Source of the DNA: Alphaproteobacteria bacterium
GTDB taxonomy: Bacteria > Pseudomonadota > Alphaproteobacteria > ATCC43930 > CGMCC-115725
Length of the DNA stretch: 64,000 nucleotides
Direction of reading: 5' to 3'
NCBI GenBank assembly: GCA_030041335.1
Contig: JASHOB010000175.1
Span: 1 to 64,000 of the forward strand
In this document: positions 1 through 64,000 of the stretch, one piece after another
How the letters are laid out: each line of letters starts with the position of its first letter
Position numbering within the stretch: position 1 is the first letter of the stretch
Program-made: the position numbers and the translations under genes
The notes under the pieces: model-generated
Database searches by the model: none
Told to the model about the DNA's origin: nothing
Seen by the model: only the letters and a program-made list of their open reading frames with translations

Positions 1-365
1 CCGCTATACCAATCGAGGGATCCCGCTCCGGTGGTGAAGGCGCCGCCGTGCAGCCAGACCATCACGGGCCGCCGTTTCCCGTCGGGCGCCGGGGTCGCGA
101 TCGTGAGCGTCAGACAATCCTCGTCCTGGAGACGGGTATAGTTGCCCATCGCGGCCGCAAGGCGCGCGGCCGTCTGGGGTGCGACCGGCCCGTGCTGGGT
201 GGCATCGCGTGGACGCGACCAGCCGGGTACCGCCTGCGCGCGCCGGAAGCGACGCGCCCCGGTTGGCGCCAAGGCAAAGGGCACGCCCAAAAATAACGCG
301 ACGCCGTCCTTTTCTAATCCGCTCAACCTACCCAGCGCGGTCCGCGCCACCGGCGAACCGCTCAT
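1..365 (-). CDS. type-B carboxylesterase, N-terminal part (runs off window start)
   Basis: Translating the minus strand from the ATG at 365 gives about 121 residues of an open frame with the type-B carboxylesterase signature: LFLGVPFALAPTG near the N-terminus, then EDCLTLTIATPAP, then the oxyanion-hole segment VMVWLHGGAFTTGAG. The rest, including the catalytic Ser, lies beyond base 1. The ATG follows the TGA of the Rieske beta-subunit gene by one base, so it is probably the third gene of that operon. It is clearly related to the complete esterase at 10067-11569, which shares the same blocks. Hydrolysis of a carboxylic ester or amide is known for the family; the substrate is unknown. Confidence 0.88.
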   Translation of the reverse strand, partial: MSGSPVARTALGRLSGLEKDGVALFLGVPFALAPTGARRFRRAQAVPGWSRPRDATQHGPVAPQTAARLAAAMGNYTRLQDEDCLTLTIATPAPDGKRRPVMVWLHGGAFTTGAGSLDWYS

Positions 366-366
366 G

Positions 367-876
367 TCACACCCAGGCCTGGAGGACGTAGTCGTAGGGG
401 CCTTGGCCGTTCACCATATCGACGCGCTGCAGTTTGATGCGGTAACCGTCGGCGGTCGATGTGAGATGATGGACATAGGAGCCGGCGAAGTGCCGCGATG
501 CGTCGGTGCGGAATTCCATGATGTGGAACCGCGAACGCACGGTGACGTCGCCGCGGGCGGGATCGTGGCTGTCGATGACGATGTTGCCGACGATGTGGCT
601 GGTGCCCCATTCGGTCTTCTGCGACCAGGCATGGGGATGGTTGAGACGCTTCATCCGCACCGTCATCAAGTTGCGGTCTTCGTAGAAGATCGACGGCACG
701 CCGTCGCCGCTGGTTTGTTCGGGTGACGCGGGCATCCAATAGATGCCGTCGGGCGTGAACAGGTCGATGAACCCTTGCCATTGCCGATTATCGAGACAGT
801 CGGCCTGGCGATAGAGCAGCAACTCGACTTCGCGCCGCAACTCGGGCGTGACGGCGGGGTCGGCGACGCTGCCCAT
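367..876 (-). CDS. aromatic-ring-hydroxylating dioxygenase, beta (small) subunit
   Basis: A 169-residue protein of the SnoaL/NTF2-like fold used by small subunits of Rieske oxygenases. Typical blocks are visible: DLFTPDGIYWMPAS, IFYEDRNLMTVRMKRL, SHIVGNIVI, RSRFHIMEFRTD and KLQRVDMVNG. These subunits are structural and have no redox centre. The frame stays open further upstream, but the ATG at 876 lies four bases after the alpha-subunit stop and matches the family's usual length, so it was chosen. It is cotranscribed with the alpha subunit (881-2197) and the esterase gene. It is a paralogue of the beta subunit at 17191-17673. Confidence 0.9.
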   Translation of the reverse strand: MGSVADPAVTPELRREVELLLYRQADCLDNRQWQGFIDLFTPDGIYWMPASPEQTSGDGVPSIFYEDRNLMTVRMKRLNHPHAWSQKTEWGTSHIVGNIVIDSHDPARGDVTVRSRFHIMEFRTDASRHFAGSYVHHLTSTADGYRIKLQRVDMVNGQGPYDYVLQAWV

Positions 877-880
877 GTGA

Positions 881-2197
881 TCACGTCCCGCCCATATACG
901 CGCCCCATGCGCTGAACTGGTTGCGCATCGGCGCCTCGCTGGTGCCGATGACCGATGTCGTGAGATTGCCCTGCACGTGGTCCTGCCCGGCGTTGCGATG
1001 GAAGCTGACCCAATCGCCGCCATCCGATGCCAGACCCTGGTGGCATTTCCAGAAATTCCAGAGATCGTCGGCATTGACCAAGGTCGAGGGCGAATTGACG
1101 AGATTGTAGTACCCGAGCGCGCGGCGATAGATCGCTTCGGGTGCGCCCTTCAGCCGAAAATGCCAGATCTCGGTCAGCGTCTTGTCGACGGTCAGAGGCC
1201 GTACCGCGCGAAGCTGCTGCAGCGGCGGCTGCACCGACAGGCCGGGATAGCAAAGGACGTGGTGGATGTTGACGGCGAGAATCTCCTCCATGCGTTTTTC
1301 GCCGTAGGCTTGTCTGAGCGTCTCTTCGTAGGCGAGCGTATCGGGGTCGCTGGGCCGCAATCCCATGTAGCCGGTGAGGATCGAATGTCCGTTTGAATAG
1401 TTCAGCGTCTGGAAGTCGTCCCATTTCGGAATCGGCGTGGTCGAGAAAGCCGACAGGAAATGGTAGGACAGCGGCGCCTTTTCGTGCCGCTCCTCAAACT
1501 CCAACTCGACCTCGTAAGCGGCCTTGCCCGTCGATTCGTGGGTCACCGCCGGATGCAGTGCATCGAGCTGGTTCTCGAGAAAAATCTTCCAGTTCGACTG
1601 CTGGACCACGCGGAAGCAGTTGGGCACCACTTCGACTTCGCCCTTGGGTGCACGGTCGCAGATATCGTCGAAGGCAATCTTGGCCGGGCCGAGCCACTCC
1701 TCGAGTGACGGTCCGTCCGCCGCCAGGCTGGCAAACACGAAGCCGCGATAGTTGGCGACGCGCGCTGCCGGCTTCATGTTCCGCATGGCCGCGTCGGCAG
1801 CGCCAGTCTCGAAGCGAGTCCCCTTATACCCGCGCTCTAAGGGGATCGCCTTTAGCGAGCCGTCGGTATGGAACTGCCAGGAATGATAGGAGCAGGTGAA
1901 ACCGTCGGGCGCACTGCCCAGCCGGTTGCCGCACAACATCGCGCCGCGGTGAGGGCAACGATTGTGCAAAACGCGGACGCTGCCATCGCCGTGGCGCACC
2001 ATAATCATCGGCTGGCGGCCGATCAGCACCGTCCAGTAATCGCCGGTATTCTTAACCTGACTCTCATGCCCGACATAGGTCCACACTTTGTGGAAGATGC
2101 GCTCCATCTCCAGTTCGAAGATCGCTGGATCGGTATAGGCGCTGCGATGGACGCGGTCCGGTTGCACCAGCTTGGTGAGATCGGTCGTTGCTGCCAC
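881..2197 (-). CDS. aromatic-ring-hydroxylating dioxygenase, alpha (large) subunit, Rieske type
   Basis: Terminal oxygenase large subunit of about 438 residues. The Rieske [2Fe-2S] ligands are C81 and H83 (CPHRG) and C102 and H105 (CSYHSW). The mononuclear iron site is D212-x2-H215-x4-H220 in ENQLDALHPAVTH. The GTG at 2197 is the preferred start because GAAGAGG sits about eight bases upstream; an ATG at 2230 would add 11 residues. Members activate O2 to hydroxylate or dihydroxylate a ring using electrons from a ferredoxin/reductase, and no such gene is nearby. The protein is strongly similar to the alpha subunit at 17678-18988, with iron and cluster ligands at nearly the same residue numbers. 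Substrate not predictable. Confidence 0.92.
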   Translation of the reverse strand: MAATTDLTKLVQPDRVHRSAYTDPAIFELEMERIFHKVWTYVGHESQVKNTGDYWTVLIGRQPMIMVRHGDGSVRVLHNRCPHRGAMLCGNRLGSAPDGFTCSYHSWQFHTDGSLKAIPLERGYKGTRFETGAADAAMRNMKPAARVANYRGFVFASLAADGPSLEEWLGPAKIAFDDICDRAPKGEVEVVPNCFRVVQQSNWKIFLENQLDALHPAVTHESTGKAAYEVELEFEERHEKAPLSYHFLSAFSTTPIPKWDDFQTLNYSNGHSILTGYMGLRPSDPDTLAYEETLRQAYGEKRMEEILAVNIHHVLCYPGLSVQPPLQQLRAVRPLTVDKTLTEIWHFRLKGAPEAIYRRALGYYNLVNSPSTLVNADDLWNFWKCHQGLASDGGDWVSFHRNAGQDHVQGNLTTSVIGTSEAPMRNQFSAWGAYMGGT

Positions 2198-2572
2198 GGC
2201 ACTGCCTCTTCGAGTGATTGGCCGCAACAAAGATACTGAGATCGTGACTGCCGGTCATCATGATATTTCAAAGCTAAAGCAAGGACCGCGTTCGCCTTCG
2301 GCGTTGCTCGCCCTTGTTGACGTCACCACGGCGGGGTTTTTCTCGAGCGCCGAGCGCTCCCGATACCCGGCGCCGCCGACGGCAGCGCGCGATCGCGCGG
2401 TCGGGCGCCAAGCGATCAGCGACATCGTGGAACGAGGCAGGCCGGCCACGGCATCGCCGACGGTACCGCAGGCATGTTCCCTCGTGTCCCGCGGGACTGC
2501 ACCCTTTCCTTCTGGGGTCTGGGGTTATTTTTAGTTTGGCGATGATTCATTTCAAGTATAAACTATTTCTTT
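2198..2572. other. divergent intergenic region between oxygenase and CoA-ligase genes
   Basis: This 375-base gap separates the minus-strand Rieske operon from the plus-strand CoA ligase, so it should hold two promoters. The last 60 bases become clearly AT-rich (2525-2572), with a loose pair TAGTTT (2532-2537) and AAACTA (2560-2565) in inverted orientation. No convincing gene was seen; the open frames here are shadows of low quality. Confidence 0.5.
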
Positions 2573-4204
2573 ATGCTTCGTTCGGGCTATCGCGATACAT
2601 TCGCGCGCGACAATCTTCCGCCGGCGTCGGCTTGGCCGCACCTAATCTTCGTCCTCCCGGAATTGAACTATCCGGAACGACTAAATGTCGTTTCGGAGCT
2701 GCTGGACCGCCGGCTCGATGCTGGACACGGCGAGCGCCCCTGCTTCATCTCGGCGGGGGAAACGCTCACCTACGCCCAAGTGACCGAGAAGGTGAACCGC
2801 CTCGCCAACGTGCTGACGCACGATCTTGGGATGATCCCGGGCAATCGCGTGCTGTTGCGGGCGCCGAACAATCCGATGCTGGCTATCGCCCATCTCGCCG
2901 TCATGAAGGCAGGCGGCATCGTGGTCGCCTCCATGCCGCTGCTGCGCGCCAAGGAGTTGGTGCACCCCATTGTCAAGGCGCGGATAAAACTTGCGCTGTG
3001 CGACGAACGTCTCGCGGACGAGATGGAGAAGGCCAGATCGCTCGCGCCGGAAATGGAGCGCATCGTCTATTGGGGGGGCGGCGGACCGAACAGCCTTGAA
3101 ACCCTGATGGCGCAGCCGGGTTACGAAGAATTCTCTCCCTGCGACACGGCGAGCGACGATGTCTGCCTCATCGCCTTCACCTCAGGGACAACCGGCGTGC
3201 CCAAAGGAACCATGCACTTTCATCGCGACTTGCTGGCAAGCTGCGATACCTACGGGAAGCATGTGCTTTGCGCGGCCGCCGAGGATCGCTTTATCGGATC
3301 GCCGCCATTGGCCTTTACCTTTGGCCTCGGAGGCTTGGTGCTGTTCCCCCTTCGCGCCGGCTCGGCGACGATATTGGCCGAGAAGGTGGGACCCGAGGAA
3401 TTGCTGGAGGCAATCGAAGCGTTCCGCGCGACGGTCTGCTTTACCGCCCCAACAGCCTATCGTGCCATGCTGGGCAAGCTCGCGCGCTACGATATTTCCT
3501 CCTTGCGCAAATGTGTTTCGGCGGGAGAAACGCTGCCCAAAGCGACCTTCGAGGCGTGGCGCGCCGCCACCGGGATCACGCCACAAGACGGCCTCGGTTC
3601 GACCGAGATGCTGCACATCTTCATTTGCTGCCGCGAAGCTGACATGCGCGCGGGCTGCACCGGCAAGCCGGTCCCCGGTTACGAGGCAAAAATCATCGGT
3701 GCCGAGGGCGGCCCCCTGCCGCCAGGGACGCCGGGACTGCTGGCGGTGCGCGGACCCACGGGATGTCGCTATCTCGCCGACGAACGCCAACGCAACTATG
3801 TGCAGAATGGCTGGAACATCACCGGTGACACCTATTCGATGGATGGAGATGGCTACTTCATCTTTCATGCGCGCTCCGACGATATGATCGTTTCGGCCGG
3901 CTACAACATCGCCGGACCGGATGTTGAAGCGGCGCTCCTTACCCATCCTGCCGTGGCGGAATGCGGCGTCGTCGGCGCGCCGGACCCGGACCGTGGGATG
4001 ATCGTCAAAGCCTATGTCGTGCTGCAGCCAGGCTATCCTGCGGATGCCGCCACGGTGCTCCAGCTTCAGGACCATGTGAAGGCAACGATCGCGCCGTTCA
4101 AATATCCGCGCGCCATCGAATTCGTGAACCAACTGCCGCGCACCGAGAGCGGTAAGCTGCAGCGCTTTGCCCTGCGGCAGACCGCGGCGAATAGCACGAC
4201 ATAG
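2573..4204 (+). CDS. acyl-CoA ligase, 2-aminobenzoate/benzoate-CoA ligase type
   Basis: A 543-residue ANL-superfamily adenylating enzyme. It activates a carboxylic acid with ATP to an acyl-AMP and then a CoA thioester. Visible motifs are the P-loop-like TSGTTGVPKG near residue 203, GLGSTEM for the adenine pocket, and the C-terminal LPRTESGKLQR carrying the adenylation Lys. The N-terminal block LPELNYPERLNVVSELLD is typical of 2-aminobenzoate-CoA and benzoate-CoA ligases, so an aromatic acid is the likely substrate. No good Shine-Dalgarno precedes the ATG at 2573. It faces away from the Rieske operon and converges on the gene at 4212-4712 with a seven-base gap. Confidence 0.9.
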   Translation: MLRSGYRDTFARDNLPPASAWPHLIFVLPELNYPERLNVVSELLDRRLDAGHGERPCFISAGETLTYAQVTEKVNRLANVLTHDLGMIPGNRVLLRAPNNPMLAIAHLAVMKAGGIVVASMPLLRAKELVHPIVKARIKLALCDERLADEMEKARSLAPEMERIVYWGGGGPNSLETLMAQPGYEEFSPCDTASDDVCLIAFTSGTTGVPKGTMHFHRDLLASCDTYGKHVLCAAAEDRFIGSPPLAFTFGLGGLVLFPLRAGSATILAEKVGPEELLEAIEAFRATVCFTAPTAYRAMLGKLARYDISSLRKCVSAGETLPKATFEAWRAATGITPQDGLGSTEMLHIFICCREADMRAGCTGKPVPGYEAKIIGAEGGPLPPGTPGLLAVRGPTGCRYLADERQRNYVQNGWNITGDTYSMDGDGYFIFHARSDDMIVSAGYNIAGPDVEAALLTHPAVAECGVVGAPDPDRGMIVKAYVVLQPGYPADAATVLQLQDHVKATIAPFKYPRAIEFVNQLPRTESGKLQRFALRQTAANSTT

Positions 4205-4211
4205 CGGCGGT

Positions 4212-4712
4212 TCACCCCGCATCCGGGGGCGAAACCAGGCGCCACTCGACGTCGAGCAGGCGAACCAGTCGAATAGCACCGGTGTAGGGATCGGCTCTGC
4301 GGCCGATATCGAGGATGCCGCTAACCTCGATCGCCATGTCCGGATCACTGAATGGGGCGGTGCTGCGTTGAAGGCTGAGCACCGGGTCATCAGGCCAGCT
4401 GACCAAGGGGTCGCAGAACGGGCAGCTTGGCATCGGCGCACGCGTCAGCACAAAGAAGCCCGCCCCAGCGTCAAGAGGGGGCGCCATATAGCCGGTGATC
4501 GTCACCGGTTTCCCGGCGAGGTCTCGGGCCTTGGCCGAAAGGCGCTGGCCGATCACGCCTTGCGTGGCGAAGAGCTCGGCAAAGCTCAACCGCGGATATG
4601 GTTCGGCGCTGGCGGTGACCGGCGGCGGCAATAGCAGGCGAAAGCTCGGTGGATGGCGATGACCGTGGCGAATCGGATGAAGCTGCTCGCGCCTCATGGC
4701 ACCCGTCCTCAT
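4212..4712 (-). CDS. conserved hypothetical protein (DUF3299-like beta-barrel, tentative)
   Basis: A 166-residue protein with a short Pro/His-rich N-terminus and then VTITGYMAPPLD, FFVLTRAPMPSCPFC and IEVSGILDIG. The pattern of a G-Y-M/V-x-P-L strand followed by a C-P-F-C motif resembles proteins of the DUF3299 type, but I cannot name a function. The CPFC pair could bind metal or form a disulfide. Its ATG overlaps the stop of the upstream amidohydrolase gene by four bases (ATGA), showing translational coupling and supporting this start over the Met at residue 6. Confidence 0.65.
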   Translation of the reverse strand: MRTGAMRREQLHPIRHGHRHPPSFRLLLPPPVTASAEPYPRLSFAELFATQGVIGQRLSAKARDLAGKPVTITGYMAPPLDAGAGFFVLTRAPMPSCPFCDPLVSWPDDPVLSLQRSTAPFSDPDMAIEVSGILDIGRRADPYTGAIRLVRLLDVEWRLVSPPDAG

Positions 4713-6340
4713 AGATCGTTGCGATGAACGATCTTGCCGCCCACCACGGTCAGGACCGATTGAATATCGCGCACCCGGTCGTCTGGCACGGTTAGGAAAT
4801 CGTCCGACAGCACGGCGAGATCGGCTAGCCTTCCCGGAGCCAGAGAGCCGAGGCGATCCTCGGCGAAGGCGACGCCGGCGCTCCCGACCGTATAGAGCCG
4901 GAGTGCCTGTTCGCGGCTGATGGCCTCGTCGGCACCGAGAACTTCAGTCCGACCTTGGATGAAGATGTTCCGCGTCGTCATCCACCACATCGACTCAAAC
5001 GGATTCCAATCGACGACAGGAGCATCGGTGCCACCGCCGGTTGGAATACCGGCCGCGACGATTGTGCGGATCGGAATAGCGGACGCGGCACGCTCATCGC
5101 CCCAGTAGCGGATCATATTGTGACCGAGCTTGACCGGATGATCCTGCACGGTGGTCCACAGGCCAATGCGCTTGATCTTTTCCAGCGACTCTTCGGTCGG
5201 AAGAAAAATGTGCATGATGACCCAGCGCAAGTCTCGCACTTTATGGATGCGATCCACCTCTTCCATTAGATCAACAACGCGACCAATTGCGGCGTCGCCG
5301 ACCGCGTGAACCTGCACCTGCCAGCCGCGCTTCGCGGCAATGGTGAACATTTGGCGCAATTCGTCGATGCCGCCCGGCGGCAGCAGCAGCTTGCCGACGA
5401 AATCGGGATCGGTCTGTTCTCCTTCGACGAGGCGATAGGGCGTGCCGAGATAGGCGGCTTCGATCCCGCCGTCCGAGAGGAATTTGAAACCACCGATCCG
5501 CAGCCAATCGTCGCCGAAATTGGGGGCGAGAACCGACGAGAGCGCCTCGACATCATCGAGATTGGTGACCCGCTGCAACAGCCGCGCGCGCGTAGTCATC
5601 GCGCCCTGCCGCCACAGATCCATATAAGCCGCGATCTCTTCGAGATTGAGCCCTGGCTCCAATGTCGCCGTAACACCGCGGCTATTCAGCTTCTTGGTGT
5701 AGAGCTTCAGGCCGGCGACAAGGCTCTCGCGGGTTGCCGGGGGAATGAGCTTGGCAACCAGCCCGAAGGCCGGACGTTCGATCAACACGCCCGTCGGCTC
5801 GCCCGTCCCGGGATCGCGCACGATGACGCCGCCTGCGGGATCCGGGGTCTCCTTGCCGATGCCGGCCCGGGCCAGCGCCACACCGTTGGCGACGGCGACA
5901 TGTCCGCCGCGGCGCACGAAGACCGGATGGTTCGGCGCGACCGCGTCGAGCTCGACGCGCGTCGGCAACCGCCCCTCGGCGAGTTGACTCTCGTGCCAGC
6001 CGCTCCCTCCGAGCAGCCATTCGCCCGGCGGCGTCACCGCGGCTCGGCGCGCAAATGCGGATTGCACGTCGGCAAGCGATCGCGCTTCCGCAAGCGAGAC
6101 GGCCAGCTCGTCCGTGGCGCCGCCCATGGTATGAATGTGGCTGTCGTGCAGGCCGGGCACGACCGTCCGGCCGCCCAATTCAACTGTCCTTGTGCCAGGG
6201 CCCGCTAAATTCTCCACCTCCCGGTCGCTGCCGACGGCGAGAATCCGATCGCCGGCGACCGCAATCGACTCGGCCGCCGGAAAATCGCGATCCATAGTCA
6301 CGATGTTCCCGTGGCGCAAAACAAGATCGGCCCGAAGCAT
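4709..6340 (-). CDS. amidohydrolase family protein (YtcJ-like, amidohydrolase-3)
   Basis: A 543-residue metal-dependent hydrolase. The N-terminal composite domain (ADLVLRHGNIVTMD) leads into the barrel with the metal-binding GLHDSHIH. Later blocks include VHAVGDAAIGRVVDL and GGGTDAPVVDWNPF, and the protein ends with a second composite-domain part (GRLADLAVLSDDFLTVP). These are the hallmarks of the YtcJ-like amidohydrolase-3 group, which hydrolyses C-N bonds in amides, ureas or cyclic amides. There is no signal peptide, so it is cytoplasmic. It is coupled to the gene at 4212-4712. A short inverted repeat at 6403-6414 lies about 60 bases upstream. Confidence 0.88.
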   Translation of the reverse strand: MLRADLVLRHGNIVTMDRDFPAAESIAVAGDRILAVGSDREVENLAGPGTRTVELGGRTVVPGLHDSHIHTMGGATDELAVSLAEARSLADVQSAFARRAAVTPPGEWLLGGSGWHESQLAEGRLPTRVELDAVAPNHPVFVRRGGHVAVANGVALARAGIGKETPDPAGGVIVRDPGTGEPTGVLIERPAFGLVAKLIPPATRESLVAGLKLYTKKLNSRGVTATLEPGLNLEEIAAYMDLWRQGAMTTRARLLQRVTNLDDVEALSSVLAPNFGDDWLRIGGFKFLSDGGIEAAYLGTPYRLVEGEQTDPDFVGKLLLPPGGIDELRQMFTIAAKRGWQVQVHAVGDAAIGRVVDLMEEVDRIHKVRDLRWVIMHIFLPTEESLEKIKRIGLWTTVQDHPVKLGHNMIRYWGDERAASAIPIRTIVAAGIPTGGGTDAPVVDWNPFESMWWMTTRNIFIQGRTEVLGADEAISREQALRLYTVGSAGVAFAEDRLGSLAPGRLADLAVLSDDFLTVPDDRVRDIQSVLTVVGGKIVHRNDL

Positions 6341-6722
6341 GGTTGCGTCTCCGTCAAGCTTCTCAACAATAGCGCAAGCGAGAGCATCTGTGCCAAATTC
6401 ATTTTAGAACTAAACTAACTTGGTGCCGCCAGCGTGACCCCATCTTCAAGGGATCGAGCCGCACCGCACCAGCTCTCGTCTCGGGCAATCGCTCAGCACC
6501 GAGCAGGCGCCTGGCCGAGGACACGCGCCTGTGCGCACGAATATAGCCATTCGTTCCGTCGAGATTGTCGGCAGCCCTCTGACGGCTGCGGTGGCAACGC
6601 CAGAACGCCGCGGTTTGCTTGCTGGGTCGCCTCAGATGAGGCGAACAATATCTGCCTGTGGGTCGAGCACGACTGTCCCCTAAAGGGCCCGGCTCGCTAT
6701 GGCCTCGGCCACGATCACATGA
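6341..6722. other. intergenic region upstream of the amidohydrolase
   Basis: About 380 bases between the amidohydrolase start and the end of the NitT/TauT permease gene. It should carry the amidohydrolase promoter. The region 6395-6420 is AT-rich and contains the inverted repeat described separately. No gene was recognised. Confidence 0.5.
6403..6414. promoter_or_regulatory. short inverted repeat TTTAG-AA-CTAAA, possible operator
   Basis: A perfect 5-bp arm palindrome with a two-base spacer, in an AT-rich patch 63 bases upstream of the amidohydrolase ATG. Related T/A-rich palindromes occur in front of two other catabolic operons here (11601-11614 and 19025-19046). It may be a regulator site, but 5-bp arms alone are weak evidence. 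Confidence 0.3.
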
Positions 6723-7493
6723 TCAAACGATCGAAAACCGGCGGGCGAGCGGCTCGATGACAAGCTTCTCGCCGGCGAAAAAAATGATGACGATGGCGAA
6801 GCAAGTAGCGAATACCATCGCGGTGTCGGAGGTTATTTCGGCCCGAAGCATGAGATAGCCAAGCCCACGCTGCGCACCGAACAATTCGGCGACGAGCGCG
6901 ATTTTCCACCCGACGCCATAGGCGATGCGAATCGAAGACATAATATAGGGAAGCAACAGCGGTCCGGCGATTTTCAGTGCGACGCGGATTGGCGATCGGG
7001 AAAAGCTGCGGCCCATCTCAATCAGATCCTGGTCCATATCCGCCAGTCCTTGCGCTATTGCGATGGTACAAAACGGAACAAGGATCAAGACCTCGACAGC
7101 GACGACGGAGAAATTGCCTGGTGCCAGCCAGAAGGCCGCCAACAGCGCCCAACCCACCGCCGGGAAAGAATTGAGTACGGGCAACAGGCGGCGGTAAATA
7201 GCGTAGCTAGTGCTCGGGACGAAGCGAGCGGCCAGGGCAAGCAGTCCACCGATAATCACCGCCGCGGCGACGGCGGTGACCACGCGCGCGAGGCTGATCA
7301 GCGTATCGCCGATGAAACCCGGATCGACGAAGAGCAGCATCAGTTGGCGGGCCGTGGCAACCGGCTCCGGAAGCACATAGCTGGGCAATCCGTGGGCGGT
7401 GAACCACCAGGCCAGCACCGCGGCCACCACGAGGCCGTCGGCGACGACGTGGCTGGCAAAGGCAGGTGCCGCCCGCGCGCTACGCCGCGCCAT
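6723..7493 (-). CDS. ABC transporter permease (NitT/TauT family), second permease
   Basis: Integral membrane permease of about 256 residues from the ATG at 7493; an in-frame ATG at 7514 would add seven residues. The transmembrane segments are obvious, and the cytoplasmic EAA-type loop reads ALKIAGPLLLPYIMSSIRIAYGVGWKIALVAE, as in SsuC/TauC/NrtB permeases. Either start overlaps the end of the upstream permease gene (stop at 7480), so the two are translationally coupled. It is the last gene of the operon esterase-ATPase-binding protein-permease-permease. Confidence 0.88.
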   Translation of the reverse strand: MARRSARAAPAFASHVVADGLVVAAVLAWWFTAHGLPSYVLPEPVATARQLMLLFVDPGFIGDTLISLARVVTAVAAAVIIGGLLALAARFVPSTSYAIYRRLLPVLNSFPAVGWALLAAFWLAPGNFSVVAVEVLILVPFCTIAIAQGLADMDQDLIEMGRSFSRSPIRVALKIAGPLLLPYIMSSIRIAYGVGWKIALVAELFGAQRGLGYLMLRAEITSDTAMVFATCFAIVIIFFAGEKLVIEPLARRFSIV

Positions 7494-8259
7494 AGTGCGC
7501 CTGAAGCCGAACATACGCCGGCTCGAAGAAGTAGCGTTCCATCACGTAGACGAACACGACGATCAGAAGAATGATCGCGACCACAAGCGGCGTATCGTAG
7601 TCTTGGCGTGCTTGATCGAACAGATAGCCGAAGCCGGCATTGCCGCCAAAGAGTTCCGCGGTCAGTGCCGCCTTCCATGCCACGCCGAAGCAAATGCGCA
7701 ACGTCGAGAACAGGAAAGGCACGAGCGCGGGCAGGACGATGCGCCTGAACCGTCCGAGCCGGCGTCGACTGAAGCTCAGCGCCATCTCGGCCAGGTCTGG
7801 ATCGAGACTCTCGAGGCCATGCCTGACATTAATGATCGCGAACGGGATCAGCAGCATCGAGATCGCGAACACGACGGTGACGTCCGACAAGCCGAACCAA
7901 AGAACCGCCAGCAGCACCCAACCTGTGCCGGCGAAGGAATTGAGAAAGGGACATAATCGGCCGTGGACGGCGAGCCGAAAGACGTCGACATAATGAGCCA
8001 ACAACGCCAGCGCACCACCGATTGTCAGGGAGAGAACGACCGAGAGAAAGACATGGGCAAGCGACAACGCGGTGTGCCGCCACATGTGGACGTCCTCGAT
8101 AAACTGCCACAGCCGCAGGAGGACGGTCCAGGGCGCAGGCAGCAAATAGCTGGGCAGGAACAGTCCGGATATTGCCCACGCAAGGAGCACGGCGCTCGTC
8201 GCGATATGGCCTATCCGACGCCGACGCCTTTCCAATTCCGCCTGTCGAGCCTCAGTCAT
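7480..8259 (-). CDS. ABC transporter permease (NitT/TauT family), first permease
   Basis: About 259 residues from the ATG at 8259 (MTEARQAELERR). The frame is open further back, but that would run through the end of the binding-protein gene. It has multiple membrane spans and the coupling-loop block LPALVPFLFSTLRICFGVAWKA. It is a paralogue of the permease that follows, so the transporter core is probably a heterodimer of two different permeases rather than the usual single SsuC-type gene. It sits 14 bases downstream of the substrate-binding protein stop. Confidence 0.87.
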   Translation of the reverse strand: MTEARQAELERRRRRIGHIATSAVLLAWAISGLFLPSYLLPAPWTVLLRLWQFIEDVHMWRHTALSLAHVFLSVVLSLTIGGALALLAHYVDVFRLAVHGRLCPFLNSFAGTGWVLLAVLWFGLSDVTVVFAISMLLIPFAIINVRHGLESLDPDLAEMALSFSRRRLGRFRRIVLPALVPFLFSTLRICFGVAWKAALTAELFGGNAGFGYLFDQARQDYDTPLVVAIILLIVVFVYVMERYFFEPAYVRLQAHYGAA

Positions 8260-8273
8260 CTCGCAACCAGGCC

Positions 8274-9260
8274 CTATGGACGCAGCGCGCCTTCCCAGAC
8301 GACGGTCTTCACGTCCGGATAGCTTGTTATGATGCCGAGCGACTTGGCCTTGATCCAAAGATTCTGGATTACCTTCTCGTCCGCTGCCGACACGGTCATC
8401 GGTGTATCGAAATAATCGTTGAGCCAGGTGCTGAAATAGGCTGGCTCGAGCTTGGTCTGCCTGCTCATGGCGGCCGCCACTTCCGCGGTATGGCTTCGCG
8501 TATAGTCGTTCGATGCCCGGATCATCCTGGCAAACTCCCGGAAAGCGGCCGATCGCGCTTTGAGCTTTTCGGGATACCCCGCCAGTATCGCCGAGATTGC
8601 CGGTCCGCCGATGGCCTCGTTGATGGCGGCATTGAGACGCGCCAGCACCCGAAAGGTGCGATCCTGTTCGGCTAGATAGGCCTGGCTGTGAGACAGAGTC
8701 GCCGCATCCACGCGCCCCGTCGCAAGCGCACCGGGAAGCGCCGCGGCCGGAATCTGCACCCAGCGGAAATCGCCGCCATCGAAAGCGACGTTGAGTCCGA
8801 ATTTTTCGGCCAGCGCGATGCGCAGCAAGGTCGTGCCGGTCGAAGGCAGAGAGGGATTGCCTATCGTTTTGCCTTTTAGGTCAGCGAGGGTGCGATAGGG
8901 ACTGTCAGCGCGGACAAAAATGTCGCCACCCTTTCCGCCGAAGCTCTTGTTGCGCAGCGCCGTCGCCATGATTTCAAGGTCGAGACCCCGTGCCTTCGCC
9001 TGAGGTATGCCGATCGCCGCCGTCATGATGACGTCGTAGGTCTTGGCCCCGGTTGCTTGGAGCAAAGCCGGGATGTCGAGCGCCGTCATCTCGACATCGA
9101 TATTGCCCGCGACCTTTCCTGTCGCGATCGGCCAGACCACCGCTTCGTAGGCAGGATCGAGCAGATAGGCGAAGGTGACGGTTTCTTTCGCCTCTGCCCG
9201 AACGGCGATTATCCCGATGAGACCGACCAACAGGGTAACCCGCGCGAACCAAATCGTCAT
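8274..9260 (-). CDS. ABC transporter substrate-binding protein (NMT1/THI5-like, NitT/TauT)
   Basis: A 328-residue periplasmic binding protein. The first about 24 residues form a Sec signal (WFARVTLLVGLIGIIAVRAEA). The mature part has the NMT1-like features GKVAGNIDVEM, SPYRTLADLKGKTIGNPSLPSTG and ALATGRVDAATLSHSQAYLAEQ. Such proteins capture sulfonates, nitrate, taurine, thiamine precursors or aromatic acids. Here the linkage to an esterase suggests an aromatic or ester-derived acid, by inference only. Its ATG overlaps the ATPase stop by four bases. Confidence 0.88.
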   Translation of the reverse strand: MTIWFARVTLLVGLIGIIAVRAEAKETVTFAYLLDPAYEAVVWPIATGKVAGNIDVEMTALDIPALLQATGAKTYDVIMTAAIGIPQAKARGLDLEIMATALRNKSFGGKGGDIFVRADSPYRTLADLKGKTIGNPSLPSTGTTLLRIALAEKFGLNVAFDGGDFRWVQIPAAALPGALATGRVDAATLSHSQAYLAEQDRTFRVLARLNAAINEAIGGPAISAILAGYPEKLKARSAAFREFARMIRASNDYTRSHTAEVAAAMSRQTKLEPAYFSTWLNDYFDTPMTVSAADEKVIQNLWIKAKSLGIITSYPDVKTVVWEGALRP

Positions 9261-10036
9261 GCGTCGATCATCCTCTCTCGTCCGTGCGCCGGCGGCGAAT
9301 CGCGGAAGCCGGCCATGATTTGAGCACGCAGCGCCGCGAGTTGTGCGTTGCCTGCGATGGTCCGCGGCCGCGCCCCACTGACGCTTACTGTCTCGATGAC
9401 CCTGGTGGGCTTCGGCGACAACAGGACAATTCTGTCGCCAAGTTCGATCGCCTCATCAACATCATGGGTAACGAAGACAATGGTCTTCCGCGTGCGCTGC
9501 CAAATAGCCGAGATCTCGCCGCGCATGTTGCGCCTGGTATTCGGATCGAGGGCCGAAAACGGCTCGTCCATCAGGATGATGCGCGGATCGACGGCAAGCG
9601 CCCGCGCCAGGGAGACGCGCTGCCGTTCGCCACCCGAGAGCATCCGCGGATATTTCCTGGCGTCCGCCGCGAGGCCAACGAGCTCGAGCAGCGTCTCTGC
9701 GCGGCGCCTCATCAGGGCGCGGTCAATGTCGACGCCACGCAGTTCCATTCCGAGCATGACGTTCGCCACCGCCGTGCGCCATGGCAGCAATCGGGGATTT
9801 TGAAACACCAGCGCAATGTCACGCCACCGCTGCGCTGGCGGAGCGCCGTCGATGGCCACCGAGCCGCTATCATACTCTTGCAGGCCGGCGATGACTCGCA
9901 ACGCCGTTGACTTGCCGCACCCGGAGGGGCCGAGAAGGCAGAAGAACTCGCCCTCTTCAACATCGAGGTCCAGGCCCGCAAACACCGTTTCAGTGTCGAA
10001 TCGCAGAGTGACGTTGCGAAACGCGATTAACGACAC
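9257..10036 (-). CDS. ABC transporter ATP-binding protein (NitT/TauT family)
   Basis: A 259-residue ATPase with all motifs intact: Walker A GPSGCGKST, Q-loop in LVFQNPRLLPW, signature LSGGERQRVSLARALA, Walker B RIILMDEPFSALD and the switch His in VFVTHDVDEA. It energises the importer made of the two permeases and the binding protein downstream. It begins 30 bases after the esterase stop, so the esterase gene is probably the first gene of this operon. Confidence 0.93.
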   Translation of the reverse strand: MSLIAFRNVTLRFDTETVFAGLDLDVEEGEFFCLLGPSGCGKSTALRVIAGLQEYDSGSVAIDGAPPAQRWRDIALVFQNPRLLPWRTAVANVMLGMELRGVDIDRALMRRRAETLLELVGLAADARKYPRMLSGGERQRVSLARALAVDPRIILMDEPFSALDPNTRRNMRGEISAIWQRTRKTIVFVTHDVDEAIELGDRIVLLSPKPTRVIETVSVSGARPRTIAGNAQLAALRAQIMAGFRDSPPAHGRERMIDA

Positions 10037-10066
10037 GACGTTACAAATCTCACTGGACCACCCGCG

Positions 10067-11569
10067 TCAGGCAGTTCCAAACGGCCGGCGCCAATGGACG
10101 CCCGCTGGATCGCCCACTGGCTCGATGATCTCGTCAAAGCGCATGGTGGTGCGTTCGGGATGTGTATAGGGCAGCCATGGCGGCGTCGCGTCGCACGCCG
10201 GGCTTCCGTCGTGTATGAAGGAAATGAAGGAATCTTGCATCGCCGCCGCGAGTCCGGACATCGTTTCACGGTCGCCTTCCGCGAGCATCGGGGCATCCGC
10301 CCAATTGTCAAAGTTGTTGAATGCGAACGGCAGATCGATGCAGTGGCACGCGCCCAGGCGCTGCATCGGCGACTGCCAGTCGAAGCGGTAAAGAAAGACG
10401 GGACGCCCGAGCGTTGCGCGCTTTTCCGCGAACGCCACCGTTCCATGTAGAAAAGTCTGATCGGTGACGAGATGGACCAGGAGCGAATAGGGCGAGGTAT
10501 TGGGCCACAGGCGCTTCAGCTCGTTCAGTCGCGCGTCGGCGGCATCACCGAGCCACTTGACGGCGGCGGCACGGACGCGCTCCGGGCGGGCCTCGATAGC
10601 TTCGGGGTCGAAAGCCAAATGCGCGGCCGATTCATCACGCGTGGTACCGACAAGAACATCGATGTCGAGTGCACGGCCGCGGAGCGCCAAAGACGTTGGA
10701 TCTGCGGGGACGAATTTCCCGTCCGCGACGGTATCGAAAGGTAAACGGGAATTGCCGAATTCCCGGTGTTTTTGCGCCAGCTCTGCGGTCGTCCTCAGCA
10801 ACCGGTCGACCGGCACCGACTGCAAGGCTCGCAAATCGACCGGATCGACATCGAGGGCTCGGGCGAACTCGAAACCGGCATGCGCGGCCGCGTCGGTGGA
10901 ACTGGGCCTTATGCCAAACGGACCGCTCATCAGAATAACGCGACGGAAGAGATCGTTGAGCGCATCGTCCCCCATCAGGATCAGTCCCGAACGCGCCCCT
11001 GCGGATTGCCCGGAAACGGTAATGTTGCGGGGATCGCCTCCGAACCGCGCGACATTGGCCGCGATCCACCGCAATGCGGCCCGCTGGTCCTGCAACCCCA
11101 TGTTGCCGTCCACCACGCCCGGAAGATAGAGGAACCCCAGCGGGCCTAAGCGATAGCTCACTGTGACGACGACCACGCCACCGCGCCGTGCAAGGGTCTC
11201 GCCCGAGTACCAAGGCAATTGCCCGGAGCCGCTGGTAAAGGCGCCACCATGAAACCAGACCAGCACCGGCAGCGCCTTGCCCGCGGTTGCTGGGGTCCAA
11301 ATATTGAGCGTGAGGCAATCCTCGCTTTGTGCCAGGTCGAAATCCCCCATCACCCGGGCAAGGCGCGAGGTCAGCTGCGGCGCAATTGGTCCCGGTCGCG
11401 TCCCGTCACGCACTTCGCGCCAGGCAGAGATCGGCTGCGGCGGGAGAAACCGTCGCACGCCGGTGGGAGGGGACGCGTAGGGAATGCCAAGAAATGCGAC
11501 CCCGGCCGAAACGGCGTTGCCGCGAACAGGCCCCGCCGTGGTTTCGACGATTAGGTCGATATCCCGCAC
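10067..11569 (-). CDS. type-B carboxylesterase/lipase
   Basis: A complete 500-residue esterase. Key blocks are FLGIPYASPPTG, EDCLTLNIWTP, the oxyanion hole VLVWFHGGAFTSGSG and the nucleophile elbow SGQSAGA (Ser in G-Q-S-A-G, with Gln where Glu is common). The catalytic His is plausibly in LGACHCIDLPFAF. There is no signal peptide, so it is likely cytoplasmic. It leads the importer operon, suggesting that an ester or amide is imported and hydrolysed. The N-terminal part of a paralogue lies at 1-365. A palindrome at 11601-11614 lies 32 bases upstream. Confidence 0.92.
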   Translation of the reverse strand: MRDIDLIVETTAGPVRGNAVSAGVAFLGIPYASPPTGVRRFLPPQPISAWREVRDGTRPGPIAPQLTSRLARVMGDFDLAQSEDCLTLNIWTPATAGKALPVLVWFHGGAFTSGSGQLPWYSGETLARRGGVVVVTVSYRLGPLGFLYLPGVVDGNMGLQDQRAALRWIAANVARFGGDPRNITVSGQSAGARSGLILMGDDALNDLFRRVILMSGPFGIRPSSTDAAAHAGFEFARALDVDPVDLRALQSVPVDRLLRTTAELAQKHREFGNSRLPFDTVADGKFVPADPTSLALRGRALDIDVLVGTTRDESAAHLAFDPEAIEARPERVRAAAVKWLGDAADARLNELKRLWPNTSPYSLLVHLVTDQTFLHGTVAFAEKRATLGRPVFLYRFDWQSPMQRLGACHCIDLPFAFNNFDNWADAPMLAEGDRETMSGLAAAMQDSFISFIHDGSPACDATPPWLPYTHPERTTMRFDEIIEPVGDPAGVHWRRPFGTA

Positions 11570-11600
11570 GGCGATCCTCCCTTCAACCTATCGCTAATCT

Positions 11601-11614
11601 GTTTACATTTAAAC
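11601..11614. promoter_or_regulatory. inverted repeat GTTTA-CATT-TAAAC, possible operator
   Basis: Perfect 5-bp arms with a four-base spacer in the short gap between the minus-strand esterase start (11569) and the end of the CoA-ligase gene (11649). It lies where the promoter of the esterase-importer operon should be. It is compared with the other T/A-rich palindromes in the findings. Confidence 0.33.
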
Positions 11615-11648
11615 TATTGGGCTTGCAACCAGTGCCGTTTCGACGCCG

Positions 11649-13235
11649 TCAGCGGCGGGAGATCACGACGCCCGCCGCCTCGCGGTCCCAGGTCTTCTCT
11701 CCGACACCTCGTTCCCGCAGCTTGTATTTCTGGATCTTGCCGTTCTCGGTCACCGGCAGTTCGTCGACGAATTCGACGTAGCGGGGCACGGCGAAATAGG
11801 GGAGGCGAGGCGTGCTATAACGCACCAGGTCGGCTTCGGTCAGGGCACTGCCGGGTTTCTTCACGACGGCACACATGACCTCGTCCTCGGCGAGACTGGA
11901 GGCAACGGGGAACGCGGCCGCGGTCGCGACGTCGGGGTGGCTCAGCAGCACCTGCTCGACCTCGTAGGAGGAAATGTTCTCGCCGCGCCGGCGGATCGCG
12001 TCCTTCATCCGATCGACGAATTTGAAATGCCCGTCCGCTTCGCGGATGACGCGGTCGCCGGTATGGAACCACAGATTGCGCCAGGCCTCGACGGTCTTGT
12101 CCGGCATGCCGAAATAGCCGGTGGCGAAGGCGAACGGCGCCTCGGCCCGCAATATCAGCTCGCCCGGCGTGCCGTCGGGCAGCTCATTGTCGGCGTCATC
12201 GACCACGCGCGCGGCGAAGCCGTGGAACACCTTGCCCATGGCACCCGGCCGCTGCTCGCTGAGCGAGGTGCCGATGACGAAATTCGTCTCGGTCGAGCCA
12301 TAGCCGTCGATCAGGCCGATGCCGCTGCGCTGGGCGAACACGGCATGAAATTGTGCCGGCACGCCCGGCGCGAGCGCCACCCGAACGCCGTGCGCGCGTT
12401 CCGCCGGATCGGGGGAACGCGACAGCAGGATTGGTACCATCGCGCCCAGCAGATAGGTGACGGTGGCGCCGGTCCGCGCGAGGCTGCGCCAGAAATCGGA
12501 GGCCGAGAAGCGCGGCTCGTAGACCGCGGTCGCAGCCGAGATCAGCGCCTGAAAGAAGGTGTTGAGCGCATTGGTGTGGAACAGCGGCAGGCTGGTGCAC
12601 AGCACGTCGCCCTCGACCACGCCGAGCAGATGACTGGTGTTGAGGCCCCACCAAAAGTATTGCGCATGGGGACAGATCACGCCCTTGGACGGGCCGGTGG
12701 TCCCGGAGGTGTAGAGGATCGCGAGGGGATCGCCGGGGCCGAGCGCCAACGGCTCGGCCGCGGCAGACCCAAGCGCGGGCAGGGCACGCGGATCGCCGGC
12801 GGCGTCGATCAGCCACAAGGTCTCCAAGGGCAGCGTCGGCAGATCGACATGGCTGAGCGAGCCGACCAGATCCGCCTCGACGATGAGCAGCCGCGCCCCG
12901 GAATTGGCCAGCATATGGCGCAGTTGCGCGCCGCGCGAGGCGGTGTTGATCGGCACCAGCACCGCGCCGAGCCAGCCACAGCCGAGCAATATCTCGATGA
13001 ACTCAGCGCGATTGCCGCAGATGAGGGCGACACGGTCGCGGGCGCCGACGCCGGCATCGCGCAGCCGCGCCGCCGACCGCGCGGCGAGTTCGGGCGCGTC
13101 GTTGAAGCGCAGGCACCACGCACCGATGCGAACCAGCGGTCGGTCGCCGTGGCGCGCGGCCTGCCGCCGCAGCATGGTGGCAAGGACGCGGTCGTGCGGG
13201 GCGAAGAACGCGGCAGCACCGAGCGGCTCGCTCAT
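11649..13235 (-). CDS. acyl-CoA ligase (ANL superfamily, CaiC-like)
   Basis: A 528-residue AMP-forming acyl-CoA synthetase. Motifs are YTSGTTGPSKG, DGYGSTETN, WFHTGDRVIRE, RRGENISSYEVE and the C-terminal LPVTENGKIQKYKL with the adenylation Lys. Overall it looks like the CaiC/crotonobetaine-CoA ligase branch, but the substrate is not readable. It is the last gene of the operon that starts with the second Rieske oxygenase. Its ATG overlaps the SDR stop by four bases (ATGA). It presumably makes the CoA thioester that the thiolase-like, SDR and DUF35 proteins act on. Confidence 0.92.
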   Translation of the reverse strand: MSEPLGAAAFFAPHDRVLATMLRRQAARHGDRPLVRIGAWCLRFNDAPELAARSAARLRDAGVGARDRVALICGNRAEFIEILLGCGWLGAVLVPINTASRGAQLRHMLANSGARLLIVEADLVGSLSHVDLPTLPLETLWLIDAAGDPRALPALGSAAAEPLALGPGDPLAILYTSGTTGPSKGVICPHAQYFWWGLNTSHLLGVVEGDVLCTSLPLFHTNALNTFFQALISAATAVYEPRFSASDFWRSLARTGATVTYLLGAMVPILLSRSPDPAERAHGVRVALAPGVPAQFHAVFAQRSGIGLIDGYGSTETNFVIGTSLSEQRPGAMGKVFHGFAARVVDDADNELPDGTPGELILRAEAPFAFATGYFGMPDKTVEAWRNLWFHTGDRVIREADGHFKFVDRMKDAIRRRGENISSYEVEQVLLSHPDVATAAAFPVASSLAEDEVMCAVVKKPGSALTEADLVRYSTPRLPYFAVPRYVEFVDELPVTENGKIQKYKLRERGVGEKTWDREAAGVVISRR

Positions 13236-13963
13236 AACGCGATCGTCCCGACGCTGGCGCCGCCGCAGACATAGAGCACCTGGCCGGTGACAAAGCCGCT
13301 GTCGCGTGAGGCGAAGAACATCACGGCATTGGCGACGTCCTCGGGCGATCCCAGCCGCCGCACCGGTATCGCCGCCGCCAGCGCCTTTTCGCGCTCACTG
13401 CCGGCCGGGATGAGCTCATGGAACATCTCGGTCGATCGGATCGGGCCCGGGGCCACCATGTTCACCGTGATCCCGGCAGGCGCCAGCTCCAACGCCCAGG
13501 TCCGGCCCATACCGATCATGCCGGCCTTGGTCGCCGAATAGGCGGTGCGCCCGACCACGCCCAGCGCCGCGCGGGACGAGATCAGGATGACGCGGCCGAA
13601 TTGCCGGGCCCGCATCTGCGGCAGCACCGCCTGGACCAGGATCAGCGCGGCGCCGAGATGGAGCTGGGCCAGTGCGCCGACATCCTCGCTGGTGGCGTCC
13701 GCTATGGGCTTGTGGCGGGTCACGCCGGCGTTGTGGACGACATGGGTAACGGCGTGACGGCTTGCAATCGCCGCGGCGGCCTCGCGGGTCGCGGCCGCGT
13801 CGTAGAGATCGACGGTGACGGCATCGAGCCGCGGATGGGAAATTGCCGGCTTGCGGCGCGACAGGGACACCACCTCATAGCCCCGCGCCAGCATGGCCTC
13901 GAGGATCGCAGCACCGATCCCGGTACTGCCGCCCGTGACGAGCGCGGTGTCGGGCTCGCTCAC
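13232..13963 (-). CDS. short-chain dehydrogenase/reductase (SDR)
   Basis: A classical SDR of 243 residues from the GTG at 13963, which overlaps the stop of the cyclase gene (GTGA). The cofactor motif TGGSTGIG lies at the N-terminus, followed by HNAGVT, the Ser of LISSRAA and the catalytic Y-x3-K in AYSATKAG. The APGPIRSTEM segment and a C-terminal VTGQVLYVCGGAS complete the fold. A longer frame upstream is a shadow of the cyclase gene. It oxidises or reduces a hydroxy/oxo intermediate with NAD(P). Its complete active site contrasts with the defective SDR domain at 14769-16013. Confidence 0.92.
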   Translation of the reverse strand: MSEPDTALVTGGSTGIGAAILEAMLARGYEVVSLSRRKPAISHPRLDAVTVDLYDAAATREAAAAIASRHAVTHVVHNAGVTRHKPIADATSEDVGALAQLHLGAALILVQAVLPQMRARQFGRVILISSRAALGVVGRTAYSATKAGMIGMGRTWALELAPAGITVNMVAPGPIRSTEMFHELIPAGSEREKALAAAIPVRRLGSPEDVANAVMFFASRDSGFVTGQVLYVCGGASVGTIAL

Positions 13964-14772
13964 GGCACGCTGCCGCGCGCCACCAGCGCCAGGACGCGCA
14001 ACGGGCTGCCCGAGCCTTTGCGGATCTTGAGCGGAGCGGCGACGATCAGCGCGCCGGTCGGCGGCAGCCGGTCGAGATTGGCGAGACATTGCAGCCCGTA
14101 TCGTCCTTTGCCGTGCATGTAGTGATGCGCGGGATAGGGCGGGTTGAAATGCGCGGCCTGGCCTGCGTCGGTCCCTATGGTCTCGGTGCCGAAGCCATGG
14201 ACGTCCCGTTCCGCCACCAGCCAGCGACAAACCTCGGCGCCCGGCCCCGGTGAGTGCTGTCCGTCGTCGACCAAGTTGGCATAGTCGCGGCCCGTGCGCT
14301 TGGACCAGTCGGTGCGCAGCAAGACCCAGCTTCGCGGCGGGATGCGGCCGTGCCGCCTCTCCCAGGCTTCGACATCGGCGATCGTGAGGACGAAGTCCGC
14401 ATTCGCGGCCGACTGCGCCGCGACATCGATGACGCAGGCTGGCGCGAAGAAATTTGCGACCGGAATCGTGTCGACCGAATTGTCCGGCAGGTCCTTGCCA
14501 GAAACCCAATGGATCGGCGCATCGAAATGCGTGCCGGTATGCTCGCCCATCGAGATGTTGTTCCAGTACCAGGCCGGGCCGCGCTCGTCGTAACGCGAAA
14601 TCTCCTCGATGCGGAACGGGGCGCATTGTCCGAATTCGGGCGGCAGCACGATCGTGGGAAAATCCGGCGCCAGCGTATGGGTCAGGTCGATCACCTCGAT
14701 GCCACCTTGGGCGATCGCCGCCGCGAGCACCAGCAAGTCCGATGGGCCGATTGCGGTGCGCTTCACACTCAT
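13960..14772 (-). CDS. cyclase family protein (KynB/metal-dependent hydrolase fold)
   Basis: A 270-residue protein of the cyclase family (kynurenine formamidase, isatin hydrolase and relatives). The metal-binding motif is GEHTGTHFDAPIHW (H-x-G-T-H-x-D-x-P-x-H), preceded by VIDLTHTLAPDFPT. The family hydrolyses amides, lactams or lactones. Isatin hydrolase and KynB both act on aryl-amide substrates, which fits an aromatic catabolic operon, but the exact substrate is not known. Its start overlaps the stop of the DUF35-SDR fusion gene by four bases. Confidence 0.88.
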   Translation of the reverse strand: MSVKRTAIGPSDLLVLAAAIAQGGIEVIDLTHTLAPDFPTIVLPPEFGQCAPFRIEEISRYDERGPAWYWNNISMGEHTGTHFDAPIHWVSGKDLPDNSVDTIPVANFFAPACVIDVAAQSAANADFVLTIADVEAWERRHGRIPPRSWVLLRTDWSKRTGRDYANLVDDGQHSPGPGAEVCRWLVAERDVHGFGTETIGTDAGQAAHFNPPYPAHHYMHGKGRYGLQCLANLDRLPPTGALIVAAPLKIRKGSGSPLRVLALVARGSVP

Positions 14773-16013
14773 GGTCCTAATTCCCGCTCCAGTGCCTTGG
14801 GGTTCACCGCCAGCCGCGCGCGAACATCCTCGGCGACATCGCCGACATAGACATCCTCGAGGCCACGCCTCAGTGCATCGACGGTGGCGGCCGCAAGCGC
14901 CGACGGCGTCACCTTGGGCGGCGGCACGGTCTCATACCACTCGGTATCGAGCGGGCCCGAGAACACATTCACGACCTTGATGCCGCCCGGCCGGAGTTCG
15001 GCGCGCAGCGACTGCGCGGCCGACAAGCAGGCCGCCTCGGCCGACGAGAAGACGCCGTAGGCCGGCCAGTTCATGAGCGCATGGACCGAAAGAAGATTGA
15101 CAAAGGCGGCTGCGGAATTGACGCCATCGGCGCCGCGCGCCCTGAGCGCCGGGCCGAAGCTCTGCGCCAGGCGCATCAGCCCGAAATAGCGCAACTCGAT
15201 CGCCTCGCGTGCAACGACGAGACCGGTGCGCTCGAGCATGCCGCCCGGCCGGACATGCTCGGCGGTGTTGACGACAATGTCGACGCGGCCGCCGATCTCG
15301 CCCGCGAGGTCTCCGACCGACACCGTGTCGGTCAAATCGAGCGGCACGATCTCGACGCGCGCAATCGCGCGCAACGCCGCTTCGCCGGGAAACGGCTTCC
15401 ACGAATCGGCGATGCCGACGAAAACGATGGCGGCCTCGGCTTGGGACAGCGCTTGAGCCATCGCCTGACCGACCCTGCCGCGCCCGTCCGTCACGAGGAC
15501 GCGGCGGAATTTCGGGTCGCAGGTCAGCTCGCGCCACTGCCGATCGTCGGCCATGTGCAACATCGGCATCGTCGGCAGCGCCATCGCGACCGCCTGGCCA
15601 CCCTTGTCGAGATTGAGACTGAGGCGAACGCGGTCGCCCTCGCGGACGTCGCCATGAAGATGCGTCACGATTGACGGGCCGGCGTCGAGCCGCACCGTCC
15701 CGATGCGCCAGGGCAGGCGCTCGCGGAAATAGGGATCGCTCGACGCGGCAATCACCGTCTCGGCCAGGAGCACGCCATCCCTCGGAACGTCCCGGAACGG
15801 CAGGCGCGGCGACAGGCAGCGCGGGCAGGCATCGCGCGGCGGATAGATCACGGCGCCGCATTCGGCGCAAACCTGGAGCGCGAAGCGGCCCTCGGCGGCG
15901 GCGGCGGCAAGACCCTTGGCGGTGCGGCTGCGCGCGCCCGGCGGCAGGAGCGGCGCCCGCGTCTTCGTCAACGGGTCCTTGCGTTTCGGCGGTGCCAGCG
16001 GGGGCGTCATCAA
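14769..16013 (-). CDS. fusion: DUF35 zinc-ribbon/OB-fold domain plus degenerate SDR domain
   Basis: A 414-residue two-domain protein. Residues 40-150 form a DUF35 acyl-CoA-associated domain: zinc ribbon with C49, C52, C63 and C66, then an OB fold. Residues 170-400 form an SDR domain with a recognisable Rossmann motif (TDGRGRVG, 175-182), Ser309 and Tyr319. The Lys expected four residues after Tyr is Ser323, so the SDR half is probably a pseudo-dehydrogenase. DUF35 proteins act as partners of thiolase-fold enzymes (BbsA with BbsB, DUF35 with Ltp2). The thiolase-like gene lies immediately upstream with a four-base overlap, so a complex between the two products is likely. Confidence 0.86.
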   Translation of the reverse strand: MMTPPLAPPKRKDPLTKTRAPLLPPGARSRTAKGLAAAAAEGRFALQVCAECGAVIYPPRDACPRCLSPRLPFRDVPRDGVLLAETVIAASSDPYFRERLPWRIGTVRLDAGPSIVTHLHGDVREGDRVRLSLNLDKGGQAVAMALPTMPMLHMADDRQWRELTCDPKFRRVLVTDGRGRVGQAMAQALSQAEAAIVFVGIADSWKPFPGEAALRAIARVEIVPLDLTDTVSVGDLAGEIGGRVDIVVNTAEHVRPGGMLERTGLVVAREAIELRYFGLMRLAQSFGPALRARGADGVNSAAAFVNLLSVHALMNWPAYGVFSSAEAACLSAAQSLRAELRPGGIKVVNVFSGPLDTEWYETVPPPKVTPSALAAATVDALRRGLEDVYVGDVAEDVRARLAVNPKALERELGP

Positions 16014-17188
16014 TCGATTCCTGCCAACAGCGCCGCGCCGCTGGCAAGCCCGCGATCGTAGGTGATCATGCCGAACCCCGACACGAGGCCGATCCGCGCC
16101 TCCGGCACCGGGGTGCCGAGCGCGGCGCCTGTAAGCTGCCGCACCGCCTCGACCAGGCCAAGATAGCCCCCGGCGCAGCCGGCCTGGCCGACCGAGAGCT
16201 GGCCACCCGAGGTATTGTGCGGAAAGCTGCCGTCATTGGTCAGGGTGTGCCCGCGCACGAAGGCCGCGCCCTCGCCCTTGGCGCAGAAGCCCAAATCCTC
16301 CATCTGGATCATCGAGATCACCGGATAGTCGTCATAGGTCTCGAGAAAATCGACCTGCTCGGGCCCGATGCCCGCCATGGCGTAGAGCTCGCCCACATCC
16401 ACCGGCCAGCCGCCGCGCTCCTGGATCGCATCCTCGGCAAAGGCATTGTAGCGCTCGATGGTCGAGAGCAGCCGCGCCGCCGGTAGGCCAAGATCGCGCG
16501 CCCGATCGTCGCGGCACACCAGGAAGGCCTCGGCGCCGGCGCACGGCATCACGCAGTCGAAGAGATGGATAGGCTCCGCGATCGGCCGCGATGCGAGATA
16601 GGCCTCGAGCGTCAGTGGCTGTTTCATCAGGGCATAAGGAAAGGACAGGGCATTGGCGCGCTGCGCCACTGCGATTTTGCCAAAGTCCGCGCGCGTCGGG
16701 CCATAGCGCTGCATGTAATTGCGCATGATCATGGCGAAGCTGGCGTTGGGGCCGCCCGAGCCATAGGGATAAACCGCGTCTTGGGCAAAACGCGAGAAGG
16801 TCGAAATCATGGCGCGGAAGGAATCGACCTGGTTGGTGTCACCGGCGACGCAGACGACGAACTCGGCATCGCCGCACTGTACCGCGCGTGAGGCGCGACG
16901 CAGCGCCACGATGCCGCTGGCGCCGCCGAGCGGCACATGGTCGAGCCAGCGCGGGCTCAAGCCGAAATGCTGGGTGAGGCCGACCGCCGTGTCGGCGCCG
17001 AGGGTGAAGCTCGACACCGACAAGCCGTCAAGGTCGCGCGATCGCAAGCCGCTTCGCTCCAGCACTCCCCGGATGGCACGGCCGATCCACCAATGCGCCG
17101 AGTTAATGGAATAGCGGCGATAGGGGATGGTGACGGGAGCCGCGACGACGATGCCGTCATAGGGCATACGGGAGGCCGACGGTGTCAT
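16010..17188 (-). CDS. thiolase-fold protein lacking thiolase catalytic residues (SCP2/Ltp2-like)
   Basis: A 392-residue SCP2-type thiolase homologue from the ATG at 17188, three bases after the oxygenase beta-subunit stop. The nucleophilic Cys position reads GGASG (residues 88-92) instead of CASG. The C-terminal GHPxGATG motif reads GQAGCAGG (about 334-341), so the catalytic His is Gln. The usual HDxF motif reads TYDDY (Y285). Proteins with this kind of replacement include Ltp2, a retro-aldolase that needs a DUF35 partner. A DUF35 fusion is encoded next door, so I infer an acyl-CoA aldolase or other C-C lyase rather than a thiolase. It could instead be a non-catalytic subunit. Confidence 0.85.
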   Translation of the reverse strand: MTPSASRMPYDGIVVAAPVTIPYRRYSINSAHWWIGRAIRGVLERSGLRSRDLDGLSVSSFTLGADTAVGLTQHFGLSPRWLDHVPLGGASGIVALRRASRAVQCGDAEFVVCVAGDTNQVDSFRAMISTFSRFAQDAVYPYGSGGPNASFAMIMRNYMQRYGPTRADFGKIAVAQRANALSFPYALMKQPLTLEAYLASRPIAEPIHLFDCVMPCAGAEAFLVCRDDRARDLGLPAARLLSTIERYNAFAEDAIQERGGWPVDVGELYAMAGIGPEQVDFLETYDDYPVISMIQMEDLGFCAKGEGAAFVRGHTLTNDGSFPHNTSGGQLSVGQAGCAGGYLGLVEAVRQLTGAALGTPVPEARIGLVSGFGMITYDRGLASGAALLAGID

Positions 17189-17190
17189 GG

Positions 17191-17673
17191 CTACATGAAG
17201 AGCTGGATGTTGCCGAAGGCAGCATCGCAATTCACCAGGTCGACGCGCTTCAGCCTGATCTTGATGCGGCCATCGACGGCGACGAGATGATGCGTCGTCC
17301 AGGCGGCGTAGAAATCCTGCCTGTCACCCCGGCTCTCGACATAGTGCATGGGCGTCCAGGTCTCGTAGAGATTGGCCGCCTCGTCGCGACGTTCGACGCG
17401 CGGTACCTGCAAGAGATGGTGACAGCGGCTCCGGGGCTTCTGGCTATAGGTGCGACTGCCCTTGAGGCGCTCGACCCGGATCTTCAGCAGCAGCCGGTCC
17501 TCGTACATCAGCGAGGCGGTGTGCCGCGGATCGGTCTGACCCCATTCGAGCGGCATCCAGTAATGCGCATCGTCCGTGAAAAGGTCGAGCCACTCCTCGA
17601 AGCGCTGCTCATCAAGGAGGCGCGCCTCGCCGAGGACAAAATCGCTGAGTTCGCGATCGCTCGGTGCCGCCAT
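17191..17673 (-). CDS. aromatic-ring-hydroxylating dioxygenase, beta subunit (second system)
   Basis: A 160-residue NTF2-like small subunit with LDLFTDDAHYWMPLEWGQTD, LMYEDRLLLKIRVERL, NLYETWTPMHYVESRGD and KIRLKRVDLVNCD. It begins four bases after the alpha-subunit stop and ends three bases before the thiolase-like start. It is a paralogue of 367-876. It differs by a slightly different middle region (PRSRCHHLLQVPRVE), suggesting a different substrate for this oxygenase. Confidence 0.9.
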   Translation of the reverse strand: MAAPSDRELSDFVLGEARLLDEQRFEEWLDLFTDDAHYWMPLEWGQTDPRHTASLMYEDRLLLKIRVERLKGSRTYSQKPRSRCHHLLQVPRVERRDEAANLYETWTPMHYVESRGDRQDFYAAWTTHHLVAVDGRIKIRLKRVDLVNCDAAFGNIQLFM

Positions 17674-17677
17674 GCCG

Positions 17678-18988
17678 TTACATGCTCATGGTCATGAAAT
17701 GCGCCCAGGCGCGGAAATGGTCGCGCATCAACCGCTCGGAGGTTCCGGTAGTCACGTCGTCGTTGCGGCGGATCTCGTCGGGCGCGTAGAGGCGCTGCAG
17801 ATTGAGCCACTCGTTGCCGTCGCATGCGAGGCCTTCCTGCTGCCGGCGGTACATCTCCAGGTCGTCGTGGCCGACCACCGAGGTCGGCGCGTTGACCAGC
17901 CGGTTGTACATGCAGGTTCGTTCCAGCAGCAGATCGGGGGCGCCGACCAGGCGAAAGGTCCAGGATTCGACCAGCGTACGATCAACCGCGAGCGGCCTGA
18001 AGATGCGCAGGAGCTGGATCGGCCCCTTGATCATGACATTGGGGTAGTAGACGGTATTGTGGCGGTTCTCGCCGAGAATCGCCTGCGCGCGCTCGGCACC
18101 GTAAGCCTGTGCCATCTGCTCGGCATAGCCGGGCACGGCCGAATAGTCGGAATGGATCGAGTGCGAAACGCCGGTATGGCCGTGACCGTGCTGCCAGACG
18201 CGGATGCCCATCTTCTGGAAGAAGTCGTAGGAGCTCATGAAGGGCGCGTAAATCTCCACCGCCATCGGCTTCGCGGTGCCGGCCGGCGCGCTCTTCCAGA
18301 CCGCAACGGCCGTGCCGGCCGAGGATTCGTGCACGATCATCGGATGCATGGTATCGGTCTGATTCTCCACCAGCATCTTCCAATTGCAGTCGTGCCGGTA
18401 CCGCAGCACGCCGCCCGCGACCTCGAGCCGTCCGACCGGCGAGCGATCGATCATGTTGTCGAGGCTCGAAAGCGATGCGCCGAAGAACTCCTCGAAACCC
18501 GGTCCGACGGTGCCGAGCTTGGCGAAGACGAAGCCGCGATAATTGTGGACATGCGCGACTTGGGTCATCCCGCGCACCGCGACGCTGTTCTCGAAGCCGG
18601 TATTCTCGTACTCGGCACGCAGCGGCACCGCCAGCAGGCTGCCGTCGGTGCGGAAACTCCAGGCGTGGTAGGGGCAGCGGAAAAAGCGACCGGTGTTGCC
18701 GCTTCCTTCGGTCAGCCGTGTGCCCTTATGCGGACAGCGATTGTAGAAGACCCGCACCGCGCCATCGTCGCTGCGCACCATGATCAGGGGCTGTGTACCG
18801 ATGGCGGTGCTGAAATAGTCGCCTTCATGTGGCACCTGGCTGTCATGGCCGACATAGTTCCAGGTGTTGACGAAGAGATGGCGCATTTCGAGCTCGAACA
18901 GCTCTGGGTCGATGTAGAGGTCGCGATGAACCTCGGTCTCGCGCACCAGCGCCGCGACCGCCGACTTGTCGCCGCGATACTTGCTCAT
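17678..18988 (-). CDS. aromatic-ring-hydroxylating dioxygenase, alpha subunit (second system)
   Basis: A 436-residue Rieske oxygenase large subunit and first gene of a seven-gene operon. Rieske ligands are C85 and H87 (CPHKG) and C105 and H108 (CPYHAW). The iron-binding block is ENQTDTMHPMIVH with D212, H215 and H220. A bulky acyl-CoA or free-acid ring compound is a reasonable substrate given the downstream CoA genes. No ferredoxin or reductase gene is linked. The start is the ATG at 18988. The divergent racemase-like gene starts at 19151, and a palindrome (19025-19046) lies between them. Confidence 0.93.
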   Translation of the reverse strand: MSKYRGDKSAVAALVRETEVHRDLYIDPELFELEMRHLFVNTWNYVGHDSQVPHEGDYFSTAIGTQPLIMVRSDDGAVRVFYNRCPHKGTRLTEGSGNTGRFFRCPYHAWSFRTDGSLLAVPLRAEYENTGFENSVAVRGMTQVAHVHNYRGFVFAKLGTVGPGFEEFFGASLSSLDNMIDRSPVGRLEVAGGVLRYRHDCNWKMLVENQTDTMHPMIVHESSAGTAVAVWKSAPAGTAKPMAVEIYAPFMSSYDFFQKMGIRVWQHGHGHTGVSHSIHSDYSAVPGYAEQMAQAYGAERAQAILGENRHNTVYYPNVMIKGPIQLLRIFRPLAVDRTLVESWTFRLVGAPDLLLERTCMYNRLVNAPTSVVGHDDLEMYRRQQEGLACDGNEWLNLQRLYAPDEIRRNDDVTTGTSERLMRDHFRAWAHFMTMSM

Positions 18989-19024
18989 GCACCGCTCCCG
19001 TTGAGGCCGCTCGAAGCGGCCTCA

Positions 19025-19046
19025 ACGCATTTAAGATTTAAAGCGT
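19025..19046. promoter_or_regulatory. imperfect inverted repeat in the divergent promoter region
   Basis: Two 10-base arms, ACGCATTTAA and TTTAAAGCGT, match in inverted orientation at 8 of 10 positions around a two-base spacer (GA). The repeat sits between the minus-strand second Rieske operon and the plus-strand racemase/Liv operon, the right place for an operator that controls both. The T/A-rich core resembles 6403-6414 and 11601-11614. Confidence 0.45.
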
Positions 19047-19150
19047 TCGGCCTGTCAATTTCGCCCGCCGCGGCGGACGACCTTGACTTGGCCTTTCCAC
19101 AAATTTTAGGCTTGAAACGTTCTCATGTGCTCGAAAAGGGCGGGTTTTCC

Positions 19151-19939
19151 ATGCGGCTCCTGTGGCAGAGCTTCGTCGACGCGACGCAAAACCCGGCCTA
19201 CCTCGAGAGTCTCGCGACCTATCTCAACGACATCGCCGCGCCGGGGACGTCGGTCGAGGTGAGAGGCCTGTCGCCCCCCGACCGCGATTTCAGCCGCCTC
19301 ACCGAATTCCGCTGCGCCATCATGGCGGTCGATGCGGCGCTCGAGGCCGAAGAGCGGCAATTCGACGGCTTTGTGATGGGCCATTTCCAGGATCCGGGCC
19401 TCTACGAGGCGCGATCGGCGGTGCGCATGCCGGTCACGGGCACCGGCGAAAGCACGTTGCATTTCGCGGCCCAATTCGGCCGTCGTATCGGGTTGGTGTC
19501 GATCGACCCGGTGTTCGAGGTCTGGCATCACGAGCAGGCCGAGCGCTACGGTCTCGGCCAGCGCCTTGCCGGCGTCACCGGCCTCGGCGTCGTGCCCGAG
19601 GATTTCGCCGCGGCCTTCGCCGGCGATGAGGCGGCCTTCAGCCGCATGCTGGCGCAGTTCCTGGCCTGTGCCGAGCCGCTTGTAAAACGAGGCGCCGATA
19701 TCGTGGTGCCGGCGGGGGTGCTGCCCAGCCTGTTGCTGGCGCGCGAACGCGGCCTCGCGGTCGGCCACGCGCCGGTCGTCAATTGCGCCGCGGTTGCGCT
19801 CAAGACCGCGGAAATGGCGGTGGCGCTCTACCGGCTGAACGGTCTCGAGGCAAGTCGCGGTCCCAGCTTCGCCCTCGCCCCGGCACGGGCGGTCGCGGAT
19901 TTTCGCGCCTTCGTGGCCCGCGGCTTGCGCCTGGATTGA
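19151..19939 (+). CDS. Asp/Glu/hydantoin racemase-like protein without the catalytic cysteines
   Basis: A 262-residue protein of the aspartate/glutamate/hydantoin racemase superfamily from the ATG at 19151, preceded by AAGGGCGGG. The open frame extends far upstream, but only as an antisense shadow of the oxygenase gene. The family's first cysteine motif (ACFGDPGL type) reads GHFQDPGL, so Cys is replaced by His. The second (LGCAGM type) reads VVPAGVL, without Cys. Racemisation by the two-cysteine mechanism is therefore unlikely. It heads the operon for a Liv-type importer. It could be a lyase or decarboxylase-like relative, or a non-catalytic protein. Confidence 0.8.
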   Translation: MRLLWQSFVDATQNPAYLESLATYLNDIAAPGTSVEVRGLSPPDRDFSRLTEFRCAIMAVDAALEAEERQFDGFVMGHFQDPGLYEARSAVRMPVTGTGESTLHFAAQFGRRIGLVSIDPVFEVWHHEQAERYGLGQRLAGVTGLGVVPEDFAAAFAGDEAAFSRMLAQFLACAEPLVKRGADIVVPAGVLPSLLLARERGLAVGHAPVVNCAAVALKTAEMAVALYRLNGLEASRGPSFALAPARAVADFRAFVARGLRLD

Positions 19940-19982
19940 CCGTGGGCGAGCGGTGACAACGAGAATGAGGAGGAAGATGGCA

Positions 19983-21131
19983 ATGAGATGGTATCGGTCG
20001 AGCGCAGCCATCGCGGTGGCGGCGATCATGGCAGCAGGAACCGCCCGCGCCGACATCACGGTCGGGTTCGTGACCTCGCTCAGCGGCCCCGGCTCGTCGA
20101 TCGGCATTCCCTACGGCCGCGGCATGGACGCCGCCTATGCCTATGCCGACACCGTCGACGGCCAGAAAATCAAGCTGGTTCGGCTCGATGACGGCACCGA
20201 TCCTTCGACCGCCGCGCGCGACGCCCGCAAGTTGATCGAGGACGACAAGGTCGACATCCTCATCGGCACCGCGACCACCCCTTCGGCCAGCGCCATGATG
20301 GCGGTGGCCAACGAATTGAAGGTCCCGATGATCTCGCTGTCACCGCTCAAGGCGAGCCAAAGCAGCGATGCCTGGGGCATCTCCGTGGTGCAGCCACCGC
20401 CCCTGATGGTCAGCGTCCCCGTCGAGCGGATGGTACGGGACGGCGTCAAGACCGTGGGCTTTATCGGCTTTTCCGACGCCTGGGGCGACCTCGTCTATGG
20501 CGGCGCCAAGCGCGCCGCCGATGCCGGTAAGATCAAGCTGGTCGCAACGGAGCGTTATGCGCGCACCGATACCTCGGTGACGGGCCAGGCCTTGAGGATC
20601 TTTGCGGCCCATCCCGACGCGGTGCTGATAGGCGGTTCGGGAACCCAGGCCGCTCTGCCGATCCTGGCGCTGGCGCAGCTTGGCTATAAGGGCAAGTTCT
20701 ACGGCACGCCGGCGCTCCTCAACGCCGACTTCATTCGCCTTGGCGGCAAGGCGGCCGAGGGCGTCGTCGTCTCGGCGGGGCCGGTGATGGTCGCCGCGCA
20801 GCTTCCCGCGGACCACTATGCCAAGAAGATCTCGTTGACCTTCTTCGACGCCTATAAGAGGGCAACCGGCCAAGTCAGCACCAACGCCTTCTCGCCCTAC
20901 GGCTTCGATACCTGGGTCCTGTTCCTCGACGCCGCCAAACGGGCGTTGACCAAGGCGAAGCCCGGAACCCAGGAGTTCCGCGCCGCGCTCCGGGATGCGA
21001 TCTTCGCCACCAAGGGCGTCGATGGCACCAACGGCATCTATAATTGCCATCCTGGCTCGGCCTATTGCTCGGATCAGCGCGGCCTGGTGTTGGTGCGGCT
21101 GGTCGACGGCAAGTGGACATACGCCCCGTGA
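19983..21131 (+). CDS. branched-chain amino acid-type ABC transporter substrate-binding protein
   Basis: A periplasmic type-I binding protein (LivJ-like) of about 382 residues. AGGAGG at 19968-19973 lies nine bases before the ATG at 19983, giving a clean Sec signal (MRWYRSS, hydrophobic core, cut after ARA). The mature protein begins DITVGFVTSLSGPGSSIGIP, with RLDDGTDPSTAARDARKLIEDDKVDILIGTATTP typical of the family. In catabolic clusters such proteins often bind aromatic acids rather than amino acids. A CHPGSAYC segment near the C-terminus may form a disulfide. It is followed by the permease gene after 29 bases. Confidence 0.9.
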   Translation: MRWYRSSAAIAVAAIMAAGTARADITVGFVTSLSGPGSSIGIPYGRGMDAAYAYADTVDGQKIKLVRLDDGTDPSTAARDARKLIEDDKVDILIGTATTPSASAMMAVANELKVPMISLSPLKASQSSDAWGISVVQPPPLMVSVPVERMVRDGVKTVGFIGFSDAWGDLVYGGAKRAADAGKIKLVATERYARTDTSVTGQALRIFAAHPDAVLIGGSGTQAALPILALAQLGYKGKFYGTPALLNADFIRLGGKAAEGVVVSAGPVMVAAQLPADHYAKKISLTFFDAYKRATGQVSTNAFSPYGFDTWVLFLDAAKRALTKAKPGTQEFRAALRDAIFATKGVDGTNGIYNCHPGSAYCSDQRGLVLVRLVDGKWTYAP

Positions 21132-21160
21132 TCGCGGCGCGCTGACCGGACCATCGATCG

Positions 21161-22204
21161 ATGAACGCCCAGATCGCGGCCATCCTGGCGATGGATGGGA
21201 TCGCGACGGGCGCGATTTATGTGCTGATCGGGATCGGCTTCGTCCTGATCTTCGCGGTGACGCGCGTGATTTACGTGCCGTTCGGCGATATCGCCGCGTT
21301 CACGGCCTTGACGCTGGCGGCGCTCGAGACCGGTCATGTGCCGGGCACGGTCGGACTGGTGATCGGCCTCGCCGTTCTTGCCACCCTGCTCGAAGTTGCG
21401 GCAAGGCTGCGCGCGCGAAGGCTGGGCGGGCTACCCCGCGCCATGCTGCTGACGCTGGTCCTGCCGCTCGTGCCGGTGCTGGCGGCGTGGCTGGCCGCGG
21501 GCCGCGATCTGGGGATGGCCGGACGGGTCGCACTTTCGCTGGCGCTGATAATGCCGGTCGCGCCGCTCTTGGACCGCATCGTGTTCCGGCCGGTCGCCGA
21601 CGCGTCGGTCTTGCTGCTGCTCACCGTAGCGGTGGTGCTGCATTTCGGGCTTGTCGGGCTCGGCTTGCTGTTCTTCGGACCCGAGGGGGTGCGTACGCAG
21701 CCCTTGACCGACGCGATGTTCACGGTCGGCGGCATGAATTTCTCCGTGCAAACCCTGCTGATCGTCGCCGCCTCGATCGTTTTCAGCGGTCTCCTGTTCC
21801 TGTTCTTCGAATTCACGCTCGCGGGCAAGGCGCTGCGCGCCACGGCAGCGAACCCGACCGGCGCCCGGCTCATGGGTATCAGGCCGGCGACCACCAGCAC
21901 CATCGCCTATGTGCTGGCGTCGCTCCTGGCCGGCATCTCCGGCATTCTGATCGCACCGGTGACCACCATCTTTTACGATTCGGGCTTCCTGATCGGGCTC
22001 AAGGCATTCGTCGGCGCGATCATCGGCGCGATGGCGAGCTACCCCCTAACGGCCGCAGGTGCGATCTTTGTCGGCCTTCTCGAAAGCTTCGCCTCGTTCT
22101 GGAGCAGCGATTTCAAGGACGCAATCGTGTTCGGCGTGCTGATCCCGGTGCTGCTCTGGCGCTCCCTTGGCTTCCGCGAAAGCGAAGAAGAAACCGAAGA
22201 ATGA
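21161..22204 (+). CDS. Liv-type ABC transporter permease (LivH-like)
   Basis: A 347-residue membrane permease. The N-terminal IATGAIYVLIGIGFVLIFAVTRVIYVPFGDIAAF and the loop FEFTLAGKALRATAANPTGARLMGIR are LivH signatures. It is longer than a typical LivH (about 290-310) because of extra hydrophobic sequence around residues 90-130 (LLTLVLPLVPVLAAW). The ORF ends at 22204 with EESEEETEE-like acidic residues and overlaps the fused permease-ATPase start (ATGA). Confidence 0.9.
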   Translation: MNAQIAAILAMDGIATGAIYVLIGIGFVLIFAVTRVIYVPFGDIAAFTALTLAALETGHVPGTVGLVIGLAVLATLLEVAARLRARRLGGLPRAMLLTLVLPLVPVLAAWLAAGRDLGMAGRVALSLALIMPVAPLLDRIVFRPVADASVLLLLTVAVVLHFGLVGLGLLFFGPEGVRTQPLTDAMFTVGGMNFSVQTLLIVAASIVFSGLLFLFFEFTLAGKALRATAANPTGARLMGIRPATTSTIAYVLASLLAGISGILIAPVTTIFYDSGFLIGLKAFVGAIIGAMASYPLTAAGAIFVGLLESFASFWSSDFKDAIVFGVLIPVLLWRSLGFRESEEETEE

Positions 22205-23970
22205 CTGCGCGCCGTCTGCGGCTGCTTGGTGTCGTCGCCGTGGCGCTCTTTGCCTTGGCGCCGGCGCTGGTCAGTCCCTTCAGCGTCACCTTGCTCAATT
22301 TCATCGGCATCTATGCGCTCGTGGCGCTCGGGATCGTGCTGCTGACCGGGGTCGGCGGCATGCTGTCCTTCGGCCAGGCGGCGTTCGTCGGCGTCGCCGC
22401 CTACGCCACCGCGTGGGCGACGACGGCCCACGGGTGGTCGCCCTGGCTTGGCCTGATCCTGGCGCTGGTGCTGACAGCGGCGGTGGCGACGGTCGTCGGA
22501 TCGGTGACGCTGCGCCTCGGCGGCCATTTCCTATCGCTCAGCACCATCGCCTGGGGACTCGCGATCTACTTCCTCTTCGGCAATATCGACGCGCTCGGCC
22601 ATTTCACCGGCATCAGCGACGTGCCGCCGATCGCGATCGGTGCGCTCAGTCTTGGGAGCGGTGCGGCAATCTTCTATCTGATCTGGGGCGTGCTGATCGC
22701 GGCATGGCTCCTCGCGGCCAACCTGCTCGATGCGCGTCAGGGGCGGGCAATCCGTGCGTTACGCGGGGGCCGGATTCTGGTCGAAAGCCTCGGCATCGAC
22801 GCCTTCCGCATCAAGCTCGCGACCTTCGTTCTGGCGGCGCTGTTATCGGCCCTGTCGGGCTGGCTGCAGGCCCATATGACGCGGTTCGTCAGCCCGGCGC
22901 CGTTCGACGCTACCGCCGGCATCTTCTATCTGCTGATGGCCATGGTGGGCGGCATCGGCGCTCTCGGCGGCGCGGCCGTGGGCGCGGCCATCGTGACGTT
23001 GTTGCGCAACAGCATTCAAGACTACCTGCCGCTGGTCGCGCCGGGCGTCGCCGGCCAACTCGAGATTGTTGTGTTCTCGGTAATGTTCATCCTGTTGCTG
23101 CAGCGCGCGCGGACCGGTCTGGTGCCGCTGGCTCTGCGCTATCTGCCGGCCGCCAAGCCCGCGCCGGTGGTCGACGCCCGGCCGCTGCCCCGGCGACCCC
23201 AGCCGCCCCGGGGCGAGCCGGTGCTCCGCGTGGAAGCGCTGTCCCGGCGGTTCGGCGGCCTGGTTGCCGTCAACCAGGTCAGCTTCGCACTCGGGGCCGG
23301 TGAGATACTGGGACTGATCGGCCCCAACGGCGCCGGCAAGACCACGATGTTCAACCTGATCACCGGTGCGCTGCGCGCGGATGGCGGACGTGTGCTGTTC
23401 TGCGGTACCGACATAACCCGCACCCCGCAGCGTCACATCGCGCGTGCCGGCATTGCCCGCACCTTTCAGCACGTCAAGCTGCGGCCCGCCATGTCGGCGC
23501 TCGACAACGTGCTGCTGGGCACCTATGCGCGCACGCGCGCCGGCTTTGTCGCGGGCGCCCTGCGGCTCGACCGCGGCGAGGAAGCGCAGGCTCGGTTCGA
23601 GGCGATGCGGCAGCTGCGCCGGATCGGCCTGGCCGATCGCGCCTTCGACCCCGCGGGCGCGCTCCCGCTCGCCAATCAGCGTCTCCTCGAGATCGCGCGC
23701 GCGCTCGCTGCCGATCCGGTGCTGCTGGTCCTCGACGAGCCGGCGGCGGGCTTGCGGCGCCTCGAGAAGGAGGCGCTGGCACGGCTGCTCGTGGCGCTGC
23801 GCGGCGAGGGTCTCACCATCCTCCTGGTCGAGCACGACATGGACTTCGTGATGGGTCTGGTTGATCGCTGCGTGGTGATGGATTTTGGCGCCAAGCTGTG
23901 CGAGGGCGTCCCGGTCGAGATCCGGCGCGATGTCCGCGTCCAGGAAGCGTATCTTGGGAGCGTCGCCTGA
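22201..23970 (+). CDS. fused Liv-type permease and ATP-binding protein (LivM-LivG)
   Basis: A 589-residue fusion from the ATG at 22201. Residues 1-310 are a LivM permease ([34 protein letters not shown]). A Pro/Arg-rich linker (about 320-345) leads to a LivG ATPase with Walker [13 protein letters not shown] and Walker [13 protein letters not shown]. The signature region reads [16 protein letters not shown], so the central LSGGQ-type glycines are absent. That deviation is moderate for LivG proteins, which often read LSYGQQ, but LANQ is further off. It forms one importer with the neighbouring LivH, LivF and binding-protein genes. Confidence 0.92.
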
Positions 23971-24683
23971 TGGCGCTCTTATCGCTCGAGAACCTTTGGG
24001 TGTCCTACGGCAAGGTCGAGGCGGTGCGCGGCGTCTCGCTCGCGATCGAGCCGGGAGAGATCGTCACCGTGATCGGTCCGAACGGCGCCGGCAAGACAAC
24101 GCTGCTCTCGGCCGCGATGGGGCTCTTGCCCTCGCGCGGTGCCATGACCTTCGACGGGGTCGATCTGCGCCGGCTCGATATCGAGGCGCGGGTCGAGCGG
24201 GGCTTTTGCCTGGTGCCGGAGACACGCGAGCTGTTCGCCAATATGAGCGTCGCCGACAATTTGCTCCTTGGCGGCTATGCCCGGCGGCGCGATGCGGCCG
24301 GCCGGCGTCGGGCGCTCGACGAGGTCATGGAGCGCTTCCCGCGTCTCGCCGAGCGGCGCACGCAGCCCGCCGGCACGCTCTCAGGCGGCGAGCGGCAAAT
24401 GCTGGCGCTGGGCCGCGCGCTGATGGCGCGGCCGCGCCTTCTTCTGCTCGACGAACCGAGCCTCGGACTCGCCCCGCTCATCGTACGCGAGGTCTTCCAC
24501 ATCATCGCGTCGCTGCACGGCCTGGGCGTGGCGATCCTGCTGGTCGAGCAGAATGCACGCGCGGCGCTGGAAACGGCCGACACGGGCCATGTACTCGAGG
24601 CCGGCGAAATCGTCCATTCCGGTCCGGCCGCCGCGCTGATGAACGATCCCAAGGTCGCGGCTTCCTATCTCGGCGGCCGCTGA
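23970..24683 (+). CDS. Liv-type ABC transporter ATP-binding protein (LivF-like)
   Basis: A 237-residue ATPase whose ATG overlaps the previous stop as TGATG. Walker [13 protein letters not shown], signature [16 protein letters not shown], Walker [15 protein letters not shown] and the switch His replaced by Gln in LLVEQNA, which is normal for LivF. It is the second ATPase of the importer. Its last 19 bases overlap the end of the convergent minus-strand gene at 24665. Confidence 0.93.
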
Positions 24684-25375
24684 AAATCCAGCACGCGCGT
24701 TGTCATCGGGTAGTGTGTCACTGGCCCGGCATAAGGCGGGAATCGGTGAAAATCAGCGCGCATCTCGTGCCGTACCGGCGAATTGAGCGCCGCGCGCAGC
24801 GCCGCCTCATCGTCGAACACGACCTTGTTGCGCTGCAGATGCGCGACACGTCGCGCGGACAAGGTGCTGCACCAGTCGAGCCTGGTGTAGAGCTCGAGTT
24901 CCCGCAGGCCCGGCAGGCGCACCATAAGCGGCGTATGGTTGGCGATGTAGTGGCCGAGCCAGGCCGGCGCGTCCTCGGCCTCGCCCTCATAGGAAACCAG
25001 ATAGGTGCAGCACCGAGATATCGGCGTTTGCGCATCGGCGACGGGAAAGGTCCGGGCCAGCATCGCCTGCTGCGTCGCCTCGGCGCCGGCGAGGCTCGGA
25101 AACGCATTGGCGGACAGAATCTCGTGGAGACCGCCGCCATCCACCAGAGCGGCTTCGAGTGCCGCGATGTCGGGGAAGTAGAATTGAAGCGTCAACATCG
25201 GCGGCGGCCCGTCATCGAGGTGGGGATCGTCGGTGGCAGCGGGGGTGAACGCCAGCGCCTTGGCGAGACCGGGTAATGCCGACGCGAGCGCGTGGAGCCG
25301 CGACCATTCGGCCTCACTAAGGACGATGTTCGGGCGCCCGGGGTGCTCGAAGGACAGGAAGAAGCTTATATCCAT
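24665..25375 (-). CDS. EthD-like dimeric alpha-beta barrel protein (tentative), two repeats
   Basis: A 236-residue cytoplasmic protein with a repeated layout. Each half has a block like [12 protein letters not shown] or [11 protein letters not shown] near its end, and the second half ends [17 protein letters not shown] as in EthD-domain proteins. EthD-like domains occur with oxygenases, P450s and aromatic-degradation genes, where they act as small enzymes or accessory proteins. The specific role is unknown. The gene follows the alpha/beta hydrolase by 26 bases on the same strand and converges with the Liv operon. Confidence 0.65.
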
Positions 25376-25401
25376 GGTAGGCTCGATTGCCTGGCGGGGC
25401 G

Positions 25402-26280
25402 TCAGCGCGCCGTTGCGGCGATCTGGCGCAAGGCAGCCCGCCCCAGGATGCCATAGGGATTGGCCAAGGTCTCGATCACCTCGAAATGATTGTAGCCGTC
25501 GAGGATCAGACTCTCGATCCGCTTTCCTGCCGCGGCGACGGCGGCCGAGAAATCCCGCGCCTGCCGGACGAATTCCGGCGTCTCGAGGGTGCCGCTGGCG
25601 ATGATGAGCGGCGCACGCAGCCTGGCAACGTGACGTTGTGGACTGAAGTCATGTTCCATCGCGTCGTCGAGCTTGACATAGGAGTTGCGCACGGACAGCC
25701 GGATCGGTCTCAAATCGTAAACGCCGCTGGCGCATAGCCCCCCTTTGATGACGTCCGCGGGCAAACCGAATTCGCGCCAATCCGTGGTCAGTAGGACGGC
25801 CGCGAGGTGGCCGCCCGAGGAATGGCCGGCGAGGTAAAGCCGATCGGGATCGCCGCCGAAACCGGCGGCATTTTTGTAGAGCCAGGCCAGCGCGCGGCGG
25901 AGCTGGTCGACCATGGTGGCGAGGCCGTCGGCGGCATTCTGGACCGAGACGAAATCGAGCACCGCAAAATGGATTCCGGCGCGGACGAAGGGTTCGGCCG
26001 GGAACGCGTAGTTCTCGGCAAGACCCCCGCGCCACGCGCCGCCATGGACGAAAATCTCGACGGGAGCGTTTGCTTCCGCGGCCCGAAAGACGTCGAGTCG
26101 CTCGATCTCGGTTGGGCCGTAGGCGAACTGTCGCGGCGGGCCCAGATGCCGCCGCGTCAGTTCGCTGGCGCTGATGTAGCGGCCGAGAAGCTGATCGCGA
26201 TTGGCCGCGTAGACCGTCTGCTCGTAGGCCGCGTCCAGCGCCGCCTGATCGTAGTCGAGAAAGACCTTGGGGCCCGCCAT
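25402..26280 (-). CDS. alpha/beta hydrolase, arylformamidase-like
   Basis: A 292-residue hydrolase. The oxyanion motif is FVHGGAWRGG and the nucleophile elbow GHSSGGHLAA. The C-terminal His lies in DGYNHFEVIE, and the SGVYDLRPIRLS segment is typical of the arylformamidase-like group. The family hydrolyses formyl-anilides or small esters. It precedes the EthD-like gene in a two-gene unit. With the cyclase gene (13960-14772) and the aminobenzoate-type CoA ligase, it gives a set reminiscent of kynurenine-to-anthranilate chemistry, but that link is inference. Confidence 0.88.
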   Translation of the reverse strand: MAGPKVFLDYDQAALDAAYEQTVYAANRDQLLGRYISASELTRRHLGPPRQFAYGPTEIERLDVFRAAEANAPVEIFVHGGAWRGGLAENYAFPAEPFVRAGIHFAVLDFVSVQNAADGLATMVDQLRRALAWLYKNAAGFGGDPDRLYLAGHSSGGHLAAVLLTTDWREFGLPADVIKGGLCASGVYDLRPIRLSVRNSYVKLDDAMEHDFSPQRHVARLRAPLIIASGTLETPEFVRQARDFSAAVAAAGKRIESLILDGYNHFEVIETLANPYGILGRAALRQIAATAR

Positions 26281-26445
26281 GACTTAACTCCAAAATGTCG
26301 GTGTTGACCTGCCGCCTGCGGCCGCAGCAGATTTGGCCTCCCTCCGCGTCGGCTCTCACAAGCCCAGCAGACGCCGATATCGCAGATAGATAGCCAAAAT
26401 CCCGTCTTTCGCGTCGTCTCTCAGGCGCACCGGCTTCGGGCCGTA

Positions 26446-27171
26446 TCAGTAAATCCACGGCACGAGGCGCCAGGTGCGCGCAAAGTAATCGTCATATTCC
26501 TTCCCGAAGTGCTGGCGCAGCAACCTTTCCTCGGAGCGTATGCGTGGAACCATAGGAATCAAGAGGAGGAGGGAGAGCAGCAGGCCCACGATCGAGCGGA
26601 AGGCGAGCGCCCAGCCGACCGCCGTGACCAGCATGCCGAGATAGCTTGGGTTGCGGATGAGTCCATAGATGCCGCGCGTTTCGAGCTTGTGCTCGGCCTG
26701 GATCGCCACCAACCCGCTGAAACGGTCCTTCAGCACGAAAACCGGGATGAGCCGGAGCGTGCTGCCGACGGCGCAGATAGAAACGCCGAACCAGCGCACG
26801 GCGTCGCCGTCGATGATCCAGAAGCCGACGCGGTCGGTGTAGGCCGAGAGATATGCCCCCGACAGCGCGATGACCATGAACGCGGCGAGGACCCAGCGGT
26901 CGCTTTTGTCTTCTTTCTGTCCGGAGCTCAGGCCGCTGCTTCCCGAGAACATCGCGACGACGATGAAGAAAATAGTGACCCATGCGAGCGCTTGGCGCGC
27001 AGGGTGCGCGAAGAAGGCGGTCCATCCGCCCCACCCCCAGATGCCGAGCCCGAATTGCAGGGCAGCCGCCAAGAGACCGGTTATGAGTATTGCGATCGCA
27101 GTCCCCGGCCCGCCTGCCCTGCGCCTGGTTCCCGTTTCGCTCACTTCGCCAGCCGCTCCGCCGCGCTTCAA
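26446..27171 (-). CDS. isoprenylcysteine carboxyl methyltransferase family (ICMT/PEMT-like) membrane protein
   Basis: A 241-residue integral membrane protein with about five spans. The C-terminal block EHKLETRGIYGLIRNPSYLG and the final RSEERLLRQHFGKEYDDY...RLVPWIY are diagnostic of the ICMT-like methyltransferase family, which binds S-adenosylmethionine. Bacterial members have mostly unknown acceptors. It stands alone between the arylformamidase-like gene and the XRE regulator. A decayed relative lies at 45226-45807. Confidence 0.87.
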   Translation of the reverse strand: MKRGGAAGEVSETGTRRRAGGPGTAIAILITGLLAAALQFGLGIWGWGGWTAFFAHPARQALAWVTIFFIVVAMFSGSSGLSSGQKEDKSDRWVLAAFMVIALSGAYLSAYTDRVGFWIIDGDAVRWFGVSICAVGSTLRLIPVFVLKDRFSGLVAIQAEHKLETRGIYGLIRNPSYLGMLVTAVGWALAFRSIVGLLLSLLLLIPMVPRIRSEERLLRQHFGKEYDDYFARTWRLVPWIY

Positions 27172-27373
27172 AGATCAGGCCGACGCCAGGTTTGAAGTAG
27201 ATATCGGATCGAGTCCGACTGACCCGAAGTCGACACGCGCTTGGGGCCACGCCACGTCATTGGCGCCCGAAGCGCGGTTCGGCGCCTATCGATTTGAGGC
27301 CCTCCCCCGGGCCGACGGCCGTCGGCGGCGATTGGCGGCAGGCCGGCATGCCGACGGAGCGCGACCGGCGATT

Positions 27374-28321
27374 TCAAGCGGAAGCGAGTACCGGGCTAAA
27401 TAATTCGTGCAACACCCGCAATACCTGTCGGCGGCGGCCATCGTCAGGTTCAAGAAGCGACAGGGTCATTTCTTCTGCTGCCAAGCTTTGCTCCATGGGG
27501 ACGCGCAGCGCGCTTCGCACCGGGATCAACGGCATTTCGAATATCTCGGTCGCGAGCCATTTTGGCAGGAGAACCTGCATTTCGCCCGCTTGGTTTTCCT
27601 TGACGATGTGGGCGGCTGCTCGCTCGAGCCGTTCGCGGGCAAGAAGCGAATTGGACGCATGCGGGGCGAGACGCCAGCAGATGGCACGCAGGGCGGTCGG
27701 TGTATGGCCGATATCGCGACACCAGCTTAGAAGCAGCCCATCAAGAACCGCCGCGGGAAAGATCTGCACGCCATTGAGAATGAGATAGATTGGCCAGACT
27801 TGTTGCGGATGCATGACCGCCTGCCCAACCAAACACAGCTTGCCCTCGGCGACAGACGCTGTGCCGCGAGCGTGATAACCAAAGCCATCCCCAAGCTCGA
27901 AGCCAAGCTTGCCATCCTCCCCGTGCAGATCGAGGACGAAGGCGAACAGACGGCGCATTCCGGTGAATGAACCGTGTATCAGCAGCCACAGCCCGCCATA
28001 GAGTGCAACACTCTCGTCAAACGCCGACGCCGTGTCGGTCACCGACGGCGAGCGGGCGGATCTTATGCCAATGCAGACGGCAAATTCGCCGAGCGGCAGG
28101 CTCCAGTCGCTACGCGAAAAATCGCCAATCTGGTGGCGCACCAGTTCAGTCAGGCGAACAATGCTTTGCTCGCCCGGACGTACCCGGCCCGACGCCCACC
28201 GCGTCGCCACCGATTTGTCGACGCCGACCGCGTGCGCAAGCTGGACGCGGCTCAAGCTCAGCCTGTCGCACATCAAACTTAGCTTTTCGGTGAAGTGTTC
28301 GATCGTAGGAGAACGCGGCAT
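27374..28321 (-). CDS. XRE-family transcriptional regulator
   Basis: About 315 residues from the ATG at 28321; a longer frame to 28399 exists, but AGGACC lies seven bases before the internal ATG. Near residues 20-60 is a helix-turn-helix (LSLSRVQLAHAVGVDKSVATRWASGRVRPGEQS). The long C-terminal part (LYGGLWLLIHGSF, LHGEDGKLGFELGDGFGYHARG) matches no sensor domain I recognise. It is divergent from the exported-cytochrome/PQQ cluster starting at 28576, making it the best local candidate to regulate that cluster. Confidence 0.8.
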   Translation of the reverse strand: MPRSPTIEHFTEKLSLMCDRLSLSRVQLAHAVGVDKSVATRWASGRVRPGEQSIVRLTELVRHQIGDFSRSDWSLPLGEFAVCIGIRSARSPSVTDTASAFDESVALYGGLWLLIHGSFTGMRRLFAFVLDLHGEDGKLGFELGDGFGYHARGTASVAEGKLCLVGQAVMHPQQVWPIYLILNGVQIFPAAVLDGLLLSWCRDIGHTPTALRAICWRLAPHASNSLLARERLERAAAHIVKENQAGEMQVLLPKWLATEIFEMPLIPVRSALRVPMEQSLAAEEMTLSLLEPDDGRRRQVLRVLHELFSPVLASA

Positions 28322-28575
28322 CGCTTGGTCCTGTTCGGAGCGGACTGTGCCACTTGGCGCATGTTCCTGCACTTTACCGCAACTCGGTCCGGCGAGCACG
28401 AGTTTGTCGAGCTCAATCGTGTTGCACAGAGTGATTTGATTGTCGTTGGTGCCGCGATCGGTGGCGGCAACCGACGTGCCTCGCAGTGCAGTTCTACGCC
28501 CGTTGCCGCAACTAGGCGCCGATCATACACAAATCATAGGATCTGAACCGTAGCAAAACTCGGGTGGAGAGCCGG

Positions 28576-29172
28576 ATGCGACCAGGCTACCGAGTGACCG
28601 GCAGCGCCGTCCTGGCGATGGTCGTTGCGGGCGGTGCGATGCTGGGGTGGGCCGCAGTTGGCCAACAGGCAGCGGCACCCCGGGACGCGAGCACCATGTT
28701 CATGCGCATCGCCACGGTGCTGCAGAGTCCGCGATGCCTGAACTGTCACACCGTCACGGATTTCCCCCGGCAGGGCGACGACCGCCACGCGCATATCTTC
28801 CTGATATCACGCGGTCCCGACGACAGGGGCTGGCCATTCGCCCGCTGTACCTCCTGCCATGGAGACGCCAACAACGACGCCACCGGTATCCCCGGCCGGC
28901 CGGATTGGCACCTCGCGCCGCTGAGCATGGGGTGGGAAGGATTGTCGCCCGCTCGGCTGTGTCACCGGTTGCTCGACCCGGCGGCGAACGGACATCGCTC
29001 GCCGCAACAGATCGCAGACCACATCACCCACGACCGGCAGTTCGTGGCCTGGGCCTGGTCGCCGGGCCGCAATCTTGCGGGTGTCGAGCGGTCGGTGCCG
29101 CCGATTCCTCACGATGAATTCGCACGCTTGGTCGAGCAATGGGTCGCGGCGGGAGCGCCCTGTCCGCAGTAG
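28576..29172 (+). CDS. exported diheme cytochrome c-type protein
   Basis: A 198-residue protein from the ATG at 28576, with GGAG six bases upstream; a GTG at 28564 would add four residues. A signal or anchor segment (residues 10-33) is followed by two haem-binding motifs: C54-x2-C57-H (CLNCH) and C91-x2-C94-H (CTSCH). The whole protein aligns with the C-terminal about 200 residues of the large PQQ dehydrogenase at 34669-37185, from FPRQGDDRHAHIF to WVAAGAPCPQ. It probably passes electrons from the PQQ dehydrogenase encoded 29 bases downstream. Confidence 0.87.
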   Translation: MRPGYRVTGSAVLAMVVAGGAMLGWAAVGQQAAAPRDASTMFMRIATVLQSPRCLNCHTVTDFPRQGDDRHAHIFLISRGPDDRGWPFARCTSCHGDANNDATGIPGRPDWHLAPLSMGWEGLSPARLCHRLLDPAANGHRSPQQIADHITHDRQFVAWAWSPGRNLAGVERSVPPIPHDEFARLVEQWVAAGAPCPQ

Positions 29173-29201
29173 CTGTTTCACGCAAGCCCGAGGAGCAAAT
29201 C

Positions 29202-31097
29202 ATGCCTTCGCGCGTCGCCTGCGTTTTCCTTGGAGGACTTCTCGCGGCATCGGTCGCGTGCCCGATGTGCGCACGCGCCCAGGCGCCCGACGAGTGGATC
29301 ACGATGAACAAGGACTATTCGAGCCAGCGCTATGTCGATCTGGATCAGATCACGCCTGCGAATGTTGGTTCGCTGAAAGAAGTCTGCGAGGTTCGGATCA
29401 ACGACCCGGCGGTCGCCGTCTTCACCAGTGGCCTGTTGATGGTGGGGCGGACGATCTACGTCAACACGCTGCGCGCGACATACGCCATTGATGCCGCCAG
29501 TTGCGATTTACGCTGGCGCTATCAGATCGCGTTCAAGAGGCCGGAGCACGGCGTTGCCAGCCGCGGATCCGGATACGGCGACGGCAAGATCTTCTTCGGC
29601 ACGGTCGACGGCCAGCTGATCGCGCTCGATGCGGAAACCGGTAAGCCGCTTTGGGACGTCGAGAACGCAATCGGCCATGGCGAGAATTTCATCTCTGCGC
29701 CGATTGCCTGGGGCGGCAAGGTATTCCTCGGGATCGGCGTCAGCGATAACGGCATACGCGGCCGGTTCATGGCTTTCGATGCCACCACCGGCAAGGAATT
29801 GTGGCGCTGGTACACTATACCGCTCGGTAACGAGCCCGGCGCCCAAAGCTGGGGGAACAAGCCTTCGGTTCCCCCGGCCGGCGGCGGATTCTGGGCGAGC
29901 GCTTCGCTCGACCCGATGACGGGCGAGGTCTTTGCTCCCGTCGCCAATCCTTTCCCCGATTACCTCGCCGCGGTCCGCCCGGGCGCCAATCTGTACACGA
30001 ACTCCATCGTGTCGTTGAACATCAGCAACGGCAAGATGAATTGGTACCATCAAGGGGTGCCGCACGATCAGCATGATTGGGATCTCGGCACGTCGCCTAC
30101 TTTGTATCGCGGCCGCAGCGGCAAGAACATGCTGGCGATCGCCGGCAAGGACGGCACGGTGCTGGGGATCGACCGCGACTCCAAGGAACTCGTGTTTCGG
30201 ACGCCGGGGACCACGCGGGCGAACGACGGCCCTATCGGCGCAAACCCAGTCCTGGTGTGTCCCGGTACACTGGGCGGGGCGCAATGGAACGGTACCTCGT
30301 ACAACCCTGACACCGGCACGCTCTACACCGGCATGGTGGATTGGTGTTGGTATTATGGCGAAGTGCCCAATCCGGCCGACCCGGCTCATCCCATTCCAAC
30401 GCCGGTCTGGAACTTCGCTGCGCCGCCGCGAGGCCAGATCACCGCGATCGACGGTGAGAGCGGCGACATACTTTGGCAGTATCGTGCCGCCGGACCGGTC
30501 CTCGCCGGACTGGTGCCGACGAAGAGCGGTCTTCTGTTCGCCGGCGACGTGCGCGGCAACCTTCTCGCCCTCGACGCCCGGACCGGGGCTGTGCTCGATC
30601 GTCTTGACGCCGGAGGGGCACTCAATAACGGGTTGATCAGCTACGCGGTCGACGGCACGCAATATGTCGCCGCGGTGGTCGGTGGCGTGGCACTGAACAC
30701 CGCCGGGGTGGCGGGGCCTTTGCGGGTGAGCATCTTCGGCCTGCACGGCAACGATACGCCAAAGATCGTGCGGCTCGTTCCGTTGCCGCGTCCCGGCAGC
30801 ACGCGGGCCGAGCAGGCTGCAAAGGAATATGACGGGGTATGCGCTGACTGCCACGGGGTGAATGCAGCCGGCGGCACATATCCGACCCTGGAGCGGCAGA
30901 CACAGCTTGCCGGCAATCCCGAAGCGCTGAAAGCGTTTCTCGCTTATGTGCCGCCACCGATGCCGCGCCTCTATCCGGGCCTCTTGAGCGACGCGGACGT
31001 CGCGCTCATTGCCGAGCATCTGAGGGTGCTTTTGACGCCGCCGTCGGCGAAGCAGGAGCCGCCGGCCGCCCAGCAAAACTCCCCGCCTCGTCCGTGA
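29202..31097 (+). CDS. PQQ-dependent dehydrogenase with C-terminal cytochrome c domain
   Basis: A 631-residue quinohaemoprotein with an AGGAG six bases before the ATG at 29202. A signal peptide (about 1-28) is followed by the eight-bladed PQQ propeller (NKDYSSQRYVDLDQITPAN, VPHDQHDWDLGTSPTLY, GGALNNGLISYAVDGTQYVAAVVGG). A cytochrome c domain carries C547-x2-C550-H. The vicinal Cys-Cys pair near the active site of methanol/ethanol dehydrogenases is absent: GVASRG stands where CCDVVNRG-like sequence is usual. It oxidises an alcohol or similar group in the periplasm. The substrate is unknown. The dedicated diheme protein is encoded immediately upstream. Confidence 0.9.
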   Translation: MPSRVACVFLGGLLAASVACPMCARAQAPDEWITMNKDYSSQRYVDLDQITPANVGSLKEVCEVRINDPAVAVFTSGLLMVGRTIYVNTLRATYAIDAASCDLRWRYQIAFKRPEHGVASRGSGYGDGKIFFGTVDGQLIALDAETGKPLWDVENAIGHGENFISAPIAWGGKVFLGIGVSDNGIRGRFMAFDATTGKELWRWYTIPLGNEPGAQSWGNKPSVPPAGGGFWASASLDPMTGEVFAPVANPFPDYLAAVRPGANLYTNSIVSLNISNGKMNWYHQGVPHDQHDWDLGTSPTLYRGRSGKNMLAIAGKDGTVLGIDRDSKELVFRTPGTTRANDGPIGANPVLVCPGTLGGAQWNGTSYNPDTGTLYTGMVDWCWYYGEVPNPADPAHPIPTPVWNFAAPPRGQITAIDGESGDILWQYRAAGPVLAGLVPTKSGLLFAGDVRGNLLALDARTGAVLDRLDAGGALNNGLISYAVDGTQYVAAVVGGVALNTAGVAGPLRVSIFGLHGNDTPKIVRLVPLPRPGSTRAEQAAKEYDGVCADCHGVNAAGGTYPTLERQTQLAGNPEALKAFLAYVPPPMPRLYPGLLSDADVALIAEHLRVLLTPPSAKQEPPAAQQNSPPRP

Positions 31098-31264
31098 TGC
31101 GCGAGCGCCGAGCCACAGGGTGGCGGACGGCCATCCCGGTTTCGCTGTGCCGAAGGCGCAGCCTTGGCCGATGGAGCGACGGCGCAGCCCGCAGGGTCCG
31201 GGCGCGGTCTCTACCGTTTCCCTGCTGTCACGTCGCTGCAATGTCTCCATTGGGGAGGACGCTG

Positions 31265-32164
31265 ATGAAGGCTCCTGTTCGCGCGATCGCGCTGGCTTTC
31301 GCGATTTTGGCGATGGTTTCCGCGCAGGCCGTCGCGGCGTCGCCGCTCGACGAGGCCATGAAAGGATACAAATACCTCCGGGGCGAGCGGCACGGCCCCA
31401 TCCTGGTCATCCGCTTCTACAATCCGCCGACAAATCTGCTGTCTGCGCCAATGACCGGCGAAATCCGCGATCTGGTGCATCGGGTGGACGCCGATGCAGC
31501 GACGCGTGTGGTCATCTTCACCGGCGGCGTGCCGGATTACTTCATCCAACATTATGACACAAGTGAAATGCTGCTACCGCCCGGCGTGACTATGCCGCCG
31601 GCCCAGTTCGCCCTCAACGCGACCGACAGAACCTATCTCGAGCTCGAGGCGCTTTCGAAGCCGACCATTGCGGCCATCAACGGGCATGCCCAAGGCGGCG
31701 GCCTCGAGCTAGCCCTGGCATGCGATTTTCGCCTCATCACTGACCCGGGCGAGCTCGGATTTGGGGAGATCACCCTGGGAATGCTCCCTGCCGCGGGCGG
31801 CACCGTGCGCCTGCCGCGACTGATCGGGATCGCCCGGGCAAAGGAGATCATCATGCTGGGGAGGAACATCGATGCCGCGACGGCGGTGCGTTATGGCGTC
31901 GTGATGAAGGCGGTTCCGCCCGATCAGCTCATGCACGAGTCGATGCAACTCGCCGAGCGGCTAGCGGCTTTCTCTCCGGCCGCCCTCAAACTCATCAAGA
32001 AGGTCATGGACGCGTCTTTCAAGATGCCTTTGGAAGATGCCCTCAAGCTTGAGGACCACTCATTCGAGGCGCTGATGGGCACCGCCGAAGCACAGCGCCT
32101 GGTCAAGAGATACGTCGAACAGAATCAGCGCTGGAATGCCTCGCAGGAGGGATTGCCGCCCTGA
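31265..32164 (+). CDS. exported crotonase (enoyl-CoA hydratase/isomerase) family protein
   Basis: A 299-residue protein from the ATG at 31265, preceded by GGGGAGG six bases upstream. Residues 1-25 look like a Sec signal (Lys/Arg, an 11-residue hydrophobic core, then AQAVAA). The rest is a crotonase fold with the oxyanion-hole segment QGGGLELAL (143-151) and FGEITLGMLP (166-175, Glu retained). CoA is not normally found in the periplasm, so an exported crotonase is unusual. It may act on a non-CoA substrate or be a structural relative. It lies between genes for other exported proteins. Confidence 0.85.
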   Translation: MKAPVRAIALAFAILAMVSAQAVAASPLDEAMKGYKYLRGERHGPILVIRFYNPPTNLLSAPMTGEIRDLVHRVDADAATRVVIFTGGVPDYFIQHYDTSEMLLPPGVTMPPAQFALNATDRTYLELEALSKPTIAAINGHAQGGGLELALACDFRLITDPGELGFGEITLGMLPAAGGTVRLPRLIGIARAKEIIMLGRNIDAATAVRYGVVMKAVPPDQLMHESMQLAERLAAFSPAALKLIKKVMDASFKMPLEDALKLEDHSFEALMGTAEAQRLVKRYVEQNQRWNASQEGLPP

Positions 32165-32199
32165 ACGCGGAGAACCGAAGCGAAGGGCGGGAGGACGAC

Positions 32200-33927
32200 A
32201 TGCTCAGGCGACCTACTTCGCGAGGCCGGTCTCTACAACACTGCTGCCTCTCCCTTGTCCTGGCGACACGGACCGGTTTCTCGCCTTTCCATGGCATCAC
32301 CCTCGGCGCCGATCGAGCCGCCAGCGAAGCGCCGCAAGTCATCTCTGCGAAGCTTCGTAACGCCCGGGTACGTCTCCAGGTTCGCGCCATTCCCGTTGGA
32401 GCGGCCGGCAGCATTCCGATTGCCGCCCCTCCCTCCCCGGAGCCACATGCTCGGTTGCGAATATTGGGCCTGTTTGCGGCACTTCTCTTGCTTCTGACAC
32501 TCGTCTCCGTCGCCGCCTCTGCCCAGTCGCAACAGAACCCCCCGACGACTGCGGCGATACCAGCAACGTCGTCAACCACCGCGCCGGCTTCCGCCCTTGC
32601 GGATCCGGCATCAGGCGATGGCTCGACCGTCGGGATTGCGGCGCCACTCGCGGTCGAGAATCCTCCCGAGTACAGCGGGATTGCGCTCAATCCGCGCGCC
32701 GTCAGCGGGCTCTTTTACTCGGGCTTGCTGCAACAAGCGCTTGGCTTGAGCCCGGACTCGGCGCTCAGGATCGGTGGAATAGTCGATCTTGGCGGCAACT
32801 GGCTCGTTTCGGGCGGGCTCGATCCGCACCGGTTGTCGGGCGATTTTGCTGCCAGCTTTGGTGCCGATGTCGATATGGAAAAAGCCTTCCACATTCCGGG
32901 CGCCGAGTTCTACGCGAGCATCGGGCTCTATCAAGGCACCAACGCCAACGGTGAAGCCGGTTCCGTTCAAGACTACGACAACCTGGCCCCCGGGATCGAT
33001 TTTCACCGCACCGAGCTTTATGAGCTGTGGTGGCACCAACGTCTTTTCGACGACCGGCTGCTCATCAAAATCGGCAAGATCAATGGCACCGCCGAGTTCG
33101 ACCAGGTCCTGATTCCTGTCCCGATCCCTCAAACCAACCTGCAGGATTGGACCATCAGCGACCTTTTGTATGCGCCCGTTGGTCTCAATCCGACATTGTT
33201 CGGCAGGCTGCCGGGTTCGCCGAATACCGCCTGGGGGGTGACGGCGTCATTTTTGCCGACAAACAGCATCTACGCCTCCTATGGGCTGTTCGACGGCAAC
33301 GGCGCGCGTGGCGTGCAAACCGGCCTGAATGTCGGACCCGACTTCAACAGCTACAAATTCAACATCGGCGAGGCCGGATACGCATGGCGCCTCGGCGACG
33401 AGGGCAAGCCGGGCCGGATCGGCGTCGGCGTTTGGGGACAGACCGGAACGCTGTTCAGCGGCAATCTGACGCCAGTCCAGGGGGCGAACGGCTTTTATGC
33501 CTTCGGGTCGCAGCGCTTGTGGTACCAGCATCCGGGCCGCGACCCGAGCGGGCTAATCGGCTTTCTCCAATTCGGTGACAGCAATTCCTCGGCAAATATC
33601 GCGACCCGCTATGTCGGCACCGGGCTGACCGCCCTCGGGCTAATCCCGGGTCGCCCGGCCGATTCGATGGGTATCGGCCTCGCCTGGAGCAAGCTGAACT
33701 CCGGGCAGTATGCGGGCGCGATCTTCTTCCCCGACGTACCCTATCCTTATCTTTCGGCAACATCCTTCCGCTCGTCTGAGACGATGCTGCAGGCCGACTA
33801 TCAGCTGGTGCTGATCCCGTACAAGCTCGTGCTGCAAGCCGCCTATACGGCGATCCCGACGCCGGGCGCGCGTCCTGGCATCCCCTGGGCAAATGCCCTG
33901 ACGCTGCGCCTGGCAACCATCTTCTAA
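32200..33927 (+). CDS. OprB-like carbohydrate-selective porin family protein
   Basis: An outer-membrane beta-barrel of up to 575 residues. The barrel part has OprB-family features: DVDMEKAFHIPGAEFYASIG, FHRTELYELWWHQRLFDDRLLIKIGKING, and a C-terminal Phe. The true start is uncertain. The signal-like helix LRILGLFAALLLLL lies near residue 90, so translation may begin at a TTG near 32455. That would leave the N-terminal Arg-rich stretch untranslated. OprB porins pass sugars and aromatic or small organic compounds. Here it would let a substrate reach the PQQ dehydrogenases. Confidence 0.85.
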   Translation: MLRRPTSRGRSLQHCCLSLVLATRTGFSPFHGITLGADRAASEAPQVISAKLRNARVRLQVRAIPVGAAGSIPIAAPPSPEPHARLRILGLFAALLLLLTLVSVAASAQSQQNPPTTAAIPATSSTTAPASALADPASGDGSTVGIAAPLAVENPPEYSGIALNPRAVSGLFYSGLLQQALGLSPDSALRIGGIVDLGGNWLVSGGLDPHRLSGDFAASFGADVDMEKAFHIPGAEFYASIGLYQGTNANGEAGSVQDYDNLAPGIDFHRTELYELWWHQRLFDDRLLIKIGKINGTAEFDQVLIPVPIPQTNLQDWTISDLLYAPVGLNPTLFGRLPGSPNTAWGVTASFLPTNSIYASYGLFDGNGARGVQTGLNVGPDFNSYKFNIGEAGYAWRLGDEGKPGRIGVGVWGQTGTLFSGNLTPVQGANGFYAFGSQRLWYQHPGRDPSGLIGFLQFGDSNSSANIATRYVGTGLTALGLIPGRPADSMGIGLAWSKLNSGQYAGAIFFPDVPYPYLSATSFRSSETMLQADYQLVLIPYKLVLQAAYTAIPTPGARPGIPWANALTLRLATIF

Positions 33928-33949
33928 CCGGACCCGGGAGGAATCGGAC

Positions 33950-34363
33950 ATGAGGCACTTGACCAGATTAACGATCAGCCTGGTGATGGCGGCATCGACC
34001 ACAGCGCTTTCGGCGCAGGCGCAACAAACCAGCCCCGGCATCGAAGGTCTCCTCGACCAAACGGTCGAAAAAAGCCAGCTGGGTCCGCGACAGGAAATGC
34101 GGGTGTTCACGACGGTGCTAGCGCCTGCAGCAAAGCTGCAGCGAAGTTATCATCCCGGAATCGAGACCTTCTACGTCCTCGAGGGTGCAATAACGGTCGA
34201 GTTTGCCGGAGAACCGCCCAAAACCGTGAAGGCGGGCGAAGCTTTGGTCGAGCCGCCTTATTCGGCGCATACCGGCTACAACCCGAGCGCCACGGAGCCA
34301 GCGAAACTGCTGAACATCTACGTCAGCAATCCAGGGGCCCCGTTCGTCGTATCGGTTCCCTAG
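33950..34363 (+). CDS. exported cupin-domain protein
   Basis: A 137-residue protein with a signal peptide (RLTISLVMAASTTALSAQAQ) and a single cupin barrel. The metal motif is RSYHPGIETFYVLEGAITVEF (H and E ligands), with a second His in EPPYSAHTGY. GGAGG precedes the ATG. It follows the porin gene by 22 bases and precedes the second PQQ dehydrogenase. Function is unknown; metal-dependent isomerase, dioxygenase or binding roles are possible. Confidence 0.85.
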   Translation: MRHLTRLTISLVMAASTTALSAQAQQTSPGIEGLLDQTVEKSQLGPRQEMRVFTTVLAPAAKLQRSYHPGIETFYVLEGAITVEFAGEPPKTVKAGEALVEPPYSAHTGYNPSATEPAKLLNIYVSNPGAPFVVSVP

Positions 34364-34668
34364 AATTGTGGCGCGCTCGCTCGGACTTGGTTCAGCCGAA
34401 AGGCTTTTGACTGGCTCGACCAGGTCCTCGACCTCAGCCGCGCGAACGCCAACGCTGCCACAAGCGACAGGGCCGCGATAAAGATGCCTGACGCTCACTT
34501 ACATGGTCGCCCCGCGGCAAGGCCGCGTCAGGGTTCCGCCAGCCCCGGCCGCCAAGCTCAATTTGAGGCCGAAGAGCAGCGTCAGCAGGGCGGGCCAAAT
34601 CGACGACGGGGGACGCGTTGATCGCAACATACGTTCAAACGCCCTTGCTGCGTCACGGGAGACATGCC
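34364..34668. other. gap between cupin and second PQQ dehydrogenase
   Basis: About 305 bases with no supported gene. Short open frames in both directions lack ribosome sites and family features. It may hold a promoter for the gene at 34669. Confidence 0.4.
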
Positions 34669-37185
34669 ATGGGCTTATTCCATGTTTCAGGTTGCGTGCG
34701 CTTCGGGCGATTAGTCGCTATCGGGCTTGTCGCTGGTTGCGCCCTCGCCCCCCTTGCCGGCGCGGCGCTGGCCGCCGACGACTGGACCACGATCAATAAG
34801 GACTACTCCAGCCAGCGCTATGTCGATTTGGACCAGATAACCCCGGCCAATGCCGGCCAACTCAAAGAGATTTGCGAGATCCGGCTCAACGAGCCGATCG
34901 TGTTCAGTAGCGGACTTCTGAAGGTCGGGAACACGCTCTACGTCAACACGGCGCACCTCTCGGTCGCGTTTGACGCGACCACGTGTGACTTACGCTGGCG
35001 AGATGTGATTTCGCCAAAAGGACCCCAAGCCGGAGACAACAATCGAGGATCGGCCTATCTCGAGGGCAGAATCTTCCGTGGTACGACCGACGGCCGCCTG
35101 ATCGCGCTAGACGCAAAGACGGGACGGTCGCTCTGGGACGTCCAAGGCGCAAATCCTGCCCTCGGAGAATTATTCTCCGCGGCGCCGATTGCCTGGCAGG
35201 GCAAGGTCTTTATCGGCATCGGGGTCAGCGATTTCGGCGTCGCCGGGCGCCTGATGGCATTCGATGCCGATACCGGCAAGGAACTATGGCGTTTCAACAC
35301 CACGCTCGGCGCCCGAGCGGGCGGCGGCTCATGGGCAACCTATTCCCTCGATCCTACCACCGGCGAAGTATTCGGTCCGGTCGGCAACCCCTTTCCCGAC
35401 TGGAACCGCAACGTCGCAGCGGGCGACAGGAATCTCACCAAATATACCGACTCTGTCATCGCGGTAGACACGGCCACTGGCCGCTTGAACTGGTCCTACC
35501 AAGTCGTTCCGCAGGATGAGCATGATTGGGATCTGGCCGCCGCGCCGACGCTCTATCGGACAGCGTCGGGCAAGGACATGATCGCCCTTGCCGGGAAGAG
35601 TGGTCGCGTCTATGGCATCGATCGCCAGACCCGCTTGCTCGTCTTCAACACCCCGGCAACGACGATCGAAAACGACCAGGTCCCCGTGAACGAGGACTGG
35701 ATGCGTGTTTGTCCGGGCGTGCAGGGGGGCGCAATGTTCAATGGCGCAGCCTATGACCCGGCTATCGGCACGCTCTATGTCGGTATGAACGACCATTGCG
35801 CGTGGTATATCAGCGGGCGCCAATTCGGAGATCCGGTGTTTGCGGGGATAGGCGGCACCGCCGTCAAGGACTGGCCGGCGGCGGCAAGGCTTGAGGCGCC
35901 CCGCGGCTGGATCACGGCGATCAACGGAAAAACCGGAGCCGTGTCATGGCAATATCACGCTGAAGCGCAAGTGCAGGCCGGCATGGTGCCGACCAAGAGC
36001 GGGCTGCTCTTCGCTGGCGATACGCACGGCAACCTTCTGGTCTTCGATGCCAGGAACGGTTTCCTCTTGAAAAAGATCGATGCCGGAGGCGCCCTCAACA
36101 GCGGCTTGATCAGCTATTCGGTCGGTGGCACGCAATATGTCGCGGCTACGGTCGGCGGCGCCACCGAGAATCCGAGCACCGTCGCGGGGCCACTGCGGGT
36201 GAGCATTTATGGCCTCCATGCCGGTCCGGAACCGAAAATCATCACTCTTCCGCGTTTGGAGCCTCAGCCGTCACCGGGGCAGACCGTGAACGAAGCCGTC
36301 TATTTGGATGCATGCTCCCAGTGCCATGGTGTAGCCGGAACCGGCTCAAGCGCTCCACCGTTCACCCGACAAAGTCAGCTGGCCGATCCTGCGCGCCTCA
36401 AGCAATTCCTCGCCACGGTGCCGCCCCCAATGCCGCGCCTCTACCCCGGCGTTCTGCAAGATCAAGACGTGGAAATGATCGCCGCCTATCTGAGGACGGC
36501 GGTCTTCAAATGCGGTCCCAATGAAATCCAGAGCTGCGAATTGCCAGCGCCGCCGAGGAGCGGCGGGACAAAGGAGTGGCGGGCCATCTATTCTGTGCTG
36601 ACATCGCCGCGTTGCCTCAATTGTCATCCGGTAAAATCCAATTTGCCCCGCTGGCCCCGCACGTCAGACAACTCGGGAGATGTGCAGGACTATCCACGTC
36701 AGGGCGACGATCGCCATCCGCATTACTTTCAAGTGCTGCGCGGGGACACAACGGCATTTGAGACGGCTGAAAAAACCGGGATTGTCCATCCTGGAATAGG
36801 AACGCCCTATGAGCGCTGCACATTCTGTCACGGCCCCGTCAACGATGCGAAGACTGGCATCCCCGGCACCAGCAATCCCGATTTCAACCCGGGTGAGCCG
36901 TTTTGGCTTTTGGCGCCGGCTTCGATGGCCTGGGAGTCAGCGCCGGGTGTGCCGATGACCGGCGCGCAGCTGTGCGCGCAGCTCAAGGATCGGGCACGGA
37001 ACGGCAATCGAAGTTTGGCGGATATCCAGCATCACCTTGAAACCGAGCCTCTCGTCAATTGGGCATGGAATCCGGGCACGCGACCCAATGGCCAACCGCG
37101 GACAACGCCGCCGATAAGCCATCGCGAGCTGCTTGCGGATTTCCAAAAATGGATCGCTGGCGGCGCGCCCTGCCCGACTGATTGA
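34669..37185 (+). CDS. large PQQ-dependent dehydrogenase with fused cytochrome c and diheme domains (three haem sites)
   Basis: An 838-residue exported quinohaemoprotein from the ATG at 34669, with GGGAGA nine bases upstream. Residues 1-38 are a signal peptide. The PQQ propeller follows (NKDYSSQRYVDLDQITPAN, VPQDEHDWDLAAAPTLYRT). A first haem motif is C549-x2-C552-H. A fused diheme module adds C649-x2-C652-H and C717-x2-C720-H. The diheme module is the homologue of the separate protein at 28576-29172. As in the paralogue at 29202, there is no vicinal Cys-Cys pair. It is a natural fusion of the two-gene unit upstream. Confidence 0.9.
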   Translation: MGLFHVSGCVRFGRLVAIGLVAGCALAPLAGAALAADDWTTINKDYSSQRYVDLDQITPANAGQLKEICEIRLNEPIVFSSGLLKVGNTLYVNTAHLSVAFDATTCDLRWRDVISPKGPQAGDNNRGSAYLEGRIFRGTTDGRLIALDAKTGRSLWDVQGANPALGELFSAAPIAWQGKVFIGIGVSDFGVAGRLMAFDADTGKELWRFNTTLGARAGGGSWATYSLDPTTGEVFGPVGNPFPDWNRNVAAGDRNLTKYTDSVIAVDTATGRLNWSYQVVPQDEHDWDLAAAPTLYRTASGKDMIALAGKSGRVYGIDRQTRLLVFNTPATTIENDQVPVNEDWMRVCPGVQGGAMFNGAAYDPAIGTLYVGMNDHCAWYISGRQFGDPVFAGIGGTAVKDWPAAARLEAPRGWITAINGKTGAVSWQYHAEAQVQAGMVPTKSGLLFAGDTHGNLLVFDARNGFLLKKIDAGGALNSGLISYSVGGTQYVAATVGGATENPSTVAGPLRVSIYGLHAGPEPKIITLPRLEPQPSPGQTVNEAVYLDACSQCHGVAGTGSSAPPFTRQSQLADPARLKQFLATVPPPMPRLYPGVLQDQDVEMIAAYLRTAVFKCGPNEIQSCELPAPPRSGGTKEWRAIYSVLTSPRCLNCHPVKSNLPRWPRTSDNSGDVQDYPRQGDDRHPHYFQVLRGDTTAFETAEKTGIVHPGIGTPYERCTFCHGPVNDAKTGIPGTSNPDFNPGEPFWLLAPASMAWESAPGVPMTGAQLCAQLKDRARNGNRSLADIQHHLETEPLVNWAWNPGTRPNGQPRTTPPISHRELLADFQKWIAGGAPCPTD

Positions 37186-37491
37186 CCGGCGGGGAGCCGG
37201 CCCTCGGGTGTTTTCGCGATCGCGTGCGCTCGGGCCCGCGCTGCGCAAAAGGCGGGAGGGCGCCGCAATCACTCTAAATACAGTGCGATTTTGTAGCGAT
37301 ATTTGAGCGCGGAAAAGGCAACTATTCCAAGAACTTGGAAAAAATCGGCGAAATTAGTCTTTTATTAGTGGGTTGACGGCAGAATTTCCACTCTCACTTG
37401 CCGCTCCTGCGCGGTTCCGGTCGATGGTCGGTCGCACGGTGGTCAGAGTGAGGTTGGCGCAATCATTGACCTTGCTCAGCCGTACCATGCG
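37186..37491. other. gap upstream of the histidine kinase
   Basis: About 306 bases between the PQQ dehydrogenase and the kinase. The first part has a weak CCGGC-GGGGA-GCCGG hairpin. The second half is AT-rich and carries the palindrome at 37325-37340, so it probably contains the kinase promoter. No gene is seen. Confidence 0.5.
37325..37340. promoter_or_regulatory. perfect inverted repeat TTCCAAG-AA-CTTGGAA
   Basis: Seven-base arms with a two-base spacer in the AT-rich gap 152 bases upstream of the sensor kinase start. The A-run lies after the repeat on the plus strand, so it is not a plus-strand terminator. An operator is more likely. Confidence 0.4.
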
Positions 37492-39375
37492 ATGAAAATA
37501 ATGTCAGGCCGCGTGGATAAAGCTCATGCCGCGCGCTTCACGCTCATCAGCATTATTTTTGTTGCTGTCCAAATCGCGATTCTCGCACTTGGCTGGGGAG
37601 CGCTTCGCCTCGTCGATACGACACGGGCTTACGCCACCGGCGAGTCACTCTATTCGAAAGCATCGAGCGCCGCCGTTATCGATCTATACCGGTTTGCCGA
37701 CACACGCGACGATCTTTATTGGAAGTCGTTTCTTTCATCCTTGGACGTGGTGCTTGGCGATCAGCAAGCGCGTGAAGAGCTGTTGGGGAACAGTCCCGAT
37801 TATGACCTGGCGACCGCCGGTTTTCTTCGCGGCGGTAACGATATTCGCGACATCCCGGATGCCATTCGCGTCTTCCGCTGGTTTCAAAATTGGCATCCGT
37901 TCAAAGCCGCGCTGAACGATTGGCAGCACGGCGATGAGCTGATGGAGCACCTGCGGGGCTTGGGCACCGAGCTCCATGGGTTGTTGCGGGAACCAGTGGT
38001 GGCGCAATCGGATCTCGACCGCGTCATGCGCGAGATCGATTCGTCAAATCGTCAGCTCACAGAGCTGGAGCGCCATTTTGCCGTCCATATCGCCAAGGCC
38101 GCTCGCGCAGCGAAGAGGCTGGTCACGGTCGTACTTTGCTGCGTCAGTCTTGCGCTCTGGATTTTCGGTGTCGGCTTGTCTTGGCGAGCCTTCCGCAGAG
38201 GCATCATCGCGGAAGCCGATCTGAGACAAAGCGAAAAGCGCTTCCGCGATTTCGCGGTGGTCGCCTCGGATTGGTTTTGGGAGACTGACGCCGGACTTCG
38301 CATCACTTACCTATCCGACCGGTTTGCCAGCGCGACCGGCATCACGCCGCAGGAACTGCAAGAGGATACGAACGCGCGCGGCGGCTGGTGGCATGTCACA
38401 AGGCCAAGCGCCGAGTGCGTCACCAGGGTGACAGAGCGTAGGGGCTTCCGCGGACACATACATCGTCATGTCGATGCCAACGGCGAGTCCCAGTACTGGA
38501 AGATCAGCGGAATACCTGTGTTTGATGCGGCGGGAGTGTTTCAGGGTTACCGCGGGACAGGAACCAATGTTACTGCCGAGGTCCGTGCTTCAGAAGCGCT
38601 GCGCGAGGCCAAAGAGGCATCTGATGTCGCGAACCGCGCGAAGTCGGAATTTCTTGCGAACATAAGTCATGAACTGCGCACGCCGCTCAACGCTATTCTC
38701 GGTTTCTCCGCGATCGCCAAGGATCAACTGCTGGGCGACGCCCCGCAAAAATACGCTGAATATGCCGCGGACATCTTCAATTCGGGCAACCTGTTGCTGG
38801 CTCTGATCAACGATATTCTCGATCTTTCCAAGATCGAAGCCGGGCGGATGGTCCTCGACGAGGAGCTCGTCGACATCAGTGAAATAATAGAAGGGTCGAT
38901 TCGTCTCATCCAACAGAAGGTCCATTCAGCACGGCTCAATCTCTTCACCGACGTCGCCGATAATCTGCCACTGCTCCGCGGCGATCAGCGGAAGCTCACG
39001 CAACTCATCCTCAATCTACTATCGAATTCGGTCAAATTTACGCCGCGCGACGGGTCGATTTCAGTTACCGCTTCTCGTGATATAAGCGGCAATCTCAGAG
39101 TCCTCATCAGGGATACCGGGATCGGGATCCCCGCCGACAAGATCGGAACGGTGCTCGAGCCGTTCGGCCAGATCCAGAACAGCATGACCCGGACCCATGC
39201 GGGAACGGGGCTCGGCCTCCCTCTGGCCAAAGCGCTCACCGAACTGCACGATGGCACTTTGACGCTCAGGAGCGAACCGGGTCGCGGAACGGATGTCGTC
39301 ATCACGCTTCCGCGAGAGCGGTTGCTGGATATGCCTTCGCTCCAGCGCGACGAAATGCAGACGCTGGCGCTTTAG
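37492..39375 (+). CDS. membrane sensor histidine kinase with PAS domain
   Basis: A 627-residue kinase. Transmembrane segments at about 17-40 and 207-230 enclose a periplasmic sensor of about 165 residues. A PAS domain follows (about 245-365), ending in WKISGIPVFDAAGVFQGYRGTGTNVT. The dimerisation domain has the phospho-acceptor H393 in SEFLANISHELRTPLN. The ATPase domain has N-box ILNLLSNSVKFTP, G1 DTGIGIP and G2 GTGLGLPLA. No response regulator is adjacent. Its position after the PQQ module suggests a periplasmic signal, but no linked partner proves it. It overlaps the convergent gene at 39372 by four bases. Confidence 0.9.
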   Translation: MKIMSGRVDKAHAARFTLISIIFVAVQIAILALGWGALRLVDTTRAYATGESLYSKASSAAVIDLYRFADTRDDLYWKSFLSSLDVVLGDQQAREELLGNSPDYDLATAGFLRGGNDIRDIPDAIRVFRWFQNWHPFKAALNDWQHGDELMEHLRGLGTELHGLLREPVVAQSDLDRVMREIDSSNRQLTELERHFAVHIAKAARAAKRLVTVVLCCVSLALWIFGVGLSWRAFRRGIIAEADLRQSEKRFRDFAVVASDWFWETDAGLRITYLSDRFASATGITPQELQEDTNARGGWWHVTRPSAECVTRVTERRGFRGHIHRHVDANGESQYWKISGIPVFDAAGVFQGYRGTGTNVTAEVRASEALREAKEASDVANRAKSEFLANISHELRTPLNAILGFSAIAKDQLLGDAPQKYAEYAADIFNSGNLLLALINDILDLSKIEAGRMVLDEELVDISEIIEGSIRLIQQKVHSARLNLFTDVADNLPLLRGDQRKLTQLILNLLSNSVKFTPRDGSISVTASRDISGNLRVLIRDTGIGIPADKIGTVLEPFGQIQNSMTRTHAGTGLGLPLAKALTELHDGTLTLRSEPGRGTDVVITLPRERLLDMPSLQRDEMQTLAL

Positions 39376-40091
39376 GCAGCCATGAGCCGCGGCAGGAATT
39401 TAGCTTCGACCTCATCGGCCGCGCGGGCGAACAGCTTAATGGTTTGTCCAACCGCCCGCTCGATCTGGCTCGCATCGTTGATCGAGCTGTACGCCCGTGC
39501 CAGATCCAGATCGATATCGAGATGCGAGGGCCCGTCTCCGTGAGACGCCAGGTGAACCTCACCCCAGATCCATCGCTTCCTCGTGAACAAGCCGGTAAAT
39601 GCCGACGAGCCATTGAGAAACCGCGACAGTTCCTCGGCGATGAACTCGGTACCGGCCAGGGTGGCGAAGAAGCTCGGCATGTTCTTGGTATAAGACCGCG
39701 CAATCAGCGCCTCGACGCCCGCTACGCATTCTCCCTCGAGAGCGTCGAGCCCAAGGCACTTCGCATCCTTTAGCCAGTGGGCCCTATGCGTCCCTTCTTC
39801 CTGCTTCATTTCGCGTACCGCCCGGGCAATACCAACGAAGACGCGGCGTGTTTGCGAATCGCCAAACTTGTGGGCTAGTTGATGCCTAGGCAGCACTTGC
39901 CGGTCAATCGCGAGTTCGAACTCACGCACAAACGGCCAGAAACCAATTTTGAGGGCGATGGCAGCTTGCCTGCTGCCGCTCCGTGCCTCGCGGATCAACG
40001 ACGACGCGCCGACCACTTGCGCCGCGTAATCCCGCAACGCCCGGAGATCAAAGAATTCCCCGTTATCTTCATGAAAAAGCTCGATTTTCAT
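39372..40091 (-). CDS. possible haem-oxygenase-fold (TenA/PqqC-like) protein
   Basis: About 239 residues from the ATG at 40091, preceded by GGGAG six bases upstream. A longer frame to 40172 is possible. It is mostly helical, with Glu/His patterns such as KQEEGTHRAHWLKDA, ELSRFL and WGEVHLASHGDGPSHLDIDLD. Those suggest the haem-oxygenase-like, possibly dimetal, superfamily that includes TenA and PqqC. No family is certain. It lies just downstream of a PQQ enzyme cluster on the opposite strand. Confidence 0.5.
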   Translation of the reverse strand: MKIELFHEDNGEFFDLRALRDYAAQVVGASSLIREARSGSRQAAIALKIGFWPFVREFELAIDRQVLPRHQLAHKFGDSQTRRVFVGIARAVREMKQEEGTHRAHWLKDAKCLGLDALEGECVAGVEALIARSYTKNMPSFFATLAGTEFIAEELSRFLNGSSAFTGLFTRKRWIWGEVHLASHGDGPSHLDIDLDLARAYSSINDASQIERAVGQTIKLFARAADEVEAKFLPRLMAA

Positions 40092-40256
40092 CCCATGCTC
40101 CCAGTAATTCGGCCAAGCTGATAATCTTAATATATTCGATCTTGAGCGTTGTAAAAAGCCGGGGCATTGCAAGGCCGAGGCGCACCTCGGCGCCCCCTCA
40201 AAGGCTTTTGAAGGGAGTTCCCAGTTGGGGAGTGAATAGATCGAGCCCGGCCGAGC

Positions 40257-40278
40257 GGCAGGGCTTGAGCGCCCTGCC
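40257..40278 (-). terminator. hairpin downstream of katG
   Basis: An 8-bp perfect stem, GGCAGGGC and GCCCTGCC, with a six-base loop, starting 32 bases past the katG stop. No U-run follows in the minus direction, so it could be a weak or Rho-assisted terminator or an mRNA end-stabilising structure. Confidence 0.4.
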
Positions 40279-40309
40279 CCCGGGAGCCTTCACGACCTTA
40301 GGGCCGGAA

Positions 40310-42568
<2,259 letters not shown>

Positions 42569-42770
42569 TCAACCGACGAGATCCCAATTGTCTTTATCAG
42601 TATAGAACTTCGGCGCAAAGCTGTGAATGTTCTAATCTGCTTTGCCCGTGATTCTTCGGCTGGCCACCCTTCCCTTGATTGCACCTTTATGACCGACCGG
42701 CCGATCGGATTCTCTCCGCCCCCGCCCGAGATAGTTGACTCGATCAAATATCTTCTGGACACTTGCCCGC

Positions 42771-43727
42771 ATGGATGACGCTGTTTTGGCCGTGCGGCGC
42801 TTCAATCGGTTCTTCACCCGGTTCGTCGGCGCCCTTGATGCCGATTTTCTGGATAGCGGGATGTCGCTCGCCGAAGCCCGCATCCTTTTCGAAATCGCTC
42901 ATCGGGAGCCCTGCTTCGCAGGCGACCTCCAAGCCGAACTCGATCTCGATGCGGGGTTCGTCAGCCGGGTGCTGCGACGTTTCGAGGGACGCGGATGGAT
43001 CGGTCGTAAACGCCCCGACAATGACGCGCGGCGGCGTTCGATCGAATTGACACAGCAGGGGCGTCATCAATTCAAAAAGTTGGACGGCCGACAGCGTCGA
43101 GAGGTGGAAGCGACCCTGCACCGGTTGGGAAAGCCAGACCGCTTGCGATTGGTTGCCGCCCTTAAGTCAGCCGAACATCTGCTCGCGGCAAGGGAGACAC
43201 GGGAGTTCGCTATTCGTCCGTTTCGCGCCGGTGACATGGGCCTGATCGCTTCGCGGCAGTCGGTCCTTTATCGGGAGGAGTACGGTTGGAGTGTCAATAT
43301 CGAGATCAACGAGGGTGAGGTCACCACTAACTTCCTGCGCAACTTCAAACCGGGCCGGGAACAGTGCTGGGTCGCGGAAAGCAACGGGTGTATGGCTGGG
43401 TCGATCTTCCTGACGGACGAGGGAAACAGTCTTGCGCGCTTGCGCCTGCTCTACGTCGAACCTGCCTTCCAAGGTTACGGGATCGGCGATGCGCTGGTCT
43501 CGACCTGCGTCGCCTTCGCTCGCTCCGTAGGATATGAGCGTATTACATTGTGGACTCACTCGATCTTGGGCACCGCTCGGCGCATCTATGCGCGTCACGG
43601 CTTTCGCATCGTCGATACGAGCGAGCACACCCTGTTTGGCGAGTCACTCATGGGCGAAACCTGGGAGCTCGACCTCCGAGCAACGGAACCTGGAGAAGCA
43701 CCTTCCTCCAATCTCACCAGGAATTAG
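42771..43727 (+). CDS. MarR-family regulator fused to a GNAT acetyltransferase
   Basis: A 318-residue protein from the ATG at 42771. Residues 1-140 are a MarR winged-helix domain (SLAEARILFEIAHREP, LDLDAGFVSRVLRRFEGRGWIGRKRP, RRRSIELTQQGRHQ). Residues 150-300 are a GNAT domain with the acetyl-CoA site VEPAFQGYGIGDALV. Such MarR-GNAT fusions are known. It is divergently transcribed from katG, so it may regulate katG or sense a metabolite that it acetylates. The GNAT substrate is unknown. Confidence 0.88.
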   Translation: MDDAVLAVRRFNRFFTRFVGALDADFLDSGMSLAEARILFEIAHREPCFAGDLQAELDLDAGFVSRVLRRFEGRGWIGRKRPDNDARRRSIELTQQGRHQFKKLDGRQRREVEATLHRLGKPDRLRLVAALKSAEHLLAARETREFAIRPFRAGDMGLIASRQSVLYREEYGWSVNIEINEGEVTTNFLRNFKPGREQCWVAESNGCMAGSIFLTDEGNSLARLRLLYVEPAFQGYGIGDALVSTCVAFARSVGYERITLWTHSILGTARRIYARHGFRIVDTSEHTLFGESLMGETWELDLRATEPGEAPSSNLTRN

Positions 43728-43987
43728 CGGCGGGACCTCTGCGGTACTGCTTGAGTCGTCGCCGTGCCTTTGTCTGATCGGATCGACTAACCCGGGCCTG
43801 AGCGCCGTTCCAACGACAAATCCCCTGCGCCGGGGCCAATTGGTTGCCTTCTGAGCTTAGCCTAGTCAGGATTGTGCAGATTTGCCGGCACGCATTTGTG
43901 CCAATGGTCGCTCGTGGCCATGACCGTCCAGCGAGTGATGCGAAACCAAGACCTGCGGCACGCGAGGCGATGCTTCTTTTCACCTCC

Positions 43988-44374
43988 TCACTCCAGAGCG
44001 AGATAGCTGACAATTCCGGCCACGATCAAAAGCAATGCGGCCGAAACGATCAGCTCAAAGCGAACGCTGTCCATTGAATGCGTTTCCTCGTCCGCGATCA
44101 TCCGCTCGAGCCGAAGGAAACGCACCGCAGCTAATATCACCAACGCAATACCGAAGACAATCAGTGCTATTCCATCATAATAGCCAAGCGGCCCCGACAG
44201 ACTCTGGAGTCGCGACAAGACCGCCGCATCGGACAATCTCACGCCTGCCAGTGTCGTCATAAATAAATCGAACTTCTCGACGACAAATCCGAGGGCAATG
44301 ACCGCGATGCCGGTCCGTACCCAGGCAAGAAATGTTCGCTCGTTGGCGGCGTGATCACTATACCGGAGGATCAT
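43988..44374 (-). CDS. DUF202 (YidH-family) membrane protein
   Basis: A 128-residue protein with three transmembrane segments. The N-terminal NERTFLAWVRTGIAVIALGF is diagnostic of the DUF202/YidH family, whose function is unknown. It starts with MILRYSDHAA and stands alone. Confidence 0.85.
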   Translation of the reverse strand: MILRYSDHAANERTFLAWVRTGIAVIALGFVVEKFDLFMTTLAGVRLSDAAVLSRLQSLSGPLGYYDGIALIVFGIALVILAAVRFLRLERMIADEETHSMDSVRFELIVSAALLLIVAGIVSYLALE

Positions 44375-44421
44375 GGAGGACCACTGCAGGCAGCAAGAGT
44401 GATGGTCGACGGATCCACACG

Positions 44422-44826
44422 CTATGCTGCCGCTGTCGCCGCTTTCGCGATTGCGCCAAGGGCGGTCGTCAGCGCGTGGACGGAGGCGTCGACACTCCGG
44501 CCAAGCCCGTGTCGCTCGGCGATCCAGGCCGGATCGTCGTAAGAAAGCCAGGTCGTCCCGCTCTCATCCTGCCAAACCAGGGCCTTGAGCGGTAAGTCGA
44601 TTCCGCTCGTCTGAGCAACCTGCATGAGCGGCGTTCCGCCCTTGGCATTGCCGAAGATCAAAAGGTCGGTCGGTCGCAGTGCCAGCCCTACTTGCGCAGC
44701 CCCTGCGCCGTGGTCGATATGCGCAAACACGGTCAGACCTCTTGCGCGCATGTCGGCTTCCAGCCGTGCCATCGTGTCCGCAGGTCCAAAACTGCTTCGC
44801 ACCGTGATCAAGCCATCCACCGCCAT
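44422..44826 (-). CDS. DUF302-domain protein
   Basis: A 134-residue protein from the ATG at 44826, preceded by GGGGAG seven bases upstream. It matches the DUF302 pattern: VRSSFGPADTMARLEADMRARGLTVFAHIDHGAGA, LLIFGNAKGGTPLMQ, and LPLKALVWQDESGTTWLSYDDP. The family is widespread and often found with redox or stress genes, with no defined role. A longer frame exists upstream but without support. Confidence 0.85.
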   Translation of the reverse strand: MAVDGLITVRSSFGPADTMARLEADMRARGLTVFAHIDHGAGAAQVGLALRPTDLLIFGNAKGGTPLMQVAQTSGIDLPLKALVWQDESGTTWLSYDDPAWIAERHGLGRSVDASVHALTTALGAIAKAATAAA

Positions 44827-45225
44827 CGCTCGAACTCCCCACCGCCAAATCGTCGCAATATAAACAACAACCTTGAGGTCTGAGAAATAGACTAAGATCT
44901 CGCCGCTTGCGCCTGCGTGCGTGGTCTCCCGGTATTCGCCCCAGGGCAACTCAAGAGGCTCGTCCACTAGAAGCCGCCATTGAGTGGCATTCTGGCCGAT
45001 GTCGGAACCGAATTGACGGATCGCAGTCAGACCCCGGTGAAAGGCGCCTAACAGAGTGGCCTCGGTCGTTTGTCATCGCGCCCCGACCAATCGCAAAATT
45101 GGAAGCCTGCGGCGGGCGTCGTACGACCGGTCCTGCTCAGCCGCGCTCTACCGCAGTGACGGCATCTGCGGCGCATAAACCAAACCAGGCGAAGCGTTCA
45201 CTGGTGCAATCGCGAAAAAGCCACC
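44827..45225. other. gap between DUF302 gene and methyltransferase pseudogene
   Basis: About 400 bases with no supported gene. Short plus-strand frames are not like known proteins. It is the upstream flank of the DUF302 gene and the tail of the decayed methyltransferase, and may hold further remnants. Confidence 0.4.
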
Positions 45226-45807
45226 TCACCAGATACAAGGGAACAAGCGATACCGCACGTTGCGGCGTATTCGCGATATCCCGCCAAGCCGCCGTTCAGG
45301 ACATCCTCGACACCAAGGGCGGAGCGCCAACCGGGCATAAACACGAGAAAGCCGAGGAGACCCGAACAATAGAGGTATCCCGATATAGATGCCGACGGCG
45401 GCGGCCTAGACGGGATGGCGGAGGATTGCCTAGGGACCTGCGGAGACCACGATCCGACCGCGCTCCGGTTGCAGGCGCACGTTCGTCACTGCGAAGCTGT
45501 TCTCGCGCAGCACCCTACCCCAACCGTAGAATGCGGCAGCGATGAGCACGGCGCCAAACAACTCCGCCAACGCCGGCATGGCCGGCCAGCCAAAGCGGCA
45601 AGCATCGAACGCCATGATCACGAGCCGGCCTCTATCCCATCGAGCGGCGTGCGTAGCCGAGCGCGGATCCGTTGCGCTAAGGCGCGGCTCGACGCGGCCG
45701 AACGGTCCCGCAAGCCGGCTGCTGCAGCCAATCTCGTTGCAAGCGTCGTCGAATAGGCCGACCGGCAGCTCGTTCGCATGCGCAACCTGATCGCTTCGAT
45801 CGCGCAC
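45226..45807 (-). pseudogene. decayed isoprenylcysteine-methyltransferase-like pseudogene
   Basis: The minus-strand frame from 45807 carries RWDRGRLVIMAFDACRFGW and LRENSFAVTNVRLQPERGRIVVSAGP, matching the ICMT family up to the motif GPYAxxRHPMY. The frame then hits TAG at 45430-45432 where Tyr of GPY is expected, continues AILRHPV, and hits TAG at 45406-45408 where Tyr of PMY is expected. After AAAVGIYIGIPLLFGS the typical ending (GYREYA then RNVRYRLFPCIW, stop at 45226-45228) is split over two frames. This means at least two nonsense changes and a frameshift, so it is almost certainly non-functional. Confidence 0.85.
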
Positions 45808-45973
45808 GCCGCCTGAGGTTCGCTCTCCGGCTGGTGCCCCGTGCCAAGAAAGTCGCTCTTGTCTTGGTCGAGCCGCTCCGGCCGACGCCTATCCTGGTAG
45901 GGTCCCCGCTTTGCCGCCGGGAGGGCGACGCCTCAAGGACGGTGCCCTACCAGAGCAAAGCAGACCATCAGGT

Positions 45974-46534
45974 TTAGGACTGTGCCGTTGTGATCTCGAC
46001 GCGGCGGTTCTGCGCCCGCCCCTGGGCCGTGCGGTTGGAGGCGATCGGGTCGGCATCGCCATGACCCACCGCTGATACCATGTCGGGTCTCACACCCTGC
46101 GCGATCATGAACTGCATGACGGATTCGGCGCGCTTTTGCGATAGGATCAGGTTGGAGGTGACGCCTTGGCGCCGCAACCCGGCGCCGATCGGCGCGTTGT
46201 CGGTATAGCCGTTGACCACCACCTTGCTTACTTGGTGTGGGGCTAGGATCTTGGCGATGCCGGCGATGCTTTGCTGGCCGCGATCCGACAATTCCCAGCC
46301 GCCCGACTTGAACAACAAATCGCTATTGAGCGAGTATTTGACGGCCGACTGCAATCGCGTGACTTGCGCCTGCGCTGCTGTCAGCTGGCTTTGCAGTTGG
46401 GCGTTGGTTGCTTGCAGTTGCTGGTTCTGCTGTTGGAGCTGATCGTAAGCACTCTGCGATACGCACCCAGCCAAGAGCAGTGCCGGCACCACTGCCGTCA
46501 AGGCGACTTTACGACGATTTATCGAGTGTAACAT
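45974..46534 (-). CDS. OmpA-family outer-membrane lipoprotein
   Basis: A 186-residue protein from the ATG at 46534, preceded by GGAGG eight bases upstream. The lipobox is LLLAGC at about residues 18-23. A Gln-rich coiled coil follows (AYDQLQQQNQQLQATNAQLQ). The C-terminal OmpA-like domain carries VVVNGYTDNAPIG and the Arg-rich GRAQNRRVEI peptidoglycan-binding motif. It anchors the outer membrane to peptidoglycan. It is a stand-alone gene, not in a tol-pal cluster. Confidence 0.9.
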   Translation of the reverse strand: MLHSINRRKVALTAVVPALLLAGCVSQSAYDQLQQQNQQLQATNAQLQSQLTAAQAQVTRLQSAVKYSLNSDLLFKSGGWELSDRGQQSIAGIAKILAPHQVSKVVVNGYTDNAPIGAGLRRQGVTSNLILSQKRAESVMQFMIAQGVRPDMVSAVGHGDADPIASNRTAQGRAQNRRVEITTAQS

Positions 46535-47106
46535 GAGATCTGCCTCCGAGTTTGTGAAGGCGGCCGCTAGCGCGGCCATACGCCTCCCAAAGGGTTTTCG
46601 GAGCGATGCTACCGGTCCCTACGCATCATTGATCTCAGGCGAAACCCCTAGGCGAACCAACAAATCACGGGAGCGCATGATGGGCATTCACGCTGCAACT
46701 CTGTGCAAAGCGTCTTGTCGATACTGTCTCATTGGATCGGCTGCGACAATCGAGCAAAGATTGTTCTGTCACGGCCGGCTGATACCAACGAACCCAGCCA
46801 GCGTTGCGAAATGCCACCTGTCGCCGCTCGACCGGGCTCAATGAAATACTCCATGTGATGAGGGTTTGTCCCGATGGCGCTTCTCGCTAGGCTGCTACAG
46901 GCTTTGACAAAGCCTGCGCGCGCGAGCTGGCGCAGCTGGGGCCGGCGACTTAGACGGTCCCGCACACCGGTTTGGGCCAACGCGGCGGCACGCTAAGGGC
47001 GGCGCCGCGCCGCGTTGGCCCGGAGCCCAATCGCCGGAGAAGTCATTGCCTCCCGAGGATCCGTCGCCAGGCACCCAGACTTCCATCATCGAGTGGTGAA
47101 TTCTCC
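46535..47106. other. intergenic region with a doubtful 40-codon ORF
   Basis: About 570 bases. A small plus-strand ORF at 46874-46996 would encode 40 basic residues (MALLARLLQALTKPARASWR...). It has no strong ribosome site and no homology I can recall, so it is not called as a gene. No structured RNA was recognised. Confidence 0.35.
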
Positions 47107-47307
47107 ATGGCAAACATCTTCTACCGGACCGTGCAGGTAGCCGCCTCTAGGTTCGCCGTTCAAATGCTGAACGATTTCGGTCAGTGGCGAACGATCGGCG
47201 AATTTCCGACGCATGCCGAGGCCGAGGGCACCAGGACCCGCCTGCAAGCGATCGCGCGTAAATCTCAGGATGCAAGTCCGCGCAAACCGACCCCTGCCTC
47301 GTCCTAG
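47107..47307 (+). CDS. small conserved-looking hypothetical protein
   Basis: A 66-residue protein beginning MANIFYRTVQVAASRFAVQM. It has a compact charged sequence (FGQWRTIGEFPTHAEAEGTRTRLQ) and an Arg/Lys/Ser-rich tail. The pattern resembles small modules in alphaproteobacterial genomes. Function unknown. No Shine-Dalgarno was clearly seen. Confidence 0.55.
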   Translation: MANIFYRTVQVAASRFAVQMLNDFGQWRTIGEFPTHAEAEGTRTRLQAIARKSQDASPRKPTPASS

Positions 47308-47316
47308 GACGACAGC

Positions 47317-47544
47317 TTAAGGTTTGCCACGCCCGATGCCCGAAAACGTGACCGGCGCCCGTGGTTTCCCTTCGGTCGCAACCTCATCTTCGACTCGGCG
47401 TACTGCTTCCGCCGCATGAAGCAGACTGGCAGTCTCCGTTGGCGTCAGTCGTCGATCCTCGGACCGACGCTCTATCATCGGGGCTAGCGCGGCAGCCAAT
47501 GTGCTCGCGATGGCGTTAATCGGAAGCAGACGGGGAAATCTCAC
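47317..47544 (-). CDS. small hypothetical protein coupled to P450
   Basis: A 75-residue protein from the GTG at 47544, two bases after the P450 stop. It is mostly helical (EDRRLTPTETASLLHAAEAVRRVEDEVATEG). The tight spacing suggests translational coupling to the P450 gene. Function unknown. Confidence 0.55.
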   Translation of the reverse strand: MRFPRLLPINAIASTLAAALAPMIERRSEDRRLTPTETASLLHAAEAVRRVEDEVATEGKPRAPVTFSGIGRGKP

Positions 47545-47546
47545 CG

Positions 47547-48992
47547 TTACCCGCCTTCCCGCGGATCGCCAGCCTTTGCACGGACCTGATGCTCGACCCG
47601 GCGTCGCACGATCATTGGCAGGCCCCCGCGAGGCCGCAGCGTGACACGCAACAGCGGCGCGACATTGAAGCCAGGCGCTACGCGCAAGTCGAAATGCCGC
47701 GCAATCGTGGCCAATACGATTGTCGCTTCCAGCAAGGCAAAGCTCGCGCCGAGACAGACATGCGGTCCCGCGCCGAAGGGGAGGTAGGCATACCGGTCAA
47801 CTTCCTGAGGCTTCTCGTCGAGAAACCGGTTCGGATCGAATAAATCGGGTTGCCGCCAAAGGCGCCGATGTCGGTGCAGCACATAGGGCGCGATCACAAT
47901 CAACGTACCCGCCTCGACATGCTCGCCGGCAAGCTCATCCGGGCTGGTCGCAATCCTGGTAGTGGCGACAATGGGCGGATAAAGTCGCAAGGCTTCGTCG
48001 ATGACGGCGCGCGTTTTGGTCAGCAACTCGGCAAGTCTGTGCGCGGGCCGGTCGAGCATCTCTGCTGCTTCTGCCGCGATCCGTTCGTGCCAATCGGGCG
48101 CTTTCGACAGCAGGAACAGCGCCCACGTTAGTGTGTTCGCCGTGGTTTCATGGCCGGCGGCAATCAACGTGACGAGGTTGGCGCGCACTTCGGAGTCACT
48201 GAGACCCTGGCCCGCAGGCGGATGTCGTGCCTCGAGAAGGAAGCTCAGCAGGTCGTGCGGTGCGTCCGCCGGATCATTGAGGAGCCTGCGGTGCTGCGCC
48301 GCAACGATGGAGTCGACAGCGGCATCGAAGAACCGCAGCGCCGGACGCGCACGCGTTTGGGTCAATCGCGGAACGAAGGCAGGAAGCTTTAGAATATCGC
48401 AGGGATCGATCCGTCCGACGTTGTCGAAATACTGGCGCGTTGCACGGCGGAAGGCGCCGGGATCGCTGCCGAAGACTTCGCAGAAGCTCGTGCGCTCAAG
48501 CACACCCAGCGTCAATTCGCTCATCTCAGCCGCAACATCGATCAGTGCGCCATCGCCGCGCGCCGTCCAGCGGGCGACGCAAGCTTCCGCAGCCTCCCGC
48601 ATCGCGGGCGCAAAACCCTGGATTGCCCTCAGCCCGAACATCGGTGCAACGGCATGGCGCTGACGACGCCATTGCTCGCCGTCGGTCATCAACAGCCCAT
48701 TTCGGAAGGCGGCCGACAACATGCGCTTTTGGAGACCGCCGCGTCGGTAATTGGTTTCGTTGTCGAGCAACACGCGCTTGATCGCGCTCGGATCGTTGAT
48801 CAATGCGACACGGACAAAGGGCAGGCGCGCCCGCACGATCAGCTCGCGAAAATGCTCATCGGTCCAAGCCTCGAGGGGATTGTCATAGAGCAGCTTGAGC
48901 AGCGCAAAGAGAGACGCGGGCCGCGTCCGCGGTGCCGGCGCGGGCGGTCTGAACGGGAGGATCTGCGGAAAATCGTACGCTGCTACTGACAT
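47547..48992 (-). CDS. cytochrome P450
   Basis: About 481 residues from the ATG at 48992; an in-frame start at 49061 is possible. The I-helix motif is AGHETTANT, the ExxR is in EALRLYP, and the haem Cys is C413 in FGAGPHVCLG. These are complete, so it is a functional class I or II P450 hydroxylase that needs an external reductase. The N-terminus is soluble, without a membrane anchor. It lies downstream of the acyltransferase-ABC-esterase cluster, separated by about 240 bases. Confidence 0.93.
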   Translation of the reverse strand: MSVAAYDFPQILPFRPPAPAPRTRPASLFALLKLLYDNPLEAWTDEHFRELIVRARLPFVRVALINDPSAIKRVLLDNETNYRRGGLQKRMLSAAFRNGLLMTDGEQWRRQRHAVAPMFGLRAIQGFAPAMREAAEACVARWTARGDGALIDVAAEMSELTLGVLERTSFCEVFGSDPGAFRRATRQYFDNVGRIDPCDILKLPAFVPRLTQTRARPALRFFDAAVDSIVAAQHRRLLNDPADAPHDLLSFLLEARHPPAGQGLSDSEVRANLVTLIAAGHETTANTLTWALFLLSKAPDWHERIAAEAAEMLDRPAHRLAELLTKTRAVIDEALRLYPPIVATTRIATSPDELAGEHVEAGTLIVIAPYVLHRHRRLWRQPDLFDPNRFLDEKPQEVDRYAYLPFGAGPHVCLGASFALLEATIVLATIARHFDLRVAPGFNVAPLLRVTLRPRGGLPMIVRRRVEHQVRAKAGDPREGG

Positions 48993-49233
48993 TGTCGGGG
49001 GCGTCTCTCCCAAGTGCTTATTGAACGGTCCGCGATCACAGCTAAATCCCTTCATCAACAAGGAATTTTGATGTCAGCTTTATGGTCTCAGCGGCCCAAT
49101 TCGGCTCGCGTTTGGCGATTTCGTGATCGAGCCCCGTTGCCAAAACTGCCCGCATCCCTCACGACAACTCGCAACGGTGGAAACGGCGCACCGGTCGGCT
49201 CCGTCGTCATTGCGGGAATTATCGGCGCAGAAT

Positions 49234-50154
49234 TTAATTGGCCCCGGACCTCAGTTTCTCTGCGATGAAGGCGCTGGCCTGCCGGAGTGCGGCGCGTGCT
49301 TCAGGCAGGAGGGGCGCGAATATCTGCCAGCCGTGGGGAACATTCCGCCAGATTTGGAGCGTGGCCTCGACGCCCGCACGACTTGCATTGGCGAAGATGC
49401 GGCGCGAATCATCGAGCAATATCTCATTACCGCCGACCTGGAGGAAAAGCGGCGGCAGGCCCGCAAGGTCGGCATAGACCGGCGAAGCGAGCGGGTCGGT
49501 GGCGGGCGTGTCCTGGAGATAATGCTTAGCGAGTTGCGGTGCACAGGTGCCGTTCAGCAACGAGTCCGCCTCGGCATTGGTCAACATGCTTGAGCCACGG
49601 GCGGCCAGGTCAGTCCAAGGCGAGAGCAGAACTGCCGCGGCCGGCAGCGGTGCGCCCGCGTCGCGCAAAGCCAGCAGCGTCGCCAAGGCCAGCCCGCCAC
49701 CGGCTGAATCGCCACCAAGCACGACGCGCCGCGGATCAAGTCCAGCCGCCGTCGTCAGCGCGCGATACGCCGCGACCGCATCGCCAAGCGCAGCCGGGAA
49801 TGGATGTTCGGGTGCAAGACGATAATCGAGCGCGAAGAGACTGACGCCGCTCCAGGCCGCGAGCCGCGAAGTGAGCGAACGATGCGTCCGGGGCGACATC
49901 GCGACATAGCCGCCGCCGTGAAAATAGAGGATGCAGCCATGTCGTGCGCCATGGCCCGGCGCCGCCGGCTCGATCCATTCGCCGGCGAGCGCGGTATCAT
50001 CGCCCGGTCGGATCCGCCAATCCGGTGGCAGTTTCGCCCGGAACGGTACTCGTGCGCTCAGCGCACGTGAGGCGCGGAGATCATGATTGACGCACGACTT
50101 GGGCTTGATCCAGCGGCGCAGGGCCCAGGTCAGTGCTCGATTCTGCAGACTCAT
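49234..50154 (-). CDS. alpha/beta hydrolase (hormone-sensitive-lipase family)
   Basis: A 306-residue protein from the ATG at 50154. The HSL motif is YFHGGGYVAMSPRTH, the nucleophile elbow is GGDSAGGGLAL, the Asp lies in DPLASPVYADL and the His in NVPHGWQIF. Such enzymes cleave short acyl esters. It follows the ABC ATPase gene by about 11 bases, forming an operon with the acyltransferase, permease and ATPase. Confidence 0.92.
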   Translation of the reverse strand: MSLQNRALTWALRRWIKPKSCVNHDLRASRALSARVPFRAKLPPDWRIRPGDDTALAGEWIEPAAPGHGARHGCILYFHGGGYVAMSPRTHRSLTSRLAAWSGVSLFALDYRLAPEHPFPAALGDAVAAYRALTTAAGLDPRRVVLGGDSAGGGLALATLLALRDAGAPLPAAAVLLSPWTDLAARGSSMLTNAEADSLLNGTCAPQLAKHYLQDTPATDPLASPVYADLAGLPPLFLQVGGNEILLDDSRRIFANASRAGVEATLQIWRNVPHGWQIFAPLLPEARAALRQASAFIAEKLRSGAN

Positions 50155-50165
50155 TCGTGCTGGGA

Positions 50166-50900
50166 TCAGGCGTAGCACGAGGCGGCAACGGCCGGCCGCA
50201 ATGCCCTGTCGAGAGATGATTCGTCGCCGGTAATGCATCCGTCCTCGATATGCACGATCCGATCCGCGAACGGCACGATCCGCGGATCATGGGTCACCAC
50301 CAGCACCGCGCGGGACGGATCGCGCGCGACCCGCGCCAGGACCGTCATTACGCCATGCCCGCTGTCGCCATCGAGCGCCCCGGTCGGCTCGTCTGCGAGC
50401 AGCGCCGCAGGGTCGGCGACGATCGCGCGCGCGATCGCAACCCGCTGCTGCTCGCCGCCGCTTAGCTCGTGCGGATAAGCGTTTCTCCTGTGCGACAAGC
50501 CGAAACCATCGAGCGTCGCGCTCGCCTTCTCCGTTGCGTGCCTCGAGTGGTCGCCGCGAACGTCGAGTGCCAGGCGCACGTTGTCGAGCGCCGACAGTGT
50601 CGGGAGCAGACGATAACGCTGAAATACGAAGCCGATTTGGCCTCGCCGGATCCGCGCCAGCTGTTCGGGACGCGCGCCAATGGTGTCGCAACCGCCGACT
50701 TCGATCGTGCCGGCCGTCGGACAGAGCATGCAGCCCAATATCGACAGCAACGTGGTCTTGCCGCTACCTGACGGTCCCATCAGCAAGGTCAACTGCCCGC
50801 CGTAAAGCGACAGATCGATGCCCTTCAGTGCCTCGACCTGGCCAGCGCCGCGGCCGAGACGCATCGAGATGCCTTTCCCTGCAATAATCGGCGAGATCAT
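50166..50900 (-). CDS. ABC transporter ATP-binding protein (DevA/LolD/MacB type)
   Basis: A 244-residue ATPase with Walker A GPSGSGKTTLLS, signature LSGGEQQRVAIARAI, Walker B AALLADEPTGALD and the switch His in VVTHDPRI. The ADEPTGALD block is typical of exporters with FtsX-like permeases. Its ATG overlaps the permease stop (ATGA). Longer upstream frame is not used. Confidence 0.93.
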   Translation of the reverse strand: MISPIIAGKGISMRLGRGAGQVEALKGIDLSLYGGQLTLLMGPSGSGKTTLLSILGCMLCPTAGTIEVGGCDTIGARPEQLARIRRGQIGFVFQRYRLLPTLSALDNVRLALDVRGDHSRHATEKASATLDGFGLSHRRNAYPHELSGGEQQRVAIARAIVADPAALLADEPTGALDGDSGHGVMTVLARVARDPSRAVLVVTHDPRIVPFADRIVHIEDGCITGDESSLDRALRPAVAASCYA

Positions 50901-52030
50901 GACATGAACACTCGCATCGGGTCGATCCGGATCACCTGCACGATCGCTGCGAATGCCGAGATGATGCACATCGAGACCGTAAGCACGAACAGGCCCAAAG
51001 TCAGCTCCGGCGTCATCAGGATCGGCAAAGCGCTGTCTTTTGTCACCTCGACGGCGACCGCGCTGATGCAAGCCGCAAACAGAAAACCGATCACCGCGCT
51101 GACCAGCGCCTGGCAGACGATGGCCTGGTTGACGTAGCCCGCGGCAGCGCCGATCGCACGCAGCGTTGCGAACTCATTGAGATGGTCCTTGGTGCTGGAG
51201 TAAAGCGTCTGCGCGACGATCACGGTGCCGACGATGACGCCCAACAGCGCCCCTGCGATCAGCGCCGCACCCGCACCGGTGCCAAACAGCCAGAACGAGC
51301 GGCTGCGAGCACTGAATTGAGCGGGGGTGAGGACCTCGGCGCTCGGCAGTTTCGCTGCCAATTGCCGCCGGACCGTGTCGGTATCGGCGCCGGGCGCGAG
51401 ATGCACCAAGAAATATGACACGCGACCCGGAGGAATGCCGGTATAGGCGCGGGCTCGGTCGAGCGTGGTGAAGATGTAGGGGGTGGTGGTGAAAGAGCGA
51501 ATGCCGTCAGTGACAGCGGCGATATGAGCCTTGTCACCACGGATTGCGACCGTGTCGCCGAGCCCGGTAACGCCAAGGCGATCAAAATAGGTTTTGTCGG
51601 CTGCAACCGCATGGGCGCCAGCGAGCGCGCCGATGCTGCCGACCACGATATTCCACGGGCGCAAGCCGCCAGCGCCAAGCGTCGAGCCGATGACGAAGAC
51701 CGGCGTTGTGCCACCACCGGTCACGGACCATTCAGCGAACCCGATCAACAATGGCACGGCATCAGCGACGCCCCCCACGGCCAGAGCGGCCGCGCGTTTG
51801 CGCTCGTCAAGGAGAGAAGGATCCTCGAAGCATTTGGTGCCGCGTGGAACCACCCATAGATCGGCATGTGCGTGACGGATCATTGTCGTTACGGTGCGCT
51901 CGAAACCGAGATAGAGCCCGAGCTGCACCGTCACCAGCACGATGGAAAAGACGATGCCGACAACCGTTGCGACGAAGCGCAGTCGGTCCTGCACCAGGTT
52001 GCGGCAAGCGAGCTTGACGACCAGCGGCAT
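50897..52030 (-). CDS. FtsX-like ABC permease (DevC type)
   Basis: A 377-residue protein from the ATG at 52030. Four transmembrane segments with a large periplasmic domain. The N-terminal PLVVKLACRNLVQDRLRFVATVVGIVFSIVLVTVQLGLYLGF is typical of the DevC family, which exports glycolipids in cyanobacteria together with DevA and the membrane fusion protein DevB. No DevB-like gene is present here. It pairs with the ATPase directly downstream. Confidence 0.88.
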   Translation of the reverse strand: MPLVVKLACRNLVQDRLRFVATVVGIVFSIVLVTVQLGLYLGFERTVTTMIRHAHADLWVVPRGTKCFEDPSLLDERKRAAALAVGGVADAVPLLIGFAEWSVTGGGTTPVFVIGSTLGAGGLRPWNIVVGSIGALAGAHAVAADKTYFDRLGVTGLGDTVAIRGDKAHIAAVTDGIRSFTTTPYIFTTLDRARAYTGIPPGRVSYFLVHLAPGADTDTVRRQLAAKLPSAEVLTPAQFSARSRSFWLFGTGAGAALIAGALLGVIVGTVIVAQTLYSSTKDHLNEFATLRAIGAAAGYVNQAIVCQALVSAVIGFLFAACISAVAVEVTKDSALPILMTPELTLGLFVLTVSMCIISAFAAIVQVIRIDPMRVFMS

Positions 52031-52034
52031 GGCA

Positions 52035-53309
52035 TCACCGCGGCGCGCCCGGCCGGTGGAATCTGCCACCGTCGCGCAGATAGGCTCCGAGCCCGGGAGC
52101 CAATGCCTGTTTTGCCAGCAAACGCCGCTCGGTGCCGATTAGATAGCAGCCTCCTGGCATCGCTCGCACCGCCAAGGTCGCGAGCCACGACAACAGAACC
52201 GTGCCGGCGAAGACGATCGGCGCCTTGAGGACGGCGCTTAACGCCAGACCCAGCAAAGCATATTGCAGCCAAACCACGAAGGCGTAGTGGAACAGGTACA
52301 GGCTGAAGGCATTCTCGGCGAAGCTGTCCAGAACGCGTGACGGAAAAGCGGCAAAGCGCAGACACACCGCAAGCAGGAAGAAACTGCCGGCAGCACATCC
52401 GACCGCGAACGCGGTATTGATGGCGATACGAAGGACGATGGGCGCGTCGGCGCCGGCATCCATGCCAAGCTTGGTCAAGCCCATCCACCCGACCAGGCTG
52501 CCAAGGGCGACCGCGAGCCAGACCGCCCATTGCTGTTGCAGCCGGCCACCGGGCGCGAGTAGCCCGCGATCGAGCCCGTTAGAGCCAACCGCGAGCCCCG
52601 CCAGATAGAACACCGCGTAGAGCAATGGCCGGCAATACTGTACAGCGAGGATGCCATGCGATGCCCAGCGCCAGGGCGTGAACATCAGCGCCATCGGCAC
52701 ATAGGCGAGCGCGCCGGCAGTCGCGAGCGCGACAAAAAATAAGATGGGCCGCGCTGCCGCCAAGACGACGCGGCGCGCCAACCAATCGACCCAATGGGGT
52801 GCGAATTGGAACAGCGCGGCCGCGACCCCGGTCAGCGCCAGCAACTGCCATAGAAACCACAGCGGGCCGTTCGGCCAGAATGGCAGGGCCAGGTACTGCT
52901 CGATGTAGGCGGCGATGCTCCAATCGCCCGCGCTGACGCGATAGACCGGATAAATGGCGATCGGCATCACGATGAACACGCCTACAAGATAGGGAACGCC
53001 GAGGCGCTGAAACCGGCCGCGCAAGAAATTGCCGGAATGCCGCCGCTTGAGACTCGGCCACGTAAACAGCGCCGACAGAAAGAACATCAGCGCCATTAGG
53101 TACACGTCTTGCCAGGCGCAAAACAAATCGAAGCCGAACCAGCGGTGGGTGTCGATGATGGCGAAGGCACGCCATGCATAGGGCGGCGCGTCGAATACAT
53201 AGGCATGCTGTGGCAACGAACCGAGATAGGCCAAGACCGAGTGAAACGCCAACACGACCAGGATGACGATGCCGCGCAGATTGTTCAGTGCCAGGCTTGA
53301 TCTCGACAT
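52035..53309 (-). CDS. acyltransferase-3 family membrane protein
   Basis: A 424-residue protein with about ten transmembrane segments. Starts LNNLRGIVILVVLAFHSVLAYLG, containing the conserved RG..I..V...H pattern of the acyltransferase-3/OafA family, followed by FFLSALFTWPSLKRR. Such proteins transfer acyl groups to sugars or peptides at the membrane. It is four bases upstream of the permease start and is probably the first gene of the operon. Confidence 0.88.
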   Translation of the reverse strand: MSRSSLALNNLRGIVILVVLAFHSVLAYLGSLPQHAYVFDAPPYAWRAFAIIDTHRWFGFDLFCAWQDVYLMALMFFLSALFTWPSLKRRHSGNFLRGRFQRLGVPYLVGVFIVMPIAIYPVYRVSAGDWSIAAYIEQYLALPFWPNGPLWFLWQLLALTGVAAALFQFAPHWVDWLARRVVLAAARPILFFVALATAGALAYVPMALMFTPWRWASHGILAVQYCRPLLYAVFYLAGLAVGSNGLDRGLLAPGGRLQQQWAVWLAVALGSLVGWMGLTKLGMDAGADAPIVLRIAINTAFAVGCAAGSFFLLAVCLRFAAFPSRVLDSFAENAFSLYLFHYAFVVWLQYALLGLALSAVLKAPIVFAGTVLLSWLATLAVRAMPGGCYLIGTERRLLAKQALAPGLGAYLRDGGRFHRPGAPR

Positions 53310-53905
53310 CGTGTTGCTACCGCATCGACTCTATCACCCTCGCGCGGTTCGGCCCGTGCTCGAGAACCAAGGGTCTGACGAAGAAACGGGCGTAAGCGCT
53401 GTAATTGGAAAACAAAGCAGCGTCGCCGCGGTTCCTTTGGTGGAACTAACGGCAACCTGGCAAAAGGTTTTCGCGAAAGAAATTCGCCAAGCCGCGCGGC
53501 GAACCGGATCGTCTATCGGGCACGCTTCGGGAATGCAATCGTGAAGGCCGTCTGACTGTGTGCTGCGACTCTGAAGAATTCAGAAAAAGAATGCTGAAAC
53601 GCATTTAATTGAATCCTGGCGCAGTCGCCGGCGCCGTTAAATTTCTTCTTCTGCTCCCGAGCGCTTGTTGTAGCGGTTAGATTCGCCAATTTCGATCGGA
53701 TCCCAACGTCGCGGGGGCGTGCGGCAACTGGAACCGGTTGATGGCGTCCTGGATCGCCGCCCTGGTTCTCGTTCAGTTGACAGCAAGCGGGACGCCAACC
53801 GCAGCCCAATCGGTATCCCGCTTGCTGGATCGCAGCCACCGAGCAATCTTGATTGACCTGCGTCGGCGATAAACGACGCTGCAACTGAAGTACAAGGCGC
53901 CGGGC
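53310..53905. other. 596-base gap upstream of the acyltransferase
   Basis: The promoter of the acyltransferase operon should be here. Minus-strand open frames cover 53513-53884 but have no recognisable domains. AT-rich islands lie around 53575-53690. Confidence 0.4.
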
Positions 53906-54283
53906 CTATGGCAGCGGCTGAGGCGGGGCAGGAGGCGGCGGCGACAGCTCTTCGCGATGGACGGTATCCGAATCAGATGGCGGCGGTGGCGGTGCGCTAT
54001 AATCGCGATGGACTGTCGTGGTGGTCTCGCTGCGTCGATACGAAGAATGACTCCGGTACCGGCATCGATCATACGGATAGACTGGCCATCCATACGTGGC
54101 GCATTTGTCATAAGCAGATGGTGGGGTGCCGAGGCCGATGCCGAAGCCGTTACCGAAATCCCAGCCTATGTACGGCTCGGATCCAGCCTGGGCTGGAGCG
54201 GCAAAAAGGCAAGGAAGTACCGCGACGCCTGCGACAAGAGTCGAGATCACAAAGCATTTTCGAGGAAGGATCTGAAACGACAT
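53906..54283 (-). CDS. small exported Tyr/Pro-rich protein
   Basis: A 125-residue protein with a clear Sec signal (VISTLVAGVAVLPCLFAAPAQA). The mature part has GWDFGNGFGIGLG, YDKCATYGWPVYPYDRC and a Pro-rich C-terminus (SPPPPAPPQP). Such proteins are common in alphaproteobacteria and of unknown function. Two Cys may pair. Confidence 0.65.
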   Translation of the reverse strand: MSFQILPRKCFVISTLVAGVAVLPCLFAAPAQAGSEPYIGWDFGNGFGIGLGTPPSAYDKCATYGWPVYPYDRCRYRSHSSYRRSETTTTVHRDYSAPPPPPSDSDTVHREELSPPPPAPPQPLP

Positions 54284-55228
54284 TGGCCACCTCTAGGTAC
54301 ATGATCAAGAACTTGCCTTATCAACATGTGCGGTCTTGGACTGTTCCGGAATGTTTGTTGTAGCTGGCGAAGTAACACCAGCTATCAGGGTGAACACCGA
54401 TCATCCCGACAAGCGGCACGCAATCAGACGCTCTGCAGACATGGAGCGCTGAACATGTCCCCGACCGCGGACGAAAAAGGGGCTGTTTTTTTCATCCGCA
54501 TGCGGCGATGAGAGCGGCCAATGGCATAATGTGCTGATGGGCCAAAAGGGCACTTATCAATGGCTGCGTAAGAATGGCTGGTAGCCGTGATCCCTGAGCG
54601 ATCGCGGAACTGGACCGATCGCCGCCATTGGCCGCCATTAGCTTCTATGAAAACCGCTTTCAACCCGTGCACGTATGCGGTGCGCAAGGTGCAAAGCTGT
54701 CGGCGATTTTAGCATCGGTTACGACGGCATCTGCGTCATGACATAGGCTGGCGGAGCGTGACGCGGCGTCGGCTGGGTGCGCCCGTCTACTGCTTGATGA
54801 ATTGGGTTGCTTCGGCAGCGGCAACGCGAACCGTGTCCTGCGCCTCTGTGAATCACCTGAAAGAGCCGTGGCATCTTTGTGACCACATCGCCGTCTCCGA
54901 TGCGCCGACATGGTCCAATAATTACACAATCTACGGTTCGTCATGCCTGAAATTCCAATGAATGTGGCTCAAGGTCGGTACACGCGATGACGGCAATGCC
55001 GTCGCCGGGAAAATTTCGGCGGTCGCGGGAGGCTGGGCAAACCGGAGGTTGGGTCAAAGCGGAATAACGGGTTCCATGGAAGCGTTTTCCTCGACTGGAA
55101 CACGCGACGCATCGAGCTTTCCATGGTTTGACTGACGCGCCACCGGTGACGCTTCGGCCGTGGAACCTTCAATCCGAAGTGGGTGTTCAACTCGGTTATT
55201 CGTTATGGGCTAACTGGAGGAGCATTCG
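54284..55228. other. 945-base gap, no gene recognised
   Basis: A long stretch with lower coding quality. I saw a short tandem repeat GCCGCCATT near 54620-54640, a near-palindrome GACGGCA-A-TGCCGTC near 54987-55001 and a run of seven T near 54485. No tRNA or IS element was recognised. Confidence 0.4.
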
Positions 55229-55480
55229 ATGAGATTCATGGCGATGATTGTCGTAGCAACGGTATTCGGTCTGGGCACTCTGCTGATGAACTCGGCCGCT
55301 AGAGCGGATGTTGTGTGCAGCGGCGATACTTGTTGGCACACCCATGGCGGTTATCACTACCCACCCGGTGTCGTGGTTCGTCATGATGACAGATGGCACT
55401 GGGGTCATGACGAACATTACCGCTGGCGCGAACACGAAGGCCGCGGTTATTGGCGCAACGGTGTGTGGGTCACGTTCTGA
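55229..55480 (+). CDS. small exported His/Trp-rich protein
   Basis: An 83-residue protein, with GGAGG about ten bases before the ATG. A signal peptide (FMAMIVVATVFGLGTLLMNSAARA) precedes a His/Trp/Tyr-rich body (CSGDTCWHTHGGYHYPPG, HDDRWHWGHDEHYRWREHE). The composition suggests metal binding or a surface role, but function is unknown. A strong hairpin terminator follows at 55491-55512. Confidence 0.7.
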   Translation: MRFMAMIVVATVFGLGTLLMNSAARADVVCSGDTCWHTHGGYHYPPGVVVRHDDRWHWGHDEHYRWREHEGRGYWRNGVWVTF

Positions 55481-55490
55481 TCGATAATTC

Positions 55491-55512
55491 GTGCCCCGCT
55501 CCGGCGGGGCAC
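55491..55512 (+). terminator. hairpin GTGCCCCGC-TCCG-GCGGGGCAC
   Basis: A perfect 9-bp GC-rich stem with a four-base loop, ten bases past the stop of the His/Trp-rich gene. It is followed by a pyrimidine-rich CTCTCTCC rather than a strict T-run. Confidence 0.65.
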
Positions 55513-55521
55513 CTCTCTCCG

Positions 55522-55660
55522 CTCGATTTCAATCCTGTAACTTGTCGGCGCTGGAGAGATCGCAGCACTCGTGGCGACCACGCGCCAGGAAGGACACGCC
55601 TAAAGGCAAAGGTGCACCATAGGGCAATCAGGTTGAAATCGAGAGGGTCCTTCCTGGCGC
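55522..55660. repeat. two interleaved inverted repeats
   Basis: Arm A is CTCGATTTCAA (55522-55532) and its complement TTGAAATCGAG (55633-55643). Arm B is GCGCCAGGAAGGAC (55582-55595) and its complement GTCCTTCCTGGCGC (55647-55660). The order is A-B-A'-B', so both cannot form simple nested hairpins at once. It lies in a gene-free stretch after the terminator. Confidence 0.6.
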
Positions 55661-55927
55661 TGAGGCTGGTAATGGCGAGACGGGGCTTTCCCGCGACGCG
55701 ATGCAGGCAACGAGTGAGCTTTCCACTCATGTGCTATTCCCAGCTGATAGAAGCGCACGCCGTCCGCTCGCCTTCTGTATGGAAAATATCCCGGATCAAT
55801 CTCGGGGGCGGACGCGGATTCAACAACGACTGATCGGCGCGATGCGTGCTCGGGAACAAGCGCCAGCGAGGCCACGTTCTGAGGGGACGTGCGGGACTAC
55901 CCGCGTTCGACATTCAAGGAGATGATC

Positions 55928-56455
55928 GTGATTCGCAACTTACTTGCCGGTGCCGCTGCGCTGGCGCTGATGACCGCCGCCGCCTATGCACAGGACAGCA
56001 CCTATTACTCCAACACAAGAACGGTGACTCAAACCAACCCATTCGGTTCGAGCCGCGTGGTGACTACCACGATATCGGAAGCGCCACCGGTAGTGGCGCC
56101 GCCGCTAGCGGGCGATGACGACGCTGCGAACGCGGTCGGTGGTTCGCAACAACCGCCGCCGCCCGACTATGCACGGCCGCCCCCCGACTATGCGCAGACG
56201 ATGACTACAACCGAATACGGACCTGATGGCGTTGAAACCGAGCGCACCGAGCGCTACCGCCGCCAGCAAACTCTTTATGACGGCAATGGCGCGCTCAGCG
56301 CTCATACGACAACCACGCGTACGAACACCGTGACCTATGGTCCGGCCCCGGTCTATATGCCGAATGCGGCCGCGGTCGGCCCGTCGCCCAGTCTCGACCT
56401 GCCGCCACCCTATCGGCAAACGACCGTGACCACGAACACGACGACGGACGAATAG
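55928..56455 (+). CDS. exported Thr/Pro/Tyr-rich protein
   Basis: A 175-residue protein from the GTG at 55928, because AAGGAG ends six bases before it; an ATG at 55922 would touch the ribosome site. Signal peptide IRNLLAGAAALALMTAAAYAQ. The mature part is low-complexity, rich in Thr, Tyr, Pro (TVTQTNPFGSSRVVTTTIS, PPPPDYARPPPDYAQ). Extracytoplasmic; function unknown. Confidence 0.65.
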   Translation: MIRNLLAGAAALALMTAAAYAQDSTYYSNTRTVTQTNPFGSSRVVTTTISEAPPVVAPPLAGDDDAANAVGGSQQPPPPDYARPPPDYAQTMTTTEYGPDGVETERTERYRRQQTLYDGNGALSAHTTTTRTNTVTYGPAPVYMPNAAAVGPSPSLDLPPPYRQTTVTTNTTTDE

Positions 56456-56498
56456 CCTGGCCGTCTTACCGATACCGTTCTGGCCTAAACCCTCACAA

Positions 56499-56526
56499 AA
56501 CCCTCCCCGTCTTCTCGGGGAGGGTT
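56499..56526 (-). terminator. strong terminator, 11-bp stem
   Basis: Perfect stem AACCCTCCCCG and CGGGGAGGGTT with a six-base loop. On the minus strand it is followed by TTTTGTG, so it ends dipZ (stop at 56539). It could also stop the plus-strand gene ending at 56455. Confidence 0.8.
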
Positions 56527-56538
56527 ACGGTCCTGGGC

Positions 56539-58341
56539 TTACCCGAAGGTGAACGCATAAGCCTCGACGCCGGGATCGAGAAACTGGATCTCGAAAGTTC
56601 GATCCTTGATCGGACCGGACTGGCGGATGAGCTGATAAAGCCGCTGGCCCCTCACCACGCCGTTGCCGGCAGCATCAATATCGCTGCCATGGCTCTCACC
56701 CGGCGGGGCGCCATCAAGGGTAACGCGGAAGTGCACGGGCTTGTCGTCTTTCGCCGGCCCCAGCACGAGATGAAGATCGCGCGCGTGGAAGCGATAAACG
56801 ATGCTTCCGTCTTTTTCGTTCAGCGCGGCGTGCTGCATGCCGACCGTCCAGTCTCCGGTCAGTCCCCATTCGTTAAGCGCGGCCTTGGGTGCAACGTAGT
56901 CATGCGGCGCGTCGTGAATCTCGCCGCCGGGCGAGGCGAAATTGTCCGCGCGGAAATAGCCGATATATGTTTCGGGCGATTTGTCCTCCACGGTGTCCGC
57001 TGGCGCTTCGGCACCCGAAGCACTGACGGCGACTAAACCGCGCGCAACCTTGTTGCCCGCCTCCGCCAGCAATTGCTGAATGACGCGCTCCGATTCGTCG
57101 TAGTCGCCTTCGCCGAAATGCTCGTGGCGGATGCGACCCTCAGCGTCGATGAAATAATGCGCCGGCCAATATTCGTTGTCGAACGCCCGCCAGATGGTGA
57201 AGGCGTTGTCGATGGCAACCGGGTAGGTAATTTTCAGATTGGCGACGGCCTTCTTGACGTTGTCGATATCGTGCTCGAACGCGAATTCCGGCGAATGCAC
57301 GCCGATCACCATCAGGCCTTCGTCCTTATACTTTGCCCACCACGCCCGCACATAGGGAATGGCGCGTAGACAATTGATGCACGAATACGTCCAGAAATCG
57401 ATCAGCACCACCTTGCCCTTGAGCGCCGCGGGATCGAGTGGCGGCGAATTCAACCAAGCCGCCGCGCCCGCCAGCGAGGGAAATGGTCCCAACACCGGCA
57501 AGGCTGGCTTCGGTGCAGCAGCGGGCTTCGCGCCTTTCAACATGTTTTCCTGGTCGCCGTTCGATACCAAGGGCACGGACGGTTGCTGTTTCGGTGGGTG
57601 GACTCTGTCGAGCAGCCCCTGCTCCAGCGACGCCGTGCCGGCAACCGATACCTGCGTGAGAAATCCGGTATCGAGGCCGAGCGCGATGACGACCACGGCG
57701 GCCAGCACGGCGACGCCAAGCCCGCGCCGAATCCACTCGCCGACGCCGAGCGAGCGCTTCATGGCGGCGAAAATGCGGCCGCCGACGATGAGCGCCAGCG
57801 CCAGCGAGGTGGCGGCACCAGCCGCGTAGGCCGCGAGCAGGAGCGTCGTCCGCAGATTGGCGCCTTGGAGCGCTGCGCCGGTCAGGATCAAACCCAAAAT
57901 CGGTCCGGCACAAGGTGCCCAGAGCAAACCGGTGGCGATACCCAGCACCAGCGAGGTGCCGACCGAGCCGCCGGCACCGCCTTGCTCGGTTGATGCCGAC
58001 AATCGCGCGCCCAGCGCCACCAGCGGCCGCGTCAACCAATCCGCCAATGACGGGAACAGGAGCACGACGCCGAAGATTGCCAGTAACAGGATTGCTGCAT
58101 CACGGCCATATTCGTTCGCCTGCACTGCCCAGCCCCCGCCGAATGCTGCCAATGTCGCGATCAGCGCGAACGTCATCGCCATGCCGACCAGCAGGGGCAG
58201 GCCGTTTTTGAGGAAAGGCCGGTCTGCGCGCGCGAATACGAAGGGCAGAACCGGAAGGATACAAGGGCTGACGATGGTCAGCACGCCGCCGAGATATGCA
58301 AGCAGGAACAGAATCATTGGCGGGAACAGCCCGTTAAGCAA
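56539..58341 (-). CDS. dipZ: DipZ-like thiol:disulfide interchange/cytochrome c biogenesis protein
   Basis: A 600-residue three-part protein. Residues 1-225 are a CcdA/DsbD-like membrane domain with redox Cys27 (SPCILP) and Cys144 (APCAGP). Residues 285-430 are a periplasmic thioredoxin-like domain with C321-I-N-C324. Residues 460-600 form a carbohydrate-binding-like domain (YIGYFRADNF, DWTVGMQHAAL, LDPGVEAYAFTF). This is the architecture of DipZ, which moves reducing power into the periplasm. Its downstream terminator is at 56499-56526. Confidence 0.92.
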   Translation of the reverse strand: MLNGLFPPMILFLLAYLGGVLTIVSPCILPVLPFVFARADRPFLKNGLPLLVGMAMTFALIATLAAFGGGWAVQANEYGRDAAILLLAIFGVVLLFPSLADWLTRPLVALGARLSASTEQGGAGGSVGTSLVLGIATGLLWAPCAGPILGLILTGAALQGANLRTTLLLAAYAAGAATSLALALIVGGRIFAAMKRSLGVGEWIRRGLGVAVLAAVVVIALGLDTGFLTQVSVAGTASLEQGLLDRVHPPKQQPSVPLVSNGDQENMLKGAKPAAAPKPALPVLGPFPSLAGAAAWLNSPPLDPAALKGKVVLIDFWTYSCINCLRAIPYVRAWWAKYKDEGLMVIGVHSPEFAFEHDIDNVKKAVANLKITYPVAIDNAFTIWRAFDNEYWPAHYFIDAEGRIRHEHFGEGDYDESERVIQQLLAEAGNKVARGLVAVSASGAEAPADTVEDKSPETYIGYFRADNFASPGGEIHDAPHDYVAPKAALNEWGLTGDWTVGMQHAALNEKDGSIVYRFHARDLHLVLGPAKDDKPVHFRVTLDGAPPGESHGSDIDAAGNGVVRGQRLYQLIRQSGPIKDRTFEIQFLDPGVEAYAFTFG

Positions 58342-58699
58342 CCGCTGGTTTGAACGTCAGCGCAAGCCCATTCATGCACGCGCATGATCCCTCAAGCCGC
58401 GGCCGATTGCAAAGATACCAAGTGCTGCCCGCACCGCTCGCTACGGCCTCATCTCATCGTTGCGATGGCACGGCCGCACTGAAGCTCCTTTCCCGTGCCG
58501 AGACCGAAGGAATTGCAATACCCGATTGGAGTCTTCTTGGGCGCGACCATTCTGGTGTGACCGAGGCGAGCGCAACGGCCACGAGGCTGGCTTTCGTAGG
58601 CAAGATGATGCTGAAGCGCGACCATTTCCCCGGTATCGGCCTAATCCGTCACCGGTTTTCACGTCAACGGACTTCAATGGCCGGCGCGGGCACAGCCAC
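58342..58699. other. gap upstream of dipZ
   Basis: About 358 bases that should hold the dipZ promoter. The open frames on both strands have no family features. No gene was recognised. Confidence 0.4.
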
Positions 58700-60196
58700 T
58701 CATGAGTGTCGTGCGGCGCGGCGCGCTGTCGATCTTGTCTTGCGCTTGCGTCTCGTCGCCGTGCGCGACTTTCGGGCCTGCTGCCGATGCAGTTGGCGTA
58801 TCTGTTCTGCCTCCGCAGGGAAGCCCAGGTTATTGGGTGTGTAAGTTGTTCGCTTGTGCGTGGCGAGGTCAACGGTCACGTAATCGTCAGGCGTCTTTGC
58901 CTGATCGGCATCGCTCGCGGGATGGTATTCGATCCGCAGCTGTTGGGGATCGACGGTAATGCGGAGATAGCCATACCCCGTGTCGTCATAATTCTCGAGC
59001 GTGACCTGATCCTCGTTGTGCGCGTGCGGCTGAACTATTTGGGGCGTACGCAGCGGGCCGCCGTGCGGATGAAGCTTTTGCACGTTGTGCCCGCCGTTGC
59101 CACAAATGATGTAGGGTATCTCCGTTCCATCCGACCGACGACGCGTGAATCGCTGATAGTTGTGCGCGTGACCGGCCAGTACGGCATGCGGCCAAATGCC
59201 GACCTCTCCGCAAATGGCGTCCATTTGCGCGCGCATCTCGGTGCTCGAAGAGTGCTGCGAGCCGATCGCGTAAGGCGGATGGTGGTGCGCGAACAAGAGA
59301 GCGCCCTGATAGTTCTCCGATTTCACACGCTCTAGAGCCACTCTGAGGAACTTCAGTTGGGAGTTCCCGATCGCGTTGTCAGCAATCACACCCGGGTCCT
59401 CCAGCGTATTGCTGTAGAACACGAGAATGCGCACGAAGGGCGCGTCAAAGGTGAAAAAAACGCCAGGTTGAATTTGCGCGGTGCGGGACAGACCGCCGGC
59501 CTCGGGTGTGACCGTGAAACCGTCGGCAGGGTCGGCGCAGAAGTTTCGAAGATAGGCCTCAAGGCTCTTGCGATGAGCCAACGGCGAGATCATCCCGTCG
59601 TGATTGCCGGCCACCGCCATCACCGGCGCAGGATAGTTTCGGTACGGCTCGTAAAATTGATCATAATAATACTCGGTTTCACCGAAACTGTAGACGATGT
59701 CGCCGAGCAGCAAGCAGAACTGCGGAATTTCTCGCGGATCGCTGTCGGTAAAGTCGTTGACCATTTTGTCGGTGACTTCATTTTGGGTCTTTGGCCCCCG
59801 CGTGCTGCCACAGTCGCCGGTGGAATGGAATGTGATCTGCTTGCGCTGCTCGATCGCACCGATTGCCCGCTGATTGTTGCCGAAGACATCGAGCAGCGTG
59901 AGTTGCGGTTCCGGTCCCAGAGCGCGTGGCGCCGGAAAAGGCAGCGCCTTGAGGCGATGCTCCTCGTTCAATTTATCGATGATCTTATAGGCGGGGGCAT
60001 CGGATGGGTGTGTGATCTTGAAAATTTGTGGATCAGGCGTGGGCTCCGGTTGAGCATAGACAGGCGATTCAAGATTTCTCGGTGCTGCACCCGCGGGACT
60101 CACGGTGCCTCCGCCCGAACTGCCGTTGCTATTACGATTAGTCGCCATCGGCCCCTCAGATTGCGACGCGACTCGGACGTTATCCTGACGATTCAT
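58700..60196 (-). CDS. metallophosphoesterase (purple-acid-phosphatase-like)
   Basis: A 498-residue protein with the metallophosphoesterase motifs in order: FHSTGDCGS (D of GD), LLLGDIVYSFG, AVAGNHDGM, LLFAHHHPPY and LAGHAHNYQRF. They form the dinuclear metal site of purple-acid-like phosphatases. The C-terminus is Arg/Lys-rich (RKSRTATRRKRKTRSTARR). No signal peptide is evident; an alternative start at 60148 (MATNRNSNGSSG) is possible. The substrate is unknown. Confidence 0.88.
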   Translation of the reverse strand: MNRQDNVRVASQSEGPMATNRNSNGSSGGGTVSPAGAAPRNLESPVYAQPEPTPDPQIFKITHPSDAPAYKIIDKLNEEHRLKALPFPAPRALGPEPQLTLLDVFGNNQRAIGAIEQRKQITFHSTGDCGSTRGPKTQNEVTDKMVNDFTDSDPREIPQFCLLLGDIVYSFGETEYYYDQFYEPYRNYPAPVMAVAGNHDGMISPLAHRKSLEAYLRNFCADPADGFTVTPEAGGLSRTAQIQPGVFFTFDAPFVRILVFYSNTLEDPGVIADNAIGNSQLKFLRVALERVKSENYQGALLFAHHHPPYAIGSQHSSSTEMRAQMDAICGEVGIWPHAVLAGHAHNYQRFTRRRSDGTEIPYIICGNGGHNVQKLHPHGGPLRTPQIVQPHAHNEDQVTLENYDDTGYGYLRITVDPQQLRIEYHPASDADQAKTPDDYVTVDLATHKRTTYTPNNLGFPAEAEQIRQLHRQQARKSRTATRRKRKTRSTARRAARHS

Positions 60197-60908
60197 CAGG
60201 TGAAAGCGAAAACGACTTTCATTCGAAGTTTCTTGAGGCGTTCGTTACCGAACGATGGCAGCGTCGAGAGTTTATGATCTCTCTGACGGCGACTTTTTTG
60301 GACTGCACGATGAAGAGCTTACCTTGGAAGCAAGGAGCGAAGGGCTTTGTACTTTCATCCTGCTGATGGTTTTGCTCCCGCTGAAACAAAGCGGCATCGC
60401 GACCTCGCGCCCCGCAAAACGCACGATATTGACCACTTTTCAACACGGCACAAACGGACGCAACGACCCGATTATACGCGCCAACGACGATGACAAGGCA
60501 TCCCAGCTCAAGCCTGAAATCCTTGCTCCGACCCACGCTGCGTGATTGTATCCGGCGCGGCATCTCAGTATGACGTCCTCAAAATCAGCACATCGCCCGA
60601 TACCGACATGCTTGCAAACCGCGGTGGCCATGTCGACCAATCGGCCTCTGGACGGTGACCAACCGCAAACACCCACAGCTTTCGGCGCCAGCGATCGACC
60701 CTCGGCCTATCGCCTCGACGATATGACAGCGCCAATCGGTGGTATCGGACGTTGCTTGCACCCCCAGCGCGGCTCGCGACATCGGGCGTATCTGCATCAA
60801 GTTTTGCGGGCAAGGACCCAGCACGGCATCTACCGGCATGCGGACGGCACCCCCGAGGCCTGCCGGGTCTTTTTTGTCCCTATAGCGAGGAATTGGAGGC
60901 TTCGCGCC
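60197..60908. other. 712-base gap upstream of a small lipoprotein gene
   Basis: Plus-strand frames cover much of it but look like noise. A CGTTCG-TTAC-CGAACG hairpin lies at 60239-60254. The promoter of the metallophosphoesterase is expected near 60200. No gene called. Confidence 0.4.
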
Positions 60909-61106
60909 ATGACCAGGATTAGCGCCGCGACCGCCCTGCTCGCGTTGGCGGGCCTGCTGCTGCTCGCCGCTTGCAATCCGCTGCCTGGCCTGGCCGATCA
61001 GTCGCCTTCGACAGAGGCCGGGATCGAGAATGACATCATGGCATCGCGCCCTGCCAACAATGTGGGCCTTGCCCCTCCGATCGAGATAACCGCCCCAACG
61101 CGATAA
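60909..61106 (+). CDS. small lipoprotein
   Basis: A 65-residue protein from the ATG at 60909, with TTGGAGG about nine bases upstream. Signal segment ATALLALAGLLLL ends in the lipobox LLAAC, so lipidation at Cys is expected. The mature tail is short (NPLPGLADQSPSTEAG...). A longer upstream frame has no support. Function unknown. Confidence 0.6.
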   Translation: MTRISAATALLALAGLLLLAACNPLPGLADQSPSTEAGIENDIMASRPANNVGLAPPIEITAPTR

Positions 61107-61460
61107 GGGCCGACGTCCCGACCAGCGCCCGAAGCGCCGTAGGTGCCCATCTCGACCACGCGTCGCATCGCAAGCCGATCGACGTGTTCATAGAGTGTCA
61201 CGCAAGTCATCGAGTTACTATCGGATGCCAGCGATCAAGCGTGAACCTCGGACGACCGTCACGGCTTCGCGTTTTGCGGCCCCCTTTGTTGACTGTATCG
61301 CAGACCGATGCCGACGCGTCTTCTCTGAGCCGGTTTCTCAAAAAGAGTTCGGGACATACGACAATTTTTCTGTCGGCTGCGGCGGTGTTCGGCATAGTCT
61401 GCGCGGGATCCGCGCTCCGCGCGAGCGGTCATCATGCGCATATGGCAGGAGGGTAGCCGG
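61107..61460. other. gap with a possible membrane-peptide remnant
   Basis: A plus-strand frame ending at 61456 encodes SGHTTIFLSAAAVFGIVC, a hydrophobic stretch, with no convincing start. It may be a decayed small membrane gene or chance. The promoter of the hydrolase at 61461 is expected here. Confidence 0.35.
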
Positions 61461-62288
61461 ATGGAAAGCCGTTTCGTCGAAAGCAACGGGGCAATGATTC
61501 ACTACCTGTTTTCCGGGAACGGCGAGCCGATCGTTCTCCTGCATGGCTATGCGCAAAGCAGCCATATGTGGCAGCCGCTCATCCCTGAACTCGCCAAGAC
61601 GCATACGGTGATCGCTCCCGATCTGCGCGGCTTCGGGGATTCATCCAAACCGGAAGGCGGCTACGACAAGACAACGATGGCCGTGGACATTCGCGGTCTT
61701 GCCCATTCGCTTGGTTTCGCAAGCATAAGGATTGTCGGTCACGATATCGGCTTGATGGTCGCCTATGCCTACGCCGCGCAGTATCCGAGGGAGGTGGACA
61801 AAATTGTTTTGATGGATGCATTTCTTCCGGGTGTGGGCGACTGGACGCAGGTCTGGCTTCTCCGGGACCTCTGGCATTTTCACTTTTACGGCAAGACGCC
61901 GCTCGCGCTCGTCGACGGCCGCGAGCGCATCTATCTCGAGCATTTCTGGAATGATTTCGCAGCGGACCCCGACCATTCCGTCTCCGAAGCGGATCGCCAG
62001 ACTTATGCCGCGGCCTACGCCAAGCCGGGCGCCATGCGGGCTGGCTTCGAGGTGTTCCGCGCCTTCGAACAGGACGCGGTCGACTTCGCGGTCTTCAGCA
62101 AGACCAAACTGAAAATGCCCATGCTGGTGCTTACCGGGGAAAAGGCCTCCGGCGAATTCCTGATAACCCAAGGCCGCCTCGTCGCCGAGAACGTCGAAGG
62201 CGTCATCATCAAGGGCTCGGGCCACTGGCTCATCGACGAAGCGCCGGGGCAGGTCATTCCGAAATTGTTGACCTTCCTTGAGCGTTGA
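61461..62288 (+). CDS. alpha/beta hydrolase, GHD-type (dehalogenase/epoxide hydrolase-like)
   Basis: A 275-residue enzyme from the ATG at 61461, preceded by AGGAGGG. Oxyanion block VLLHGYAQSSHMWQPLIPEL, APDLRGFGDSSKP, and nucleophile elbow GHDIG with Asp as nucleophile rather than Ser, as in haloalkane or fluoroacetate dehalogenases and epoxide hydrolases. The His is in GSGHWLIDEAP. There is no signal peptide. It precedes an acyl-CoA synthetase gene by about 190 bases. Confidence 0.88.
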   Translation: MESRFVESNGAMIHYLFSGNGEPIVLLHGYAQSSHMWQPLIPELAKTHTVIAPDLRGFGDSSKPEGGYDKTTMAVDIRGLAHSLGFASIRIVGHDIGLMVAYAYAAQYPREVDKIVLMDAFLPGVGDWTQVWLLRDLWHFHFYGKTPLALVDGRERIYLEHFWNDFAADPDHSVSEADRQTYAAAYAKPGAMRAGFEVFRAFEQDAVDFAVFSKTKLKMPMLVLTGEKASGEFLITQGRLVAENVEGVIIKGSGHWLIDEAPGQVIPKLLTFLER

Positions 62289-62479
62289 TCCTTGCGCCCG
62301 GCCATCGCTCGATCGATCGATCATCGGACCTAAACGTGGAGGGAGTGAGAGACCGGCTATCCCCCCGCGTCGCGCAACCCGCGCGCCGGGAACAGCTTTT
62401 TTTTGGTGCCCGCCCTTGACACGGATAATCTTCCCAAGTTCTGAATCCGATACGCTGTAACTGGACAAAGGCGTCCCGA

Positions 62480-64000
62480 ATGGAGCTTCCTCTGACGCCT
62501 CTTGCCTTCGGCGCCCGCGCTCGTCGTCTCTACGGCGGACGCGAGGCTGTCAGGGACGGAGAGGTCACCCTCAGCTATGCCGAGTTCCTCGGCCGGTGCG
62601 ACCGCTGGTCATCACGGCTGCAAGAGTTCGGCGTGAAACCAGGCGACCGCATCGCCTATATTGCCCAAAATATACCCGCCCATCTCGAAGGCTATTACGC
62701 GGTTCCGCAGGTAGGCGCGGTGCTCGTGCCGATCAATTATCGGCTTTCGGCGGCGGATTTCGTCTATATCGTCAACCATTCCGGAGCGCGCGTGCTCTGC
62801 GTCGACGAGGACCATGTCGAGGCGGTCGAGGCGGTCCGCGACCAAATGTCAAAAGTCGAACATTTCGTTGCGCTCGAGGGCGACCGCCAAGGCTGGTTTG
62901 ACTACGAGGCCGGGATATCAACGGCTTCGGCCGATTTCGAACCGGTGTCGATCGACGAGAACGATATCATCACGATCAACTATACGAGCGGCACCACGGC
63001 ACGGCCGAAGGGCGTGATGATCACGCATCGAAACGCCTATCTGAACGTGCTCGGTACGCTCGCCCACTTCGCAATGAGCCCAGCCGACCGCTATCTGTGG
63101 ACACTACCGATGTTTCACGCCAATGGCTGGACCTTCGTCTGGCTGGTGACGGCGAGGGGTGCGGCGCATGTGTGCCTTCGCAAAGTGGACCCGGTCGCGA
63201 TCTTTCAACTCATCGGCGAAGCGGGCATCACGACGCTCTGCGCGGCGCCGACAGTGTTGATCGGCATTGCCAATGCTCCGGCGGAAGCGCGCGCGCCGGC
63301 TGCGGGCCGGAAGGTGCGGCTGCTGACGGCCGGGGCGCCGCCCGCCGCCGTGACGATCGACCGCGTCGAGCGTGAACTCGGGTGGGAAGTGCAACATGTC
63401 TACGGCCTCACCGAGACCTCGCCCCTGATCCTACTGTGCGAGCCGCTGCCGGAGCACGCTGGTCTTCCAGCGGCCGAGCGCGCCGCGATCAAGGCGCGCC
63501 AAGGAGTCGAACTCGTCAGCTCCGGCGAGATCTGCGTCATGGACGAGGGGGGCAGAGCCGTGCCGAACGATGGAGTCAGCCTCGGCGAAATCTGCGTCCG
63601 CGGTAATGTCGTGATGAAGGGTTATTTCAGGGATCCCGAGGCCACTGCGGCCGCGATCAAGGACGGCTGGTTCCATACGGGCGACGCCGCAGTCGTACAT
63701 CCCGACGGTTATGTCGAGATCAAGGACCGCTTCAAGGATGTCATCATCAGCGGCGGCGAGAACATCTCCTCGGTCGAGATTGAAGGCGTGCTGCTGCGGC
63801 ACCCGGCCGTGCAGGAAGTCTCCGTCGTCGGCATGCCCCATCCGCGCTGGGGCGAGGCGCCCCACGCCTTCGTTGTGCTTAAGACAGGCGCGGTGGCAAC
63901 GGAGGCGGAACTGCGTCGGTTTGCACGCGACAACCTTGCCCATTTCAAGGTGCCGCAGTGGGTCACCTTCGTCAAAGAACTGCCGAAGACCGCGACCGGG
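62480..64000 (+). CDS. acyl-CoA synthetase (AlkK-like), C-terminus beyond window
   Basis: From the ATG at 62480 the plus-strand frame is open for 507 codons to the window end. It shows YTSGTTARPKGVMITH, LPMFHANGWTFVW, VYGLTETSP, WFHTGDAA and ISGGENISSVEIE, and it ends in LPKTATG just before the adenylation Lys. The LPMFHANGW block is typical of AlkK-like medium-chain or aryl acyl-CoA synthetases. The 3' end is cut by the window. Substrate unknown. Confidence 0.93.
   Translation, partial: MELPLTPLAFGARARRLYGGREAVRDGEVTLSYAEFLGRCDRWSSRLQEFGVKPGDRIAYIAQNIPAHLEGYYAVPQVGAVLVPINYRLSAADFVYIVNHSGARVLCVDEDHVEAVEAVRDQMSKVEHFVALEGDRQGWFDYEAGISTASADFEPVSIDENDIITINYTSGTTARPKGVMITHRNAYLNVLGTLAHFAMSPADRYLWTLPMFHANGWTFVWLVTARGAAHVCLRKVDPVAIFQLIGEAGITTLCAAPTVLIGIANAPAEARAPAAGRKVRLLTAGAPPAAVTIDRVERELGWEVQHVYGLTETSPLILLCEPLPEHAGLPAAERAAIKARQGVELVSSGEICVMDEGGRAVPNDGVSLGEICVRGNVVMKGYFRDPEATAAAIKDGWFHTGDAAVVHPDGYVEIKDRFKDVIISGGENISSVEIEGVLLRHPAVQEVSVVGMPHPRWGEAPHAFVVLKTGAVATEAELRRFARDNLAHFKVPQWVTFVKELPKTATG

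Follow-up and report, generated by a model that had tools for sequence, protein, structure and literature searches.

With few exceptions, the crotonases characterised so far act on CoA thioesters. In polyvinyl alcohol (PVA) degradation, PQQ-linked oxidation in the periplasm is followed by a further exported enzyme, the oxidised-PVA hydrolase. Type II quinohaemoprotein alcohol dehydrogenases (1kv9, 1kb0, 1yiq; TIGR03075) are exported and combine a propeller with a C-terminal haem c. The Pseudomonas ped/exa cluster, as described in the available part of PMC12997753, likewise comprises a periplasmic PQQ enzyme, a c-type cytochrome and dedicated regulation.

We compared these systems with a locus in a 64,000-nucleotide stretch of an alphaproteobacterial contig (hereafter the window). 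Its two dehydrogenase-like proteins, PQQ1 and PQQ2, share with the type II enzymes the exported propeller, the C-terminal haem c and most of the Arg, Thr, Trp, Asn, Asp and Lys positions of the cofactor pocket, but they lack the Cys-Cys pair, have Asp in place of the calcium-ligand Glu, score below the family cut-off and have a diheme partner that is either separate or fused. The ped/exa enzymes have the Cys pair, and in the available part of that source we found no crotonase, porin or cupin in the cluster. Unlike the PVA pathway, the module contains a crotonase and no oxidised-PVA hydrolase. This crotonase shares its domain (seen in the sequence and in a model of low confidence), Glu144/Glu164 and Gly141 with enoyl-CoA hydratase (1dub, 9rgs), but differs in being exported, in the replacement of Lys92 and Lys282 and in the change of Ala98 to Tyr/Phe. 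The unusual loop F-x-x-H-x-D, instead of AAGAD, is common to the exported crotonase and to 3gkb and 3h0u, a likeness of the loop only to entries titled putative enoyl-CoA hydratases, with no assigned function. Among the papers listed in our literature search there was no report of a periplasmic or exported crotonase, and none was found in the available part of PMC6370202, which treats crotonases.

Gene content and haem proteins

The locus contains the following features.

27374-28399, minus strand: HTH (Cro/C1-type) regulator, weak HTH_31 match, divergent from the operon
28486-28512, plus strand: predicted operator GTGCAGT-N9-GTTGCCGCAAC, with a palindrome at 28502-28512
28576-29172, plus strand: diheme c-type cytochrome (P0006), exported, two CxxCH motifs
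29202-31097, plus strand: PQQ1, quinohaemoprotein dehydrogenase-like (PF01011 and PF13442), PQQ propeller and one haem c, exported
31265-32164, plus strand: crotonase (P0003; ECH_1), exported, catalytic Glu pair present, CoA-phosphate lysines gone
32200-33927, plus strand: OprB-family carbohydrate-type porin (PF04966, E 3e-27), start uncertain, signal-like segment near 32455
33950-34363, plus strand: small cupin (P0005; PF07883, Cupin_2), exported, member of unit B
34669-37185, plus strand: PQQ2, exported, three haems: PQQ propeller with one haem c, plus a diheme domain at the C-terminus

All six plus-strand genes listed in the original prediction lie where it had placed them, and its claim that every product carries an export signal or forms a barrel holds for all six by a simple heuristic and Pfam. 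The heuristic, used in place of SignalP, found in each product a hydrophobic N-terminal stretch with an AxA-type site behind it; a cytoplasmic enoyl-CoA hydratase encoded in the window genome, taken for comparison, lacks this signature. Pfam matches above the cut-off were obtained for PQQ1 and PQQ2 (propeller and C-terminal cytochrome), the crotonase, the cupin and the porin (96.4 bits against 22.9 for PF04966). The genes form two units. Unit A, which is flanked by the divergent regulator, runs from the diheme cytochrome through PQQ1 and the crotonase to the porin; unit B consists of the cupin and PQQ2, separated by about 255-305 bp.

The domain test identified a propeller and a C-terminal CxxCH haem domain in both dehydrogenase-like proteins, with one CxxCH in PQQ1 and three in PQQ2 (residues 549, 649 and 717). 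The stand-alone diheme protein matched no Pfam family and its structure model (pLDDT 55) gave no significant structural match, but its two CxxCH motifs are kept in nine homologues, and PQQ2 has a homologue of it as its C-terminal domain (40% identity, E 2e-40). By sequence, PQQ1 plus the diheme protein is therefore equivalent to PQQ2 with its three haems, the same cytochromes being split in one case and fused in the other.

The nearest solved relatives of PQQ1 are the quinohaemoprotein alcohol dehydrogenases 1yiq, 8gy2 and 1kv9. The pocket motifs HDWD, VANP/VGNP, GGGxW and GKxG, which keep the catalytic Asp, Asn, Trp and Lys, are present in the window copies and in those on contig C27 of the same genome. 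PQQ alcohol dehydrogenases carry an adjacent-cysteine disulphide near PQQ, according to the available part of PMC12997753; none of the 13 PQQ family sequences or fragments scanned has an adjacent Cys-Cys motif. Asp occupies the expected calcium-ligand Glu position in both PQQ1 and PQQ2. Their TIGR03075 scores (269.6 and 243.1 bits) fall below the curated cut-off of 480.05, and both proteins score near a group named for lacking PQQ, again below the NCBIfam cut-offs. For these reasons the use of PQQ by PQQ1 and PQQ2, like its occupancy of their pockets, is putative. The possibility that these proteins lack a PQQ supply was rejected, because genes for PqqC, PqqD and PqqE are present in the genome, the last of them truncated where its contig ends. 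A lanthanide-type active site was also rejected, because the second Asp is missing (HDWDLG/A). That second Asp does occur in another protein of the genome (L004).

Recurrence in other genomes and predicted regulation

Within an Acetobacteraceae-type family, a sample of 299 genomes gave PQQ1 in four, and a sample of 397 gave the crotonase in the same four (G422, G481, G556 and G675). These carriers may share kinship, so their co-occurrence does not amount to four independent events. The crotonase orthologues are 72-81% identical to the window copy; they adjoin PQQ1 in two carriers and lie beside a decayed PQQ1 in the other two. G422 has the order regulator, diheme cytochrome, PQQ1 (81%), crotonase (80%), with the 3' end of a PQQ2-like gene upstream. 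In G675 the gene order PQQ1 (85%), crotonase (80%), porin (57%) is unchanged, and this is the only genome with a porin orthologue (57-58%) directly 3' of the crotonase. G481 and G556 each have two diheme-PQQ1 pairs, and the crotonase is detached, downstream of a decayed PQQ1 C-terminus. The four PQQ1 loci of these two genomes have no adjoining crotonase, and this loss of linkage counts against the reading of the genes as a module. Because most of the arrangement recurs in other genomes, it exceeds chance.

G422 and a gammaproteobacterial MAG have PQQ2 with unchanged architecture; it was not found in G481, G556 or G675. None of five other genomes tested, all other carriers included, has a cupin homologue (E <= 1e-8). 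A paralogue of unit B (cupin 65-70%, PQQ2 75%) lies on contig C27. A search of 60 relatives of the window genome, and of 385 genomes from its class, turned up the window's own crotonase and no orthologue of it elsewhere. Apart from this genome's own copies, the closest PQQ homologues are distant, with 36-38% identity among the 60 relatives and one more in the class search. In plasmid records, the matches listed were ordinary crotonases (33-38%) and PQQ proteins (33-40%, without full coverage).

The original prediction had treated the six genes as an exported oxidation module. A co-occurring, export-targeted module of this kind is supported for diheme-PQQ1(-crotonase-porin), which recurs elsewhere, and the genes of the diheme-PQQ1-crotonase core are not scattered without co-occurrence. 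The description fails for the six genes as one conserved set: the cupin and PQQ2 lie outside the conserved core, and the porin accompanies the crotonase in a single genome.

Proteins 64-68% identical to the HTH regulator adjoin diheme-PQQ1 in G422, G481 and G556; at a second locus in G556 the copy is truncated. The operator aligns in all six diheme promoters. Its exact palindrome, GTTGCNGCAAC, occurs 6 times in 212 kb, compared with 0.27 expected, and only upstream of the diheme gene or of the detached crotonase, which in G481 and G556 retains an exact operator copy after the adjoining PQQ1 decayed. Because this rare palindrome is confined to module promoters, a shared regulon for the module genes is likely, and the neighbouring regulator may control unit A through GTGCARY-N9-GTTGCNGCAAC. 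The original prediction had proposed to test whether the six genes are one regulon; for the core, the common predicted operator points that way. Sigma-70 and terminator scans gave signals at or below shuffle level.

The exported crotonase and its possible function

The window crotonase matches PF00378 with an E-value of 3.6e-50, and the best structural matches of its low-confidence model (pLDDT 66) are crotonases. Its signal-peptide-like N-terminal extension of about 25-34 residues is conserved in four relatives (five copies with the window). Residue roles were taken from PMC13126182, in which Lys92, Lys101 and Lys282 of enoyl-CoA hydratase bind the CoA phosphates, Glu144/Glu164 are the catalytic pair and the adenine part of CoA shapes the oxyanion hole of the rat enzyme. 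Both glutamates are present in all four full-length exported copies, and Gly141 in 5/5. Lys92 is replaced by Asp or Gly in 5/5 copies and Lys282 by Gln in the 4/4 that cover the position, so that both are lost in every relative covering them. In the window copy positions 92, 101 and 282 are Asp, Ser and Gln, and all three CoA-phosphate lysines are gone; position 101 is Arg in two relatives, which may retain some binding of a charged ligand. Ala98 is Tyr or Phe in 5/5 copies. Ordinary crotonases, taken both from the same bacteria and from others, served as controls: position 92 is basic in 11 of 12, position 282 in 10 of 10, and position 98 is small in 12 of 12. Comparison of the window copy with its relatives gives dN/dS values of 0.20-0.39. 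As the grip on coenzyme A appears to be lost, the exported enzyme probably works outside the cytoplasm on free molecules that carry no CoA, and would not depend on CoA. With an aromatic residue at the oxyanion loop, an enoyl-CoA hydratase-like reaction could be altered or blocked.

We propose, with belief and doubt in equal measure, that PQQ1, the diheme cytochrome, the exported crotonase and the porin form a regulated periplasmic oxidation module, with PQQ2 and the cupin as a second unit. A small hydrophilic substrate would enter through the OprB-type porin, and its alcohol group would be oxidised by PQQ1 in the periplasm. Electrons would pass from the PQQ1 haem to the separate diheme cytochrome, three haems in all, before entering the respiratory chain. 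The carbonyl product, oxidised and free of CoA, would then become the substrate of the crotonase, whose two glutamates most likely support enolate chemistry; candidate reactions are (de)hydration of a conjugated carbonyl and cleavage of a beta-hydroxy- or beta-dicarbonyl compound. More tentatively, and with slightly more doubt than belief, we suggest that it acts in the periplasm as a hydratase or lyase independent of CoA, applying the hydratase glutamate pair to free carbonyls, unsaturated or beta-oxygenated, that the PQQ enzyme produces on the spot. PQQ2, with its fused diheme domain, and the cupin would be a paralogous unit set beside unit A in the window genome. A full route from porin entry through crotonase and cupin steps, as originally envisaged, may operate.

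The missing CoA-binding residues, a bulky side chain at the oxyanion loop and the four PQQ1 loci without an adjoining crotonase would also suit an exported protein that is vestigial or non-enzymatic, with a binding or chaperone-like role, beside an ordinary quinohaemoprotein alcohol dehydrogenase and its cytochrome. We consider this unlikely, as both catalytic glutamates and Gly141 are retained, the dN/dS values stand against it, and the crotonase with its exact operator outlived PQQ1 in G481 and G556. If instead the crotonase were active on CoA thioesters or pantetheine-like conjugates in the periplasm, the hydratase-type glutamates would be accounted for, but not the Asp and Gln that replace the phosphate-binding lysines. 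To our knowledge, moreover, the periplasm has no known CoA pool, and this is the least probable of the readings considered.

Some crotonases, such as 6-oxocamphor hydrolase, cleave beta-diketones without CoA. A PVA-like route, in which the PQQ enzymes would turn 1,3-diols into beta-diketones and the crotonase would cleave them in place of an alpha/beta hydrolase, would draw on this chemistry, on the two exported PQQ-type dehydrogenases with their cytochromes and on the exported alpha/beta hydrolase beside the PQQ gene of the C27 cluster. That hydrolase, however, has Ala for the nucleophile Ser (HATGG), the glutamate pair of the window enzyme is that of enoyl-CoA hydratase and not of a diketone hydrolase, and an OprB porin is ill-suited to a polymer. 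The PVA dehydrogenase and hydrolase families were unmatched, and Pfam revealed no alpha/beta-type oxidised-PVA hydrolase with a nucleophile Ser among the module genes. We regard such a route as quite improbable. Less probable again is the original view of a single pathway with the cupin and PQQ2 obligatory: the six genes do lie side by side on one strand, but the cupin is missing from all other carriers, PQQ2 from three, and the gap between the two stands against it.

If the CoA-independent reading of the crotonase is correct, crotonase chemistry normally bound to CoA thioesters runs outside the cytoplasm. An exported family that has kept its glutamates, dropped its CoA lysines and become genetically linked to a quinoprotein of the periplasm would give chemists, who seek crotonase catalysis without CoA, a natural model of it, and the module would offer a testable multi-step periplasmic catabolic route as opposed to a single oxidation. 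The regulator, the operator, the split/fused cytochrome relation and the loss of CoA residues go beyond the original prediction.

Gene layout of the locus

The six genes that the original prediction had joined into one exported oxidation route are real and lie at the following positions, beside a regulator:

27374-28399, divergent from the diheme gene: HTH regulator
28576-29172, plus strand: stand-alone diheme c-type cytochrome
29202-31097, plus strand: PQQ1, the first PQQ-dehydrogenase-type protein
31265-32164, plus strand: crotonase
32200-33927, plus strand: OprB porin, start uncertain
33950-34363, plus strand: small cupin (P0005)
34669-37185, plus strand: PQQ2, the second PQQ-dehydrogenase-type protein

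By a heuristic only, an N-terminal hydrophobic segment with an AxA-type site was found in all six products of 28576-37185 and was missing from a cytoplasmic enoyl-CoA hydratase of the same genome. A good ribosome-binding sequence precedes the porin ATG at 32200, and the signal-like stretch starts about 85 codons 3' of it. The porin orthologue in genome G675 has its signal-like segment directly at the start, and the window porin carries some 85 extra codons ahead of it (32200-32460); a rearrangement or a mis-assigned start is possible.

The C-terminal domain of PQQ2 is homologous to the stand-alone diheme cytochrome (40% identity, E 2e-40), both haem motifs of which are kept in nine homologues. 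Because PQQ1 has one haem and PQQ2 three, PQQ1 and the diheme protein together correspond to PQQ2 in split form. A second cluster in the same genome, on contig C27 (L021 1-4059), encodes an exported cupin (65% to P0005), an alpha/beta hydrolase with Tat-type export and a PQQ2 paralogue (75%). On these two grounds, the window holds two units: unit A, made up of diheme, PQQ1, crotonase and porin, and after it unit B, made up of cupin and PQQ2 and paralogous to the C27 cluster. The nucleophile elbow of the C27 hydrolase reads HATGG, with Ala in place of Ser.

Recurrence of unit A and a shared palindrome

Searches of 60 relatives of the window genome and of 385 members of its class gave no orthologue of the crotonase. 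A PQQ alignment scan of the genome collection returned an Acetobacteraceae MAG (G422, L024), a gammaproteobacterial MAG (G421, L023) and two distant matches. On contig C801 of G422, a PQQ2-like 3' end is accompanied by transposase-like pieces, an orthologue of the regulator, the diheme gene, PQQ1 (81%) and an exported crotonase (80% as far as the contig end). In the family of G422, PQQ1 occurs in 4 of 299 sampled genomes (E <= 1e-120) and the crotonase in 4 of 397 (E <= 1e-50). The carriers are the same four genomes (G422, G481, G556 and G675), which are not independent events because they are possibly related to each other.

The order PQQ1-crotonase-porin in G675 is that of the window. Diheme-PQQ1 is present twice in both G481 and G556; in each genome a regulator adjoins one of the copies, and the second copy in G556 has a truncated one next to it. 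Their crotonase stands apart, directly after a decayed remnant of the PQQ1 C-terminus (57% over 47 residues in G481; 76% over 21 in G556), and thus the ancestral PQQ1-crotonase order is visible in all carriers. The recurrence expected of the exported set held for the unit A core, PQQ1 and crotonase, but not for the cupin, which the other carriers all lack, or for PQQ2, whose relatives beyond the window genome turned up only in G422 and G421. The original prediction erred in counting these two genes with the conserved set. Porin homologues were found in G675 and, at 40%, in G421. Genes can escape notice where a MAG is incomplete.

The transposase-like fragments in G422 and the low dS (0.35) between the window and G675 crotonases hint at horizontal transfer. 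The G422 fragments lie between the PQQ2 block and the regulator-diheme-PQQ1 block (L041 1709-3976). In G421 (L023 4457-8835), a frameshift splits the PQQ2-like gene in this assembly, and the gene ahead of it encodes an unrelated protein of 395 residues that looks exported.

Alignment of six loci gave one conserved block upstream of the diheme gene, GTGCARY-N9-GTTGCNGCAAC, with identical spacing in all three loci checked. The exact palindrome GTTGCNGCAAC occurs six times in 212 kb of collected sequence, against 0.24-0.27 expected. Four copies are upstream of diheme genes (window 28502-28512, and three in G481) and two lie about 65-75 bp upstream of the detached crotonase in G556 and G481, which are similar to each other, so that these two count as one event. 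Degenerate copies are present in G422 and the remaining loci. The shared sites predict a single regulator for the crotonase and diheme-PQQ1. Its simplest candidate is the neighbouring HTH protein, whose pairing with the palindrome we infer. At L067 2150-2390 and L068 10830-11080, the detached crotonase has both the exact palindrome and the decayed PQQ1 C-terminus upstream, suggesting that the dehydrogenase was lost while crotonase and operator were retained.

Active sites of the crotonase and quinoproteins

The exported protein contains a crotonase domain, and the best matches of its low-confidence structure model are crotonases. The dN/dS of the window copy against its relatives is 0.20-0.39, which places the gene under constraint. 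The catalytic residues of rat enoyl-CoA hydratase are Glu144 and Glu164; its oxyanion hole is made by Ala98 and Gly141, and the phosphates of CoA are bound by three lysines, Lys92, Lys101 and Lys282 (PMC13126182). These positions were carried over by alignment, with motifs, to the exported crotonases and to 12 control crotonases, taken from the window genome and from others. Both glutamates are present in all four full-length exported copies. Lys92 is replaced by D or G and Ala98 by Y or F (5/5 each), Lys282 by Q (4/4), and Lys101 by S (3/5) or R (2/5). In the controls, position 92 is basic in 11/12, position 98 small in 12/12 and position 282 basic in 10/10. This pattern is consistent with retained catalysis and lost CoA handling, as would fit export to a CoA-free compartment. 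The F-x-x-H-x-D loop is not unique to the exported crotonase, being common to the solved proteins 3gkb and 3h0u.

The closest solved relatives of the quinoproteins are quinohaemoprotein alcohol dehydrogenases. PQQ1, PQQ2 and the C27 copy keep the pocket motifs but, unlike those enzymes, have no adjacent-Cys pair and carry Asp for the Ca-ligand Glu. PQQ1 and PQQ2 score under the NCBIfam cut-offs, PQQ1 slightly higher against a group whose name says that it lacks PQQ. The window genome encodes PqqC, PqqD and a PqqE cut by a contig end. Judged from sequence, PQQ use is likely.

The core, narrow in its distribution, is a periplasmic oxidation module that is probably under common regulation, a variant of quinohaemoprotein oxidation systems. 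Its unusual member is the exported crotonase, which seems to have dispensed with CoA. Within the literature searched, no named system has such a set, as originally proposed. If CoA-free catalysis were shown, the module would potentially be more than such a variant.

A PQQ dehydrogenase elsewhere in the genome (L004, contig C140), with a Cys-Cys pair and a DEWDYDG motif, looks to be of the lanthanide (XoxF) type. By Pfam matches, window 367-21131 holds a dense catabolic gene set, comprising two Rieske ring-hydroxylating alpha subunits (881-2230 and 17678-18988), AMP-dependent ligases, a cyclase, a thiolase-like protein, an amidohydrolase, and a branched-chain-type periplasmic binding protein with an ABC transporter.
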